A DNA stretch of 64,000 nt from Macrocystis pyrifera. Lineage: Eukaryota; Sar; Phaeophyceae; Laminariales; Laminariaceae. Shown in pieces: positions 1 through 64,000 of the stretch. The stretch is from positions 1,612,001 to 1,676,000 of the forward strand of contig JASSKH010000037.1 of the NCBI GenBank assembly GCA_031763025.1, written 5' to 3'. The notes beneath the pieces were generated by a model that saw nothing but the letters and a program-made list of their open reading frames with translations, ran no database searches and was not told where the DNA came from. A program made the translations under genes and the position numbers. Every line of letters begins with the position of its first letter. Position 1 is the stretch's first letter.

Positions 1-1000
1 CACGAGCGTGTACGATGGGAGAGCAAGGAGAGTCGTGGTAACTCTCGAGATACGGCGGCTAGCTGTACGAGCTGGCATTGGCAGTTGCTCGACGATGGGA
101 CAGGGGCATACTCTGGCTCTCAGCAACACACGAACCAGACCTGGGGTAGGTCCTCTTGGAGGCGAAAAAAAAACAAGTAAAAAAAAAAAACCAAGCCGAA
201 AACAAAGTAAATGACTCCGGTTTCGATCGTATATCCTGGGAGATTTGGAGAGCGGCGAGCAAAGGAACCTGCACCAACCCGTGCGATCATGTGGCCGCAT
301 TCAGTAGATTGTCGAAGACGCCGATGGGCGGCAGGGACATGACGCAAACTGCTACAATGGTGCGGAGAGGATCTTGACTAATCTTGACGCCACGCCCTGC
401 CCGCAAACCATTTTCACATAGGCTAGGTTTGAAAATGAATAAAGAGGATAATAACGGCTGTGTTTTTGGAGAGCAAGAGTCCGCGCGATTGTCGATGCCC
501 ACCAACAACGAGCCGGACAGGGAAGATACGTCGGCAGCTACTAGGTCTGGGGAGAATGTACAGACAAGTGGAATCTGCCCGGCATGTCTCGAAGACGCCC
601 GGAGTATCGGAAACGCTCAAAAACTCAAAAAACTCTCAGAAACCTAAAACGCGCGCTGCTCGAGGACCAGGTCCTTGAGGCGCGCAGCCTGCAGGAAGCA
701 CGATGCAAAAACAAAAAGGAGGGTTGGTACTAGCTCTACGAAAGACTACCTTTCTTCACGGTTTCTCACCATGGTGTCTCTGTTGAAGAAGAATTCGGGA
801 AGAGGTACGTTAGCGTGAGGTACGGAAGTCACTCAGCAGTCCTCGGGCGTTCTCAGGGTTCTACTCCCGCCAAGCCTTCGGTCTCACCAAAAGGCGTTTC
901 GCATGCTTCAATAAAAGGGGCACTACAATTCCGACGGGATGCACGAACAGAAGCTGCGAAGTAGTGCCCATATTGATTTCCCTTCAATATCATACATAAA
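1..1000. other. Sequence with no supported gene, upstream of histone H4
   Basis: Only short open frames occur here and none resembles a known protein. There are A-runs near 165-190. The stretch from about 840 to 1000 leads into the H4 promoter. A neighbouring gene could end in it, but no splice or stop signal could be tied to a product. Confidence 0.4.
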
Positions 1001-1006
1001 AACATT

Positions 1007-1492
<486 letters not shown>

Positions 1493-1556
1493 GCACTTCT
1501 TGCCTAGCTAGGGGTCGAATGCACTCATCGCCAGACGCCCCAAGTACAAACCACCT

Positions 1557-1590
1557 GGTGTTTACTCAACACCACCAACCTGACGAAAGA
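1557..1590 (+). terminator. Histone mRNA 3' hairpin and purine-rich downstream element (H4 copy 1)
   Basis: GGTGTTTACTCAACACC at 1557-1573 forms a 6-bp stem (GGTGTT/AACACC) with a 5-nt loop, followed by ACCA and, 12 nt past the stem, GAAAGA (1585-1590). The order is the one used by animal histone genes: stem-loop, ACCCA-like flank, then the U7-pairing element. Stem and loop are identical in all four histone genes of the window. Confidence 0.85.
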
Positions 1591-2319
1591 CAAGTGCAGC
1601 TGCTGAGTCTTGCACGAACAACTGCATATGACCGGACTTGTGATGCTCTCCAGCGCCCGGGCGAGTGACGGGAGCCAAGGAGGCGATATCTCACGTGCAT
1701 ATTTCAGGTGCGAAAGCCTTCCGTCCCGATATTTTTTTGCCTGTGCCTGTACGACGATAATTTGAATTTTGCTGCCGTTGTGCCTCGGTTTTCGGTTGTT
1801 GGTGCACCTGGTACATACCTACAACAGTAGTACGTCGCGGCGCGGCCTGGTCGCCTCTTCGCTTGAGTGAACTGCTGTTGTGAGAGGTGGTTTTGTTACC
1901 AGTCGATACATGGATACTGCTGCTGATGTTGTGCATGCCTCTCTCTTTCCATGTGGTGTGATCATATACGTCTTTGTCGAATTTGAATTTCGTGCTGGGC
2001 CAACTGAAACTGCTGTTTATTACGAGTGCTCTCACGGCGTCCTTCAGCAGTGCCTTGTGCTGCGTATATATGATGCATAGCTGCATGCAACTCGTTGTAT
2101 TAATAGTACAACGCCACATCCGTCAAGGTTTTCACACTCGTAACCCTACTCGTAGTCTGCTGCGCGGTGAATAGACAATGAGCCCCTGTTCAAAACCCAA
2201 GGTCAAGCGTTCAGCAGGCAGCGCTGAACCCAACTGCTGTTGAGTTCTGCTATTTCTAACGTCGTACGTAAAGCATCATCAGAGAATCGATTTGCACAAC
2301 TGCAGCACATAGTATTAAT

Positions 2320-2933
2320 CAGGGCTTTTCGCGGGTCATGACCCGACCCGCGGGTCGGGTCTCGGGGTGTTCAAAATGTCACGGGTCGGGTCGGGTCAAG
2401 AGGTGATGAAAGCTCACGGGTCGGGTCAGGTCATGACCCGCGAGAAACGGGTCACTCGCGGGTCGGCCCAGCGTGACCCGCGAGTTCTTTTCTGCTGACC
2501 CGCGCATCCGGCCCGCGGATCCGACACTCAGAGCACTTCCCGCTCTCTTACCCAAAGGCTTTTCTCGTACAAATACTCAATAATACTCCTTTGGCATCTT
2601 ATTCACACATTAAAACACTGCCAAATCCATATACGCATGCCCACATCCATTTATACCCACTACAGCCAGGCCACATATCGCTTGTGGGCACAAAAATGGA
2701 TAATAAATTGTTTTTGAAGTGTCGACCCACGTGCCGGATCCACATGTCGGACCTGCGGGTCAAGATAAATAGTCTCACGGGTCAATCCGAAGGTGGCGGG
2801 TCGGGTCGGGTCAGGAGGTTTTGAAATCTCGCGGGTCGGGTCAGGATATTTTCAAATCTCACGGGTCGGGTCGGGTCAGCTGACCGGACCCGACTCGACC
2901 CGTGAGATTTGACCTGACCCGCGAAAAGCCCTG
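2320..2933. mobile_element. hAT-like non-autonomous DNA transposon with GGGTC arrays (copy A)
   Basis: The terminal inverted repeats are CAGGGCTTTTCGCGGGTCA and its complement. A perfect 8-bp target duplication, GTATTAAT (2312-2319 and 2934-2941), flanks the element; CAGGG ends with 8-bp TSDs are typical of hAT. Inside each end, arrays of CGGGTCGGGTC alternate with TTTTCAAATCTCA-type spacers. The centre is AT-richer and has no transposase. Five longer copies and one variant lie in the window. Confidence 0.85.
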
Positions 2934-2967
2934 GTATTAATAGCTGTATCGGTAGTTTGGTTGTTGT

Positions 2968-3085
2968 CTTCACATTAAATCGTCCTTTCTGCCCAGCTTC
3001 ATTAGTACACCCAGTGTCCGTCCTGATTCCTTATCCTATATAGAGAGATACTGATTCCGTGGAGACTTGTGAGACAGAGGAAGAC
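2968..3085 (+). repeat. Unclassified dispersed repeat with core CCAGTGTCCGT (copy 1)
   Basis: The unit is about 110 bp: CTTCACATTAAA, a TTTCTACCC-like stretch, then CACCCAGTGTCCGTCCTGAT and TAGAGAGATAC. Further copies are at 4642-4745 (+), 24680-24785 (-), 37970-38060 (-) and 55195-55325 (+), plus a fragment at about 10873-10912 inside hAT copy B. No terminal repeats or coding sequence could be defined. Confidence 0.6.
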
Positions 3086-4130
3086 CAAAAATAAAAAAAT
3101 AGATTGTTTGCGAAAGAACCGATTATGGTTGGGTCGAGAACCACAGGCTATTCACCAAACCAAAACAGAATGGGGTTGCGAGAATCCAAAACGATCATTT
3201 CGGTTTTGAACTGGAAATAAAACTGTCTAGGAAAATGGAATACAGCAACAAATGACAAATAGCGAAATGAAAGTACCAAAAATGGAACACCAACGGCTTC
3301 GTGCGAGATGCTGCTCGCTGCTGCGTGGCTCGCTGGGTGTGTGTGTGCTCTGTGCTATATGGCAGCCATGCGAAGAGTCCCAATCGATGCGACCGAAGCC
3401 CGCTGTGCAGTGCGTGCGTAGGCTTGCTTTGTGTGGGTGTGCGTGTGGTGCGGTAACACGCGCCAGAGTCCAGAGTACCGCTACTTTGTTGCCGCATCAA
3501 GAACAAGCAGCACAGCAGAGCAACAACTTCAGAAGCAGTCCACAGCGCACACGGCGCCGTCAACGATGTTGAAGCTGCACCCTGCCAGCCCTCCGCCGCA
3601 TGACTTTGCCGGCCTTCGCGAGGGCCTCGCGTTAACACGGCCTTGCCAAATGGGCCGTGCGCTTGGTTGGAGAGCTTGGTGTGAGGTAACATGTATCATG
3701 CCTCCCTCCTCGTGCTGGGGTATGCTGCTGCGTATGATGAGTACGTGACGTAGACGATTATGATTTCTTGCCACATACGATGTTTTCATTCGCCCGGGGC
3801 ATCTCCGGGTTGTCCTAGCCAATGAAGCTATATGATCATAATCGAAACCCAAGAAGCCAAACCCAACCCGAAAATGATTTTGTGAAGATATGGGCCGATT
3901 TTGGGTCCTTATTTTGGGAAGTTTAATATTTTTTGGGATCGGGAGAATAGAAATGCGCCAAACCCAACCATAATCTGAACTTCGCAAACACCATAATAAT
4001 CGCAAATTCAAGTGTCGTCAAGCCTATGCCAGCGCACCGGGTACGAGAACACAACATAAAAAGCGAGAACAAAAAGACAATAAAACCAAAAACAAAAATT
4101 TGAAATGATACAGAATACAAACGACGCAAG
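3086..4130. other. Spacer without an identified gene
   Basis: The stretch holds AT-rich sequence at both ends and a GC-richer block at 3290-3720 that is open in several frames on both strands. None of these frames resembles a known family, and no paired splice sites gave a convincing exon. An unknown gene in the GC-rich block is possible. Confidence 0.3.
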
Positions 4131-4140
4131 GACACTATTA

Positions 4141-4237
4141 CGGGGGTCCATAGTTAATAGGACCTATGGTATACATAAAAACCTATATATTTACCTATTT
4201 TTACTAACAATTTGGTCCTGTTAACTATGGACCCCCG
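4141..4237. mobile_element. 97-bp MITE, CGGGGGTCC family (copy 1)
   Basis: An almost complete palindrome with ends CGGGGGTCCATAGTTAATAG and complement, flanked by TA on each side, as in TA-inserting (Tc1/mariner, Stowaway-like) MITEs. No coding capacity. Other copies: 22037-22135, 32783-32882, 39179-39275, 45015-45114, 52172-52270, 55592-55690, and a degraded one near 20745-20880. Confidence 0.8.
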
Positions 4238-4437
4238 TAATATTATATTATAGGCTGGCTGCCAGACGGAAAGCATACGTACATACGTACTCAGGAAGGA
4301 CAGATATCTGCTGCGCGGACGAATTAAAACACGAGAGGGAGCTACAGGCAAAAAAGCTAGTCGAACCGATACCTAGCCACCCGATCTATCATTTCGTTTC
4401 TGCTTTCGTCGACAGCTGTATCGGTACGGCTGCCCCT

Positions 4438-4640
4438 CCCCCCCCCCCCACCCCCTCCCGTTGTCGCCGTTCTTGGCGTCCTCAGCTGTGTGGCGCAACC
4501 GGCTCCGCTGTGCCTCGTCCCTGTGCCACCTCGCCATGAAACAGTCGGCCGCTTCGACGACCCCCCGGTACCACTTCCCGCTCTTCTTAGCCGCCCTCGG
4601 CCATAGCACCGTTTCTACTCCGAACAGCAGACAGCAGAGG
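4438..4640 (-). repeat. Possible LINE 3' remnant next to a homopolymer
   Basis: The minus strand is open with a basic stretch (WPRAAKKSGKWYRGV...) that loosely recalls the WPQAAKQEGDK segment of the poly(C)-tailed LINE described at 46932-48310. A 12-base C run on the plus strand adjoins it. The likeness is short, so the assignment is tentative. Confidence 0.3.
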
Positions 4641-4641
4641 T

Positions 4642-4745
4642 GTGTGTTAACATTAAACCGTTCTTTCTACCCGTTGACATGCAGCACAACCAGTGTCCGT
4701 GCCGATTCTACAATACTACCACGTATAGAGAGATGAAAGTTCTGT
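4642..4745 (+). repeat. CCAGTGTCCGT dispersed repeat (copy 2)
   Basis: It carries TTAAACCGTTCTTTCTACCC, then AACCAGTGTCCGTGCCGATTC and a GAGAGAT stretch. It is closest to the minus-strand copy at 24680-24785. Confidence 0.6.
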
Positions 4746-5281
4746 GGTCGTGAAACTACGTTGTTACGTGTGCAGAGTGCATAGTTGGTCTGTAGTAGAC
4801 AACGCAATGTCGGTGCGGGTGCACTACTTAGTATACAGCAATGTACAACAAATAGTAGTAGTATCATGTGATACGATATGATTCCCGATTGGTTACCCCT
4901 TGCGTCCACATGGATTCAGGTACCGGTAAGCACCTCTATATCCGTACCTACTGTCTGTTGCAGTCTCGAGTGTGCATGATAGTCCCTGTGCTCGTGCCTA
5001 ACGAGGGGACCCTGGGTGTGCTGAGTGCAGTGTATGCCTTTTTGAGGTGGAGTCATCGGTGTCTCGTCCGCTGGTGTGACTCTTAAAACCCCTATTAATT
5101 ATTAATAACCTGCTGTCGTCAAAGAGTCGTTTTGGTTTACTTCCTGGGAGTCCTCGGTGCCTTGTTCTCCAACAGCGAGGCATCGGTACGTCGAAATCGT
5201 GACCGCAACGCAAGACCTGCCTTGATTTTCGCCTTACTCGAGTCTTTTCCCACCAGAGTTGATTTGTTCTTACAGCATTAA

Positions 5282-6034
5282 GGGCCACTCCTAACGAACA
5301 AAAAAAATCACGATTCGTGATATTTTTGTCGTGAATCGTGATTTTTTTGTCGTGAATCACGACAAAAAAAATCACGATTCATGACACCAATTTTTTTAGC
5401 TTTTCCCTAAAAAAAACAAAATCACGATTCGTGACATTTGTCGTGTCTCAAAATACGCCTGATCAAGGCACTACGCAACCCACGTGCACCAACGGTATCC
5501 GATGGTCGGCATAGGGGCATGGCAGACTCTGCTTCGTACGCCGCTTGTGGACAACGGGCGGCTGCCCAAAGATACCGCTGGGCGCGGGCTAACGAGGAGG
5601 TTGTGGCCTCGAAATTTCCAGGAGGAGGAGCCACTGCTGGAAGACAAAAGCGAAAATGACCTGGGGATGTCACAGGCCAGGCGGGGCAGACGGTCTGCGA
5701 GATGGAATCTCGCGAAACGAGCTTGGCCGACGGCCGGTGAAGTTGGAATCTCGCAGGCTGGGTCAGGCTTCGGCCCGCGATTCGAGTATGTCACGGGCCG
5801 GGCCAGGTGCGGACGGCCCAGCCCGGCCTGGCCGTGCCCCATTCTCGAGAGTTTGCTCCACACCCCCAAAAAACGTTGGGTTTGAAATATCAGAACTTTA
5901 ACTATTTGAAAATATCACGAAACGCGACGTTTTTCGGCTTTTTTCGTTAGAATTGAAATGTCACGGATCGTGATCTTTTGGCATGCCTAAAAATCACGAA
6001 TCGTGATTTTTTTTCGGTTCGTTAGGAATGGCCC
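5282..6034. mobile_element. PIF/Harbinger-like non-autonomous transposon (753 bp)
   Basis: The ends are GGGCCACTCCTAACGAAC and GTTCGTTAGGAATGGCCC, flanked by TAA on both sides (5279-5281, 6035-6037). Three-base TAA/TTA duplications with GGG-starting repeats are typical of PIF/Harbinger. Inside are palindromic ATCACGAATCGTGAT words near both ends and a GC-rich centre with GGCCGGG-like motifs. No transposase is present. Confidence 0.75.
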
Positions 6035-6320
6035 TAAGGAAGCTATTTCGTGCCTCATCTGCCTTCCTTCGGCATTTTTGTGCACCAAAGTACGCCGTTG
6101 TCCACGGAACTCCCAAGAATATGTGTCCGACTTTTCGGTACCGGACTCAGTATGCAATGATCGCATTGCTCTCATCGTTCCTTCCTGGTGTTTTCTGAGT
6201 GAGTGAGTTTTAAAGGTTCTTGAACATGAGATATTCCCCTTTTTTCCTTGTTGTGGGGGATGAAGGCGAGAATCGGACCACGGACCTCGCTGTTCATAAT
6301 CTCACGTCCTGCCTGCGACG

Positions 6321-6373
6321 CCATTGTAGGGAAATGTAGAGTAACATTTTTAGTCTACATTTCCCTACAAATG
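6321..6373. repeat. Perfect 16-bp inverted repeat (hairpin)
   Basis: TGTAGGGAAATGTAGA at 6325-6340 is matched exactly by its complement at 6354-6369 around a 13-base loop, and the pairing continues with one bulge into CCAT/ATGG. It could be a tiny MITE remnant or an RNA hairpin. Nothing flanking decides this. Confidence 0.5.
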
Positions 6374-6399
6374 GTGAGCCTGGAGACTGTTTTTGATCA

Positions 6400-7068
6400 T
6401 AAGACTACGTGAGGAGGAAGTATGGTACCCCCTGGTACACATATGAAGAGCACACGATCAGTAAATACGGCAGGCGACTCTACAGCAGAGCGGAATGGGA
6501 AAATAGCACGGCTTCTGAACACTCGGACTACTGCTGGTCTAGATAAGGTATGTAAGGTATGACGGCATCCGGTCGCTTATTTGGGTGTTTTGTTGCTGGC
6601 TACCAGTACGTGTCTACGCGTGCGTAGAGGTTGGAGGCGTCCGGGTATGGTTTAGCGTGCACTTCTGAAGCGAGGGTACTTAATGGTCTAGGGAGTATGG
6701 AAATCATTGTGACCACTGTCTGTCGAATACTGCACTCGTTACCTTACCAGCCCTCTATTCGTTGCAACGTTAAAGACCGAACAAGGTCCCGGGTACACCT
6801 GTGGTGGGTACTCTTTTACAGCGTACCCTGGTACCCGGTATTAATAGTCCCTAATACTCGCGAGTACCCGGGGTTTTCCCTCCAGATTTGGCGAATACTC
6901 GCAGTACAACTCTAGTATGTAGTACTCCTCTCACACACCACATGATATTCTAGGTAGGCGCCCATTTTCGCGACTGCTGTTGATCGCTGCCGCTGTTGTG
7001 GCTTGTGCGCCGGACATCAATGGCCGCCTGATATTTTCACCAGATTTAGACGTGCTCTTTTCGTTGCG
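6400..7068. other. Spacer without an identified gene
   Basis: The sequence is of mixed composition with many short words of the type TACTCG and GGTACC. Open frames are short and match nothing recognised. Confidence 0.3.
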
Positions 7069-7071
7069 TTA

Positions 7072-8353
7072 CAGCCCATCTTAACGGGGAACGCTAAATT
7101 TCGTTATTTGGAAATAAAATTTCAAGTTCAATGAATTTTAATTTGATTTCGAAAAAAAAAACGTGTTCGTTTCCTATCGAGAAGCAGAATATTCTCGGAA
7201 GAATGAGAGAATGTGAGTTTTGTTCGTACGTAAGAAGTTCAAGCCAATCAGATGACTGCGGTGATTCATGGTAGCATGAATCGTAGCCCTTGGTAAACAC
7301 ACCTTGTCTGGTACGTAGCCGCAACCTACACGTATCAGCGCAGTGAAGCGGAGGCAGAGCTACGGGTCCAAGGTGTGAGACTAATTTGAGTTGAGCGTTC
7401 GATCTGATCTGTTTGAACGCTGAGCAGGCAGGGTTTTCGCCAGCCAGACACTTTATTTTATTTTATTTCTTGATGGAGGGACCTTCCTTGGAGAGATTCG
7501 TTCGTGGTGTCTTGTGAGTGTACAGGGTGCTAGCTGGGAGTGTGGACGGAAGACCTTGGGGACTATGTCGGAGGGCATGGCAAGCGTGGCCGGACAAACC
7601 AGCACAGGAGCAAATCGGCAAGATCGGTACCTCAAAACGGCGCATTCATTGTCAAACAAAAAGGAATTCGAAACAACCCACCCCGTCACACAACGTCCAG
7701 TCGACAAACAGCGACGAGCGTAGACGAGAGCGAAGGTTTGCGTTGTCGCGTGCGCGCTACCGCCAGCTTTTTTTTTTTTGGTGGCGCAGGATAGAAAGCT
7801 ATAACTCTCAGGGTGTCTTGGGTGGGCGGAGGGAGCCCTCAAGCGCCACGTGCGGAACAGCAACGGTGATGCAGCTATCGAGGTCTCGAGCGTATCCTCT
7901 GTGCTCGGTTTTCGTGATGGTTGGCCGATCGAGCAGGCCGAAAAGTTGGGCTTGCGGCCGCCATGATTTCTTTTGAGGCGCCACCGCCGGGGTACGATGT
8001 GCTATAGGTCTGTTGGCGTGGGCGCGGCTATTGCTCCGGTCGCCTGTCGTTGAGGTTCGCGTTTTATCGCCTCGACGGTAGTCACCGAAGCGGCCAAGAA
8101 TCACCCCAGACTCCACCGGGGGTGTTAACCCACCATGAACATGCTACATCAAGGCTGATCAACTCCCAAATTCGAAATTGAAACAAAAAACGCACGAAAA
8201 AAGTCCCCAAAGACTCTTCACTCAAATAGTTTTCTAATTTGCCCCGTCGAATCCTGCCTGGTCATTCACTCTTCGGCCAATCAGATGCAAATTAAATCAG
8301 AAAAAAAATCGAATCAAATTGAAAGAACCAAAAGTCCTCGATAAGATGGGCCC
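7072..8353. mobile_element. PIF/Harbinger-like element, CCCATCTTAACGGGG family (1.28 kb)
   Basis: The left end reads CAGCCCATCTTAACGGGGA and the right end, on the other strand, GGGCCCATCTTATCGAGGAC. TTA flanks both sides (7069-7071, 8354-8356). Sub-terminal CAATTTGATTCGATTTTTTTT-like sequence is shared by both ends. The 31774-31959 element is a short relative. The interior holds overlapping open frames on both strands that match no transposase motif I know, so it is called non-autonomous. Confidence 0.65.
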
Positions 8354-9004
8354 TTAGGACGAGCTTGCTGTTTGATCCATGTTGCCACTCTTGAACCTCG
8401 CGCCACACAGCTACAGCTACAGGTCACTACGTATCGATAGCTAACAGCGACAGCAGTGGGGAGCTCTCCTACGTCGCATGGAGGGCAACACTCCGCTATC
8501 AATAGTTGTGTGATGGTGGATCACGGAAAACACAAAATCATTAAAATCTACTCTGCGTCAAAGCCAAAATCTGATCAAAATCGCGAATTTTCCATGCCAT
8601 ATCTGTGGATACCAGGTCCTATCCCCGGAATCGTACCGGCTCGTTATCACTGTAATCCTTCAAGGTCTTCCTGGCTCCTCGGGGGCACTCTGAGATTACC
8701 TTTTGTTGCTGACCCCCGAGAGTGTGGTAACGCCATACGACCCCACCTCGGTGTGTCTCCACACCGAAATCTGAGACGAGAATTACCTGCTGCGGCACTA
8801 CCGTCCCACATATCGACGCCAATAAATGCCGCGAAAATGGACTGAATCGGCCTACGTGCTCCAAAACCAATGCGATGGCTAAAAAACAGGAAACGGGAAA
8901 AAAGTTGGACTCGCGGCCTCAATGATGGTGAGCTATACTTGTAATAGCTGGTATTATTGTGTGAGTTTTTACGTATATTGTTGCTGTTGTTGTCGTCCTC
9001 AGGC

Positions 9005-9506
9005 CACTTCTCATGCAGTCGGATTTGGAATCAGTTGAAAAAGTCCCTTTCAGCACGTTCGCATGAGCTTTTGCCCCGGAAATCTTGAAAATTGGTCTTT
9101 CTCGCCTCAGAATGTGTCGGAGTTCTCTCCAAGATCTATCAGGGGGTGTTTCCCGCTTCTCGAGGGGCCCAGTTGCAAGAAATCGCCGTCCGCACTTTTC
9201 CGATCCAACTGAGGTGAATATGATTGCGATCGTGGATCGGATCGAAAAATACGCTTTTTTCGATGCGATTGGGCGTTTGGATCGTATTTGACCGAGTTGA
9301 ATCGAAAAAGTGCGGTCGGCAATTTCCTGTAGCTGGGTGCCTGGAGAAGCGGGAAACACCCCCAGATAGATCTTGGAGAGAGGTTGGACACATTCTGAGG
9401 CGAGAACAACCAATTTCCAACATTTCCGGGGCAAAAGCTGATGCGAACGTGCTGAAAGGGACTTTTTCAACTGACTCCAAATCCGACTGCATAAGAAGTG
9501 GCCTCA
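9005..9506. mobile_element. Long foldback (imperfect palindrome) element, about 500 bp
   Basis: The two halves are inverted copies of each other: GGCCACTTCTCATGCAGTCG at the left matches CGACTGCATAAGAAGTGGCC at the right, and similarity continues to the centre near 9255. A transcript would fold into one long hairpin. The open frames on both strands are by-products of the symmetry. No clear target duplication was found. Confidence 0.65.
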
Positions 9507-9689
9507 CGTTATCTCGCCACCAAAATCGAGTCGGTGGTCACAGGACAGGCTCCAATAGCGTTGGAGTGGAAGAGCAATTGGTAGGCAATAGAGCTTCGTG
9601 CTGTGTAGGTCTCCAGATCGCAACACGAAAGGATCGTAGAAACGAACACATGAAGAAGAAATTTAAAACTCGAGACACAAGTGTGTTGT

Positions 9690-9905
9690 GTTTGAAAACG
9701 ATCTGAGGTCGGTCATGGATATCTGTTTCAACTTGTCCATAAGTCACAAATACCCAAATGCAGCCACCGAAAGCCGCGAAACCAAGCACCGCCATTTCGT
9801 CATCTATTTCGTGATGTGTGGGAGGCGTACCACGCTGAAATCGTGCGTCTTCGTCGGGCAGAAATGGCGGAACCGATGTTTTCTGTTTTTGTGTACTGCC
9901 GCCTG
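9690..9905 (-). CDS. Possible exon of an unidentified single-pass membrane protein
   Basis: On the minus strand a GC-rich block reads PPFLPDEDARFQRG, then HHEIDDEMAVLGFAAFGG and a hydrophobic run CIWVFVTYG followed by a charged tail. It looks like a short soluble segment plus one membrane helix, as in small mitochondrial inner-membrane subunits, but I do not recognise the family. A CAG acceptor lies just upstream (RC of about 9905-9912) and GT donors lie in or after the helix. It falls outside every repeat I could delimit, which favours a host gene. Neither splice site nor start is proven. Confidence 0.3.
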
Positions 9906-10256
9906 GGGGTCGGGGTTTTACCCGAAAGCCACATTTATCAACACAGCAACAGCAGCACCTAAAACTGTCACGAGCACTGCTTGTACTCGTATCATACCAT
10001 ACCAGGCACACTTGAGTACGTACGTACCGCTTGTAGTGATTAGTAGCGATACTCAATCGCAGTTCGAGAAACTTGCAGCATACAAGCAGGTACTGCGTAC
10101 TACAGCAGTTGCATAGGCTTGTACAGGCTTTCGTCGGCTTGTGCGATGGTGCAACGTAGCACTTGTCACTTCTCACATCTTGATCACACTGGGAACTTGC
10201 AGAGTTTACTTCGATGGCTGGTGATCTCCTGAAACCTGCAGTACGTCTCAAAATAT

Positions 10257-11118
10257 CAGGGCTTTTCGCGGGTCAGGTCAAACCTCACGGGTCAGGTCTG
10301 ACCCGACCCGACCCGCGAAATTTTTGAGGTATGTTGACTTGACCCCACCCGACCCGCGAGATTTTGAAAGTCTCTTGACCCGACTCCACCCGACATGCGA
10401 GATTTTAAAAAACTGTTGACCCGACCATACCCGGTCCGTGAGATTTGAATATCTCCTGACCCGACCCGACCCGACCCGCCATCTTCTGATTGACCCGTGA
10501 GACAAAAGAGTTTCATGCATTTCATGCGGGTCGGGTCACCTTCACCCGCGACCATTTATCTTGACCCGCAGATTCGACCCGTGGATCTGGCCCTCGGATC
10601 GACACTTCAAAAACAATTGAATGCTCATTTTTGTGTCCCGAAGCGATATGTGGCCTGACTGCTGGAGTGGGTATTGATGGATGCGGGCATGCGTAGAAGT
10701 ATTTGGCGGTGTTTTAATGTTCGAGCATGATGCCAAAGGAACAATATTGAGTATTGGCATGAGAGAAGCCTTTGCGTATAAGAGCGGGAATTGTTTCAAG
10801 TGTCGCATCCGCGAGCCGGATGCGCGGTTCCGACCCGCGGGTCAGCAGAAAACAACTCGTGTGTGTTTTTCTTCACCTTTAACCGTTCTTTCTACCCGTC
10901 GACATCCAGCATGGGTCATGAAGGCCCGACCCGCGAGTGACCCGTTTCTCACGGGTCATGATCTGACCCGACCTGTGAGCTTTTCATCACCTCTTGGACT
11001 CGACCCGTGAGAGTAGAAAAATTATTTGCCCGACCTGACCCGACTCGATCCATGAGACTTTACATACCCCATGACCCTACGTACCCACGGGTCGGGTCAT
11101 GGCCCGCGAAAAGCTCTG
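10257..11118. mobile_element. hAT-like GGGTC-array element (copy B)
   Basis: It starts CAGGGCTTTTCGCGGGTCAG and ends GCCCGCGAAAAGCTCTG, with sub-terminal GGGTCGGGTC arrays as in copy A. The flanks do not give a clean 8-bp duplication, so it is older or rearranged. A fragment of the CCAGTGTCCGT-type repeat (TTTAACCGTTCTTTCTACCC) lies inside at about 10873-10912. Confidence 0.7.
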
Positions 11119-12287
11119 AAAAAATTATCTGTCCTCTTGTTTTACTGCGCGTGCGCGGGGCTTCCCCATCAAAAGCACGTTTTTGGGAAACCCGTACTCG
11201 ATGATCATGTTACAATCGGATGAACGTCCCCAAGTTCGAACACGCCGAGACTTTATAAAACTTCCCTGCTCCGACTCCGACCCGCGGCCGACCAACTGCC
11301 TGAACCAAAGCAAACCTCTCATTTCTCATTTCAGGTAGAGGCACTTTGGTTGAATCGGTTTATTTTTGTCTTACTTACCTTGTGGGTACACGACAAAGTT
11401 TAGACAGACCTGGGAAACCAAACTGGTTCCTTTCATGGATAAAATGGAAAACTGTATGTATACGTGTATGAAACCAGGGGGTAGGTATACTTGGTACTAC
11501 TACTGATGTACGTATACGTCGTACCTGACGCACTTTTGCTCATGATACGACGTCGTATCACTTTGAAGTACGTGCTCCAAGGATTTGCCGTGTGTGGCGG
11601 TAGGTACGTTCTACTTCTGAATGCACCCCCCGGGAAAGATTTTATTCAAGATGTTTCGTCACCCACAGGCAGGTTGATGGAATACCCCCCCCCCCCCGCC
11701 CGGTCGTATGACTACGGTCATGCCTGACATGAATACCTACACCCCCCCCTCCGGCTGTAGAACGGCGGTATAGGATACAAACTATACCAAACCCACAACA
11801 CATCACCGTGTAAATCCTTAACACACTTTCATAGTTATGCAATTAAAAAAAGAAAAATAGGAGGTCGTGGTTTGACCCCTTGACTCACCCTACGCTAAAA
11901 GTAGTATCTGGTATGTTGAGATCAAACGAGGCCTCGACGGGCCCCCAAAAGGCCGGTCTCCCACTCATCATATTCGCCCTTCAAGTAATAGAAATACACG
12001 CATTACAGCTTTAACATTTAGTAGCCGCAGATACGACCTGAGCTACCTTAGCACACAAATGTTGCGGGAGTGTGACAACACTGGGGGAACCGCATGGAGG
12101 AAAGGCATAACCCTTCCGCATGAGCGGCTCATCACAGCCAGTGTGGAAAAAGCGTCTGCGGCTCTGGCGTCACACCTATTGCCGCAGCCCCTGAGCCCCC
12201 CATTTGCTGCCTGCCACGGTGTGCCGCGTAACGATTCCTTTGCATCCACTGCTACCCCCTTGCTTCCACCCCCTTAATAGCTCCCCC
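11119..12287. other. Spacer with C-runs and no identified gene
   Basis: There is a 13-base C run at 11685-11697 and C-rich patches near 11745 and 12250. The short open frames on both strands match nothing recognised. Confidence 0.3.
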
Positions 12288-12624
12288 TGGGAGAAAGTGA
12301 AGTGTGCAAGGAGGAACGGGATTTGTTGAAAACGATGAAGAAATTAGACGAACGTGGTATGGAGAAGTTTAGTGCAGTAGATAGTAGCGAGGGAACGATC
12401 GCTATTCTAGGAGGTAGATGGCGGCCACAAGCGGCGAAACAGGAAGGGGATAAGATTAGCTTAACTTTTCTGCGTCCTACGTGAACACAACGTTATGAGC
12501 GCTCAAATCCTAGAGGTGTCTCTATTAGGAATAGGAACGGTACTCCGTCTCGAAAGGGATGCGTGGTCAATTGTCTGGTGTCTACGTAACGCAAGCAACA
12601 AACAAGTACTTCCGTCCCCCCCCC
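12288..12624 (+). mobile_element. 3' fragment of the poly(C)-tailed LINE
   Basis: It encodes the C-terminal part of the LINE seen at 46932-48310: EVCKEERDLL, then KFSAVDSSEGTIAILGGRW and AAKQEGDK. After a frame break it reads [15 protein letters not shown], and it ends in CAAGTACTTCCGT followed by 9 C (12616-12624). The 5' cut lies next to CTCCCCCTGG. The copy is broken by at least one frameshift. Confidence 0.7.
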
Positions 12625-12639
12625 TCCTGCCTGCCCTGG

Positions 12640-13680
12640 CGTGTCAGCGCTTAGCGCCCTATTATCCCCTTTGCAACCCAGGTGTAAAGACCAACACTAT
12701 GCCAGGTGGTGTGGTGATACCAATTACTGCCAAGTAAGAGCGCGCAGCAAAACGACGATTAATGGCATCATGCGGCATATTTTTCGGAGATGTGTTCTTG
12801 CAATGTAGCTCGTGTACACACCCCCTATCTTCCCTCAGTAGCCTACGAATAGGCGGCTCCGTTGGACCAATGCTGTAACTGTCACAGCTTTTTCGGCGAT
12901 TTTAGTCGTTGAACTCCCGAAGGGGATGATAGTTTATTTGCCACCAACTGCTACCGCCCCCTCTTGTTACTCCGCCCCGCCCATTGTTGTACCACCTCCC
13001 CCTGATACCTACCTATAATAACTGTGTCAACACCTAACACACCAACCGGCGAGCACTGCCCCCCCCCCCCCCCCCCCCGTTTTTGCCACCCACCTTGTAA
13101 CCCCTTTACTATATTCTTATCACCCCCCCTACTGCCTGCCTGCGTGTGTCAGCACACAACTCCTGTGTAACCACTTCTGTTTGCCCCCCTTTGCTACCCC
13201 CCCCCGATCACCCTCTGTGGATTTCGGGGCCCGTGCACCATCCTTTGTCACCAGCAGTACGTCAGATGACATCCACCTCCGCAGTACCACCCCTGGTGGT
13301 AGATTATGAAAGCCCGAAATGTTATCCCCCGGGGGTGGTATCCACCGGTCCATATGGTTCGCAGCCACATCAAGAATGCCGGCGACCTGGTCACTGCTCA
13401 AGCCGACGAGATTTGGAGGAGCTCGACGGCGGGTCTGCGCCCCGACAAAAAACCCGGCAGGCTACGTAGCTATGTACGTGCGAGCTGCTACGCAGGCGTT
13501 GTGGAGATCAGCATTGATACTGTACGGCGTACTGATGCGTGCTATCCCACGTACGAAACATGCCTCTACAAAGTCGACGCAGTCGACAACCGTGGGAATA
13601 GGCAAAGACGCTCGTGGTAGACCGCGGTTTGATCGTTGACCGACCGCTCTTCACACTAAAACCAGCATAAAAGACCAAAA
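12640..13680. other. C-rich low-complexity spacer
   Basis: The plus strand is rich in C tracts, including 20 C at 13059-13078, and CCACCCCC-type words. The open frame at about 13306-13620 has ordinary codon-like composition but no recognised family or splice context. Confidence 0.35.
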
Positions 13681-14055
13681 AGGCGTTGAAGAGTCCTAAA
13701 AGACCGGTCTCCTGGCATCCTTTTTTTTATTTAGTAGTACTTCTCCAGCACTTGTCACTTCTCAACAAATAGGATTCCCCTCAATAGGAGTTTCACCAAT
13801 CAGTAAAACCGCTTCAAAACACAGACGGATCAGGAAACTACGGGCGTTGTGTAATCGTGGCATTGCTGTCACTCGTTCGTGACTGAATGCCCTGATTCTG
13901 ATTAAGGTCAGTATCCATGGGGCATGGGAGTGAAGGAAGAGCGGGGCAGTGGGCAGGCATCACGTACGTATCATCGGGAGGGAGAGAGTCGACTTTTGCG
14001 TACTACAGCGGTACAGTCAGTATACCACCATTTTAACGTTTCGCATTTTGATTCA

Positions 14056-14243
14056 GGGTCAGCTTTTGGAATACAGATCGTATGCCACTCGTCTGCTGGT
14101 TGCTTTCCGTCATGCATGGCGCGGCGTGTGTCCACCGAGTTTGTTTTGTTCAGTGATTTGGAATACAGATACTGTGCCATCACTCGTTTGCCGGTTGCTT
14201 CCCGTCATGCATGGCGCGGCGTGCATCCACCGAGCTGTTTGGT
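14056..14243 (+). repeat. Tandem duplication of about 95 bp
   Basis: TTTGGAATACAGATCGTATG... through CATGCATGGCGCGGCGTG and CACCGAG...TTCAGTGA occurs twice in a row with small differences. Both copies keep the CGTCATGCATGGCGCGGCGTG core. No function is visible. Confidence 0.6.
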
Positions 14244-14517
14244 TCAGTGAATGTACCCTTGATCTTCTTTGAAAGGTCGGGACCGATTGTTCGCGTCGCT
14301 TTGACATCGTGCGACCAACTGTTCTGTATTGCTGGCTGCAAATATCCAGTACTCGCAATCATGTATGTACATGTAAGGCATACGTTCAGAGTGTTGTTAA
14401 TAGTGCAATACCCATTACCCTTATATTTCCGAGACCGTGCTGCAAGGGGTATAGTTCACGCTTATCTCATTTGTTTCGGAATGCACTGAGCACCGACTTA
14501 CACTATGCCGTTTGTTT

Positions 14518-14696
14518 CACAGGTGACCGGCACCCCCCCCATGCACAACAGAGGCGCAAAAACTCCTTGTTTGTAGTGGAAATATTACACAATTTATTGT
14601 GGCAAAGCCCACATTGGTGTGCTCTATGTTCAATATTTCCACAAAGTGTCTTTTTCGTGCCAACACTGTGCAAGGGGGGTGTCCCAGCCACCTGTG
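14518..14696. mobile_element. Foldback MITE with CACAGGTG ends (179 bp)
   Basis: CACAGGTGACCGGCACCCCC at the left is inverted at the right as GGGGGGTGTCCCAGCCACCTGTG. GTGGAAATATT pairs with its complement nearer the centre. TTGTTT lies on both sides, giving a probable 6-bp target duplication. Non-coding. Confidence 0.65.
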
Positions 14697-15382
14697 TTGT
14701 TTGCGGCCGAATGATGAACGTCTTTTTTTGACTGTGCTACGCACACAAAATGGATTTCTTTGGCGGGGTGCTCTGAAATAGGCGAGATATGTCGTGTGAC
14801 TGCCTGTTATTCGACTTTGCAAGTTCCACACTGCTTTCTTGTCTTATTGCCTCATTTCTTGCTGTGCTGAGCCTTGCGTTGGCTTTTCGTGCTCTGCATT
14901 GTTGCCTAGCTTTGTGTTGTTGCGTTGCTATCTTCGAAACGTTGGATTGCCTTTGTTAAATGTTGTTGTCTCTGACCTGGCGGGACCAATGTGAAGCGCT
15001 CTCGACCCCGAGACTCCATAAACAGAAAGTACCGGTACCAATAATAATTCGTAATAAATAGTACACACTTCATACTCGCATACATAGTGCTATAGCACAA
15101 GCAATACGTACGAACCGCAAGTAGAATATCTATTAATAGGTCGATGCTCCTTCGTACTGCGTGTGATAGATCGATTGATTCTAGGCGTACTACAACAACA
15201 GTAGTTGAAGTTTTACCCGCTTTGAAGTCTACTGCTTTGACTTGTTGAGTGAGTTTCGGATTGACGTGACTCGAATCTGGAGGTAGTTTGGCGGGTGAAG
15301 CATCGAGCGGAAAGATGTGTCATGGAGTCTGTACGACTCCCTCTGCGGAGACACAACCACCCCCGAGGAGTGTGCCTAGCGC

Positions 15383-15586
15383 CTATGATAGACGAATAAT
15401 CACATCGCGATCTATCGTAGGAATAACTTCTTTTACAAATTGAGCGCGGTAGCTCCCTGAGTCCCCGAATACAAGCTTGAGTGCACTCTCGATTGAGGTA
15501 CGTATCACATCGCCATTTGACCAAGCTTGTGTGCTTGGGGGGGCGGTGGATGGGTCTGGGTGCATGAGGCGTATGCGCAAGGCCAT
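15383..15586 (-). CDS. Pop5/Rpp14-like RNase P/MRP subunit ORF (short)
   Basis: The 67-codon frame begins [13 protein letters not shown], then after a variable loop reads [19 protein letters not shown], a VKEVIPTI strand and DRDVIIRLS. This follows the Pop5/Rpp14 pattern: a first strand, a helix ending in LFG-D-G, a VK strand and an xIIR strand, as in archaeal Pop5. It then meets TAG. The same frame continues for 20 more codons, ALGTLLGGGCVSAEGVVQTP, which resembles the next ALTL-GG segment of the family. So the gene is either truncated, disrupted, or spliced in a way I could not see. Its ATG lies 104 bp from the ALG6 ATG on the other strand, suggesting a shared promoter. Family likeness is by eye only. 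Confidence 0.4.
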
Positions 15587-15690
15587 GTACAAAAATGCTT
15601 TTTTTTAAAGAACGCCTCGAAAGAACATGGAAACCTCTCGAATCTCGATTTTTGCTTTTTGGTGTTTTCGTGTTTTCAAACAAAGTGTTA
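15587..15690. promoter_or_regulatory. Probable bidirectional promoter/5' leader region between Pop5-like ORF and ALG6
   Basis: Only 104 bp separate the two divergent start codons. The gap holds a T/A tract (TTTTTTTTAAAG) and no recognised TATA or CCAAT box. Part of it must be transcribed leader if both starts are right. Confidence 0.35.
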
Positions 15691-15908
15691 ATGATGGGGG
15701 AATACGGCGGTGCTGGTGCTGATGCCTCGTCTTTGAGAAGTTGGGCACCGAGCCCCGCTGTAGTGATATGGTGCAGCCTGCTGTTGCGATACATGGTCTC
15801 ATTGTGGCCGTACTCAGGACAGGGGGATAAACCCATGCACGGAGACTTTGAAGCCCAGCGACACTGGATGGAGATCACAACCAACCTGCCGCTCCCGCAG
15901 TGGTACAG
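15691..15908 (+). CDS. ALG6: ALG6 exon 1 (residues 1-72 plus 2 nt)
   Basis: It encodes a short N-tail, the first hydrophobic helix ([16 protein letters not shown]) and the luminal [17 protein letters not shown] motif. The donor is TACAG/GTGTGA. The frame is open further upstream, but the family starts just before the first helix, so MMGEY is taken as the start. Confidence 0.9.
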
Positions 15909-18900
15909 GTGTGATATCGGCGTCGCTACATGGCCAGAGAACCTCTCTAGAATCAAGGCTCAACGCTAAACATGTCTGCAATGCTAGTGCAGTGCTTGCT
16001 TTTTGCAGTGCGCAGGCATATTGAGGCACTCTTATGCACAGTATCGGTTCTCGGTTCAGTCACAAAGCTACGAGTACCAAACGGTCATCGTATTATTTTA
16101 GCGTGTACCTGAGGTACTCACCAACTGTCGCGGTACGTACGTACCAGGTATTAATAGCATACTTGTGTACTTGCACCAGGTACCGCAGACGACAGTCACG
16201 TGCCAAAAACGTACGTGCAGTCGATGTAGTAACCTCGGTAATTGTGGCGCGTGCGCAGGATCTCCCTCTCACGCGGGTAAGTGCGCTTGCTTCGCATGTC
16301 CCCAGAGCCCCACTGAGTCGAGCGGGCGGGTGCACCGGAGGCATTTCATAGATGAGAAGGTTAGGACGGGTGGTAAACAGCAGCGTCATAACGTATTCCG
16401 CATACCTGGTGTATATCATCCGCGGGGTGCTGCTGTGCTACTGCTGCTGTGCCGCCGTCCTACGACAGCAGTAGTATTAATAGTAGGTAGTAGGACGTAG
16501 GACGTGCCCGATCGTGCTTATGCGGCTGCGCTGTAATACCTCAGATGCTACGACGAAGGTTTCGTTGACTCAAGACTCAAGACTTCAGCGCCGTATGTCG
16601 CCTCCCGATGGCTCGTATCTCGTATCACATCCCATCCCAGATTCGACCTTGATTTCTGGGGTCTGGATTATCCTCCGCTGACGGCCTATGTTTCCTGGGT
16701 CTGCGGGCAGTTGTCGGGGGCAGTCGAGCCCGCATCGATGGCTCTCGGATTGTCTCGTGGCTATGAGACTCCAAGCCACAAGGTGAGCATGAGGCTACCA
16801 AAGCTATTGGTAGATTGATGGGCGCGCTGAAAGAGCAAGTATCGGTGCGTTTGCAGCAATTGATATTTGTTGACGTTTCCAACTGCATTATTCACGATAA
16901 AAATGACCGATGAGCCCAAAGCGGGTATGCAAATACGACTTGCACAACTCCAACCTGCTCCACGCTTGGCACCATGATACCACCCGAACCTAAGCACTCC
17001 ACACTGAACCTGTGGGTTAAATAGTCGTCCGCAGGGCCCACCGACACCCTGATCCCACCCCAACCGAATCCACCAAAATCAGGGTTTCCACCATAAGAGT
17101 CCACAGCAACAAGCAGAACACACTGTAACCAGAATGCACAGCATTGAAGGGTGTGCAGAGTGTAATTTGTAGACCTGATGTCCCATCAGGATTCCTAAAA
17201 CTACCATATATTGTGGTGCAAATGCATTATTGAGCGCCTCCGTCCTGAGTCGACGAATGGGATGAACGTCGGCAGGGCCGATATACCCTGGGTGTTCCTC
17301 TGCTGCTGTGCTGTTGCTGTGTTGTTGTGCTGTTGTTGGCTTCTTTTTAGCGTGCTTCGGGGGATAGGCACGGCTATTCGTAGTGCTGGCTGCCTGTGTT
17401 GTTATGGCTGGTGGCGCCATGCAATCACGGCAGGCCTTCTGCTCCTGATTTTACTTTAGTTCTGCTTCTGCTTGTACCAACCACTACTTCGACCACCTAT
17501 CGGCGTCTTTAGTCGTTGCCACACCTACAGCAGTGTACTACACCTGCCTATTCTGCGCACGCTTATACACGTGTACAATAGTAATATCGTAGTGCCCGTG
17601 TGCGTCAGCCAACGAACAATACCGACACTAAAGCGGCAACCGGCAGTACTCGACCCACCGTCGCACTGGTTAATCCAATATGTGCCAAGCGATTCCACAG
17701 GCGCTCTGTAGCGGGCAACCGGCTTTACTCAACCAGCACTATGGAGGGACCACTACTACTGCTGTACTACGCCACACAATTTTTGTTAACCCTCCAGGGA
17801 CTTCAGAGCGGAAAATTAACGATAAAAAGTGAACATGATAACAGCACGCTCACTGCGTGATTGTGGGATGGTATTCTACAACATGGTGTCCGATTTAGCA
17901 GTACAATGCAAGGGATCGCACGGCGCGGACTCAACATAATGACACGCCGTATTGCTGGGCGCTCACGCTGGTCGCATATACCCCTCTATACTTTGATATA
18001 GGGATCGTTTTTATTCGATATAAGTATACAAATGGTTATTATATTTAGGGACAGAGTGGTAGGCACTTGATAACACCAAAACTGTCGCCGTTTTGGTCGA
18101 CATCAAAGGGCTGCCACCCAAAGGGGTTAGCAGCGTCTGCGTGCCTGTCTGCTGGGTGCTTTTCTGCTGTGCTGCTGTGTACCTACAGGAAGTATCGTAC
18201 CTGGTATGATAGTTGTTGAGCACACTGCTGTTCTAACTCTTAAAGTGGCGCCCTGACCTGATGTGTCATACCACACAGAGAGGAGGCGTTTTTGGGCAGT
18301 TGAAACATTTCGCACATCAGGCAAATCATCTACAGATCATCGATCCCCACAGGTCACGATCTAGATCCTTCAGGGCAGATACTGCGGATAGATAGGTTCC
18401 TCGTTTGTATGCTCTAGGTCATGTTGCTGAGTGAAAACCGGGTATTCTGCACCATCTCTTACCTTGTTCCTGGGTCCAATCTGTACTTACCAGGCACACA
18501 GATTCTGCACAATATCCCTCAACGATAGTCTACAGAGGATGCAGATGATCTACAGCAGATCGTGATGTGTCCGACTCGTGAAACCTATACCTTTCCAACA
18601 ACCTGATGACTTACCAGGTACCTGGTACGGGTTACGGTGTAACGCCTTTATCGCCGAGAACATGTGATGATGTTGGTTGGACGTTGCCTTCCGTTAGGTT
18701 GTTTCCAATGCGGTTTGTATTTTGAGCTTCAGGTTTTTTGACCCGATCGCATTTTCAGCTGTGCGGTTCGCAAATCGAAACAGTCTTCCTACGCGGGAAA
18801 ATAGGATTTACTGTGCGTGCAGACATTCGAGCAAACGCCGAGACCAACTGCTGCTGTTGTGGTCTGGCGCCGCAAGAGACGCGCTGGGTGCGCTGCACTG

Positions 18901-21831
18901 CGCGTAGGACCGAGCCAACGCTGAATGCTTTTGGTCTGGCGTAGAAGAGACGTGCGGAGTGCGCTAGAGTCAACCTGTCTTGGTGTTTTGTATTTCGCAA
19001 TGTGACTGATTGCTGCTACCGGTGTTGTTGCTGGACGAATTTACGAGTACGCATCCACGGAGAGGTGCGCGCCGAGTGCGCTTCTCTTGGTCTCTAGGTC
19101 CGAGCCCCACGCCAGCCGACTGTAGTTTGGCCACGGAGAGACGCGCCGCCCACCGACCGCGCGTCCGGCTCGAAGCAACGTCGCGATCCAGCTATGTCAC
19201 CATCGAACTCATCGGTCGTTTTGCTGCTGCTTGCTGTCGTAGATAACATCTCGACTTTAGAGACCATGTCATTCTTCGATTTGAGACTCTGATGACCCAA
19301 GTCATCGGATTTTGGGCCAAAATCTGACGACTTGGGCCATCAGATTCTCAAATCGAAAAAAATCCGGTCAGATTTTGCATGTTCGGACTTAGTGAGCACA
19401 TGCTTTCAATTGGGGATCGAAAAATACAATCTGAAGCTCGAAATCGAACCGCATAGGAAATAGCTTTAGTGGCGACGGACTAGACTTCGGCGACGAGTCA
19501 ATGTGAGAGCAACGCCAGCATTGTCGCGTCTCTCGGCTGGCTAGCATAGGCTCTACAGACAGCAGTATGGCCTGCCTTGTATCGCTTGACAGCCCGAGCC
19601 CCCTAGGTACATACGGGATGCTCGGAACGACGAGTAGCTAAGAAATACACGTGGAAACTATCGGTAGTCTTTGTGTCTTGTCCCCTACGGCAACCCAGTG
19701 CTTACAACTGCTGTCTCCACCGTCGTACCTACAGAAAATTACGGATATGAAAAACGGCGGCGGAACGCAAAAACGCCAAGACTCCCGGTCGGACTTGCAC
19801 TCCGCGCGAAACTTAGCGGCCTCTGTACACAGTCATGCATCACGACGCGCAGTCATGCATCAATATAAAGTTGGCCTGTCGGGAGAGCTGCACCAATTAG
19901 GCACCAGCTTTGCATCTTGACTATTAATACCATCGGACCAAGCGCTCTCATGCTGTACCTTCTTCTGGTGCAACTTGCAGCTTTACTACCATCGGACCAA
20001 ACGTTATCGTGGCTTTTTCAGGTACAATTTGCAATTTTGCTGCACCAACCGCTATTATACCTTCATCTGGCATAAGGTGCATGTTTATCTTCGGACCAAT
20101 TGCTGTCATACCCTTCTCTAGCAAAGTTTGCAGCTTTACGGCCGCCGGACCAATTGCTACCATACCTTCATCTGGCGGAATTTGCACGTTTACCATCGGG
20201 GCAACGCTCATACCTTTTTCTGGCTCGATTTGATGCTTTACTACAATTGGACCAACTGCTATCATACCTTTATTTGGCACAATTTTCAGCTTTATTGCCA
20301 TCGGACCAACCGCTGTCATACCTTTTCCTGCCACAGTTGTTCAGCTTTTCTACCATCGGCCCAAGCTCTATCAAATATTTATCTGGCGCAATTTTCCCTC
20401 GTCGTTTGGTGCCTTGTGTCGGCCGCCACAGGCGTTTATGCGGGTGACGGTGTTGGTTCTGGATCTAGCAGTCTTCTTCCCCGCAGCCATAGCTCTGGCT
20501 AGAAGGTCAGCCCATTCCACGCGGCACCTGCTGCACTGCTGTACCTTTAGGAGCTCTTACCAGTTACAGCTGACGGTTTTATAAAAAAAAGCTGTATGCA
20601 CGTGGTATCAGGCGGAACATAATGACAGTTAACGCTGTACGTACGTATCAGTAGTACCCTGAGGTGTTGTACGTATACCCATTCGGAACCCAGGTGAATC
20701 GGCCAATGCTAAGCTATACCAGGCGCGGTCTTAACAACTGTCTGTTACGGGGGGGCTAATGTTGTAATCAGCTGTAATCAGAACCCACAATTGGACCAAA
20801 AGCTGTGTACCCCCCTATCTTTACACACTATATTTGGTTCTGTTGACTGTGTATAACTGTGTATTACTATGTATTACGTGTACCATTATGTATTACTATG
20901 TATTCCTATGCCCCCCCGCAATAACATCTTATATACTCCACCATGACCACTGCCGCTTGCTGCCGCCACCCATTCGACCTTCCCACATACCTGATCGTCC
21001 AAGTTACTTGTTGCTTCAAATATGTACCTTCAAATCTGTACCTTCAAATTTGTACCTTCGCGTGGTGTACCCGCCCAGGTTGACCCGACGGAACGGCCAA
21101 ACAGGAGTGGTCCCTGCAGGACCTTGGGAAGCCGCAGCGGCGAAGGCGTTTCTGATGGCACTGTTGCAGCCGGCTCTAGTACTCATCGACCACGGCCACT
21201 TCCAATACAACTCCGTTTGTCTAGGGCTGGCGATGGCCGGTGCGGTGGCGGCAGCCAGTGGAGATCGTCGCGGAGGTGAGATGATGACGTGCAAGCCTAC
21301 CGCAATTTTTTTTTTCGTGCTACGATATTACGGGGGCCCAGATAGTAATCAGAACCAAACATGGTGGTTAGCAGCCATAGGGGGACATATAGGACATACA
21401 CCGTGTACCGCTCTGTCCCTAAAAATTGTAATCGTTCATATTGAATATTAGTGGGTAAAAGTTCCTTATATTTCGAGACGGACTGGTACGTAACACCCCC
21501 TTTGGTCGAAATTCAAGGCTTATTTTATCGACTACGGGCCGAGCGACGCGTGCGTCCATGGAAAGATCTCGTTCGACGAGATCTTCCCAAAACCGCTGTA
21601 TTGACCGGGAGTTGTTGGGGGCATCGACACAGGAAAAGAGAACATATGGCAAGAAACTTGTATGGAGCTTGTAGCGCGATGATGAGACAATCGTATTTGT
21701 GTGTGTGTGCGCGCGCTCTCTCCTCCTTCCTCCTCGAGCTCATGCTCATGTTTTTCCGTTGTACTGTATGGCGTATTCTACCGCCAGGATATACTTGCAG
21801 GCTCAATCAGTACTCGTAGATAGCTACGGCC

Positions 21832-21867
<36 letters not shown>

Positions 21868-24800
21868 CCGACCTCTTTGCTTCGCCCCGAGAAGAACTTG
21901 TGGGGAGCGTCCTGTTTTCCTTGTCGCTGAACTTTAAGCAGATGGCTCTTTACTACGCCCCGGCCTTCTTCTTTTACCTCTTGGCCTCCTGCATATGGGG
22001 ATCAGCTGGTGGAAGCACGATTGGTAAGAACTATTAGGGGGGACCATAGTAAATAGGACCAAATGTTGTTCGCAAAAATAGCAAAATATATAGGTTTTGG
22101 TGTGTACCGTAGGTTCTATTTACTATGGTCCCCCGTAATAGTAGACGTCGGACATATCATGATGTTGAGTAGATAATCTACGGCAGATTATCTAGATGTT
22201 CTAGAGTTTTCAGGGCAGATGGATAGATAGATAGATCTCTGATCTGTATGATCTGTATGGTCATAGCTCACGTTGCCGCGTGGGAGCCATATTGTCGGCG
22301 TGATCTAGCACACTTTTTCTGGGTTGCATCTCTGGGTTGCATCTGTAATGTACATATGCTGCACAACATGTCACAGCAACAGGTTGGGACCTATAGCCTA
22401 TAGTATCATAGATTATCTACAGTAGATGGTGATGGCGTGTGGAGGTATAGTATCGCTCTGTTCGAAAATATAGGGTGCGTTTAGGTGCTCGTAAAATTAA
22501 GGCGTGTTTACAAGTACCAGGTATACCAGTATGGGCATCACTTTGACGATATTGCTTGACACAAAAGAGGCATGCTAGTGTTTCCAGGCGATAGAGAGGG
22601 AACAGGCGAAAGAGCAGGAGATGACCAGGGGATGAAAGCTCTTCACCTCCGGCTTTCCGCAACATGTATGCCCTCTTGAATCCTCTTGAGTGAATACATA
22701 CTACGTGAATGCCAGGTACGCATACCGTTCTCTCCGGAAACGTGTGACCGTTTCGGTGCTAACATGATTGCCCTACTATTAGTAGTCCTTACATTTGCAG
22801 AGAGAGTGGTAGAAAATAAATTAGGTGCTGCTTGCTCTATGGTGGCTTTTGCCCAGTTTTTTTTTATCGAAGCGGCGTTTTACTCCTGGAAAGAAAGCGT
22901 TTGTAAGAGAGAAAACTAAAGGTGCTATTTTTTTTTCCTATGCCCAAAGTATACCAGGTACCTGGTACCTCTTTGCCCTGAAATATAATGTCCGTTGGTA
23001 TGTTAATATTTTTTGCAAACGGTCCTTGCGGTTTGGATATTAGTATTGTATCCAAACGGTCCCTAGGTTTCTGTGGATAATGGTAGGGCCTCCTTTTGAG
23101 CCGGGTGAAGCCGTTAAGCCGGAGATCTCTGCGCTGTCCGTCCGACCGAAACATCTGTACGCCATCCACCATCGCACACAGTTGACAAACAGTTCACACC
23201 TCAGACTTACAGATCATGATCTACTAGTAGATGATCTACAGTGGCCTCCCACAACAGTTCACACCTTACGCATACAGATCATGATCTACCTGTAGATAAT
23301 CTAGTTCCTTACCCGCCGTTGTAAGATGTTGTGCAGGACCTGCCTTATAGGGCTAAAACCCAACCCAGGAAACACGTGCTACAGTAGTAGAGCGTGCAGA
23401 CTGTACAGCTCCCACCCGGCAACATGAGCTAGATCATACAGATCATCTTCCCTGAAGGATCTAAATCATACAGATCATACAGATGATCTATCTGCCCGAG
23501 CTGTGCAAAGGTTAGAAATGTTCACCAGCGGGGGTTCTTACTATATAGGGAAAGTAAGGCATGTTGTTTTCTTAAGCAAGAGTGGGGACCCGGACAGAGC
23601 GAGCAAAACAATGGTTGATAGATTCGGTGTTATATGACCGTCTATGAGCTATAGAGCAGTGTGGGTAGGATCATGTTGCGCCTCGTGCTGTACCGCCGTA
23701 CGACTCCTTGCATTCAACCATTGCAAATCGAACACCAACCATTGTATATTACGTATCCCAATCACGCGGTGACCGTCGCTACATACCAACCATTGTATAA
23801 TCGTCACCTTTTGTCCGCAAAATCTCCCCGCTGGTGTCCTAAGAGCGTTGTTTGTAGTTGATGTTTTGACCACGGGTGATACTGCATGCATTTTATTTTA
23901 TTTTTATTTTTTTCCCCGTTTATTGCCATCGCCCTTCTTTTCTCTCTCCCTCCTCCTACTACTCGTGGCTCAGATCAACCATTGGGTCACATAGCAGGCT
24001 CTCCTCCCCCCTCCCCACCACTTGTATGAACCACATGCATTGTACGCATTGTATTAACGATGGGCATTGTACGCTTTGTATGAACAATATGCGTTGTGTG
24101 TTTTGTGTGAACAATTTCCACTGTATGCATTGCATGAACTCGTTTCGCTGAAACCCCATCGTGCGCTAGCTTTCGCGTGGTGGTTGTGATCGTACGAACG
24201 ACTCAAGAATAGCTTGGTACTGCTGTATTGGTACTTGTTAGTAGTGCAGGTAAACCAAAGAAAATCAGATCGAGTATTTATCGCTTTCAAGAGCATACTG
24301 CTCGTGGGGAGGCGGTGGCGTTCGATATATCAAACGAGTACTTGAGGCGTATATGCTACCGCGACACCTATCTATATAATAATGATGTTGCGAGCACATA
24401 TCATCTCTATGTGCTGCATTTAGTACCCACCGATGGTGTTCGATACTTGAGCTGTATATAGCACGTTTTGGAGCGTAGTATTGCAACATATATATATATA
24501 CCAGGTATATACCAGGTATGTATTAATGTTGGATTTTGTTGCGAACACATACTGCACGAATCATATGCATGTGCTGCTCATGTCTGAATAATAATAATAT
24601 TCTCGAACCCTAGCCCTGACTCTGCTTACTGCGTCACTGCGCTTCTCTAGTATCTCTGCTGTGTCGTGTTTTGTAACCACAGAGCTTGTATCTCTCTCTC
24701 TAGGATTGAAGAATCGGGACGGACACTGGTTGTGCTGGATATCAGCGGGTAGAAAGAACGGTTTAACGTGAAGAACACACACAGTTCCCGCCAACGCAAG

Positions 24801-27800
24801 AGAACGGAGGAAACCTCATCAGCGTGGTAAATGGCGGCGCCATATAGTTGCAGCACGCGATCAAGTACTCGCCTCACTCATTCTCGACCGAAAACAGGGC
24901 CGGTCAAAGAGTCAAGGAGTTAGGCGAGTACTTGATCTCGTGCTGTGACTTCGTGATGCCGCCATTTACCAAGCTCGTGAGGTTTCCTCCGTTCTCCTGC
25001 GTCTATGATATACTAACTGTGGAAAATGTCACTAAAACAGAGAGCAGCACAGCAGCAGCAGGGGATGACGGCGTCCCTGCTTAGGTACCAGTAGTGTCGC
25101 CCATTGTCCGTTTTACATCTGACACGAATCGCGCTGACTACAAATACATAAAGAAACGGCTTGAGTTTTTGCAGGGCTGCTCATGGGATTATGGTCCCGA
25201 TCTGAAAATTGAGATGGGCCGAGCAGGGCCGAGTATTTTCAGAATGTGATGGGCCGGGCCGGGCGGAGAATTTTGAGGATGTGCTGGGCCTGGCCGGGCC
25301 GATAATTTTGAAAATTTCATGGGCAGGGCCATGAAAAAATTAAAGCTGTAAATGTGATGGATCGGGTCGGGCCGCGGCCCAGCGTCCAACAAATTGTATG
25401 GGTAGTACTTGAGGCGTACGACTGTGTTTCCTGTGCGGTTTAGATTTTGACCTTCAGATTTTGACCCGATCGCATTTTCAGCTGTGAAGTCCGCAAATCA
25501 AAATAGTCCTCCTATGCGGAAATATCGGATTTATTGTGTGTACAGGGATTCGAGCAAACGCCGAGACCAACAGCTGTTATTGCGGTCTGGCGCCGCGAAG
25601 GGACGCGTCGAGTGCGCTGCACTGCGCTGCACTGCCCTTAGGACCCAAGCGTCCGAGCCTACGCTGACTGCCTCTGGTCTGGCGGCGAAGAGACGTGCCG
25701 AGTGCGCTAGAGGCATCCTCTGCCTTGATATTTTGTATTTTGACACAATGTGACTGACTGCTGTTGCTGCTGCTGTAGTCTACGAGTACGTAGTCACGGA
25801 GAGGTGCGCGCCGAGTGCGCTTCTCTTGGTCTCTAGGCCCGAGCCCGCGCCAGCCGACTGTAGTCTGGCCACGGAGAGACACACCGCCCGCCGATTGTGC
25901 GTCGGGTGCATCGCAACATCGCTATCCAGCTGTCAGCTGTGTCACCATCCAACTCATCGATCGTTTCTGCTGCCGCTTGCTGTCGTGGATATAATCTTGA
26001 GTTTAGAGACCATGCCATTTTTCGATTCGAAAAATTGATGGCCCAGGTCGTCGTATTTTGGGCCAAAGTCTGACGACTTGGGCCATGCCATCGGATTCTC
26101 AAAATCGAAAAAAAATCCGGTCGGGTTTTGCCTACGTATTCGGACTGCGAAAGCAAATGCTTTCATTTTAGGGATTGAAATAAAAATCTGAAGCTCCAAA
26201 TCGAACCAGCATAAGAAACAGCCTAAATACATAAACCTCCCGGTATATACGAGCACATATCGTGTGTACCTGGCATGTGCTGATCGTGTGCTGCTGTAGC
26301 ACCCACAGGTGGCGTTCGATATTTCAACGGTACGATAGTACGTGAGGCGTTATGTTGTTACGAACACATACGAATCATTTAATCATACATCTGAGCTATT
26401 GATGTCTGAGAAATATACTTCTGCAGTATCCACCAACGCGGGAGAACGGAGGAAGCCTCGTCAGCTTGATGAACGGCGGCACCGCAACGTCGCAGCACGA
26501 GATCAAGTACTCGCCTAACTCCTTCATGGCCGAAAGGCGCTAGGCGAGTACTTGATCGCGTGCTGGGAATTTACGGTGCCGTCATTCATCAAGCTGATCA
26601 GGTTTCCTCCGTTCTCCTGCGGTGATGTCAACGGTAGGAAGGTCGCAACGGCAGAGAGCAGCACACCTACAGCATCAGCAGCAGCAGCAGCGGCAGCAGC
26701 AGCAGCAGCTGCCTGGTAAAGTATGATAGAGGTTGTCTATTATAACCTACAGTCCCTGCTCCTCCCCAAGCAAACCAAATACATGGCTAAAACCTCCACC
26801 ATATACCCCGACAACCGGTGTCTCTCTCTATATGTATTCAGACTACATATTTATCAAAGTGAAAAACTCCAGCTGTGGAATCGATGATTTTTTTTCGTCG
26901 AAGCTCATGTTTGCATACTATTTGTCATATGTTATGTATGTGTGCTCGGATCGATCGCGCGTACTGCGGGTTTTATGTGACCTCATCAATGCAGGATATG
27001 TATCCTTCATGACCCCGATTGAGGGGAACTTAATCTGAACCTGTACGTACAACTGATACGAGTATGATGCTGGTTTTGCCGCAGGAGGGCGCACGGATGG
27101 CACGGTCTGGGCAAGGTGGACCGGCGTCGTCGGGCGTGTCCTTGAACTTGGCGCAGTGGTCTGTCTCACCTTTGCCCTTCTGTGGGGGCCCTTTTGCGTC
27201 TATCCGCACGATGAAGACGGAGGGGGGTGCTTGTCGTCGCTAGGCCAGGCAAGCTCAGCGCTAGCGTAAATGTTTCACGCGACGAACAGATCAGATAAAT
27301 CGCCGAGTCGTGATCTAGACAGTTGGGGACAAATAGGTCACCTGATCTAGATAATTCTCGGCAGATAGATGCCTGATCTACTGTATATATACCCTTTTGT
27401 GTCTATCCGCACGATGAGGATGGAAGCGAGGGTTTCTTGCCGTCGCTGCTCGTAGGGCAGGAAAGTTCACAGGAGCGCTACTGCTGTAGCATAAATGTAA
27501 TGTTTCACATGTCGGACAGATCAGGTAGATCCCCATTAGATGATCTCGATATGTCGGAGAAGATATATTCCACGGCAGATCAGATCCTCATTTCGTGATC
27601 TAGATACGTCGGGGGGCAGAGAGATCCCTGGTCTACTGTGTATGATATGTATGATCTGTACGATCTGGCTCATGTTGCATGGTGGGAGCCATGCGATGTG
27701 CACCATCTAGCGCATGTTTCCTGGGTTGAATATGTACTGTACAGTTCTTGCACAAAAGCATTTACGGCAGATGGGGTATGTATATCTAGGTAGATGATTT

Positions 27801-30800
27801 AGATCGCGAATTGTCATAACGGCAGATGCATCATTGATATCTAGATGACCAGTACGTAGATCGTGTTCCGTCATATCGGCAGTTAGTTACAGCATTAGTA
27901 TATGTGGATGATCTACGTAGATCGTGACCGTCCGATATGTGCAACTTTGTGTATACCTGGTATATACTGGTATGCAGCAGCAGTAGTGGTCCCTCTGTAA
28001 GGCCGGCTGCCCGCTATAGTGCCTGTAAAATCGCTCGGCACGAACGGATGAGGTTAGCCAGTGTATCACTGGGCGGAGTAGTGCTGGTCGCCTCTACATA
28101 CGATGCCGGTATTGTTGTCTGGCGCATACACTGTATCGACACTACAGAGGGATTGAGACTACTGCTGTAGTGCTGTACGAAACTCATTCAATATGTGTGC
28201 TCATTGAATGCACCGCCCCGTTTGACGTCGACTTGACCTTGCCTTGACGGCCTTGACGGCAGGTTTTGTTGAGGCTGTTCCCGTTCTCTCGAGGCCTGTT
28301 CGAAGACAAGGTCGCCAACTTGTGGTTCTGCATGGATGTGATTTTCAAGCTGAGAAATGAAGTGCCGCCCAAGATGGCCCTCGCAGCAACTTTAAGGTGA
28401 TCTGGAATTATATACCAGCACAGCAGTGTATGTAGGCAGCGGGACATTTGTATCAAGCTTGCACACCCGCGGACAGATCATCTACGGATCATGTACAGTT
28501 CACGATCTAGATCTTTCAAGAAAGATCTGCTCTCGATCTTGTACCGGTGTTAGCTACTGTAGCATTATCTACTGTATGTAGCGCATGTTCCGTGGGTTGG
28601 ACCTGCCCTATGTATAAGGCAGATCTTGCACAACCTCTCACAACGGTCGGTGAGGAATTAGATCATCTACAGTAGATAGATCAGGTAGATCATCATCTGT
28701 CCGAGATGTGAGACATTTTGAAGTGCTTACTGCGAAGAGCGACGCTTTTGACCGCGAGTGTGTGCCGTGCCGTGCCATGCCATGCCATGCGCCACCCGAT
28801 AATCGTCACGTCTGTACGCGAACAGTCTGCTGGGACCTGTGGGAGGTGACCTTCTGAGGCCGGGGCGTCCCCTCACGACGAGGAGACTGCTGCTGGCGAT
28901 GTTCAACAGCTCGATGGCCTTCTTTCTCTGCTCTTTTCAGGTGGGTCGTGCAGGTCTGTCTTTCCCGCGGGCAGTGTTCCGGCACTGCTGTTCCTGTTTC
29001 CAGCTGTCTGGAGAGATTCGAACGGCTCGCTCTCATTGATGCCGAGCAGTAGCTCAGGCGGTTTTCGAACGATTCCCAACGGTACACACCCATTTCACGC
29101 TCCAAACGGAACATGCATACAAAGGCCTCTTGTTTTGTCATTGCCCGTTCAATCATCGCTGCTATATCAAGAATGCTATGATGTGAAACACGTCAATATC
29201 TGCTACCATAAGGGAGTTCGTTAGTGCGGTGCGCTGGGTCGAAAGGTTAGTGGTTGCCTTTGGATGCGAAGGGAGGCCGCCTACCAGATATGATTAGGGG
29301 CTGGGGCTTTTGAACAGACGCGCGAGGCCCTCTTTGGACTCTTGTGCCTGATGCATCGTCGTTGGCTGAACACCGACGCAAATCAGGCTTCCTGATTATT
29401 GTGACATGTCTTTGTCAGCAGCAAGAGGGGCCATCGTTCCTTAGAGACGAGCCCAAACATGCACCCGCCAAAACTAGCAAGTACCGACACGCATGCTCCC
29501 CCAGGGGCGTACGGGAGCTCTCCTTTCTGATAGTAGGCGCCACCTAAGCAGCTTGGACGAGCGCAGACTTTAGTTTTATAGCCCTTTTCTGTCACTACAT
29601 AAGACGATCTGACGTTAATTCCGAGGGATTTGTGCCGAAAACGGAGGGTGTAGTCTGAGGTTTTAAAGATGTTATTCGCATGGCTATATACTGCAAGTAC
29701 TTCAAGCACATCTCTGGCCATGCTTTGCTCGGGCGAAACGCCTGCAAGAGACCACGTGCATGCGCATGTTGCGTCGAACCTTGCACGCGTCGGCCAAATC
29801 GCAATCTAAAGAACGATCTAAAGAACGACCCAGCTCATAGTCTACCGCTGTGCAAATGTTGTCCACAAGAGCTAGAACTCTACCCCCCCCCCCCCCGGTC
29901 CTCCGACTGGAAAGGGATGCGTGGTCAATGGTCGAATGTCTAAGGCAGGCGTCAAATGAGTAAGCCCCCCCCCCCACTATATTACATACCTGGTATATGT
30001 AATATATATATATATATAGGTTGGGTTGGCGCCGGTTGGCGCTGACGCTGTAAAACGCGTCCTTCACTGCGTGAGCTAGACAACCAAGGTACTGCTTTTT
30101 CTTTTTCTTCATCTTTTTTGGCGGTCACCACGGCTGGCGATCGAGTTGAAGCATCTTTGTGCGGGGGAGAAAGAACCTTCGCTCCGCACACGGGGGATGA
30201 TCGTATCTCGTAGTGGGTAAGGCATCCACGAGGCAGTTACATAGTGAACCCATTGCTGTCTCTGGAAGTCGCTACGCCAGAAAATAGATCAATTAATTGA
30301 CGCTGTCATCCATACGTAAGAAAGTCTCCTCTAAAGCGGTTCTTGGTAGGATGCAGCTCACCCCTCATCCGACTCGCCCAACACCTGACGGCGCTTCGCG
30401 CTTGGTGCAAGCAATGTCGGCCTGGTCCGTGAAAACCCGACGTGCTCCGTCCCGGCATTGTAGGGATGCGAGGGTCTATTGACATACGACTACGGCCATG
30501 CATGATATCGAGTAGCCCCCCCCCCCCCCCCGGCACCCGGCTAATAATATGAAGAAGAATGAAATAAAATAAACGAAGCTGTGAGATCGAAAATTTGCTC
30601 AAAACTCACCTTTGCAAGGTTAAGGTTGGTGTGATAATTCGATCGGGCGTTCGACGGGGTGTGTAGGAAAATCTTATTTGGGATCGGGAACCGATATGAT
30701 AATAGGCTGTAGTTCGTTGTTGTAGAGAGAATTAAGCGTTATGGTTCATATTCTTTGGCCGAGTACGTATTGGTAGTACGTAGCTCACTTCGACAGGAGC

Positions 30801-33800
30801 AGCTGATATTGTTTTGGTTGATCGCGCTTGTGGGGGTACCAAGTGGATACCGCACGGAACGGTGCTGGCAGACTCGTAGAACACGCGAACAGACAAGGCT
30901 GTTGCTTGCAGCTGGACAGCAGTCGCTCGCTGGATCAGGTAATTTGTAGGTTTTCAGAGTTGTCTACCAATTGTTACAGGTTTGAAAGCAACGGAATCGC
31001 TACCTACTAGTACCAAGTGTACCTTAAAGGCGACTGGTGTATACCTGGTATTATATAATACCATCAACATTTGTAGATTGCGGCAGAACGTTTAATCCAG
31101 GGTATAAGCAGGATGGTATTGCTGTTATATGTTTTTGTCTTGAGCTACTTAAGATTTTGTTTTTTTGGGAGACGATTGTAGACCAGGGATCTATCTATCT
31201 ATCCGTCCTGATGATCTAGATCATGACTTGGGTGAGTCCTTCGGTCTGATCTCTCCAACGCGCGAAAATGTTCTGGCAGGTGCATGAAAAGAGTTTGCTA
31301 CTGCCCCTGTGCCCGCTGGCATTTTTGTGGCAAGACGCGCCAATGTTCGTCACCTGGCTGCAGGTAAAAAATTAGGGGGGGTGTCGCTAGGAGTATCATA
31401 GTGGAGGCTTTTTTTTTTCGGCATTTCATATGCAGCCGCGATGTTTCGTATGGTAGATTCGGCTTACAATGTACATGGCCGCCTAAAATCTAGGACAAAG
31501 GAGATGCCTTTACTATTGATATGATAGGGCGTTCGCGAAGAATTTGGTTGGGTTGGGTTTTTTGTAGTGTGTTTCCTAGCAGGTACGTACTTAACCTAGG
31601 TACCTAACCTGGTTTACAATAGCAATCCCAACCCACGAAAAAATCAATTGATGTCGACAAAATGACGCTTTTAACCTTTAGAAGTATTTTTGGGTTGATC
31701 GACTCGGTGGTTCGGTTACCAAACGGAGCGACTTCTGACTGGCTACGTAGCGCCTTCGGAATCGCCTGTTTAAGGGTCCATCTTAACGGGGACTTTCGGC
31801 GCTTTCAATTTGACTTGAATTTTTTTTTTTTTTAATTTAATGTAAGGGCCCATCTTATCGAGGACTTTCGGTTCTTTCAATTTGACTAGATTTTTTTTTC
31901 TTCTAATTTAATTTACATCTCATTGAACGAAATTTAGTGTTCCCCGTTGAGATGGGCTCTAACCGTTCAGCTCCTCTCGTCTGTCGGCTTCGAATTTTTC
32001 TTTTTAACCCGACCAAAAATGACTACCCTGGTACATGGTGTATCGCAAATACTCTACTGCTGTACTTGTGAGCCCAGCTGCTTGATGCCCCGAGATCAGA
32101 GCCGCCGGACCTGAAATCTCCGTTTTTGTGTGAGATGCCTTCCGTCAACGCACACAGTCGACGGCAAAAACAAATGTCCATCAGCCCCGAGTTCCTAGTG
32201 TTAGCGGGAGCCTGCACTCTATTTTTTCATCGCCTGTGTGTCGCTTGGCAATGTCCTGGTAAGCGTGGAGCTGACTGGGTGCCATCCCTAGACGGCGGCT
32301 ACAAGTACGCACGGGAAAAAAAAAAAAAATGTCTGCTCCACGATGGTTTGGTTTGTGTTTCACATTTTCTTGTACCACTCTGTACCTAAAAAAAGGAAGT
32401 TTTTTATTGAATATTAATGCACTAACGGTGCTTATGTTTATGGACAGGGTGGTATGCAGGAAGGCTGCCAGCCGGGCATACGTGTGGTACGTATAATACC
32501 TTTAAGTTGCTCTGTCCAGAAGAGAGATACTACCCGTACTTGTATAGCATTTGTGATGAGATGACATACCCCCACTGGAACGGAATTCCAGAGCCGATTT
32601 GCTCTAAAGCGTGGGGAACACAAACATCGAAAACGGCGGGGCCTGGCATTGACGCGTCGCTCGGCGTATACACCCCCTATCTCCCTTGTCGAGATGGCCA
32701 GCTTGGAAAGCCGTCCCAGAGGGAGTATTCTCGCTATTGTTAATAATAGCGCGTTCATATTATACGGTAGTACTTGGTATTACCGGGGGGCCATAGAAAT
32801 GAGGACCCATCACATGCACAAAAGCCTATATATTCCAGTAGTTTTCCTAGGTGTATTTGGTCCTGATTACTCTGTTCCCGCGTGATAGACGCATTTGGAT
32901 CGCGCTACACCCCCCCCCCCCGCACACCCACACACAGTGGCCATTTCTCGCGAACAGATGTTGAGGGTCGAAACTCTGGTAAGGGCTTCCGTAACACCCG
33001 TGACGCTATATGTACAGTTAGTACTTCGATGTTAGATGTGCATGGTAACACGGCAGCGTTGATTTAAGGGGTTGCAGCTATAGTGTACCTCGTAGCTACT
33101 GTAGGTGCGGCCTCTGAGTTATGCGTGAGGCCCAGTGGTTAACAGCCAGTCGAGCCCTGATTATGCTTTTGATAGATCTGCAGCATGATCACTATTAATA
33201 GTCCACAAGCCAGCGCTGAGTTTTTCAAGTGGTTGTTGTGACTATAGTTAACTTTACATTTTCCGGCGCAATCACTTAGAGGCAATGATGACGACGATAT
33301 ACTGCTCACACGCATCTTGGTAGCGATATTACGTACGTATATACAAAACAATCGTTGTGCGCGTTGCCGCCTCGCCGCTTCGAACGCCTACTAAAAAAAC
33401 TCTTGTGCGGCCGTGCCAGGTCGTGGGAGTGTTCAGCATGACGCCGCTACTGGGCCGAGAGCACCTGCTCGTGCCTTGCGCCGTTTGCACGATGCTCTAC
33501 TGCGGCGCCTCGTGGGTGAGTTGTGAGAGTTGTCACTGAAGTATTTAAAAGCCATGATCATTGCGATTGGGGTGCATTCAGTAGTGTAGCATTGAACGTG
33601 CACATACAGGAACTCCGGGGTTTGTGTCGTGGGATGGTGCCCGCTATGTGCAGCTGCATCCTGCACAAAAAATTGTGCAGGGCGTCAATTTCAACCTTTC
33701 ACGTGGACCCAGACCAACCCAACCCCAGGTCTGACCCGAACCCGAACCCGAACCCTGACCCGAACCCTTTGGGGGGCTCGAGGTCGGCAGGGGCAGTCAC

Positions 33801-36800
33801 GCGGCTCCGCCGCGTGTTTTGGTGGCGTTTTTCCAAAAAAACGCCGGGCGGCCGAAAGACCCGCCTAGACCAATAAGACCCGCATCCTGCACAAAGTTTT
33901 GTGCAGGATGCAGCTGCACATAAGTCGCGTCGAGCGGGATGGAATCTTAACATATATGGAAGGCGTGTTTGGTCAGGGAATACATACGTACGAGTATGAG
34001 TATGAGAGAGAGCGAGTCTGGTCGATGAAAAATTAGGTTTGTGTTGTGTGCTTTGGTTGTTAGAGATGGGCACCGGATAGGATTTGAGAAAGACCGAAAG
34101 CCGGATAGGAGCCGTTGTTCTCAAAAATCAATAACCGGTTGAACCGGTTCTTGTATAGCAGGTAACAAAGCCTCCAAAACATTCGAAACCACAGGTGATT
34201 CTTCGATTTTTCCTCGAATTGTACCTTGTTGTGTACTGCCACGCGCGTATCTGGTTCTCTTCGTTACCTTGTTTGCCCAACTATCACGCTGTCATCTTGA
34301 TGTACACACACATTGTTCATTGCTGCAGGCTCGTTTTTGTGTCGATGTGGGTGCCCTAAAACAAATGAAAAAAATAGTATAAAAACAAAACTGTGAAACA
34401 AAACTGTTCAGCATTTCGAAAACCGACTAATTGCAAACGCCTGCAGGGGTTTCCGAACTCCGCGGCTACCCTATTTTTCTTTATACGGTGCCCATCTCTA
34501 GCTACGCCACGGGTACTAACTGCAGCTTTTTTTTTACCAAAATAGTTTTGGCTGGCGGAGCTCCTCAACTCCGGAATGACTGTACCCAAGATCACTCTGC
34601 ATTGGGATACCTTTTGTGCAGCACAATATTTTTCGTTACACACCTAGGCCATATGATAGGGTTTTTCATCGAGCTTAGTCAAAGCCTTGTTTTTTTTTTC
34701 TCAAAAAGTCGGTTTTGGGTTACTTACTACTGTAGTAGTGTCAATGACTTCGTAATTGGTGTATACAACTTACAACGATGGGTGCTATTTCATACCCCTG
34801 TCGAAGCGCGCGTCATTAATATTTCAGCAGTAGGTTGCCCGCTATAGTTGCCCGCTATACCTATAGTGCCTGTAGAATCGCTTGGCACAGATGCGATTCA
34901 CCACTGAGGTAGTGTGCGGAGTAATTAGTGCCGGTTGGTGGCCGCTATGATATTGTGCCGGTACTGCTGTTGGCTGGCGCATACCGGCACTACTGCTGTC
35001 TAGAGGGACCACTAGTACTGTATACCAATGTGTACCTAAACGTAGGGACAATTTGTATTTTAATATTTGCTTTCAAACGGGCCTTAATGTTTCGGGACAG
35101 TGCTACAGCAAATGGAATGCGTGAAGGTATTACCTACTGAGATAGAGGAGCAAGAGACCGATCGATTCCCCAGCCCAGGGTAATCCTTATGACACTCTCC
35201 CCCCCTCTGAACGGCCGGACCTTTGGGGCGTCGGAACCGTGTATACGTCTGTACGCTGACCTGCCCGCTTCGTTTCAATACCTGGGGAACCAGGGAGATG
35301 TGTTTTTAGGGACGCACACGCAAGCGTTTCTATAAAAGAAGCGTTCGAAGTGAGGAGGAGATTCGAACCCGTGTCCTCGACGACGTCAAACGTGAAGGTG
35401 TTACCTAATGAGCTGTAGGGGTATAATATCGATCGATTACCCAGCTGAGGGTAATCAAACTAACAAATGGCGGCCGTGTCCGCATCAGACACAGAGTATC
35501 CTACCTGTTGTTACAGCAGTACTTCGTACCACTCTGTCTCGAAATACAGTGGCCATTTCGATTGAGTATTGTTCTACAAAAGGTCCATATATTTCGGGAC
35601 AGTGAGGTATATTCGTGCTAATCCAATCCGGTTGAGGTTGGTGGTGGTGGGGTGCGCATGGCGTAGGCAGTCGCGTGTGAAAATAACGACCAATAGCTGT
35701 TGCCTCTTGGACCCAGGGAGCATCGTGCGCCTAGTTTTGGGACCGTCCTGAGCCCCATCACGATGTGTGTACGTGCGTACTTATGCAAATGATAAGTATG
35801 CGAATAAAGCACCCATTTGTTGAACCAGCTCATCTGTTGTTGGTGGTCTTGGATATTACATGAGTCGGTTTCGCATCCCCTTATGTCTATGCGGGGTGTG
35901 TGGGCATTTCGTCACGATTATCTACGGTAGGCATTCAATTCATAGAAATTAATACAACCAAGAAACGTAGCAAGGAGGGGGGAAAAAAAATCTGCTATAG
36001 GACAACTGGGAGGGAGCGGGAGCCAGAAGGGCAAAGATAAAGAATGAAATAAAAGAAAAATAGAACACATATGAAAAAACCTGTGCCAGTTTGTCTTCCA
36101 TTGTCCAGTTTGTCTTCCATTGTCCATCCTGCTTTCCATGACAACGACAACATTGCCCATCCTGCTTTTGATAACAACAACAGGTGTTGGCGCCGCGCCC
36201 GTCTGCCGCCGTTGGTAATCCCGGGAGTTCCCCAAGATCGGCGTTTCCCTACGGCAGGTAAAGCTGCGCGAAATGCATAATTCTATGTACGATTTAGCCA
36301 TGGGTGATATTTTGTACCATTCTGGGCGTAAATATAAGGACCGTTTACACACGAAGGGTCGTTCTTAACGGAGAGCTTTTTTTCCATATTTTTCCATATA
36401 TTTTTCGCGCAATTTTTCAGTCTTGCAGATTTTCCTGATTTTTTTTTCCAAATATGTGAAATTTAACTTTCCTTTTTTTTTGCTTGTGGAGATTTTCACG
36501 AATAGTGACGGAACGCCTCCGTATCTTATATCTCCAATTATTTCCATAGTTTGGAAATTCTGCAAAAAAAGCTCTCCGATAAGAACGAGCCCAGTATGAA
36601 TACCAAGCGGTCCTTATATTCATGCCCGGAGTGATACATGCTTACATGCTTGAGACATCCGTACTTCTGTGGTTGGCGGTGTCGGCGGATGCAAATGTAG
36701 ACATAGCAGCTGCAGGTGCCCCAGAAAATGAAAGAGGGTAAACACTCATATCATACGTCCCAGGCATAGACTACGGTAGTAATCTACAGTAGTAGTGTGA

Positions 36801-37755
36801 ATAGTACGATTAGAGGCACATCGCAAGGACGTTGTATTAATAGGCGAAAGCGATGTTCGGTTCCAGGGTGCGGCTGCTTCTTTTGGTGTGACGCTTCGTG
36901 GAATGCGTCGTACATCAGTGCAAATCGCGTGCCATGAAAGTCGAGTCGTATTAATGCTGTAGGTGGCGCGTTGTGGCTGAACGTGTTACTATGAAATAAA
37001 AGCACAGCAGTATTCGTTCGTGTTTGCGTTATTTCTGCTCGGTAAAAGCTGAAGCAGGCGAGGGGGTATATCGACCCGGAGTTGCTAGATTTGTTATGAA
37101 TCAGAGAGATAGTTTAGATGGGGAAATATATGTAATATATGTAGTATATTATATATATATCTATATAGGCAAGTAGACTACACGTAGCAGGATACGTTAC
37201 TCTATGCTGCTCTTTGAACCAACATTACATATTACAATATCACCATGTCACCATGCACACAGATACCTCGTACTACACGAAGCATACAATATGTGTGTGG
37301 CAGAATGACGGCATCCTTGTCGTGGAAGATCCAGAACCAGCCGCTCAGAGCTCAGACCCCCCCCCCCCCCGTTGCTCCTTCTCGAAAGGGATGCGTGGTC
37401 AATGGTCAAATGGCTAAGGCAAGCAACAAATGAGTACGCCGCCCCCCGTCCTCTCCGCCCGTTGAACCTCCTCGCTCCGGCTTTCGTCAGGCACTTCACT
37501 CAAGCGCGCCTTCGTGCTGCCGTCTTCTTATCTTTCGGGGGGATGGCGGTGCTTTTGGCGTTGGAGGCGTCCTTCCGCCCGCCCCCAGCTTTGCCTCATC
37601 TCTATCCAGCATTGAACGCCTTATACTCGTGTGCAAACCTAGTGGTAGCGTACGGGATTGGCGTGTGCTGGCAATGGCGAGAGGGTGGAATCCCTAGGGA
37701 TGCGGCTAAAGGGGGCGAACGGCGGCTTATAGCAGAGCGAAAAAAACGGCAGTGA
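15691..37755 (+). CDS. ALG6: ALG6, dolichyl-P-Glc:Man9GlcNAc2-PP-dolichol alpha-1,3-glucosyltransferase (12-exon gene)
   Basis: This ER multi-pass GT-C enzyme transfers the first glucose from dolichyl-phosphate-glucose to the lipid-linked N-glycan precursor. Exons: 15691-15908, 16641-16782, 20432-20505, 21079-21275, 21892-22023, 27085-27248, 28263-28396, 28826-28940, 31280-31363, 33420-33515, 36184-36257, 37491-37755. The joined phases give 565 codons including TGA, 564 residues against about 507 in human. Motifs in order: GDFEAQRHW (51-59, holding the acidic residue thought catalytic in yeast Alg6), [11 protein letters not shown] (79-89), [10 protein letters not shown] (180-189), [11 protein letters not shown] (320-330), FQ/VHEKS (392-397) and the C-terminal hydrophobic block. 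GDFEAQRHW and [11 protein letters not shown] separate it from ALG8. Introns (0.3-5.1 kb) carry most of the local transposons. A second ATG follows immediately at 15694. Confidence 0.94.
16641..16782 (+). CDS. ALG6: ALG6 exon 2 (residues 73-120)
   Basis: The acceptor CATCCCAG/A completes the split arginine of exon 1. The exon reads [16 protein letters not shown], then SWVCGQL and [10 protein letters not shown], matching the ALG6 loop through TSRGYESQAHK. The donor is CACAAG/GTGAGC, phase 0. Confidence 0.92.
17980..18058. mobile_element. Miniature palindromic MITE, CCACTCTGTCC family (copy a)
   Basis: The right end TATTTAGGGACAGAGTGG followed by TA is clear and the left end is degraded (CCCCTCTATACTTTGATATA). 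See the 21408-21486 entry for the family. It lies in ALG6 intron 2. Confidence 0.45.
18290..18560 (+). repeat. GATCTAC-rich interspersed repeat (copy 1)
   Basis: It begins near AACATTTCGCACATCAGGCA, then has ATCATCTACAGATCATC and CACGATCTAGATC, an inner segment with CATGTTGC...TCCTGGGT...CTGCACAA, and closes with GATGATCTACAG. Related copies: 22140-22430, 23190-23500 (-), 27270-27920, 28470-28700 and 39060-39490. Ends of several copies are inverted repeats (ACATTTC...GGACAGAT), which suggests a DNA-transposon origin. Confidence 0.55.
18697..19465. mobile_element. PIF/Harbinger-like element, GGTTGTTTCC family (769 bp, copy 1)
   Basis: The left end GGTTGTTTCCAATGCGGTTT is inverted at the right end (AACCGCATAGGAAATAGCT), and TTA flanks both sides (18694-18696, 19466-19468). 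A second copy is at 25420-26223. Both share GC-rich inner blocks (GGTCTGGCGCCGC, GCGCCGAGTGCGCTTCTCTTGG) that are open in some frames but match no transposase. Confidence 0.75.
19930..20400. repeat. Minisatellite of 48-57 bp units in ALG6 intron 2
   Basis: About nine units carry CATCGGACCAA..GCTATCATACC and TTCATCTGGC..AATTTGCAGCTTTAC. Unit lengths change in steps of three in the middle part. It ends 30 bp before the acceptor of ALG6 exon 3. Confidence 0.75.
19948..20319 (-). CDS. Candidate repeat-protein ORF antisense to ALG6 intron 2
   Basis: From the ATG at 20319 the 123 codons read as near-repeats of 16-18 residues, such as [18 protein letters not shown] and [18 protein letters not shown]. 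Length changes are whole codons and substitutions are conservative (I/V/M, D/E/N, K/E). The alternating hydrophobic pattern suggests short beta-strands. A further unit upstream ([12 protein letters not shown]) is in another frame, so the ORF is either one exon of something longer or a decayed copy. There is no known family, signal peptide or promoter. The opposite strand also stays partly open because the units are multiples of three, so coding is not proven. Confidence 0.3.
   Translation of the reverse strand: MTAVGPMAIKLKIVPNKGMIAVGPIVVKHQIEPEKGMSVAPMVNVQIPPDEGMVAIGPAAVKLQTLLEKGMTAIGPKINMHLMPDEGIIAVGAAKLQIVPEKATITFGPMVVKLQVAPEEGTA
20432..20505 (+). CDS. ALG6: ALG6 exon 3 (residues 121-144 plus 2 nt)
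   Basis: Acceptor GCCACAG/GCG. The exon reads [20 protein letters not shown], which corresponds to the LFMRTTVLIADLLIYIPAV helix of human ALG6. The donor is AGAAG/GTCAGC. Confidence 0.9.
20745..20880. mobile_element. Degraded relative of the CGGGGGTCC MITE
   Basis: TTACGGGGGGGCTAATGTTG, then ATCAGAACC and TTTGGTTCTGTTGACTG keep the order of the family, but the palindrome is largely lost. A similar half-copy begins at about 21326 (TTACGGGGGCCCAGATAGTA). It lies in ALG6 intron 3. Confidence 0.4.
21079..21275 (+). CDS. ALG6: ALG6 exon 4 (residues 145-210 plus 1 nt)
   Basis: The acceptor CGCCCAG/G is chosen from three AGs because only it restores the frame. After a basic loop come [36 protein letters not shown] and a short charged end. 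[10 protein letters not shown] is the strongest ALG6/ALG8 signature. The donor is CGGAG/GTGAGA. Confidence 0.93.
21408..21486. mobile_element. Miniature palindromic MITE, CCACTCTGTCC family (copy b, 79 bp)
   Basis: Ends CCGCTCTGTCCCTAAAAATT and TTCCTTATATTTCGAGACGG are inverted repeats flanked by TA on both sides. The middle has TTGAATATTA. The family consensus is CCACTCTGTCYCKAAATATA plus AAGGACC, with about 79 bp per copy. Copies: 17980-18058, 22968-23083, 32375-32452, 35025-35103, 35529-35607 and 36317-36634 (with an insertion). It lies in ALG6 intron 4. Confidence 0.7.
21833..21864 (+). repeat. 32-base C homopolymer at the ALG6 exon 5 acceptor
   Basis: Thirty-two consecutive C lie 27 bp before exon 5, followed by TCCCCGACCTCTTTGC. 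Together they form the pyrimidine tract of the acceptor. Confidence 0.85.
21892..22023 (+). CDS. ALG6: ALG6 exon 5 (residues 211-254 plus 1 nt)
   Basis: The acceptor GCCCCGAG/AA joins in phase 1. The exon reads [20 protein letters not shown] then [13 protein letters not shown], equal to [27 protein letters not shown] in human. Donor GATTG/GTAAGA. A CGGGGG MITE sits only 13 bp into the following intron. Confidence 0.93.
22037..22135. mobile_element. CGGGGGTCC-family MITE (copy 2), 13 bp into ALG6 intron 5
   Basis: GGGGGGACCATAGTAAATAG is inverted as CTATTTACTATGGTCCCCCG and TA lies at both ends. It is close enough to the donor to affect its folding. Confidence 0.75.
22140..22430 (+). repeat. 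GATCTAC-rich interspersed repeat (copy 2)
   Basis: It contains AGATAATCTACGGCAGATTA, GATCTGTATGATCTGTATGG, CTCACGTTGCCGCGTGGGAG, a doubled CTGGGTTGCATCT, and ends ATTATCTACAGTAGATGG. The closest relative is 27640-27760. It lies in ALG6 intron 5. Confidence 0.5.
22968..23083. mobile_element. CCACTCTGTCC-family MITE (copy c, 116 bp)
   Basis: CCTCTTTGCCCTGAAATATA to GTTTCTGTGGATAATGG with flanking TA. The right arm (CAAACGGTCC) is partly duplicated, which explains the extra length. Confidence 0.5.
23190..23500 (-). repeat. GATCTAC-rich interspersed repeat (copy 3, inverted)
   Basis: Reads ACAGATCATGATCTACTAG at one end and ATGATCTATCTGCCCGAGCT at the other. The inner segment (TTGTGCAGGACCTGCCTTAT, then CCCAGGAAACACGTGCT) is the complement of the core in copies at 28540-28640 and 39360-39440. 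Confidence 0.5.
24680..24785 (-). repeat. CCAGTGTCCGT dispersed repeat (copy 3)
   Basis: On the minus strand: TTCACGTTAAACCGTTCTTT, ACAACCAGTGTCCGTCCCGA and CTAGAGAGAGAGATACAAGC. It directly abuts the foldback MITE at 24796. Confidence 0.6.
24796..25000. mobile_element. Foldback MITE, GCAGGAGAACGGAGG family (copy 1)
   Basis: An almost full-length palindrome: GCAAGAGAACGGAGGAAACC pairs with GGTTTCCTCCGTTCTCCTGC, and GATCAAGTACTCGCCT pairs with AGGCGAGTACTTGATC nearer the centre. A second copy is at 26438-26620. It lies in ALG6 intron 5. Confidence 0.75.
25172..25395. mobile_element. Divergent GGGCC-array relative of the GGGTC hAT-like elements
   Basis: It starts CAGGGCTGCTCATGGG and carries repeated GGGCCGGGCCG blocks with ATTTTGAAAAT spacers, the same architecture as copies A-E with GGGTC changed to GGGCC. 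The other end is not clear, so it is truncated or highly diverged. Confidence 0.5.
25420..26223. mobile_element. PIF/Harbinger-like element, GGTTGTTTCC family (copy 2)
   Basis: Aligns along its length with 18697-19465. Its right end (AACCAGCATAAGAAACAGCC) is followed by TAA and its left end preceded by TAC, so the duplication has decayed. It lies in ALG6 intron 5, between the two GCAGGAGAACGG foldbacks. Confidence 0.7.
26438..26620. mobile_element. Foldback MITE, GCAGGAGAACGGAGG family (copy 2)
   Basis: GCGGGAGAACGGAGGAAGCC at the left pairs with GGTTTCCTCCGTTCTCCTGC at the right, and the inner GAGATCAAGTACTCGCC arm is shared with copy 1. A (CAG)n-like run follows at 26672-26712. Confidence 0.75.
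27085..27248 (+). CDS. ALG6: ALG6 exon 6 (residues 255-309), GC-type donor
   Basis: Acceptor TTTGCCGCAG/GA. The exon reads [20 protein letters not shown] then [11 protein letters not shown] and SSLGQ, matching KLACIVVASFVLCWLPFF and the following loop of human ALG6. The only in-phase donor is CCAG/GCAAGC, a GC-AG intron; exon 7 joins in phase 0. The last 60 bases are repeated 203 bp downstream as part of a tandem duplication. Confidence 0.88.
27189..27590 (+). repeat. 203-bp tandem duplication covering the end of ALG6 exon 6
   Basis: CCCTTTTGCGTCTATCCGCA at 27189 recurs as CCCTTTTGTGTCTATCCGCA at 27392, followed by a like GATGA.GA.GG...GGCAG end and a GATCTAC-rich stretch in both units. The second copy lacks an acceptor and has GGGCAG/GAAAGT where a donor would be, so it is a dead exon fragment. 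Confidence 0.75.
27270..27920 (+). repeat. GATCTAC-rich interspersed repeat (copy 4, expanded)
   Basis: Many GATCTAGAT/AGATGATCT words, two of them inside the 203-bp tandem units, then the family core at 27650-27760 (CTCATGTTGCATGGTGGGAG ... TTTCCTGGGTTGAATATGTA). It fills most of ALG6 intron 6. Confidence 0.5.
28263..28396 (+). CDS. ALG6: ALG6 exon 7 (residues 310-353 plus 2 nt)
   Basis: Acceptor GACGGCAG/GTT. The exon reads [20 protein letters not shown] then [10 protein letters not shown], equal to [29 protein letters not shown] in human: the most conserved ALG6 segment. Donor TTAAG/GTGATC. Confidence 0.95.
28470..28700 (+). repeat. GATCTAC-rich interspersed repeat (copy 5)
   Basis: The ends GGACAGATCATCTACGG and ATCATCTGTCCGAGATGTG are inverted relative to one another. 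The core has CATGTTCCGTGGGTTGGACC and TCTTGCACAACC. It lies in ALG6 intron 7 and is the shortest complete-looking copy. Confidence 0.55.
28826..28940 (+). CDS. ALG6: ALG6 exon 8 (residues 354-392)
   Basis: Acceptor GCGAACAG/T completes a serine codon. After a variable loop the exon reads [18 protein letters not shown], equal to FTLVSCALSFFLFSFQ directly before VHEKS in human. Donor TTTTCAG/GTGGGT, phase 0. Confidence 0.9.
29883..29975 (+). mobile_element. Short tail of the poly(C) LINE between two C runs
   Basis: Fourteen C, then GGTCCTCCGACTGGAAAGGG, ATGCGTGGTCAATGG, a short segment and AAATGAGTAAG, then eleven C. Only about 68 bp of LINE 3' end remain, and the 5' cut lies at the same place as in the 37357 and 54311 copies. 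It lies in ALG6 intron 8. Confidence 0.65.
31280..31363 (+). CDS. ALG6: ALG6 exon 9 (residues 393-420)
   Basis: Acceptor TCTGGCAG/GTG. The exon begins [17 protein letters not shown], the ALG6 hallmark after SFQ, and ends FVTWLQ. Donor CTGCAG/GTAAAA, phase 0. Confidence 0.93.
31774..31959. mobile_element. PIF/Harbinger-like MITE, CCCATCTTAACGGGG family (short copy)
   Basis: GGGTCCATCTTAACGGGGAC at the left and GTTGAGATGGGCTC at the right, with TAA on both sides (31771-31773, 31960-31962). A second start, GGGCCCATCTTATCGAGGAC, lies inside at 31846, also preceded by TAA, so two copies overlap or are nested. It lies in ALG6 intron 9. Confidence 0.65.
32375..32452. mobile_element. CCACTCTGTCC-family MITE (copy d, 78 bp)
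   Basis: CCACTCTGTACCTAAAAAAA at the left, GTTTATGGACAGGGTGG at the right, TA on both sides, TTGAATATTAAT in the centre. ALG6 intron 9. Confidence 0.65.
32783..32882. mobile_element. CGGGGGTCC-family MITE (copy 3, diverged)
   Basis: CCGGGGGGCCATAGAAATGA at the left; TTTGGTCCTGATTACTCTGT and CCCGCG at the right. The arm pairing is weaker than in the other copies, so this insertion is older. ALG6 intron 9. Confidence 0.5.
33420..33515 (+). CDS. ALG6: ALG6 exon 10 (residues 421-452)
   Basis: Acceptor CGTGCCAG/GTC. The exon reads [20 protein letters not shown] then [12 protein letters not shown], equal to [28 protein letters not shown] in human. Donor TCGTGG/GTGAGT, phase 0. Confidence 0.92.
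33647..33920. mobile_element. TA-flanked MITE with TGTGCAGCTGCATCC ends (274 bp)
   Basis: TGTGCAGCTGCATCCTGCAC and its exact complement mark the ends, with TA on both sides (33645-33646, 33921-33922), as in Tc1/mariner-type MITEs. Inside lies GACCCGAACCCGAACCCGAA, a telomere-like run. ALG6 intron 10. Confidence 0.75.
34061..34500. mobile_element. hAT-like MITE with TAGAGATGGGCACCG ends (440 bp)
   Basis: TAGAGATGGGCACCGG at the left and CGGTGCCCATCTCTA at the right. The (C/T)AGAGATGGGCA end is common in hAT elements. No 8-bp duplication is visible now. ALG6 intron 10. Confidence 0.6.
35025..35103. mobile_element. CCACTCTGTCC-family MITE (copy e)
   Basis: CCAATGTGTACCTAAACGTA at the left and GCCTTAATGTTTCGGGACAG at the right, TA-flanked. 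A second member, copy f, lies at 35529-35607 (CACTCTGTCTCGAAATACAG to ATATATTTCGGGACAGTG). ALG6 intron 10. Confidence 0.6.
35343..35470 (-). repeat. tRNA-like repeat segment
   Basis: On the minus strand AGCTCATTAGGTAACACC resembles a tRNA D arm and GGGTTCGAATCTC a T arm at roughly normal spacing, but acceptor and anticodon stems do not pair. Its left part recurs at about 35115-35190. A tRNA-derived SINE fits better than a tRNA gene. Confidence 0.35.
35529..35607. mobile_element. CCACTCTGTCC-family MITE (copy f, 79 bp)
   Basis: The best-preserved member: CACTCTGTCTCGAAATACAG and AAAGGTCCATATATTTCGGG are inverted repeats, TA on both sides. Confidence 0.7.
36184..36257 (+). CDS. ALG6: ALG6 exon 11 (residues 453-476 plus 2 nt)
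   Basis: The exon is chosen by phase. ACAACAG/GTG acceptor and GGCAG/GTAA donor give 74 nt, which links exon 10 (phase 0) to exon 12 (needs 2 nt). It encodes a variable, Pro/Ser-rich loop ([13 protein letters not shown]...), where ALG6 proteins differ in length. Conservation cannot confirm it. Confidence 0.7.
36317..36634. mobile_element. CCACTCTGTCC-family MITE (copy g) carrying a second MITE
   Basis: Outer arms CCATTCTGGGCGTAAATATA and GGTCCTTATATTCATGCCCG are TA-flanked and belong to the small palindromic family. Between them, at 36356-36592, lies another palindromic element with ends GGGTCGTTCTTAACGGAGAG and CTCTCCGATAAGAACGAGCC, so the insertion order is visible. ALG6 intron 11. Confidence 0.65.
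37357..37446 (+). mobile_element. Short poly(C) LINE tail next to ALG6 exon 12
   Basis: Fourteen C, then GTTGCTCCTTCTCGAAAGGG, ATGCGTGGTCAATGGTC, GCAAGCAACAAATGAGTACG and a C-rich tail that runs on into the pyrimidine tract of the exon 12 acceptor at 37490. Confidence 0.7.
37491..37755 (+). CDS. ALG6: ALG6 exon 12 and stop (residues 477-564)
   Basis: Acceptor CTTTCGTCAG/G. The exon reads [40 protein letters not shown] and [15 protein letters not shown], matching the last two helices of ALG6 ([20 protein letters not shown] in human), and ends in a basic tail and TGA. Confidence 0.92.
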
Positions 37756-38100
37756 CGTTTTTTTTTTTTCAACATGGGGATCTAAGTCTGAGACTGGCTC
37801 AGGATTTTCCTTCTTTTCGTTTTATTCGTGTTTCGTTTTTCTCTCTATTGATGTGTCGTTTTGTCTGGGTTGCTGGCGTCTGTGCGCTGTGTTTTTCGTA
37901 TCCAGTACGATGGCATGGCATTACATTGTCTACAATGTGGTATATATCTGTGGCGTAGTTTTTCTACCACAAGATGAAGAATCAGCACGGACACTGGGTG
38001 TGCTGGATGTCGACGGGGAAAAAGAACGTTTAATTAACGTGAAAAAACACACCCAGCTGTGCGACGACGGTGCTGAGGTCTCCATGTTGAAGTGATTTTG
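37756..38100 (+). other. ALG6 3' flank, probably 3' UTR
   Basis: T-rich sequence follows the stop (13 T at once). No standard polyadenylation signal is evident. A minus-strand CCAGTGTCCGT repeat (copy 4) occupies about 37970-38060: CATCCAGCACACCCAGTGTC on that strand. Confidence 0.4.
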
Positions 38101-38104
38101 AATC

Positions 38105-39055
38105 CTGCCATCATTCGAGGCATCATTATGAACGGTATCATTCATCAGTATAATTCAAGGCATCACTAAGGGTGTGTCTTAACCCCCCCTAGACAGCATG
38201 GGAACGAGCGGAACGGAACGAGGCTGTTCGTGGTCATTCGTTCCGTGCCTGTGTAAAAAAACGTGTTTGGGTCCATGCAGAATCCTGGGCCTCGCCAGCC
38301 GAATCAGTACGAACGGTATCTTTCGCACACGCCAGAGCACATTGGTGTCCACATCCATCCTCGGTGGTGTCCATCTACATCAAATAAGATCCTATATGTT
38401 CCCGTTCGGTCGGGCCGTTCGGTCCTCCCAAACAAGAAAAAGGCAGTAGTGGACAAACCTTGATAGTAGATCTTCCTGGGGTAGCTAATTAGGCACTCTG
38501 ATTGGCTAGGGGTATGTTTTAAGCGGCTTAATCAACTTTCGAGTCTTTCCCAGCCACAGCATCCCGAGTCATCCCGAGTCAACCTAGAGTCTTCCCAAGC
38601 TCAGCATCCACGCCGGCCGAGCCAACCTAGAGTCTTGACAAGCACAGCATCCCAGCACTGACCACTGGCATTAGGGTTCGGGTTAGGGTTCGGGTCGGAG
38701 GGTCGGCTTCAGGCGTCCAACACAAAACCCCCATAAAGATCTACTATCAAGGTCTGTCCACCCCTCGAAAAAGGGGTGCAACACTTCTTCTTCCTCTTCC
38801 TAGATATACAGTTTTTCTCGGGCTGCACTGAATCTATTCGTTTCCCACAACCAATCAGCATCAATCCATGCAGCAAATAATATCCCATCCGGTTCGTTCC
38901 CATGCTCTCTGGGGGGGGTTAAGACACACCCTAGCAGCATCATTCAAGGCATAAATATCAGTATCATTCGAGGCATCATTATCATCACCTTTCGAGACGT
39001 CATTATCAGTATCATTCGGGGCATAAATATCAGTATCGTTCGAGCATTACTGTCG
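38105..39055 (+). repeat. Degenerate 24-27-bp tandem repeat split by a transposon
   Basis: Units such as GGCATCATTATCAGTATCAT TCGA run at 38105-38166 and resume at 38935-39055. The 762-bp element at 38170-38931 separates them. Confidence 0.6.
38170..38931. mobile_element. PIF/Harbinger-like element with GGGTGTGTCTTAACCCC ends (762 bp)
   Basis: Inverted repeats of about 45 bp: GGGTGTGTCTTAACCCCCC, then AGCATGGGAACGA in both arms. TAA (38167-38169) and TAG (38932-38934) flank it, a slightly decayed TNA duplication. A smaller element with GGACAAACCTTGATAGTAG ends sits inside at 38451-38759. Non-coding. Confidence 0.7.
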
Positions 39056-39059
39056 GGAT

Positions 39060-39490
39060 TTTTGACACCTCTGACCGATCACGATTTTCTACTGTTCCTA
39101 GATAATCGGTTCCCACTTCGTGATCTAGACCTTTGACGGCAAATAAATCTCTTCCCGATCCTGTATGATCTACTATTACGGGGGACCATAGTAAATAGGA
39201 CCAAATATTGTCAGTAAAAACAGCGATATATACAGGTTTTTGTGTGTACCGTAGGTCCTATTTACTATGGCCCCCCGTAATACTACTGCTGTAGCTCACT
39301 CGTGTTGCCGGCTTCGACCCGCGTATGTATGTACCTGGTGCATGATATACCAAACGTTTCCTGGGGTTGATCTGTACTTCTGTGCAGGTTGTGCAGGTCC
39401 TGCACAAGTTCTCAGAACGGCGGGTGAGGAACTGCAGTACACGATATACAATAGATCAGATCATGAGCTACGAATACCTGGTATGACCGA
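39060..39490 (+). repeat. GATCTAC-rich interspersed repeat (copy 6)
   Basis: It has CTTCGTGATCTAGACC, CCGATCCTGTATGATCTAC, then a CGGGGG MITE inserted, then the family core CTCACTCGTGTTGCCGGCTT, TTTCCTGGGGTTGATCTGTA and CCTGCACAAG. Confidence 0.5.
39179..39275. mobile_element. CGGGGGTCC-family MITE (copy 4) inside a GATCTAC repeat
   Basis: CGGGGGACCATAGTAAATAG pairs with CTATTTACTATGGCCCCCCG, with TA on both sides. It interrupts the GATCTAC repeat, so it is the younger insertion. Confidence 0.8.
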
Positions 39491-39505
39491 GGTGTTGAAA
39501 GTTTT

Positions 39506-40416
39506 CAGGGCTTTTCGCGGGTCACGACCCGCGGGTCGGGTGGCGGGGTGTTCAAAATGTCACGGGTCGGGTCGGGTCAGGAAGTATTCACAGTCTGACG
39601 GATCGGGTCGGATCGGGTTAGGAAGTATTCAAAGTCTGACGGATCCGGTCGGGTCGGGTCATGAGGTTTTCCAAACTCGCGGGTCGGGTCAGGTCGGGTC
39701 AAGACTTTTTCAAATCTCACGGGTCGGGTCGGATCGGGTCAAGAGCTTTTCAAATCTCACGGGTCGGGTCGGGTCAGGTCGGGTCAGGTCGGGTCAAGAG
39801 GTGATGAAAAACTCACGGGTCGAGTCAGGTCATGACCCGCGAGAAACGGATCACTCACTGGTCGGGCCAGCATGACCTACGAGTTGTTTTCTGCTGACTC
39901 GCGGGTCGGACCCGCGCATCCGGCTTGCGAATCCGACACTTAACAAACCCCCCCCGCTCTCTTTTACCCAAAGGCTTCTCTCGTACCAATACACAATAAT
40001 ACTTAGTATTTTATTCAAACATGGTACATGATATACGCATGCCCGCATCCATCCATACCCACTACAGCCAGGCCACATATCGCTGCTGGGCACGAAAATT
40101 AATATTAAATTGTTTTGTAAGTGTCGACCTGCGGGTCGAACCTGCGGGTCAAGATAAATGGTTTCACGGGTCAAAGTGACCCGACCCGCATGAAACCCTT
40201 GTCTCACGGGTCAATCGGAAGGTGGCGGGTCGGGTCGAGTCGGATCAGGAGGTTTTGAAACCTCGCGGGTCGGGTCAGGAGATTTTCAAATCTCACAAGT
40301 CGGGTCGGGTAACGGTTTTAATTTCGCAGGTCGGGTGGGGTTGGGTCAAGAGGCTTTCAAAATCTCGCTGACCCGACCCGACCTGTGAGGTTTGACCTGA
40401 CCCGCCAAAAGCCCTG
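39506..40416. mobile_element. hAT-like GGGTC-array element (copy C)
   Basis: CAGGGCTTTTCGCGGGTCAC to TGACCCGCCAAAAGCCCTG. This copy has the longest left array, with seven or more GGGTCGGGTC blocks between TTTTCAAATCTCA spacers. The long open frame through the array is a by-product of 5-bp periodicity. Confidence 0.8.
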
Positions 40417-40529
40417 ATTTTTTTCACGTACAATGCGTACGTGCTATTAATATTAATACTGGTTGTACATTGTATATATCGTACCTGCTATGTGCTATGC
40501 TTGCTGTGGGACGTCAACCCGGATTTTTT

Positions 40530-41367
40530 CAGGGCTTTTCGCGGGTCATGACCCGAATCGTGACCCGGTCGGGTCTAGGGGTGTTAAAAAATTCACGGGT
40601 AGGGTCGGGTAGGGTCAGGAAGTGTTCAAAATCTCACGGGTCGGATCGAGTCAAGAGGTTTTCAAATCTCGCGGGCCGGGTCAGGTCGGGTCAAGAATTT
40701 TCAAATCACACGGGTCGGGTCGGTTCAAGAATTTTTCAAACCTCATGGATTGAGTCAGGTCGGGTCAAGAGGTGATGAGAATCTCACGGGTCGGGTCAGG
40801 TCATGACCCGCGAGAAACGGGTCACTCGCGGATCGGGCCAGCATGACCCGCAAGTTATTTTTTGCTGACCCGCGGGTCGGACACGCGCATCTCGTGGATC
40901 CGACACTTGAAACACTTCCCGCTCTCTTACCCAAAGGTTTCTCTCGAATGAATACTCCTTTGGTGTAATATTCAAGCATTAAAACATCGCCAAATCCATA
41001 TACGCATGCCCGCATCCACCCACACCCCCTACAGCCAGGCCACATATCGCTGCGGGGCACAAAAATGAGTATTTAATGTTTTTGAAGTGTCGACCCACGG
41101 GCCGGATCAGCGGGTCAAGATCAATGGTCTCGCGGGTCAAGGTGATTCGACCCGCATGAAGCCCATGTCTCACGGGTCAATCGAAGGTGGCGGGTCGGGC
41201 CAGGAGATTTTCAAATCTCACGGGTCGGGTCGGGTCAGCAGTTTTTTAAATTTCGCGGGTCGGGTTGGGCCGGGTCAAGAGGCTTTCAAAATCTCGCGGG
41301 TCGGGTCGGGTCAGCTGACCCGACCCCACCCGACCTGTGAGGTTTGACCTGACCCGCGAAAAGCCTG
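40530..41367. mobile_element. hAT-like GGGTC-array element (copy D)
   Basis: CAGGGCTTTTCGCGGGTCAT to GACCCGCGAAAAGCCTG, with GATTTTTT before and GAGTTTTT after (7 of 8 match). It lies 113 bp from copy C in the same orientation. Confidence 0.8.
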
Positions 41368-41369
41368 GA

Positions 41370-42700
41370 GTTTTTTTACAGAAAGAAACTAAAGTACACA
41401 CAGGGCTGTGCAGCTCTGAAATACGTGATTCATTGTACGAGTATGTAGTACCATGCACTCATGCACTTGGTGCGAATGTATTTCGTATTATTTATAGTGA
41501 ACCATACACGTAGGGAGCATCGAATGGAAAGGCCGCGGGGCGGTGGGCGGAGGAGGAAGCGCTGTAAAATTCAGCGTGGTTTCCGATTTGGGAACTTTTG
41601 CTCGTACTTCGATAGTTTGAATATGTGTTGATAATTCTTCCACGGATTTCGAAAGTAAAAAGCTCTCGGTGACAGCAATCTCGCACAGGCACAGCGCGCA
41701 GTGAACTCAGCAACACCTACGTACGTGTTTTTTTCTGTATTTATAGAGAGTCTTTCGGACGTGGACAATGACGCTGTATCTGTACTATTACTATTAATAC
41801 TATTATTAATATAAGTTACAAGTAGCACAAGCCCACTGCACAAAATATTATACACAATACACAGCGGGCAACACGTTTTCTTATTTAAACGTACGACGAC
41901 CAGGCAATACTACGTAATAAGTAGCCCAAGCACACTCCACAAACCAATAATATCGTAAACCAAAGCAGCAGGCCCGGAAGATATGGGGGCTGGGGCGGTA
42001 CTTGACTGGTGTGGTGCTGTTCAAAATATCACCACACACTCTCGTCAAGATCTCGTGTGCAATCTAATCCTCCCACCAATCTTCTTACTACTACAGCAGC
42101 AGCAGTGGTTGACAGTTTTCGCTACAGCAAGTAGGCTGGGACTTACTAGAGACCTATTATTAATAGTGGCAGTGTAGCAGCCGTACCCGCCTCACGCTTT
42201 CCACTCCAAGCCGCGACTCCGAAAACTGCCATGTCCATGGCCTGCGAGCATACTGCAGGTCACAGAACGGCGTATATGCGATACCCCATTTCGAGATCAG
42301 GCTTGGGCAAGGGTGTGTTAATTTTTCGAAAATATCTTCGGAAGGGTTCTGTTTCGGCGCGAAGAGTAGCTTCGAGACTGAAAACATCCCGGCATTTGAA
42401 TGCAATGAGACACGTCGAAGTCTATCGTTGCCAACTGCCAACACCTACTCGTACCTGCCTTTAAAGCCTCTCTCGCCGGAATCGCGGGTGAGCTGCCAAA
42501 CGGAGCAGCACACTGCTGTACATCGCTCGCAGTGCATACAATTGACACTTGGTAGCATAATACATAATACCTGGTACAGCAGTACGCTGCCGCCAAACAT
42601 AATACCAATGTCCGGACGGCAGCTTGTGTGCGGCGCAAAATAATTCAAAATCAAGAGACCAACGGCAGCGTAATCAGGCAGCTGGCAAACCAAGTACTGA
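41370..42700. other. Spacer without an identified gene
   Basis: It holds AT-rich stretches with TATTAATA words and a GC-richer part at 42150-42640. Open frames there match nothing recognised. It ends at the downstream element of H2B. Confidence 0.35.
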
Positions 42701-42712
42701 TCGAATGCATAC

Positions 42713-42750
42713 TTTTTCTTTCGGGACTTGGGTGGTGTTGAGTAAACACC
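42713..42750 (-). terminator. Histone 3' hairpin and GAAAGA element (H2B)
   Basis: On the minus strand GGTGTTTACTCAACACC (42734-42750) lies 92 nt past the stop, followed by ACCCA and then CCCGAAAGAAAAA. Confidence 0.85.
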
Positions 42751-42842
42751 AGGTTGTTTTTCGCGGATGAAGGGGTTGGTGGTTGGTGAGGATGGCTGTC
42801 TCGCCGCCCACCATCAAATCTCCGGGACGTCGCTTGCTTTCT

Positions 42843-43202
42843 TTAGGCGGAGTAAGAAGAGGTGAACTTGGTCACGGCCTTGGTGCCCTCAGACACGGCG
42901 TGCTTGGCAAGCTCTCCGGGAAGCATGAGGCGCACCGCCGTCTGCACCTCGCGCGAGGAGAGAGTCGCCTTCTTGTTGTACCGGGTCAGCTTTCCGGACT
43001 CGCCGGCCACGCGCTCGAACACGTCGTTGATGAACGAGTTCATGATGGACATTCCGCGCTTGGAGATACCCGTGTCGGGGTGTACCTGCTTGAGCACCTT
43101 GTAGATGTACGAGGAGTAAGACTCGGTCCTCTTGTTGCTCTTCTTCTTGTCTCCGGCCTTCTTGGGGGCCTTGGCGGACTTCTTGGAGGGGGTCTTAGCC
43201 AT
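42843..43202 (-). CDS. H2B: Histone H2B, intronless
   Basis: The 119-residue product forms the H2A-H2B dimer of the nucleosome. It opens [20 protein letters not shown], has the histone fold from [19 protein letters not shown] onward and ends [12 protein letters not shown], the stramenopile type. An in-frame ATG lies 29 codons upstream (43289), but the added residues are unlike any H2B tail and the MAKTP start is conserved. It is transcribed away from H2A and shares a 350-bp promoter with it. Confidence 0.97.
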
Positions 43203-43552
43203 TTTGCTTTTGTGGGAGAGAGAGGAGAGGTTGCTGTGTCTGGGAGTAAAGAGAGTTGTGGGGGTGGTGGGGTGCGAGCTTGTTTCCAAACGAACGTCGG
43301 TCCTAGTTTATATAGTATTTCGAGGCGTTATGAATTTTTGGTTCCTCTTCGCCCATCACTTTTTGGTTCAGCCAATCATCTACCAGAAAAATGATCAAAA
43401 CGCAGCAGTCGCGTTCGAAGTTTGAATGTTGACGGCTTCGGAAGTCGGACATCGAACTGCCAGCTTTCAAGTCGAGAACATACGCCACACACGACACAAC
43501 TCTTCACACCCTCCAGCAGCTAGCTCTCGTCCCAACACACCCCTACGCAATC
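43203..43552. promoter_or_regulatory. Shared divergent H2B/H2A promoter
   Basis: GCCAATCA at 43371-43378 lies about 170-180 bp from both start codons, nearly at the centre. On the H2B side CTATATAAA (complement of 43307-43315) is a good TATA box about 105 bp from its ATG. No clear TATA is seen for H2A. AATGATC follows the CCAAT box after 11 bases, close to the ATGTTCC seen in the H4 promoters. Confidence 0.65.
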
Positions 43553-43927
43553 ATGTCCGGAAAAGGAAAGGGAGGCCGAGGGGACGGCAAGAAGTCCACC
43601 ACCAGGTCCGCCAAGGCCGGACTCCAGTTCCCCGTGGGACGTGTGGGCCGCTTCCTCAAGGCTGGCAAGTACGCCCAGCGCGTGGGCGCCGGCGCCCCCG
43701 TGTACCTGGCCGCTGTGCTTGAGTACCTGACCGCCGAGGTGCTCGAGCTGGCTGGCAACGCCGCCCGCGACAACAAGAAGGCCCGCATCATCCCCCGCCA
43801 CATCCAGCTGGCTGTACGCAACGACGAGGAGCTGAACAAGCTTCTCGGCGAGGTGACGATCGCGTCCGGTGGTGTCCTGCCCAACATCCACGCCGTCCTC
43901 CTCCCCAAGAAGGTCGTGAAGAAGTAA
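43553..43927 (+). CDS. H2A: Histone H2A, intronless
   Basis: The 124-residue core histone opens [20 protein letters not shown], has [20 protein letters not shown] and the acidic-patch region, and ends [10 protein letters not shown]. It lacks the SQ(E/D) tail of H2A.X and the insertions of H2A.Z, so it is a canonical replication-type H2A. It pairs with the divergent H2B upstream. No intron. Confidence 0.97.
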
Positions 43928-44038
43928 AGCGGTCAACGCCTGTACGACAACAATGACAGCTGCTATGCCTCGATCCGCCCGAGCTGCATGCTCATGCTTT
44001 CTACCAGTTCTTCTGGCTGGAGGCATCACAACCAACCT

Positions 44039-44075
44039 GGTGTTTACTCAACACCACCCAGACAAAAGAAAGAAA
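44039..44075 (+). terminator. Histone 3' hairpin and GAAAGA element (H2A)
   Basis: GGTGTTTACTCAACACC at 44039-44055, 111 nt past the stop, then ACCCA and AAAAGAAAGAAA at 44064-44075. Confidence 0.85.
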
Positions 44076-44179
44076 CGTGGACAGACGTTTTGTGTTATTT
44101 TTTCATTTTCGAATTTTCTGGTTTGCGCCTGGTAGTGTGTCAGTTTTTTTGCGCATACAGCAGCAGTACTCTTACGAGT

Positions 44180-44600
44180 ACGTATTAATACGAGTACGGT
44201 TCTGTGTTGTGTATTTTCTGTACTACTGCTGATACTGCCTGTAGTCGAGTATTTCGGGTTTCGATATGCTGCTGGTAGACTCCCGGTGCAAGTAAGTACT
44301 TACATTAATGAGAGTGCTCGGATATTCTGTTGCCTATACATACCTCTTTAAATGGTGCAGCCCCCAAGAAAATAGTTTCACTTCCCGTTCTCAGATCTAT
44401 GTCAAACTACGAGTATCGAGAGTATTTTCTTTCGCGGCGAGTATCAAAAGTCTTCTTGCAGAATACTGACGGCCGACGTACTCGAGTATTGGCAGTTCTG
44501 AGGACCGAAATATTGTGAGTACTGGCAGTATCGTCAGTACAGAACCCTTAAGTCACTATGATGTGCAGTACAAACTTCCGAAATATTTCACACCTTGGAT
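44180..44600. repeat. Degenerate GTACTCGCAGTA-type repeat (block 1)
   Basis: Recurring words GAGTACT, GCAGTATC, CGAAATATT and GAACCC in loose order. The same vocabulary fills 51950-53500 and 58260-58950. Unit length is not constant. Confidence 0.4.
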
Positions 44601-44769
44601 AACGTAACTCTTTACGTGTTATTTATGTTTATGTTACCAGTACGAGTAGCAGTCAGCGAAAAAAAAGCGTGACCTTTATTTACGTTGCTATGTTGATTAC
44701 TTTCTGGATTTTGTGATACCATATTAATATTGGTGTGTTAAGATATTGGCGGGCGATCGCTTAACATTA

Positions 44770-46470
44770 TTATACTGACCGCAGTACACGTGTTATATAG
44801 GGTGTTAAGGTATGCAGCCCATAGCTATACGTAGTAACACTATGTTAGCGTGTAAACGGAATTCCTTGTGGCTATCGTAACACGTTGAAGGGATATACAT
44901 GTATAACGTATATACATGGTCAATTAAACGCTAACATACCGTGATAGCACCGACTTTGGCCCGTATCAGCGAGTAACGTTATGTTAGTGTCAGCGGGATT
45001 ATTACTTGCTACTACGGGGGGTACATAGTTAATAGGACCTATGGTATACATAAAAACCTATATATTTACGTATTTTTACTAACAAAATTTAGTCCTGTTA
45101 ACTATGGACCCCCGTAATACCGCAAATACCCTTTAGACGGATAACGTACACAGCCAAATAAACGCGTACCTGGTACATAAATAAAACTATATTATTCACT
45201 CTTGTTATTTATGTTATTAATGTTTATTATTAGTGAAATTCCTATTAAATAGTGGCTATCGTAACACGTTTCGTACAGGAATGACGCATATATAATATGG
45301 TCAATACAACGTTAATATTATGTTTCCGTATCAGCCGCAGTAGCAATCCGCATCGAGCGATGTTCTGTGGGGGTGTTAACGGAAAAAGTCTTGCTACCAT
45401 AACATACGTCAAACGGATAAGGTATGCTGATATGATCGATAAAACACCTATTAATAATGATATTATATTACAGCATTTTGTTAATAATGTGTTACTACCG
45501 TGTTAGCTCGCACATGCGAGTGTGCAGATTACGTTATAATAATATAGGGATGGATAACGTACTGCTGTGTTACAGATCGATAACGTACTGACGGGGTTTC
45601 CAGAAAAAAGGCGTTTTTTGCGGGAGTCTCTCCTAAACACCCCCCCCCCTGTTTGGGGTTTTAAAATATGGAGGCGGCGTTTTTCAACCGGAGGTGCCGT
45701 GCTATCCTCCCCCCCCGGGGATATTTTTGTAGTTATTTTGTAGATATCCCCTACTGGGATGTCGGCGAAATTGGATAACACACGGCTTAATGATGTTACT
45801 CCCACACGCCGCCTTACCACTAACACAGGTAACACATCCATCCATGTTAGATCTCGGGAATATTTAAAGGGTAACCTGGTATAACAATGCGTTAGAATGA
45901 CTTCGGCCCCAATGGTAACTCAGTAACAGAATGTTAAACCCGAATTGATTTTTATGGTAACACGGTAGCGGATTTTGTTACCATCATCAGATCTTTACTG
46001 ACGGTAACACCGTAACATCTCGTTACAGAGACCTCCGCATTTAGGCTAACAATCTAACATAATGTTACGTATGGGCCGGCTAAGACTGCTGTAACGTATC
46101 TAACTTACGTAAGTGTAACGTTATGCGAGCCTAAGGCAATCAGATGGGGGATCCAGATAACGTAGTGTTAGTAGTGCTGGCCAATGTGTTATGTTACGTT
46201 AGTGTGATATTTTCAACACAATGTTATGTGTTACTTACTGTAGTAGCGCTGGCGAACATGGTAACGATAAAATATGATACTATATAAGGTGTTATGTGTA
46301 ACACACTCCTCCCATGGGTAACACTTTTTTGTTAGTGTGTTATGTCTGACGCTGCGTCTACAATAACATTATGTTATCGAGTTAATAAATATGCGGATAT
46401 CTATCTGGGCATGTTAGAGTGACAACGTACGTGTTTGGTCAAGCCCAAAACTGCGTTACAGCGTTGGTTC
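44770..46470. repeat. GTTAC/GTAAC-rich domain
   Basis: About 1.7 kb crowded with GTTATGTTA, GTAACGT and TAACAC words on both strands, with no open frames of note and a CGGGGG MITE at 45015-45114. Similar sequence resumes at about 51640-51900 beyond the LINE block, so the LINEs probably landed inside it. Confidence 0.5.
45015..45114. mobile_element. CGGGGGTCC-family MITE (copy 5)
   Basis: CGGGGGGTACATAGTTAATA to GTTAACTATGGACCCCCG, TA on both sides; inner TACATAAAAACCTATATATT is nearly identical to copy 1. Confidence 0.75.
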
Positions 46471-46489
46471 AAGGACTGATCACGGCATA

Positions 46490-46931
46490 ACATAAAAGGG
46501 GGAGAGAGGGGGGGGGGGGGGGCCAGGGGGGAGTAGAGGACGGAAGGAGCAAGGGGAACAGGGAGAGGGGAGGGGGCGGGGGGAGCCAGGGAAACGGGGG
46601 GGGCAGGTGGAACAGGAGGACCAGGGAGAGTGGGGGGGGGGGGGGGGGGGGAGCGGAGGAAGCGGAGGGAGCAGTCGGAGCGGGAGAAACGACGAGAGGA
46701 GATAGGGCGGCGCCCTCACTAGCAGGTCTGCGGAGGGAGAGGGGGACAGGAGAAGCGGGGGGAACGGCGGGAGGGGGGGAGCGAGAGGTGTGGAAGTAGC
46801 TGAGAGAATAAGGGGAGCGGGAGGATTGGAGAGAGAGCCGGGAGCGGAGAGAGCAAGGCGGGCCGGGTGATCGGGGGGGGTGGAGAGGACGGGAGGGGCG
46901 GGGACGGGCACAAGGAGCGAAGCTAGTGAAG
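46490..46931. repeat. G-rich low-complexity tract
   Basis: The plus strand is almost only G and A with runs of more than 15 G. The 160-codon proline-rich frame on the other strand is compositional and is not called a gene. Confidence 0.7.
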
Positions 46932-48310
46932 AGGGGGGGGGGGGGGGGGGGGGCGTACTCATTTGTTGCTTGCCTTAGTCATTTGACCATTGACCACGCA
47001 TCCCTTTCGAGACGGAGCACCGTTCCTACTCCTAGTAGAGACACCTCCAACAAGTGGGCGCTTATTAAGTTGTTTCCATGTATTACACAGAAACTTTTTG
47101 GTAGTCTTATTCCCTTCTTGTTTGGCCGCCTGTGGCCACACCATCTATCTCCCAGGATAGCGATCGTTTTCTCGTTGCTATCTAGTGTATCAAACTTCTC
47201 CATGTCACATTTGTCTATTTCTCTCATTTGTTCTTCTAACACATCCCGTTCCTCCTTGTATATTTCACATTCTCCTACTATGTGAGTTCTACTATTGTTT
47301 TGCCACACGGGCACATCTGTGCATCTACTTCCTCCTCCCGGCTACTGGTATACATCTTTCTGGCAGGTCCAGGTCACCTACACGAAAACGCAGTTTCAGC
47401 ATTTTCGCGAAGTCCATTGGGCCCTGCAAATACGTTTTCTTTTCTGTTCCTCCCCTCAATCCCCCGTATATCTCTAAGAGTTTTTTCCGATTCCACCTTG
47501 TTTCTGAGCGCTAGCCTTTCCCTTCCTTCTATCCTTTGTTCTATTTCTGCCTTGTACCTCCCAAACTTCCCGGCGGACATCATCTCTTCTTGGTTTCCCT
47601 CTATATCCTTCCATACTTTCTCAACTACGCCATCCCACCTTATTCCAGCTCGCCCTATTGTTACTCTCTCCCATACAGCTCTATCAAACTATGGCTGGCA
47701 ACCTCTTTTTTAGGATGTTCCTTACTTTATATTGCCATTTCAACTTTCTCATGTCTCTATTTTGTATTGGGTGGATGCATTCCCAGTTTTGCCCTTGATA
47801 CTGTATTACTAGTCGCACTTGAGCATCTTAGGATTTTTCCAGCTGCTGTCATTGGTACTGTTTCCAACTGTTTTACGAGTTTCGTGTTCCCTTCCCATAC
47901 GTATCCTGCATATTCTAGCTTTGGTACTATCACATTCATCAGGATACATCTCTTAATCCTAGTGTCAAGGTGCGAGTGTGTTAGGATCGCATCCATCTTG
48001 CCTACGTGTGCTTTACCCTTTCCTATTACATTTGTTATATGTGTATTCCAAGAGCAGTCTTTTGATATCTCTACGCCAAGGTATGCATACTGGTCTATGA
48101 TCGGCAATTCATCTTCTCCCCACTTCCAACTGAAATTTGTCGGGTTTACCTTATCTTCGTTACAAACAACTACTGCGCATTTCTTGACGTTCGCCGTCAC
48201 CCTCCATTTCCTAGTGTATTCTAGCGCCTCCTCTATTGGTTTCTGCAATCCTCCGGGTGTTTCTGATATCCCCACGAAGTCATCCGCAAACATCACTCCT
48301 GACACCGTAT
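46932..48310 (-). mobile_element. LINE A: 5'-truncated non-LTR retrotransposon with poly(C) tail
   Basis: On the minus strand the RT palm end is seen as GVMFADDFVGISETPGG (catalytic ADD), KCAVVVCNED and YAYLGVEISKD (open frame 47757-48305), then a post-RT region (GKFGRYKAEIEQRIEGRERL), a CPCG..THIVGEC zinc-knuckle-like motif and KTIAILGDRW. The 3' end is GCAACAAATGAGTACGCC followed by 21 C (46933-46953 on the plus strand). Frameshifts separate the blocks, so it is dead. The 5' part of the RT is missing; the copy stops where LINE B begins. Clade is uncertain (jockey/CR1-like layout, but no endonuclease remains). Confidence 0.85.
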
Positions 48311-51300
48311 CTTATCATCTTCCCCTCCCGCGACTCCGTCGTTTCGCAACCGGGAAGACAGTACAGCCGCAGCTGGCAGGAGCACATGCGCGCCTGAGCG
48401 TTCACGCCCTTGGCATCCTAAACCACGCTATGGGATAGCACCGGCCGAACCGGGACTCGGCGACACCGAACTCGCTCCTGCAGGCGATAAAGTTATGGTA
48501 CCTCATGCCAGCCCTGCTCCACGCACCGGATGGCCGGATAGAAAGGTGACAGAGGTTCGCGCTGGTGGAGAGCGGGGACATAGTGCTCCTGCTCCCATGG
48601 CTGATAGCGTACATCAGCACAGAGGGCCTGAGACAACGGGACGCCGCCCAGGAGGCTTCGGAAGAGGCGAAGCTTGAACGCGTGTCGTCGGCGTGTCGCC
48701 ACGCGGGAGGGGTCGAAGTGGCAGCACGCAACCTTCTGGCAGAACCACGATCAGCAGGGAACGAGGAGACGTGGAACACATTGGTGGCCAAGTTCCCCCG
48801 CGAAGACCACGCCGCCGTGTCCGCGGCGGCGGCAGTGCTGGCGAGCGCCACTAAGGTGGAAGATGGAAACGCCCCCCCGTGGCGCCCTGACGATGAGTAT
48901 GCCACTGAGGTGCTATTCGACGCCATTAACTCCCGGAGCGCCCTCTCAGGCCCCGGAAACGACGGTCAACGATTTGCTCATCTACAATCTATCATTCACA
49001 ACGACATCGGCAGAGAGGAGTTTGAAAGGGGTATGACAGCCTTCTGGCGGAGAATCGTCGACGAGCCGGACGAGTTCCCGCCAGAGTTCTGGCAGCTGAT
49101 CTTGCAGTCGAGCCTCACTGCGTTGGGGGAAAAGTGCCGGCCGGTTTGCGTGGGTATGACATGGAGGAGGCTCATCACCGCAGGGGCTATTCGACATACA
49201 GTAGTGGCGACCGCGGTTGGAGGAGGTAAACCGAGAGGTGAGGCAGTTTGGTGTCGCCGTACCCAACGGGGTGGAGCATGTGGGGCTGAGGGCTAGGATG
49301 CCACACGAGACGGGCAACTGGCTCTTTCTCACGGACTGCCCCAACGCCTTCAACACCGTGAAAAGGGCCGTGGTGCTAGAAGAGGCGGCAAACTGCGTGC
49401 CAGCGCTCATGCCCTTAGTGGCCAAGTGCTACGGCACAAAACCAGCCGACGTCTTTTTCCGGATGGACTCAGGGGAGACCAGGACGATCGCTTGCTCCAT
49501 CAGTGTCCAACAAGGGGACCCCATGGAACCAGCAATGTTCTGCCTGGCGTTGCGACCGGGGCTGAAGCGATTCCGGCAGGAATTCGAGAGAGAAGGGGTG
49601 GAAGCCGTCGCGTACATGGACGATGTCTCTCTCGGCCTTACAGGGATCACGGCCAACACGGTTAGAGCATTCACCTTTCTCCGGCGAGAGCTATTTAGTA
49701 GATAACATCGGTATTGTGGTCAACGCCTCCAAAACAGTGGCACTACCACCCAAAGAGCATGCCCGACGGTGGAGGAGATTTCGCTGCTTGAAAGCGTTGA
49801 GGTCCGCATCGCATGAAGCAGCAGGGGTGACGGTGGTGGGTGTCCCGATCGGCACGGAAGAGTACGTACGGGGGCGAGCAACGGAGGTGGTGAGGGGTGG
49901 GGGCGGGGACCGCCTTGCGCGCTGCCGCCCGACAAAACAAGCGGTGGCCCTCATCACCCTCGAATCTCTCGGGCAACGTACGAGTTACCTCGAAAGGGCG
50001 CTGGACCCGGGGCTGTCCCTCGAAGCATGTAAAATGGCAGACAACGGGGTGCAGTGGGCGTACAAGAAAATCCTCGAGCTACCGGGAGCGGCGGAGGCAC
50101 AGTCGTTCTTCCAGGAGGGGTACCCTGATAGTCGGCTGACTCTCAAACCTTACCAGCAGGCCCAAGCACGCCTTTCTACGGGAGCGGGAGGATTGAGGCT
50201 GCCGTCGACAGAAGCAAGGAGAATGGCGGCATCCATCGGGAGCAGAGCGGGGACCTTGCCGGAGGTCCCAGCAGACCTCACAGGCCCGTTAAGCGATAAA
50301 TTGAGGAGGGGGCTCCCAGAATCGAGCATCATTGCTCAGCTGGGAGACAGCTTGCGGGAGATTCGGGACACATGGGGCGTAGCGAATGAAGCGATGGCGG
50401 GTATTGTCCCCGAGTCTTGGCTGGAATGGGGTCTAGACGCCGAGAGGGACCTGGCCCCAAGGTCCCCAGAGGCCGACATGCTTGCTGCCCATGATGCCGT
50501 GACCAAAACCTCGCGCAAAGCCCAACAGAAGTTGGGCAAACTGGTGAACCAAGGTCGGGACGCTGCCCACACCGCTTCGCTGGAGGAGCTTTCGGAGACG
50601 GCAAGCTCCCCCGGACCGGGCGACCCGGCAGGAGGGACAGAGACCAGAGCCTTCGCCAAGGCTCGCTACAGAAGTCTACAGGGAGCAGGAGCTACGGTAT
50701 GCCTTCGGGCGTGGCCAACAGACTCACTCCGTGTCATACCCGCAGCAGAGTTCGTGCGGATGGGAAGGCGGTTCATGGGGATCGAGGAGTACGTGGCAAC
50801 GAGGTGCCCCTGCTGCGATGCAGTTGACGTGGACACCCGTCACGCGCGCATCTGTCCCAGAGCAGGGGCGCAGGTGAATCAGCACCAACCGCTGGTCCAC
50901 GCGATGTCCCGTACGATGAAGCAGCTGGGAATTCAACTCCAAGTGGAGAGCGGCGAACCGTTCACCGCAGACCGAAATCTGCGGATGGACATTGTCGTCA
51001 GGAGAGGAGGTCTACGCGACGCTCCTAACAGGTGGTATAGGGAGAAGTCCATCCTGCTGGACGTCACCCATGCTGACCCTCAAGCGCAAATACACCTGCG
51101 AGGAGGCAGTGCTGATCACGATGGATCAGCTGCCTCGACCTTCGAAATTCGGGACATGTGTCCTTTGACGAACGGGGTCACAGACTTGCCACTTTAGCAG
51201 TGGAAAAAGCTTTGGACGTCTCGGGGTAGAGGGCAGCAAGTTCATCGACCAGCTGGCAGCTAGTGTCGTGGGGGGGAGGGACGGTGGGTCGATGAGAAGG

Positions 51301-51600
51301 AAAGGAGTGGCGAAGGAATGCCTACTCTAAATCGTCTCGGTGACTACACAGGTCGCTATCTCGAGGAGGGTGTCGCGATTCAAACTCCAGCTTAGGGGTC
51401 GACAGGAATCGAGAAGGAGCAGGGGGGGGGGGAGGATGACAGATCCACACCGATGGTGTGGGGATGGAGCTTGGATGCGGCTTAGGATTTAAGAATATAA
51501 CGTAAAGAGTACATACTGATATAGAGGAAGGAGCAAAGACAACAAACAGAGTAGCGCAGATAAAGCATAGGAAGAAGTAGACATAGAAGGCAGATACACC
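48310..51600 (+). mobile_element. LINE B: decayed non-LTR retrotransposon with restriction-like endonuclease domain
   Basis: In order: an N-terminal block (LWYLMPALLHAPDGRI, VESGDIVLLLPWL), RT region (CRPVCVGMTWRRLITAGAIR), motif A LTDCPNAFNT, motif B VQQGDPMEP, motif C AYMDDVSLG, a thumb/connector (49623-51197 frame), a zinc knuckle CPCCDAVDVDTRHARIC, a PD-(D/E)xK-like pair LRMDIVV and ILLDVTHAD, and a C-end GRLGVEGSKFIDQLAASVVG. The zinc knuckle plus nuclease after the RT is the R2/CRE/NeSL-type plan. Breaks: in-frame stops at 48436 and 48547, frame changes near 49215, 49690 and 51190-51214, and a stop near 51330. The 3' flank is A-rich without a clear tail. Confidence 0.85.
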
Positions 51601-51639
51601 CTGTGCATAGGTTTCCTTCGTTTCCGGGGATTTCCTCGT

Positions 51640-51900
51640 TCAGGAACGTTATGAGTGATCAACGTTCAAGCTCAAGCTGCACATTGTCGGATGGCAAGCA
51701 TAATAATAATCATGTTGCTGTACCAGGGTTGGACAAGATCGAGCAGCAACATAACGTTAAGGCTTGTGCACGTTCGTGGGTCTCCCGTTAACTCTGTGTT
51801 ACCGCGTTACCGTGATCGCTCCTCCAGTGCTAACACCATGTTAGTACGTTACCACGTCCCTGCGTTAGGCCCCATAACGTAGATAAGTGTTGTGCGGGAG
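51640..51900. repeat. GTTAC-rich sequence (continuation)
   Basis: GTTACCGCGTTACCGTGAT, AACACCATGTTAGTACGTTA and similar words match the domain ending at 46470. Confidence 0.4.
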
Positions 51901-51949
51901 TTACGTTATCCGAGGTGTGAAATACTTGGAATAGTACTCAGGAGTATGC

Positions 51950-53500
51950 ACAGCAGTATTGAATTTTGCGAGTAACGGTACCGGCACAATACCCGCAGTT
52001 TCCGAAGTACTTGAGACAGGCAGTATCTGCAGTGCAGAACCCCGACACTATGTGAGTACTCCCAGTGTGAGCAGTGCACAGATGCCTCCTGTCGTGCATG
52101 CTTCCGATTATACTGGAATTATTCGAGAGTATTTAGTATGTGAGTATTAACAGTATTGGGCAGTCCTATTACGGGGGTCCATAGTAAATAGGACCTACGG
52201 TACACACAAAAGCCTATATACTTATCCATCTTTACCAACAATATTTGGTCCTATTTACTATGGTCCCCCGTACTAAAGACCAATACATTTCCCGGTAGTA
52301 CTTGCCATATCCAGGATCCAGAGCTGGTCACCCCAACCGACGGCGGTTACTGAGCCGTTACCGGCAATATCGAACCCCGAAATACGTGAGGTCCAGGCAA
52401 TATCCGAGTACTGAAGTCCGAAACACTGTGAGTACTCGAAGCATACATGAGCTCATAATCGAACCCTAAAATAAGTCAGTACTCGCAGGTAATCGAGTCA
52501 TTTTCAGCTCTACTCTGGGTATATACTCCAGGTACTCACAGGTGGTCATTTTTCAGCTTTCTTTATAGGTACTCCAGGTACTCGCAGGTACTCACAGCCT
52601 TTTTCCTTTTTCAGCTTTTTTTGGTACTCCGGGTTCTGAGTCGATCAAAATGACTACGTAGTCGCGAGTCATTGACTGAGTACCAATGACTGGTGGTGCT
52701 GGCACTCTGACGGCCTTCGCACTTGTTCGTGTTGGTTTCTGCGAAAAACAGTGGATGAAACTATCGAAACGATGCACGTACGTGCTCAAGGTATGTACAG
52801 TAGTACATACCGTACTATAATTCTTCATACTCCGAGTATTATGAGAATATTTTGCAGTAAGTAGGAGTTGGCATTGCGAGTACTCGCGGCATGAGCATCA
52901 TCGGTACTAACGAACGGCTGAAATACTGCCAGCTCTGGCAGCACCCGCAATACGGAACTCCAGAATGCTTCGAGTGCGGGGGGAGTATATGCAGTATTGC
53001 AAACGTCGCCAGCGTATTAATACCAGTAACGGTCATTTCAGCCCCTGGTACTCTTGGGACGCGAGCACTCAGTCATTCGAGCTCCTCGTACCCTTGGAAC
53101 TACCAAGCATACTGAGTCGTTTCAGGTCCTGGTCCTTGGGAGTCGCAAGTGCTCAGTCATTTCAGCTCCTGGTACTCTTGCCACTCGCGAGGAAACTCAG
53201 TCATTTCAGATCCTCGTACCCTTGGAATTCTCGAGGACTCAGTCATTTCAGCTCCTCGTACTCTTGGCTCTTGGGACTAACTATTAGTCTTTCAAAATGA
53301 CTGGTATTCGCGAGTCAATGACTGAGTCTCGATGACTGATACCGGTATTCTGACGATCTTTTTTTGCAGCAGTACATCAGACGCCGGAATACTTGAGGTA
53401 CAGGCAGTATCCACAGCCGTATACTCCGTCGTACGAACCCCGAAATACTGCGAGTGCTTGCAGCATGAACAGTATCGATCGAACCCTATTCACCCTGGTT
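51950..53500. repeat. Degenerate GTACTCGCAGTA-type repeat (block 2)
   Basis: It has GCAGTATCTGCAGTGCAGAA, CGAACCCCGAAATACG and TACTCGCAGG words, and a sub-block (52990-53290) of TCAGTCATTTCAGCTCCTGG about every 45-60 bp. A CGGGGG MITE lies at 52172-52270. Confidence 0.45.
52172..52270. mobile_element. CGGGGGTCC-family MITE (copy 6)
   Basis: CGGGGGTCCATAGTAAATAG and CTATTTACTATGGTCCCCCG are exact inverted repeats over 20 bp, TA-flanked. It is the best-preserved member, so likely young. Confidence 0.8.
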
Positions 53501-53509
53501 GCGGCATTT

Positions 53510-54290
53510 ACTGCAGGGGCTATCGAGGGAAAATGAAAAATGGGGGGTGTGGGGGCAGAGGCTGGGGAAGGAGAAGCAGCCAATAGATGTCCAGTGGGCC
53601 ACGTGAGAATAAAGGGCGTGGGGCAAGGTAAAAAGCGAGCGCATGTGGAGAGCGGGAACCAACAGAAAAAAACAACGACGATGCACAGTACCGTCGACGC
53701 GGGGCATCCTGACGGGGACGGAAGGCGGCCGGGGGCTAAAGGTGGGGGGTGGGTGGGGCCTAATGTGGATGGGAATGGCGTTAATGTGCTTGCTGCTACA
53801 AACGTAGCTGCTTTGAGCGTCCGAGATAATTCGCGGAGAAGAATGGGGTGATCCACGGGACCCACTATTTGCGTAGGAGGGCATGCTAGCGTCTTACGAC
53901 GGGGAGGCGGTGGGCAGTAGTAGCTGGGAAGAGGGAGGGAAAGGGAGACAGACCGGATGGAAGCCAGGTTGAAAAGGGTAAACGGGATCAACACGGAACA
54001 AGGAGAGAACTACTCGCGGGGACGAAACAAGGGCGCGGTGGGGCAGGGAGCGTAAACATAATGCGGAGCGGGGGTTTGAGGCAGGCGAAAATGTACGGAA
54101 TATTCAAGGGGGTAGGTGTGCCGGAAGGAGCGCCGACGATGATTTTCTGGGGCTGAACGAGCTGTAAAGTGTGGACGGGGACGGGCAAGCGACATATTAT
54201 TCGAGGTTCGGCACAGCAGCAATTAACGGAGAAAAGGGGAAGGGGCGCGTGGGAAGCTGACCTTAATGGAGCTTGCTGTATACCCTCGGG
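53510..54290. other. Purine-rich plus strand without a supported gene
   Basis: GGGGA-rich sequence gives long proline/serine-rich frames on the other strand (up to about 205 codons) with no recognisable domain. It ends at a minus-strand LINE A tail. Confidence 0.4.
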
Positions 54291-54310
54291 GGGTTGGGGG
54301 GCGGGCGGAG

Positions 54311-54387
54311 GGGGCGTACTCATTTTGTGATTGCCTTAGTCATTTCACCATTGACCACGCATCCCATTCGAGACGGAGCAGGGGGGG
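54311..54387 (-). mobile_element. Short poly(C) LINE tail (minus strand)
   Basis: On the minus strand: seven C, TGCTCCGTCTCGAATGGGAT, GCGTGGTCAATGGTGAAATG, then AAATGAGTACGCCCCC. It has the same 5' cut and the same flanking C tracts as the 29883 and 37357 copies. Confidence 0.65.
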
Positions 54388-54389
54388 TG

Positions 54390-55190
54390 ACCATCCTGGC
54401 GGCGAGGAGTAAGAGCGATTCAGGTTTCTTAAAGGGAGGGGCGATAGACATCGACCGCGTTCAGTTCAAGGGGTAGAGGCGAACACGGAGGACTCGGCTT
54501 GGGCTTCAAAAATCTTAATGGACGGGAGAGGGGGCGTGCGATCGACAGGCAGGACAAGGAATAGAGTGGGGCGAGGGGGGAGAGTATGGTACATCAAGAT
54601 ATATATACAGGAAGAACACGCAACAGAGTCGCCGTGACGAGTCGGCGACCACCTCCCGGCTCTCACCTTCACCACCCTGAGCACGGCTACGTGCGTGCGC
54701 GAGCTCCGGTGTCCTCAGCAAGGAGCTCCACCCCAGCAGCGAACGCCTCCTCAGCGGGTGGTGTTACGGCTTAGGCCTAGGGTCAAGGGCTTGCATTAGC
54801 GCGAATAATCAGAGATCATGCACGTTTTAAGGCTCATGAACCCATGTTCAGGGGATAAACTACTCGCACTCAGCCTGAAAAAAAAGTTGCAGATCCAATT
54901 CGTCTTATTGTGCATGATAGCCGATTGTCGTGTCCAACCCTTGCACTTTTAGACAGGAACTCCCAAAACTAGGGGACGGTGTATTTGAAAAGCGCTTTGG
55001 GCCCACAGGGAGAGAGATAAATAAGCTCGCGAAATAACTTGAGCTATGAATAGGGTCTCTACCATACCCCCTGTGCTTATGGGGTTTCCAGTCTAACGGC
55101 ATTGTTTTTGGACACGACAATCGTCATTAACGCTCGAAACAGTCCTGAAACTCTTTTGCTTATAGAAATATTATCCGACACTAAACTGTG
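54390..55190. other. Spacer without an identified gene
   Basis: Mixed sequence. Open frames at 54586-54774 (+) and 54466-54721 (-) are unrecognised, and no splice context was convincing. GTCGTGTCCAA-type words near 54929 and 55115 form a weak inverted pair. Confidence 0.3.
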
Positions 55191-55194
55191 TGTG

Positions 55195-55325
55195 CTGCCT
55201 CACATTCACATTACCCCGCTATTTCTACCCAACTACATCAGTACACCCAGTGTCCGTCCTGATTACTTATCCTAGAGAGATACTATCTGTGATTAGATGC
55301 TCACAGACTGTGAGACAGAGAAAAC
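55195..55325 (+). repeat. CCAGTGTCCGT dispersed repeat (copy 5)
   Basis: CACATTACCCCGCTATTTCT, CACCCAGTGTCCGTCCTGAT, CCTAGAGAGATAC and GTGAGACAGAGAAA follow the order of copy 1 (2968-3085), its closest relative. Confidence 0.6.
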
Positions 55326-55591
55326 AAATTCCAAATACTGCAATTCCAAGCAGGGTTTCCCAAAAACGTGGTTGCAGTTCTCAAAGGCTTGTGATCCTCT
55401 TGGGAGTGAAAAAGTGACGAAAAAATAAAAACGAAAAAAACATTGTTACAGCAACGGCCACCACTGCTGCTGTGTGATTGCTATGATAGGGCTGTGATTT
55501 GGCTAGACTGCCCGGATAGTTATGAAATTATTAACATATAGCTGGCTGGAGAACGGCGAACGCCAGGCACTGACTTAGCCGACTACTATTA

Positions 55592-55690
55592 CGGGGGTCC
55601 ATAGTTAATAGGAGCTAAGGTTTACATAAAAACCTATATATTTACCTATTTTTAATAACAATATTTGGTCCTGTTAACTATGGACACCCG
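55592..55690. mobile_element. CGGGGGTCC-family MITE (copy 7)
   Basis: CGGGGGTCCATAGTTAATAG to GTTAACTATGGACACCCG, TA on both sides; the inner part matches copies 1 and 5. Confidence 0.8.
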
Positions 55691-56136
55691 TAATAATAGT
55701 CGGCCGGTGCTATTTGGCTCCACTATTCCTAAAAAAAAAAATACGTAGAGAATAACCGCCAACGGCCTTTCGGCAATGCCATCGGTACCGGCACAGTTTA
55801 GTCGGTGATGGCGTTGGGTTTTGGATGCGCCATGAGTTTCAGTGACCTTTCAGCTCTCTCTCTGAGCGAGTGGTCTTACTGGGGAAAGCGCACCTCCTAG
55901 CAAAAAAGCATTCATACAGTACACAAACAAGGGCACCCAAAAAGTGGCATACTTGGCACCGCTGCACTAGCACCTATTATAGCCAACTATCAATACCTAG
56001 CTGGCGAATCTTAAGAAGTCATCCGGCTCACAGCAAGTGATTGGAGGATGATACAAATTGGTATCCGAGATGCAATGCAATGCGAGCCGTTACACCGTAA
56101 AGGAACGCCACCGGCGCTTCATGATCAATGTTTAGT

Positions 56137-56585
56137 GTCGTGAACCGAAAACAGAAAAAAAAAAAAGTTTTTCGGTCTTTTTCGCCTACCGAACCCGATC
56201 ATTTGTTTTGGGGCATTTTTCTGTTGCCGAAAACCGACCAAAACCGGAAACCTGAAAAAACACCGTTTTTCTCGGCCAGTTTTTATGTCCGTACACCCTA
56301 CGCCGATAACGCCTACCTGGCAAACATCTGTATGGAAACCCCGAAAAACCCACCGATACTTTCGGCGAGAAACGAAAAACCAACAGAGTCATTTTCCGAG
56401 TCGGTTCACAACCCTCACGCCAACACATGCACACCGAATCCTTCGAAATCTCGACTATTTGGCTGATTTTTGTTGACAAACCGACCGACAAGTGTTTATT
56501 TTCGATTGAACGCCCCCGACCGGAACCGGCTGAGACGAAACCTCGAAAAACCGACCGAGTCATTATCGTTTTCGGTTCACAACAT
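56137..56585. mobile_element. Element with GTGAACCGAAAAC ends (about 445 bp)
   Basis: GTGAACCGAAAAC at the left is inverted at the right, and CCGACCGA/AAAACCGACC words recur throughout. No target duplication could be read. Non-coding; superfamily not determined. Confidence 0.5.
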
Positions 56586-56589
56586 TCCT

Positions 56590-57160
56590 CTTGTACAGGT
56601 GGGCGCTCACGATCCTCGTATTGATATCACCAATAAATAGAGTCATCATCAATGTTTTGGTGGCCATGTATATCGGGTATCGGGGGCCCGAAGGAGTTAA
56701 ACACCTCTTTGGAGAAGAGCAATAAGGCGAGTCTTTAGGGCTACAATGCCCAACATCGTTTCATAAGGTACGGTTTTCCTTTGGTTTCGCTACAAGCTAG
56801 ACTCGCTCATCACCTACTTTTCCACTGCGAGCTAGACCAAGACTCGCGAATCACTATGAACATGGCAATCGAGTTGAGCGGGTGTTACCGTAATAATATA
56901 CATACAAAATCCGTTCGTGAGTCCCACGCTTTGAGCCGACAGCGTCGCGCTGCGAACCAACACTGAAGAAGACACTCTGCCGACTACGCCAATATAAGGC
57001 GGACTCCCCAAGCACGCATTCCCTCTATTAATAGTATGATTGCGATGCGAAGTATAGCTGTTATTATTGCTTATTGTTCAGACCGAGGAGGGTTGCTATC
57101 TCGGGTCTTCACGGAACGGATTGACAGATACCTTGGGTGTGAACTTGAAATTTCACTCAT
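56590..57160. other. Spacer without an identified gene
   Basis: No frame or repeat recognised. Confidence 0.3.
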
Positions 57161-57163
57161 TAA

Positions 57164-58149
57164 GGGTCTCGCGTTATTAACAGGATTTTTTTTTTCTTCT
57201 CGTTTCGCGGAAAATCCCCGGAAACGAGAAAAAAATGCGGTGAGCCTCCTATATTCGTAGTCGCCTGGTAACTTGTTTCTTGTTTCATGAGGTTGCAACG
57301 CTCGTCCATCTGATCGAATAGTCAAAACCAGCGGCGCGCGCGGAGGCCGTCCGCTTGATCGTGCCGCTAGAGGTGCCCCGACTCCTATTAATACTACTAC
57401 TGTTAATGCAGTAAAGGCGACCCTACCTCGCCGTACCTCGCGAGCGTAGCTTACATCAACTTTTGGCGCTACAAAGCCCTGCATGACATGAAACTAGCTG
57501 GCGATTTCGTGTGGATCTCGGCTGTGTCGATGAGTCGGCTCTGTCGACTGGACGAATAAAGCTCTCGTTGTTCGTTGTGCACGGCGCTTTCTGCGACCAG
57601 CCACGGCCTGGGAATGACCCTAATCTATCCTGTACACAGAAATGCCGAGTGGCGTGCGTCTGCGCGATGTTCTGCGACGATGCGGGACTTTTCCGTGATG
57701 AGGGAATTTATGAGTAGGTTTAGCAATCTGGGAGAAGGGATCTTTAGGGGTGTTTTTGACTCGAAAATTTCTTAGCGCGGTCTGCACTTGGGAATCGTCG
57801 TCTGCAATTGAGAAATTTCCTGGTTCGATGCAAACGCGGCGCAGCCGCGTTAATGGCCAGTTTTATCCCGTTTTGGCTGCGGTTTGGGGTCAGGGTTATT
57901 AGGGATAGGGTTAGAGTCAGGGGTTGGGTTGGGTCTTCGCCGTACCTTGATCCCAACAGGAACCAAAACACCTGAACAGCCTACCAACATAAAGATCCCT
58001 TCTCCCAGATTGCTAGGGGACCTCGAAATTGTTTTTTGGGTAATTTACCGGGGCTGGAAAAATCCGCGAACCGCGAAAAAAAAAGCTGCGATCCGGGAAT
58101 TTTCCTCGAACCGCGAAAAAAAAAAAAAACGTCCGGTTAATAACGACCC
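57164..58149. mobile_element. PIF/Harbinger-like element with nested MITE (986 bp)
   Basis: The left end GGGTCTCGCGTTATTAACAG is inverted at the right (GGTTAATAACGACCC), flanked by TAA and TGA. T/A tracts and CGCGGAAAATCCCCGG-like words lie inside both ends. At 57721-58015 a second element has perfect 26-bp inverted repeats beginning TAGCAATCTGGGAGAAGGGA. Confidence 0.65.
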
Positions 58150-58259
58150 TGATGAGGCGTTACTATCTAGGGGAAGGAGACTTCATACTAATCCTCATAG
58201 AAAGAAGAGCAGCAGGACGACTTGTATTCAAATAGCAGTTGCTGTTAATATGAATTTTC

Positions 58260-58950
58260 GAGAGAAAATGCTTGAGGTACGTACGTGTGCTCGCAATTTC
58301 GGTTTCAAGTACTACTGCTGCGGATGCGGATACTGCGAGTACTTGCATTTTTTCGAGGGTCAGTAATGTACTGCGAATACTTCCGGACTCGCAGCACTTC
58401 GGGGTTTGATACCGTGTGGATACTCCTGGTCCTGTACTGGGATATTCAGCAAGTCGAAGTACTGGCATGTCCTCCTTTGGTATTACTCGTACTTGCAGTA
58501 TGATACCAAATTGTTCAGTATGTACAGGTAGTTTAACATCAATATGGCGTACACGGTACGAGTACTTCGACCATACTACTAATAATATCTGTGCACCCAT
58601 TCACATATGGTTCCACGAGTGTGGGAGTTGGAGCAAAAAGAGCTTTCGGGAGTATACCTGTTGCCTCGTATGTACGTGTACTCGCATGATTTTTGTGTTC
58701 GAGTACCAGGCACCGCCAGTATTTCGGGGGGAGGGGGGACTGGACACGAGTACTGGCAAATATTTTCGGGGAGTATAAACTACTGAGTACTCACAGTATT
58801 TCCGAGTTCAACACTCTGGATACTCTTGGGTACTGCCGAATATTTCGGATATTGATTGTGTAGTACGGGTATTACTTCTCTGCTCATACTCCCAAGTATT
58901 TAGGCCGCGGGTACTGCAATACTCTCAGCACTACTAATACTACCTTGTAG
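58260..58950. repeat. Degenerate GTACTCGCAGTA-type repeat (block 3)
   Basis: GAGTACTTGCATTTTTTCGA, GCAGCACTTCGGGGTTTGAT and GAGTACTGGCAAATATTTCG share the vocabulary of blocks 1 and 2. Confidence 0.4.
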
Positions 58951-58959
58951 AGCACGAAA

Positions 58960-59620
58960 TGTATTCGATACTCCCAGACCCACAAGTGCTGCCGTACACC
59001 TATCAGATACAGACATGTGCGGAGTATACAAAACGAGATCGAAGGCGCGATCGATGAGCTGGCGATGCCTACCAACTTACCAAAGGCTCGCAAAAAGCAA
59101 AAAAAAAAAAAAAAACGGCCGAGCGAACTGAACCCCTGACCCCAATACACGCAAAGTCGGGAAGTTGAGTATGCATCCCAGACATGCAGCTGCTAATCAT
59201 GCTAATACGAAGAGCATCATGTGAAAGGCAGACGAACAACGAAAAAGAGAGCAGACCAGTATCCACTTCGAGATGAAAAATTCACGGGGCAACGCGTGAC
59301 ACACGGAAAATTAACAACCGCAACTAAAGACAACTTCGCTCGAGCGGATAAATTCGAAGATCTTTGGACGCGTTGCTGTGTACTGGTGGTACCAGGTGCG
59401 TCGGAGAAACGGCCGACGCAACAAGGCCCTCACCACAACTGTTTTCACACCAAGTACATTGCTACTGCTGCGTACTCCACTACTGTAGCTTACCTCGCTA
59501 ATAGAAGGGGAGGCTGTCACGGGGATTGGATCTGGTTCCTGTTGCCGTCCCTCCACCATACCCCCCGCTGCTGCTGCCGTAACATAATACAGAGTAAAGG
59601 AATGATCAAGCACAAACCAC
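58960..59620. other. Spacer downstream of H4 copy 2
   Basis: An A-run of about 17 at 59099-59115. The frame at 59221-59652 (+) is open but overlaps the H4 3' hairpin and matches nothing, so it is not called. Confidence 0.35.
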
Positions 59621-59621
59621 T

Positions 59622-59657
59622 TTTCTTTCTTGAGGTTGGTGGTGTTGAGTAAACACC
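59622..59657 (-). terminator. Histone 3' hairpin and CAAGAAAGA element (H4 copy 2)
   Basis: On the minus strand GGTGTTTACTCAACACC (59641-59657) lies 63 nt past the stop, followed by ACCA and CAAGAAAGA (59624-59632), which equals the sea-urchin histone downstream element word for word. Confidence 0.88.
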
Positions 59658-59720
59658 AGTTGGTTTTGTGAAGAAAGTCAGATGGCTCCCAGACGTGAGT
59701 TAGTTGGGCGACGTCCAGCT

Positions 59721-60110
<390 letters not shown>

Positions 60111-60117
60111 TCACGTT

Positions 60118-60123
60118 CACGTG
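60118..60123. promoter_or_regulatory. CACGTG word in the H4 copy 2 promoter
   Basis: A palindromic CACGTG about 86 bp upstream of the ATG. It is the E-box/G-box type but is not seen in the other histone promoters here. Confidence 0.3.
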
Positions 60124-60186
60124 TCACCAGTGAAGCATTTTCCTGCCAAGTCCGGGCAGATAGTTGTGCAACATAATTGTTGAACC

Positions 60187-60213
60187 GGAACATAAAATTG
60201 TATCTGATTGGCC
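60187..60213 (-). promoter_or_regulatory. H4 promoter module (copy 2)
   Basis: On the minus strand GGCCAATCA, 11 bases, ATGTTCC, exactly as in H4 copy 1 and about 155-180 bp from the ATG. Confidence 0.6.
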
Positions 60214-60214
60214 G

Positions 60215-60675
60215 AATATTTTAGGTGTCAATTTTTGAATTTGAAAGATGTTACCGCCGGTATGGGAACTGGAACTGGGATGCGGATGGGGATACGAACT
60301 GGATATATTCTTGTGCAAGTGCTCGTGCTATCTGGGTGGTACATGTTATCTACGGTAGATGACACTCACTCTATGTGGCCATATGGCAGTATCTAAATGG
60401 TGTTGACAGTACAACGAGTAGGTTGGGGTGTGTGCATGCTGCTGTACGCTGGCTTCGGACCCTTTGACACAACAAAACTCCTCGCGCCTATCCCTGTCTT
60501 TCGTCTTGCGTACCATTTCCCCGCCTCTGTGAACACCACCGAAGTGTGCATGCGCGCGTGCACACTATATGCATTTACACAGATGAGCGAGACAGCTACG
60601 GGAGGCAACATGTGCAGTTTCGTGATGCAGTCCTACCAACGCTTCGGGCAGGCGTTAGTGTATGTATGTAGTAAT
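60215..60675. other. Spacer between H4 and a hAT-like element
   Basis: An open frame at 60397-60660 (+) has normal-looking composition (GWGVCMLLYAGFGPFDTTK) but no recognised family or splice context. Confidence 0.3.
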
Positions 60676-60679
60676 TTTT

Positions 60680-61648
60680 CAGGGCTTTTTTTCGCGGGTC
60701 GTGACTCATGACTCGACCCGCGCGTCGGGTCATAGGGTGTTCAAAATGTCACGGGTCGGGTCGTGTCGGGTCAACAGGTTTTCGAATCTCGCGGGTCGGG
60801 TCAGGTCGGGTCAAGAAGAGTTTTCAAATCTCACGGGTCGGGTCAGTTCGGGTCAAGAGGTGATGAAAAGCTCACGGGTCGAGTCGGGTCATGACCCGCG
60901 AGAAACGGGCCATTCGCGGGTCGGGCCAGCATAATGACCCACGAGTTGTTTTCTGCTGATCCGCGGGTCGGTCCCGCGCATCCGGCTCGCGGATCCGGGA
61001 CTTGAAACACTTACGTCCCGCTCCCTTACCCGAAAAAAACTTGTCTCGTACCAAGTACTTAATAATACTCCTAGTAATACTCCTTTGGTATCAAATTCTC
61101 ATTGAATCAAACATTCAAACACTGCCAAATCCATAACATACGTATGCCTGCATCCATCTACACCCACCACAAAACAGCCACAGGCCATATATCGGCGGGG
61201 GGCACAATAATAATGAAAAGTTTGTAAAGTGTCGACCCACAGCCCGGATCCGCGGGTCGAACCTGCGGGTCAAGATAAATGGTCCTCTTGCGGGTCAACG
61301 TGGTGACCCGACCCGCATGAAACCCGCCGTGTCTTACGGGTCAATCGGAAGGTGGCGGGTCGGGTCAGGTCGGGTCAGGAGGTTTTGAAATCTCACGGAT
61401 CGGGTCGGGTCGGGTCGGGTCAGGAGATTTTCAAATCTCACGGGTCGGGTCGGATCGGGTCATAAGTTTTTTATATCTCGCGGGTCGGGTCGGGTCAGGT
61501 CGGGTCAAGAGGCTTTCAAAATCTCGCGGGTCGGGTCGGGTCAAGTCAACACACCTCAACATTTTCGCGGGTCGGGCTGACCCCCGACCCGACCCCACCC
61601 GACCCGTGAGGTTTTTGACCTGACCCGCGAAAAACGAAAAACCCTTTG
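60680..61648. mobile_element. hAT-like GGGTC-array element (copy E)
   Basis: CAGGGCTTTTTTTCGCGGGTC at the left and GACCCGCGAAAA...CCCTTTG at the right. TAATTTTT and AAATTTTA flank it (6 of 8). The arrays have the same spacer pattern as copies C and D. Confidence 0.75.
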
Positions 61649-61779
61649 AAATTTTACGTAGTTTTTACTGGACGAACAAACGAGTGTACAGCAGCACAGC
61701 AGCAGTACCAGCACCGCGAGGTACGAGTAGTTTTTAAGAAACGTCAATTTGGTGTCCAGGCTCACAATGTGTTTTTTTT

Positions 61780-62083
61780 CAGTGATATGGCAGTTCCGGC
61801 GATTCCGGAACTCGCCCGAATTGTATCCAGCCGCACGGAATTTTTTTCCCCCGCGGAATTATGGAATTATTCTCAAGGGGGTTCGCGGTATATATAGACC
61901 TCCCTACCTGAGGGGGGACCACATACAGTACACCCCTAATAACTGAGATACTGAATCTGCGGGCCCCCCTCGATGTTCCGGGGATCCCTGTCTGCCGGCA
62001 TTGCCGGCCGGAACTGGAATTGTGCCCAAAACACGGAATTCCACGGCCGGTCAAATCGCCGGAATTGCCATCATGATTCACTG
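61780..62083. mobile_element. hAT-like MITE with CAGTGA ends (304 bp)
   Basis: CAGTGATATGGCAGTTCCGG at the left; GGAATTGCCATCATGATTCA CTG at the right. TTTTTTTT and TATTTTTT flank it (7 of 8). Short GGAATT/CCGGAA words repeat inside. Confidence 0.65.
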
Positions 62084-62341
62084 TATTTTTTCCGACCTTG
62101 ATCTATTAGCACTATTTGTGGTCCTGCTGTGTTGTTGAGCTGTGTGTTTCTTAACCCAATTTTCTTATTATATTGTTCGTGCCGATCTGAGCCTATTTTT
62201 CTTGACATCGTATATTGTTAATGCTTCCTGACTGCGGGCGCCCACTCTGTATACTGTTATGGTATCCCCTCTCCCCTGTTGCGGCGTTCTGATTTGTCAA
62301 TCGTCCCCTCATCATGCATGGCAGGCGTTGTCGCCTGCTTT

Positions 62342-63969
62342 TGTTATGAGGCTTAGATTGGGTGGGCGAATGGTTAACCTTTTACCTTTAGCCCAACGGA
62401 CTAAGACCTTAACAAAGGGCGAATGGTTAACCTTTTACCTTTAGCCCAACGGACTAAGACCTTAACAAATGGCGACGACGGCAGAACATGGGTCGTTGGT
62501 CGTGAGTTCGAATCTCACATCCACCATGAAATCGCTTTTTAAAGAAAAGTGAATTTCCTCATGTCAAGGATCTGAAAAAATACTTCTGGGTCCCCAGAAA
62601 ATGGAACCTCGTGTTGGTGTCACGCGTCGACCCGTATATGTGATGCGGAGACCGCTCTAGGGTAGTGGTAAGGGACGCAGGTTGTTCTGGCAGCTGGAAA
62701 GCAGTCCTTCGCTTCTTCTGATTTAGATGGCGAGAGCTGAGGAGGTGCTCTGGTAGAGAAGTGAGAGGTAGGGGGGCGGGACTCGACGCCCAGATATACT
62801 CGTCCCACCCCACGCCACAAGCTCTCCTAAATTCCTCTTATCTGATGTACGCCTACAGAACTTTCCTATGGCTACCGGTCGTTCTTCTGCTAATATAAGA
62901 ACTTCTCACTTCGTGGTCCTATCTGCGTTAAGGAATATTACTCTCGTCTAGGGGGTTATCCGCCCTAGGGAACATTCCTAAAAGAACGTTACTCTCGACT
63001 AACGGAATATCCGCCGGGTTAATCCATTCTTTGGATTATTCTCGTATTCGTGAGACTATAAGACTGCAACGTATTATATATATATCTATAGCCCATGAGT
63101 ACTCTACTCACATCACATTAGCCCACCCTGAATATTCGTATATGCAGACAACAAGATGGTCGGAGAGTGATGACAAAGTTCATCCCAAACGGCCAGGAAA
63201 AAGGTGGTCGAAGATGCGGCTATTCGAAACAAAAGAAATGAGGCTATAGATCCCCCCACACCTCGTAATAAAACCCAAACACTACGAAGAGGGGGTGTTC
63301 GCTGAGAACGTCCTGCCGACGACGCCAGATGTGATGCGGAGACCGCTCTAGGGTAGTGGTAAGGGACGCAGGTTGTTCTGGCAGCTGGAAAGCAGTGCTT
63401 CGCTTCTTCTGATTTAGATCTTCTTGTTGATGGCGAGAGCTGAGGAGGTGCTCTGGTAGAGAAGTGAGAGGTAGGGGGGCGGGACTCGACGCCCAGATAT
63501 ACTCGTCCCACCCCACGCCACAAGCTCTCCTAAATTCCTCTTATCTGATGTACGCCTACAGAACTTTCCTATGGCTACCGGTCGTTCTTCTGCTAATATA
63601 AGAACTTCTCACTTCGTGGTCCTATCTGCGTTAAGGAATATTACTCTCGTCTAGGGGGTTATCCGCCCTAGGGAACATTCCTAAAAGAACGTTACTCTCG
63701 ACTAACGGAATATCCGCCGGGTTATTCCATTCTTTGGATTATTCTCGTATTCGTGAGACTTTAAGACTGCAACGTATTATATATATATCTATAGCCCATG
63801 AGTACTCTACTCATATCACATATATCCGGTCCGTTCCAGGGGGGGAGAGTGTTATGAGGCTTAGATTGGGTGGGCGATTGGTTAACCTTTTACCTTTAGC
63901 CCAACCAATCTAAGCCTCATAACACTCTCCCTCCCTGAACCTTTAGCCCAACGGACTAAGACCTTAACA
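62342..63969 (+). mobile_element. Outer miniature LTR retroelement (TRIM-like)
   Basis: Short terminal repeats (62342-62467 and 63850-63969) begin TGTTATGAGG and end CCTTAACA. The first is followed by a primer-binding-like TGGCGACGACGGCAG and the second preceded by the purine tract AGGGGGGGAGAG. CTTT lies on both sides as a 4-bp target duplication. Without the inner insertion it is only about 440 bp, so it has no coding region. The 3' repeat is rearranged into a hairpin. It is a non-autonomous fossil. Confidence 0.65.
62639..63820 (-). mobile_element. Inner miniature LTR retroelement nested in the outer one
   Basis: Two long terminal repeats (62639-63117, 63330-63820; TGTGAT...ATCACA) are nearly identical, so the insertion looks young. 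Only 212 bp lie between them, without genes. TATA flanks both sides. Read on the minus strand, TGGCGTCGTCGGCAG follows the 5' LTR as a primer-binding-like site and AGGGTGGGC precedes the 3' LTR. The site is almost the same as in the outer element, suggesting the same primer tRNA. Structure looks whole for a non-autonomous TRIM-type element. Confidence 0.75.
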
Positions 63970-64000
63970 CTTTTCTGATGAACGCCTCGCCCCTTCGTTC

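Follow-up and report, generated by a model that had tools for sequence, protein, structure and literature searches.

A lineage-specific histone 3' hairpin and its occurrence in LTR retrotransposons of the kelp Macrocystis pyrifera

The closest described counterparts of the genes analyzed here are the replication-dependent histone genes of animals, which end in a hairpin with the stem GGCTCT/AGAGCC and a 4-nt loop. To our knowledge, the combination of this hairpin with a purine downstream element is an animal trait. Histone stem-loops outside animals were reportedly described by Davila Lopez and Samuelsson in 2008 in Chlamydomonas and Volvox, Dictyostelium, alveolates and trypanosomes. The available part of PMC6723414 likewise places the hairpin in some protozoa, with Perkinsus having it and dinoflagellates lacking it. 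A second system of interest is that of LTR retrotransposons, whose LTRs act as combined promoter and polyadenylation site; according to the accessible text of PMC3601003, AATAAA is well conserved in all Metaviridae and retroviruses investigated, with the Zam group not very clear, and plant Pseudoviridae have no conserved AATAAA.

Our analysis of a 64-kb stretch of M. pyrifera DNA (hereafter the window) and of the corresponding genome revealed histone genes that resemble the animal ones in being intronless and clustered, with a hairpin soon after the stop, the flank ACC(C)A, a purine element about 9-13 nt further on and an encoded SLBP; as in animals, the H2A.Z and two-exon H3-type genes have no hairpin. 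Unlike in animals, the kelp stem is GGTGTT/AACACC with a 5-nt loop and an invariant seventh pair, no U7 RNA was found in our searches, and the signal is shared with retrotransposons. In addition, the best Rfam match over window positions 1500-1640, the sole site scored below threshold, was Histone3 (RF00032) at 12.6 bits, whereas the gathering score of that family is 34, and nothing in the window matched Rfam at gathering score. Green-algal and protozoan systems are like the kelp in having hairpin and SLBP outside animals, but the kelp, a stramenopile, has the purine downstream element alongside the hairpin. The retrotransposon family described below (LTR-A) is similar to Ty3-like elements (Metaviridae) in its TGTT...AACA ends, its order of reverse transcriptase then RNase H, its polypurine tract and its TATA-like box, whereas in the place corresponding to AATAAA it holds the histone hairpin and purine box. 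On the histone side, our results add a new form of the familiar SLBP-type 3' end, specific to this lineage and equipped with a purine element like that of animals. In the portions available of PMC12459048 and PMC7784034 the words stem-loop and hairpin are absent, and among the titles and abstract openings listed by our searches of the open-licence PMC literature, which leaves subscription journals outside, none refers to such a hairpin in either LTR retrotransposons or brown algae.

Histone 3' ends in the window and across the genome

The 17-mer GGTGTTTACTCAACACC was found in exact form downstream of all four histone stops of the window (Table 1), as the original prediction had claimed, with gaps of 63-111 nt (H4 64, H2B 92, H2A 111 and second H4 63 nt). 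The ACC(C)A flank that it had described is present after each of the four stems, and the downstream purine element proved to be position-specific. No further site with up to 3 mismatches was found in the window except reverse-complement readings of the same four, with 0.14 matches expected by chance from 100 shuffles. The accompanying remark that the sequence was noticed nowhere else holds for the window only; in the genome 57 exact copies were counted, compared to none in the reversed control and to about 0.06 expected by chance in 537 Mb (arithmetic, uniform bases).

Table 1. Histone genes, hairpins and purine elements of the window.
Feature	Coordinates	Strand	Details
Histone H4 gene, intronless	1181..1492	+	translation
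Histone 3' hairpin of H4	1557..1573	+	exact 17-mer; stem GGTGTT/AACACC, loop TACTC, 7th pair T1556-A1574
Purine element AAAGACAA, HDE-like	1586..1593	+	12 nt after stem
Histone H2B gene, intronless	42843..43202	-	
Histone 3' hairpin of H2B	42734..42750	-	exact 17-mer
Purine element AAAGAAAA of H2B	42714..42721	-	12 nt after stem
Histone H2A gene, intronless	43553..43927	+	divergent from H2B
Histone 3' hairpin of H2A	44039..44055	+	exact 17-mer
Purine element AAAGAAAG of H2A	44065..44072	+	9 nt after stem
Histone H4 gene, intronless	59721..60032	-	
Histone 3' hairpin of second H4	59641..59657	-	exact 17-mer
Purine element AAAGAAAA of second H4	59621..59628	-	12 nt after stem

Across the genome, histone genes lie upstream of 26 of the 57 exact copies. 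When close variants were included, a hairpin no more than about 150 nt beyond the stop was found in 28 intronless replication histone genes, namely 7 H4, 6 H3, 6 H2B, 5 H2A, 1 H2A.O-like and 3 H1; two of these carry variants, an H2B with GGTGTTTACTAAACACC (C127:1025714, L063) and the SQDY-ending H2A discussed below. A Pfam histone search, whose 25 matches are a lower bound and leave H4 outside its coverage, so that hairpin-less H4 genes are possible, showed the hairpin in all intronless H3 (6/6), all H2B (6/6) and all clustered H2A genes (5/5). Conversely, no hairpin was present in the downstream DNA read of H2A.Z (L090) and of two two-exon H3-type genes (L092 and L094, the latter having only an unrelated TGCAGC/GCTGCA stem), nor in the DNA read at an H3-like gene (L093) whose end is uncertain. 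These data support the hairpin as a mark of clustered, replication-type histone genes. The H2A.Z gene, which lies beside the replication histone cluster and directly left of window position 1 (C127:1611644-1611904, minus strand), is a natural negative control for the hairpin.

The clustered histone genes with the hairpin lie on C127:973436-1852903 and C128:3289584-3520674, scattered over hundreds of kilobases. The H1 genes (L006; L014, minus strand; L017, plus strand) were recognized by visual inspection of lysine-rich reading frames, and that of L017 has an apparent frame change. The window H2A is probably the H2A.E of PMC12459048, judging from its site beside H2B and its lack of an SQDY tail. 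The single SQDY-ending H2A (L091, C136:594600-595400), the H2A.O of the same paper, carries the hairpin variant GGTGTTTCCTAAACACC and a GAAAGAA box. H2A.O is described there as ubiquitously expressed, and the anatomy of the L091 gene suggests replication-type RNA processing despite such expression.

Comparison of the 28 histone ends amended the earlier description of the stem. T(-1) and A(+1) are invariant in 28 of 28 genes, which gives the 6-bp arms a seventh pair. The letters before the stem are mostly A and C, and those after it are ACC and then C or A throughout, except for one ACA at L009. Furthermore, the best match to AAAGAAAA in nt 5-32 had a mean of 1.04 mismatches, whereas 2000 single-base shuffles averaged 2.79 (sd 0.13) and never fell below 2.39; 18 of the 28 genes had at most 1 mismatch against a shuffle maximum of 8. 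Control stretches of equal length, three further downstream and one upstream, gave 0 or 1 such match each per 28 genes. In 26 genes the distance from the stem to the start of the purine box is 9-13 nt, and in the remaining two it is 7 and 4 nt.

SLBP and the possible reader of the purine box

The existence of an SLBP in this alga had been proposed from the hairpin, and a search for its RNA-binding domain bore this out. A single Pfam match in the genome covered profile positions 1-32, and two more exons were found downstream of it, giving three exons on C129 (minus strand; 574267-574149, 569273-569198 and 566520-566407). Joined in phase, they encode a complete PF15247 domain (102.1 bits, positions 1-70 of 70), and the nearest solved structures include 4tux (E 1.2e-18) and 4l8r (2e-16), both of them SLBP. 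No paper on SLBP in Ectocarpus was found in the open-licence PMC literature.

The same prediction also contemplated a U7-like snRNP, and here Rfam and pattern searches of the genome returned no convincing candidate RNA. The U7 family (RF00066) had no match at E<=10 among the 65 of 51,453 first-look candidates that were scored. Patterns combining the HDE complement with an Sm-like site were not discriminating, with 595 matches compared to 330 in the reversed control and no convincing candidate among the first 100 matches listed. Patterns joining a U2-type upstream element to TTTCTT gave 26 matches against 7 in the control and 58 against 22, again without a convincing candidate; many of them were copies of few repeats, and none of the listed strings, inspected by eye, had a convincing snRNA layout. 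The upstream element used as the basis of this query, similar to ATCTCCGGCTGACAG, was seen by eye about 60 nt before the start of 8 of the 14 U2 genes read. U2 snRNA itself had 25 matches in the genome, 23 of them above cut-off, and 12 lie in one 76-kb stretch (C189:22131610-22207693).

These searches agree with U7-independent cleavage, in which a protein would read the purine box directly, a reading that competes with ours on this one step, is compatible with the rest and seems quite possible, if somewhat short of an even chance. On the other side, small and fast-evolving RNAs are easily overlooked, and the purine element stands at a fixed distance from the hairpin, as U7-dependent processing requires. 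The box is also similar to the CAAGAAAGA element of sea urchins, to which U7 base-pairs. The U7-like RNA envisaged against a protein reader would be capped and about 60 nt long, with UUUUCUUU near its 5' end.

Hairpin copies in LTR retrotransposons

The original prediction had regarded random occurrence of the 17-mer away from histone genes as evidence against it. Copies were indeed found elsewhere (31 of the 57 exact ones), but not at random, as 28 of them lie in the LTRs of one family, LTR-A, in sense orientation, with membership judged by a hairpin-masked query; the other 3 are at L028, L029 and L031. These non-histone copies extend the first reading rather than refute it. With at most one mismatch, the genome holds 399 copies compared to 2 in the control, and the main variants are GGTGTTTACTAAACACC (214 copies) and GGTGTTTACTCGACACC (99 copies). 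Thirty loci with the former were fetched, 29 being LTR-A and 1 the H2B gene, and 3 of the 29 have it in the opposite orientation, GGTGTTTACTAAACACC being nearly palindromic; all 5 fetched loci with the latter were LTR-A. Among the 370 copies in the three classes, those read comprised 27 histone, 62 LTR-A and 3 elsewhere, and the remaining 278 are known from listed positions alone, where pairs about 6.5 or 10.5 kb apart resemble LTR pairs. The window itself has no LTR-A, and only its two H4 3' ends match the family, over 43-46 bases around the hairpin. The 20-mer GGTGTTTACTCAACACCACC had no match in viral contigs.

LTR-A repeats are 521 bp long (TGTTGCAG...CTGTAACA) and occur as pairs with inverted TG..CA ends. 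In the copy at L045 a TATA-like box at 129 is followed 81 nt later by the hairpin at 210-226, in sense, and the LTR-A purine box follows the hairpin at about the histone distance. The polypurine sequence AGGGGGGG precedes three LTR-A 3' LTRs, and short target duplications (CTAC, CTAG) were seen by eye in two elements. One element on C126 encodes RVT_1 (67.1 bits) and RT_RNaseH (107.2 bits) on the hairpins' strand, between hairpins 10.5 kb apart. For the integrase, a single 214-aa piece upstream of the 3' LTR was tried, and it had no Pfam match at E 0.1. Nine neighbouring LTR pairs, each taken as one element, are 87.5-99.8% identical, so some LTR-A insertions are recent. Additionally, an inverted LTR-A U5 fragment that ends in the right arm of the hairpin lies inside an element at L045:2007-2307. 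AATAAA, which may not be the brown-algal poly(A) signal, was present over LTR positions 101-330 in 2 of 93 LTR-A copies. If transcription starts about 30 nt after the TATA-like box, R would be about 60-70 nt long, and the hairpin would occupy the R/U5 border, the expected place of a poly(A) signal.

This layout points to the same signal being used where an LTR needs an RNA 3' end, the mechanism being inferred from sequence. Specifically, the LTR family may have swapped its poly(A) signal for the host histone 3'-end signal, so that its genomic RNA would lack poly(A), be bound by SLBP, be synthesized in S phase and be cut by the histone machinery; the hairpin would set the R/U5 border and hence strand transfer, and two other repeat families would have acquired the signal as well. 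We put this forward tentatively, at nearly even weight. Alternatively, an ancestor could have captured a histone 3' end once and its copies simply inherited it, their RNA being polyadenylated elsewhere in the LTR, which would leave the histone part right; we consider this rather unlikely, though it agrees with the concentration of 28 of the 31 non-histone exact copies in one family. It accounts less well for a hairpin placed in sense between the TATA-like box and U5, and for main variants that alter the loop or yield a G-U pair (ACTAAAC, ACAAAAC, CTCGAC) with the stem kept. It also does not explain the exact 17-mer in two further repeat-like contexts, L028/L029 (C193) and L031 (C198), for which chance is insufficient given the expected number and the empty reversed control.

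The sequences of L028 and L029 agree to 81% over 2.3 kb, and neither these loci nor L031 have detectable similarity to LTR-A around the hairpin. By eye, L028/L029 begin like an LTR, with TGTTGCAGCGC, and are rich in purines after the hairpin, and L031 has a TATA-like box about 75 nt before it. The nearest histone donor of the LTR-A hairpin was not resolvable, as downstream similarity fell within the shuffle range (mean 4.39 compared to 3.81, sd 0.61).

Conservation of the LTR-A hairpin was analyzed in a hairpin-blind set consisting of the best 40 of 1246 first-look candidates of a 255-base U5 query. By hand comparison, 19 of these coincide with listed hairpins (7 exact and 12 of the TCGA variant), and the other 21 were fetched. 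In the fetched LTRs, 6 or more contiguous pairs form in 18 copies, one copy has a broken stem and two lack the stem, so that at least 6 contiguous pairs are kept in 37 of the 40 copies overall, with G-U counted in both cases. A fold energy of -5 or lower was reached by 16 of the 21, including L105, whose fold is not the hairpin. The corresponding share of shuffles, which were derived only from the copies 20-45 nt long, was 7.9%. The intact stems are weak evidence of selection because they are shared by descent, the 40 copies being those nearest to one copy and mostly young. In a per-base test of 20 of the 21 fetched copies, more differences were found in the hairpin (0.189 in stem arms of 7 and 0.417 in the loop) than in the flanks (0.032 and 0.025), an excess that we attribute to the reference copy having a minority loop and to the query being masked there. 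This test gives no sign of purifying selection, and selection on the LTR hairpin is not proven. The lack of constraint in it and the loss of the hairpin from some copies (L101, L105) are what simple inheritance of a captured histone end would predict.

A covariance model built from nothing but the 28 histone ends was run over 41 of 131 sequences (106,640 bases) and gave 29 matches at E<=1. These comprised the four window histones, which are training members, L028, L029, L031 twice, all five TCGA-class LTRs and 16 of the 21 unselected LTR-A copies; nothing matched elsewhere in the 41 sequences, including the rest of the window and four variant histone loci. L028 scored 42.0 bits, L029 36.4 and L031 30.5, with a further 25.2 for an LTR-A copy in L031. 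LTR-A reached 15.7-30 bits, a long way short of the 65-71 bits of the window histones, and most matches of the unselected LTRs are weak, with 4 of the 21 passing E 0.01, 10 passing 0.03 and 5 missing E<=1; the match in L097 covers 15 positions only.

Proposed 3' end formation and its significance

Taken jointly, the best reading of these sequences is that the kelp has SLBP-type histone mRNA ends and that LTR retrotransposons end their RNA by the same signal, which we regard as probable. Replication histone genes (H1, H2A, H2B, H3 and H4) end in a lineage-specific stem-loop of 7 bp with a 5-nt loop and ACC(C)A, followed by AAAGAAAA usually 9-13 nt on. Judging from this anatomy and the encoded SLBP, the protein would bind the hairpin, and the pre-mRNA would be cut between hairpin and purine box with no poly(A) added, the box being read by a U7-like RNA or another factor. 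The 3' end of LTR-A RNA would likewise be formed at the hairpin by SLBP and the histone cleavage machinery, and its accumulation may thereby be tied to S phase.

Both a hairpin and a poly(A) signal are present in some histone mRNAs of animals and protozoa, and TGTAA is a poly(A) signal in some algae. The kelp hairpins might accordingly work on mRNAs that already carry poly(A), where SLBP bound to them would affect stability or translation; this would suit the presence of TGTAA in the 200 nt that follow the hairpin in 6 of the 28 histone genes. We find this improbable, since AATAAA occurs in that interval in only 2 of the 28 (and in 3 when the 150 nt preceding the hairpin are included), and a position-fixed purine box fits cleavage and would serve no obvious purpose in a poly(A) mRNA that runs on further. 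It is very unlikely that the LTR hairpin arose by convergence for another retroelement function, such as dimerisation, packaging or strand transfer, as 17-letter identity together with ACC and a purine box at the histone distance is unexpected for a generic stem-loop.

If SLBP-type end formation at these hairpins is confirmed, an animal-like layout of hairpin plus purine element would exist in a stramenopile, with implications for the question whether U7-type processing is older than the animals. For brown algae, the hairpin would also offer an easy way to recognize replication-coupled histones from genome sequence. In this regard, clustered H2A.E has been argued to share ancestry with replication-coupled H2A in the available text of PMC12459048, and our data suggest that the clustered H2A.E genes are regulated as replication-coupled ones. 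Lastly, if the retrotransposon part holds, mobile elements would terminate their RNA with an mRNA end of the non-poly(A) kind, coupling retrotransposition to DNA replication.
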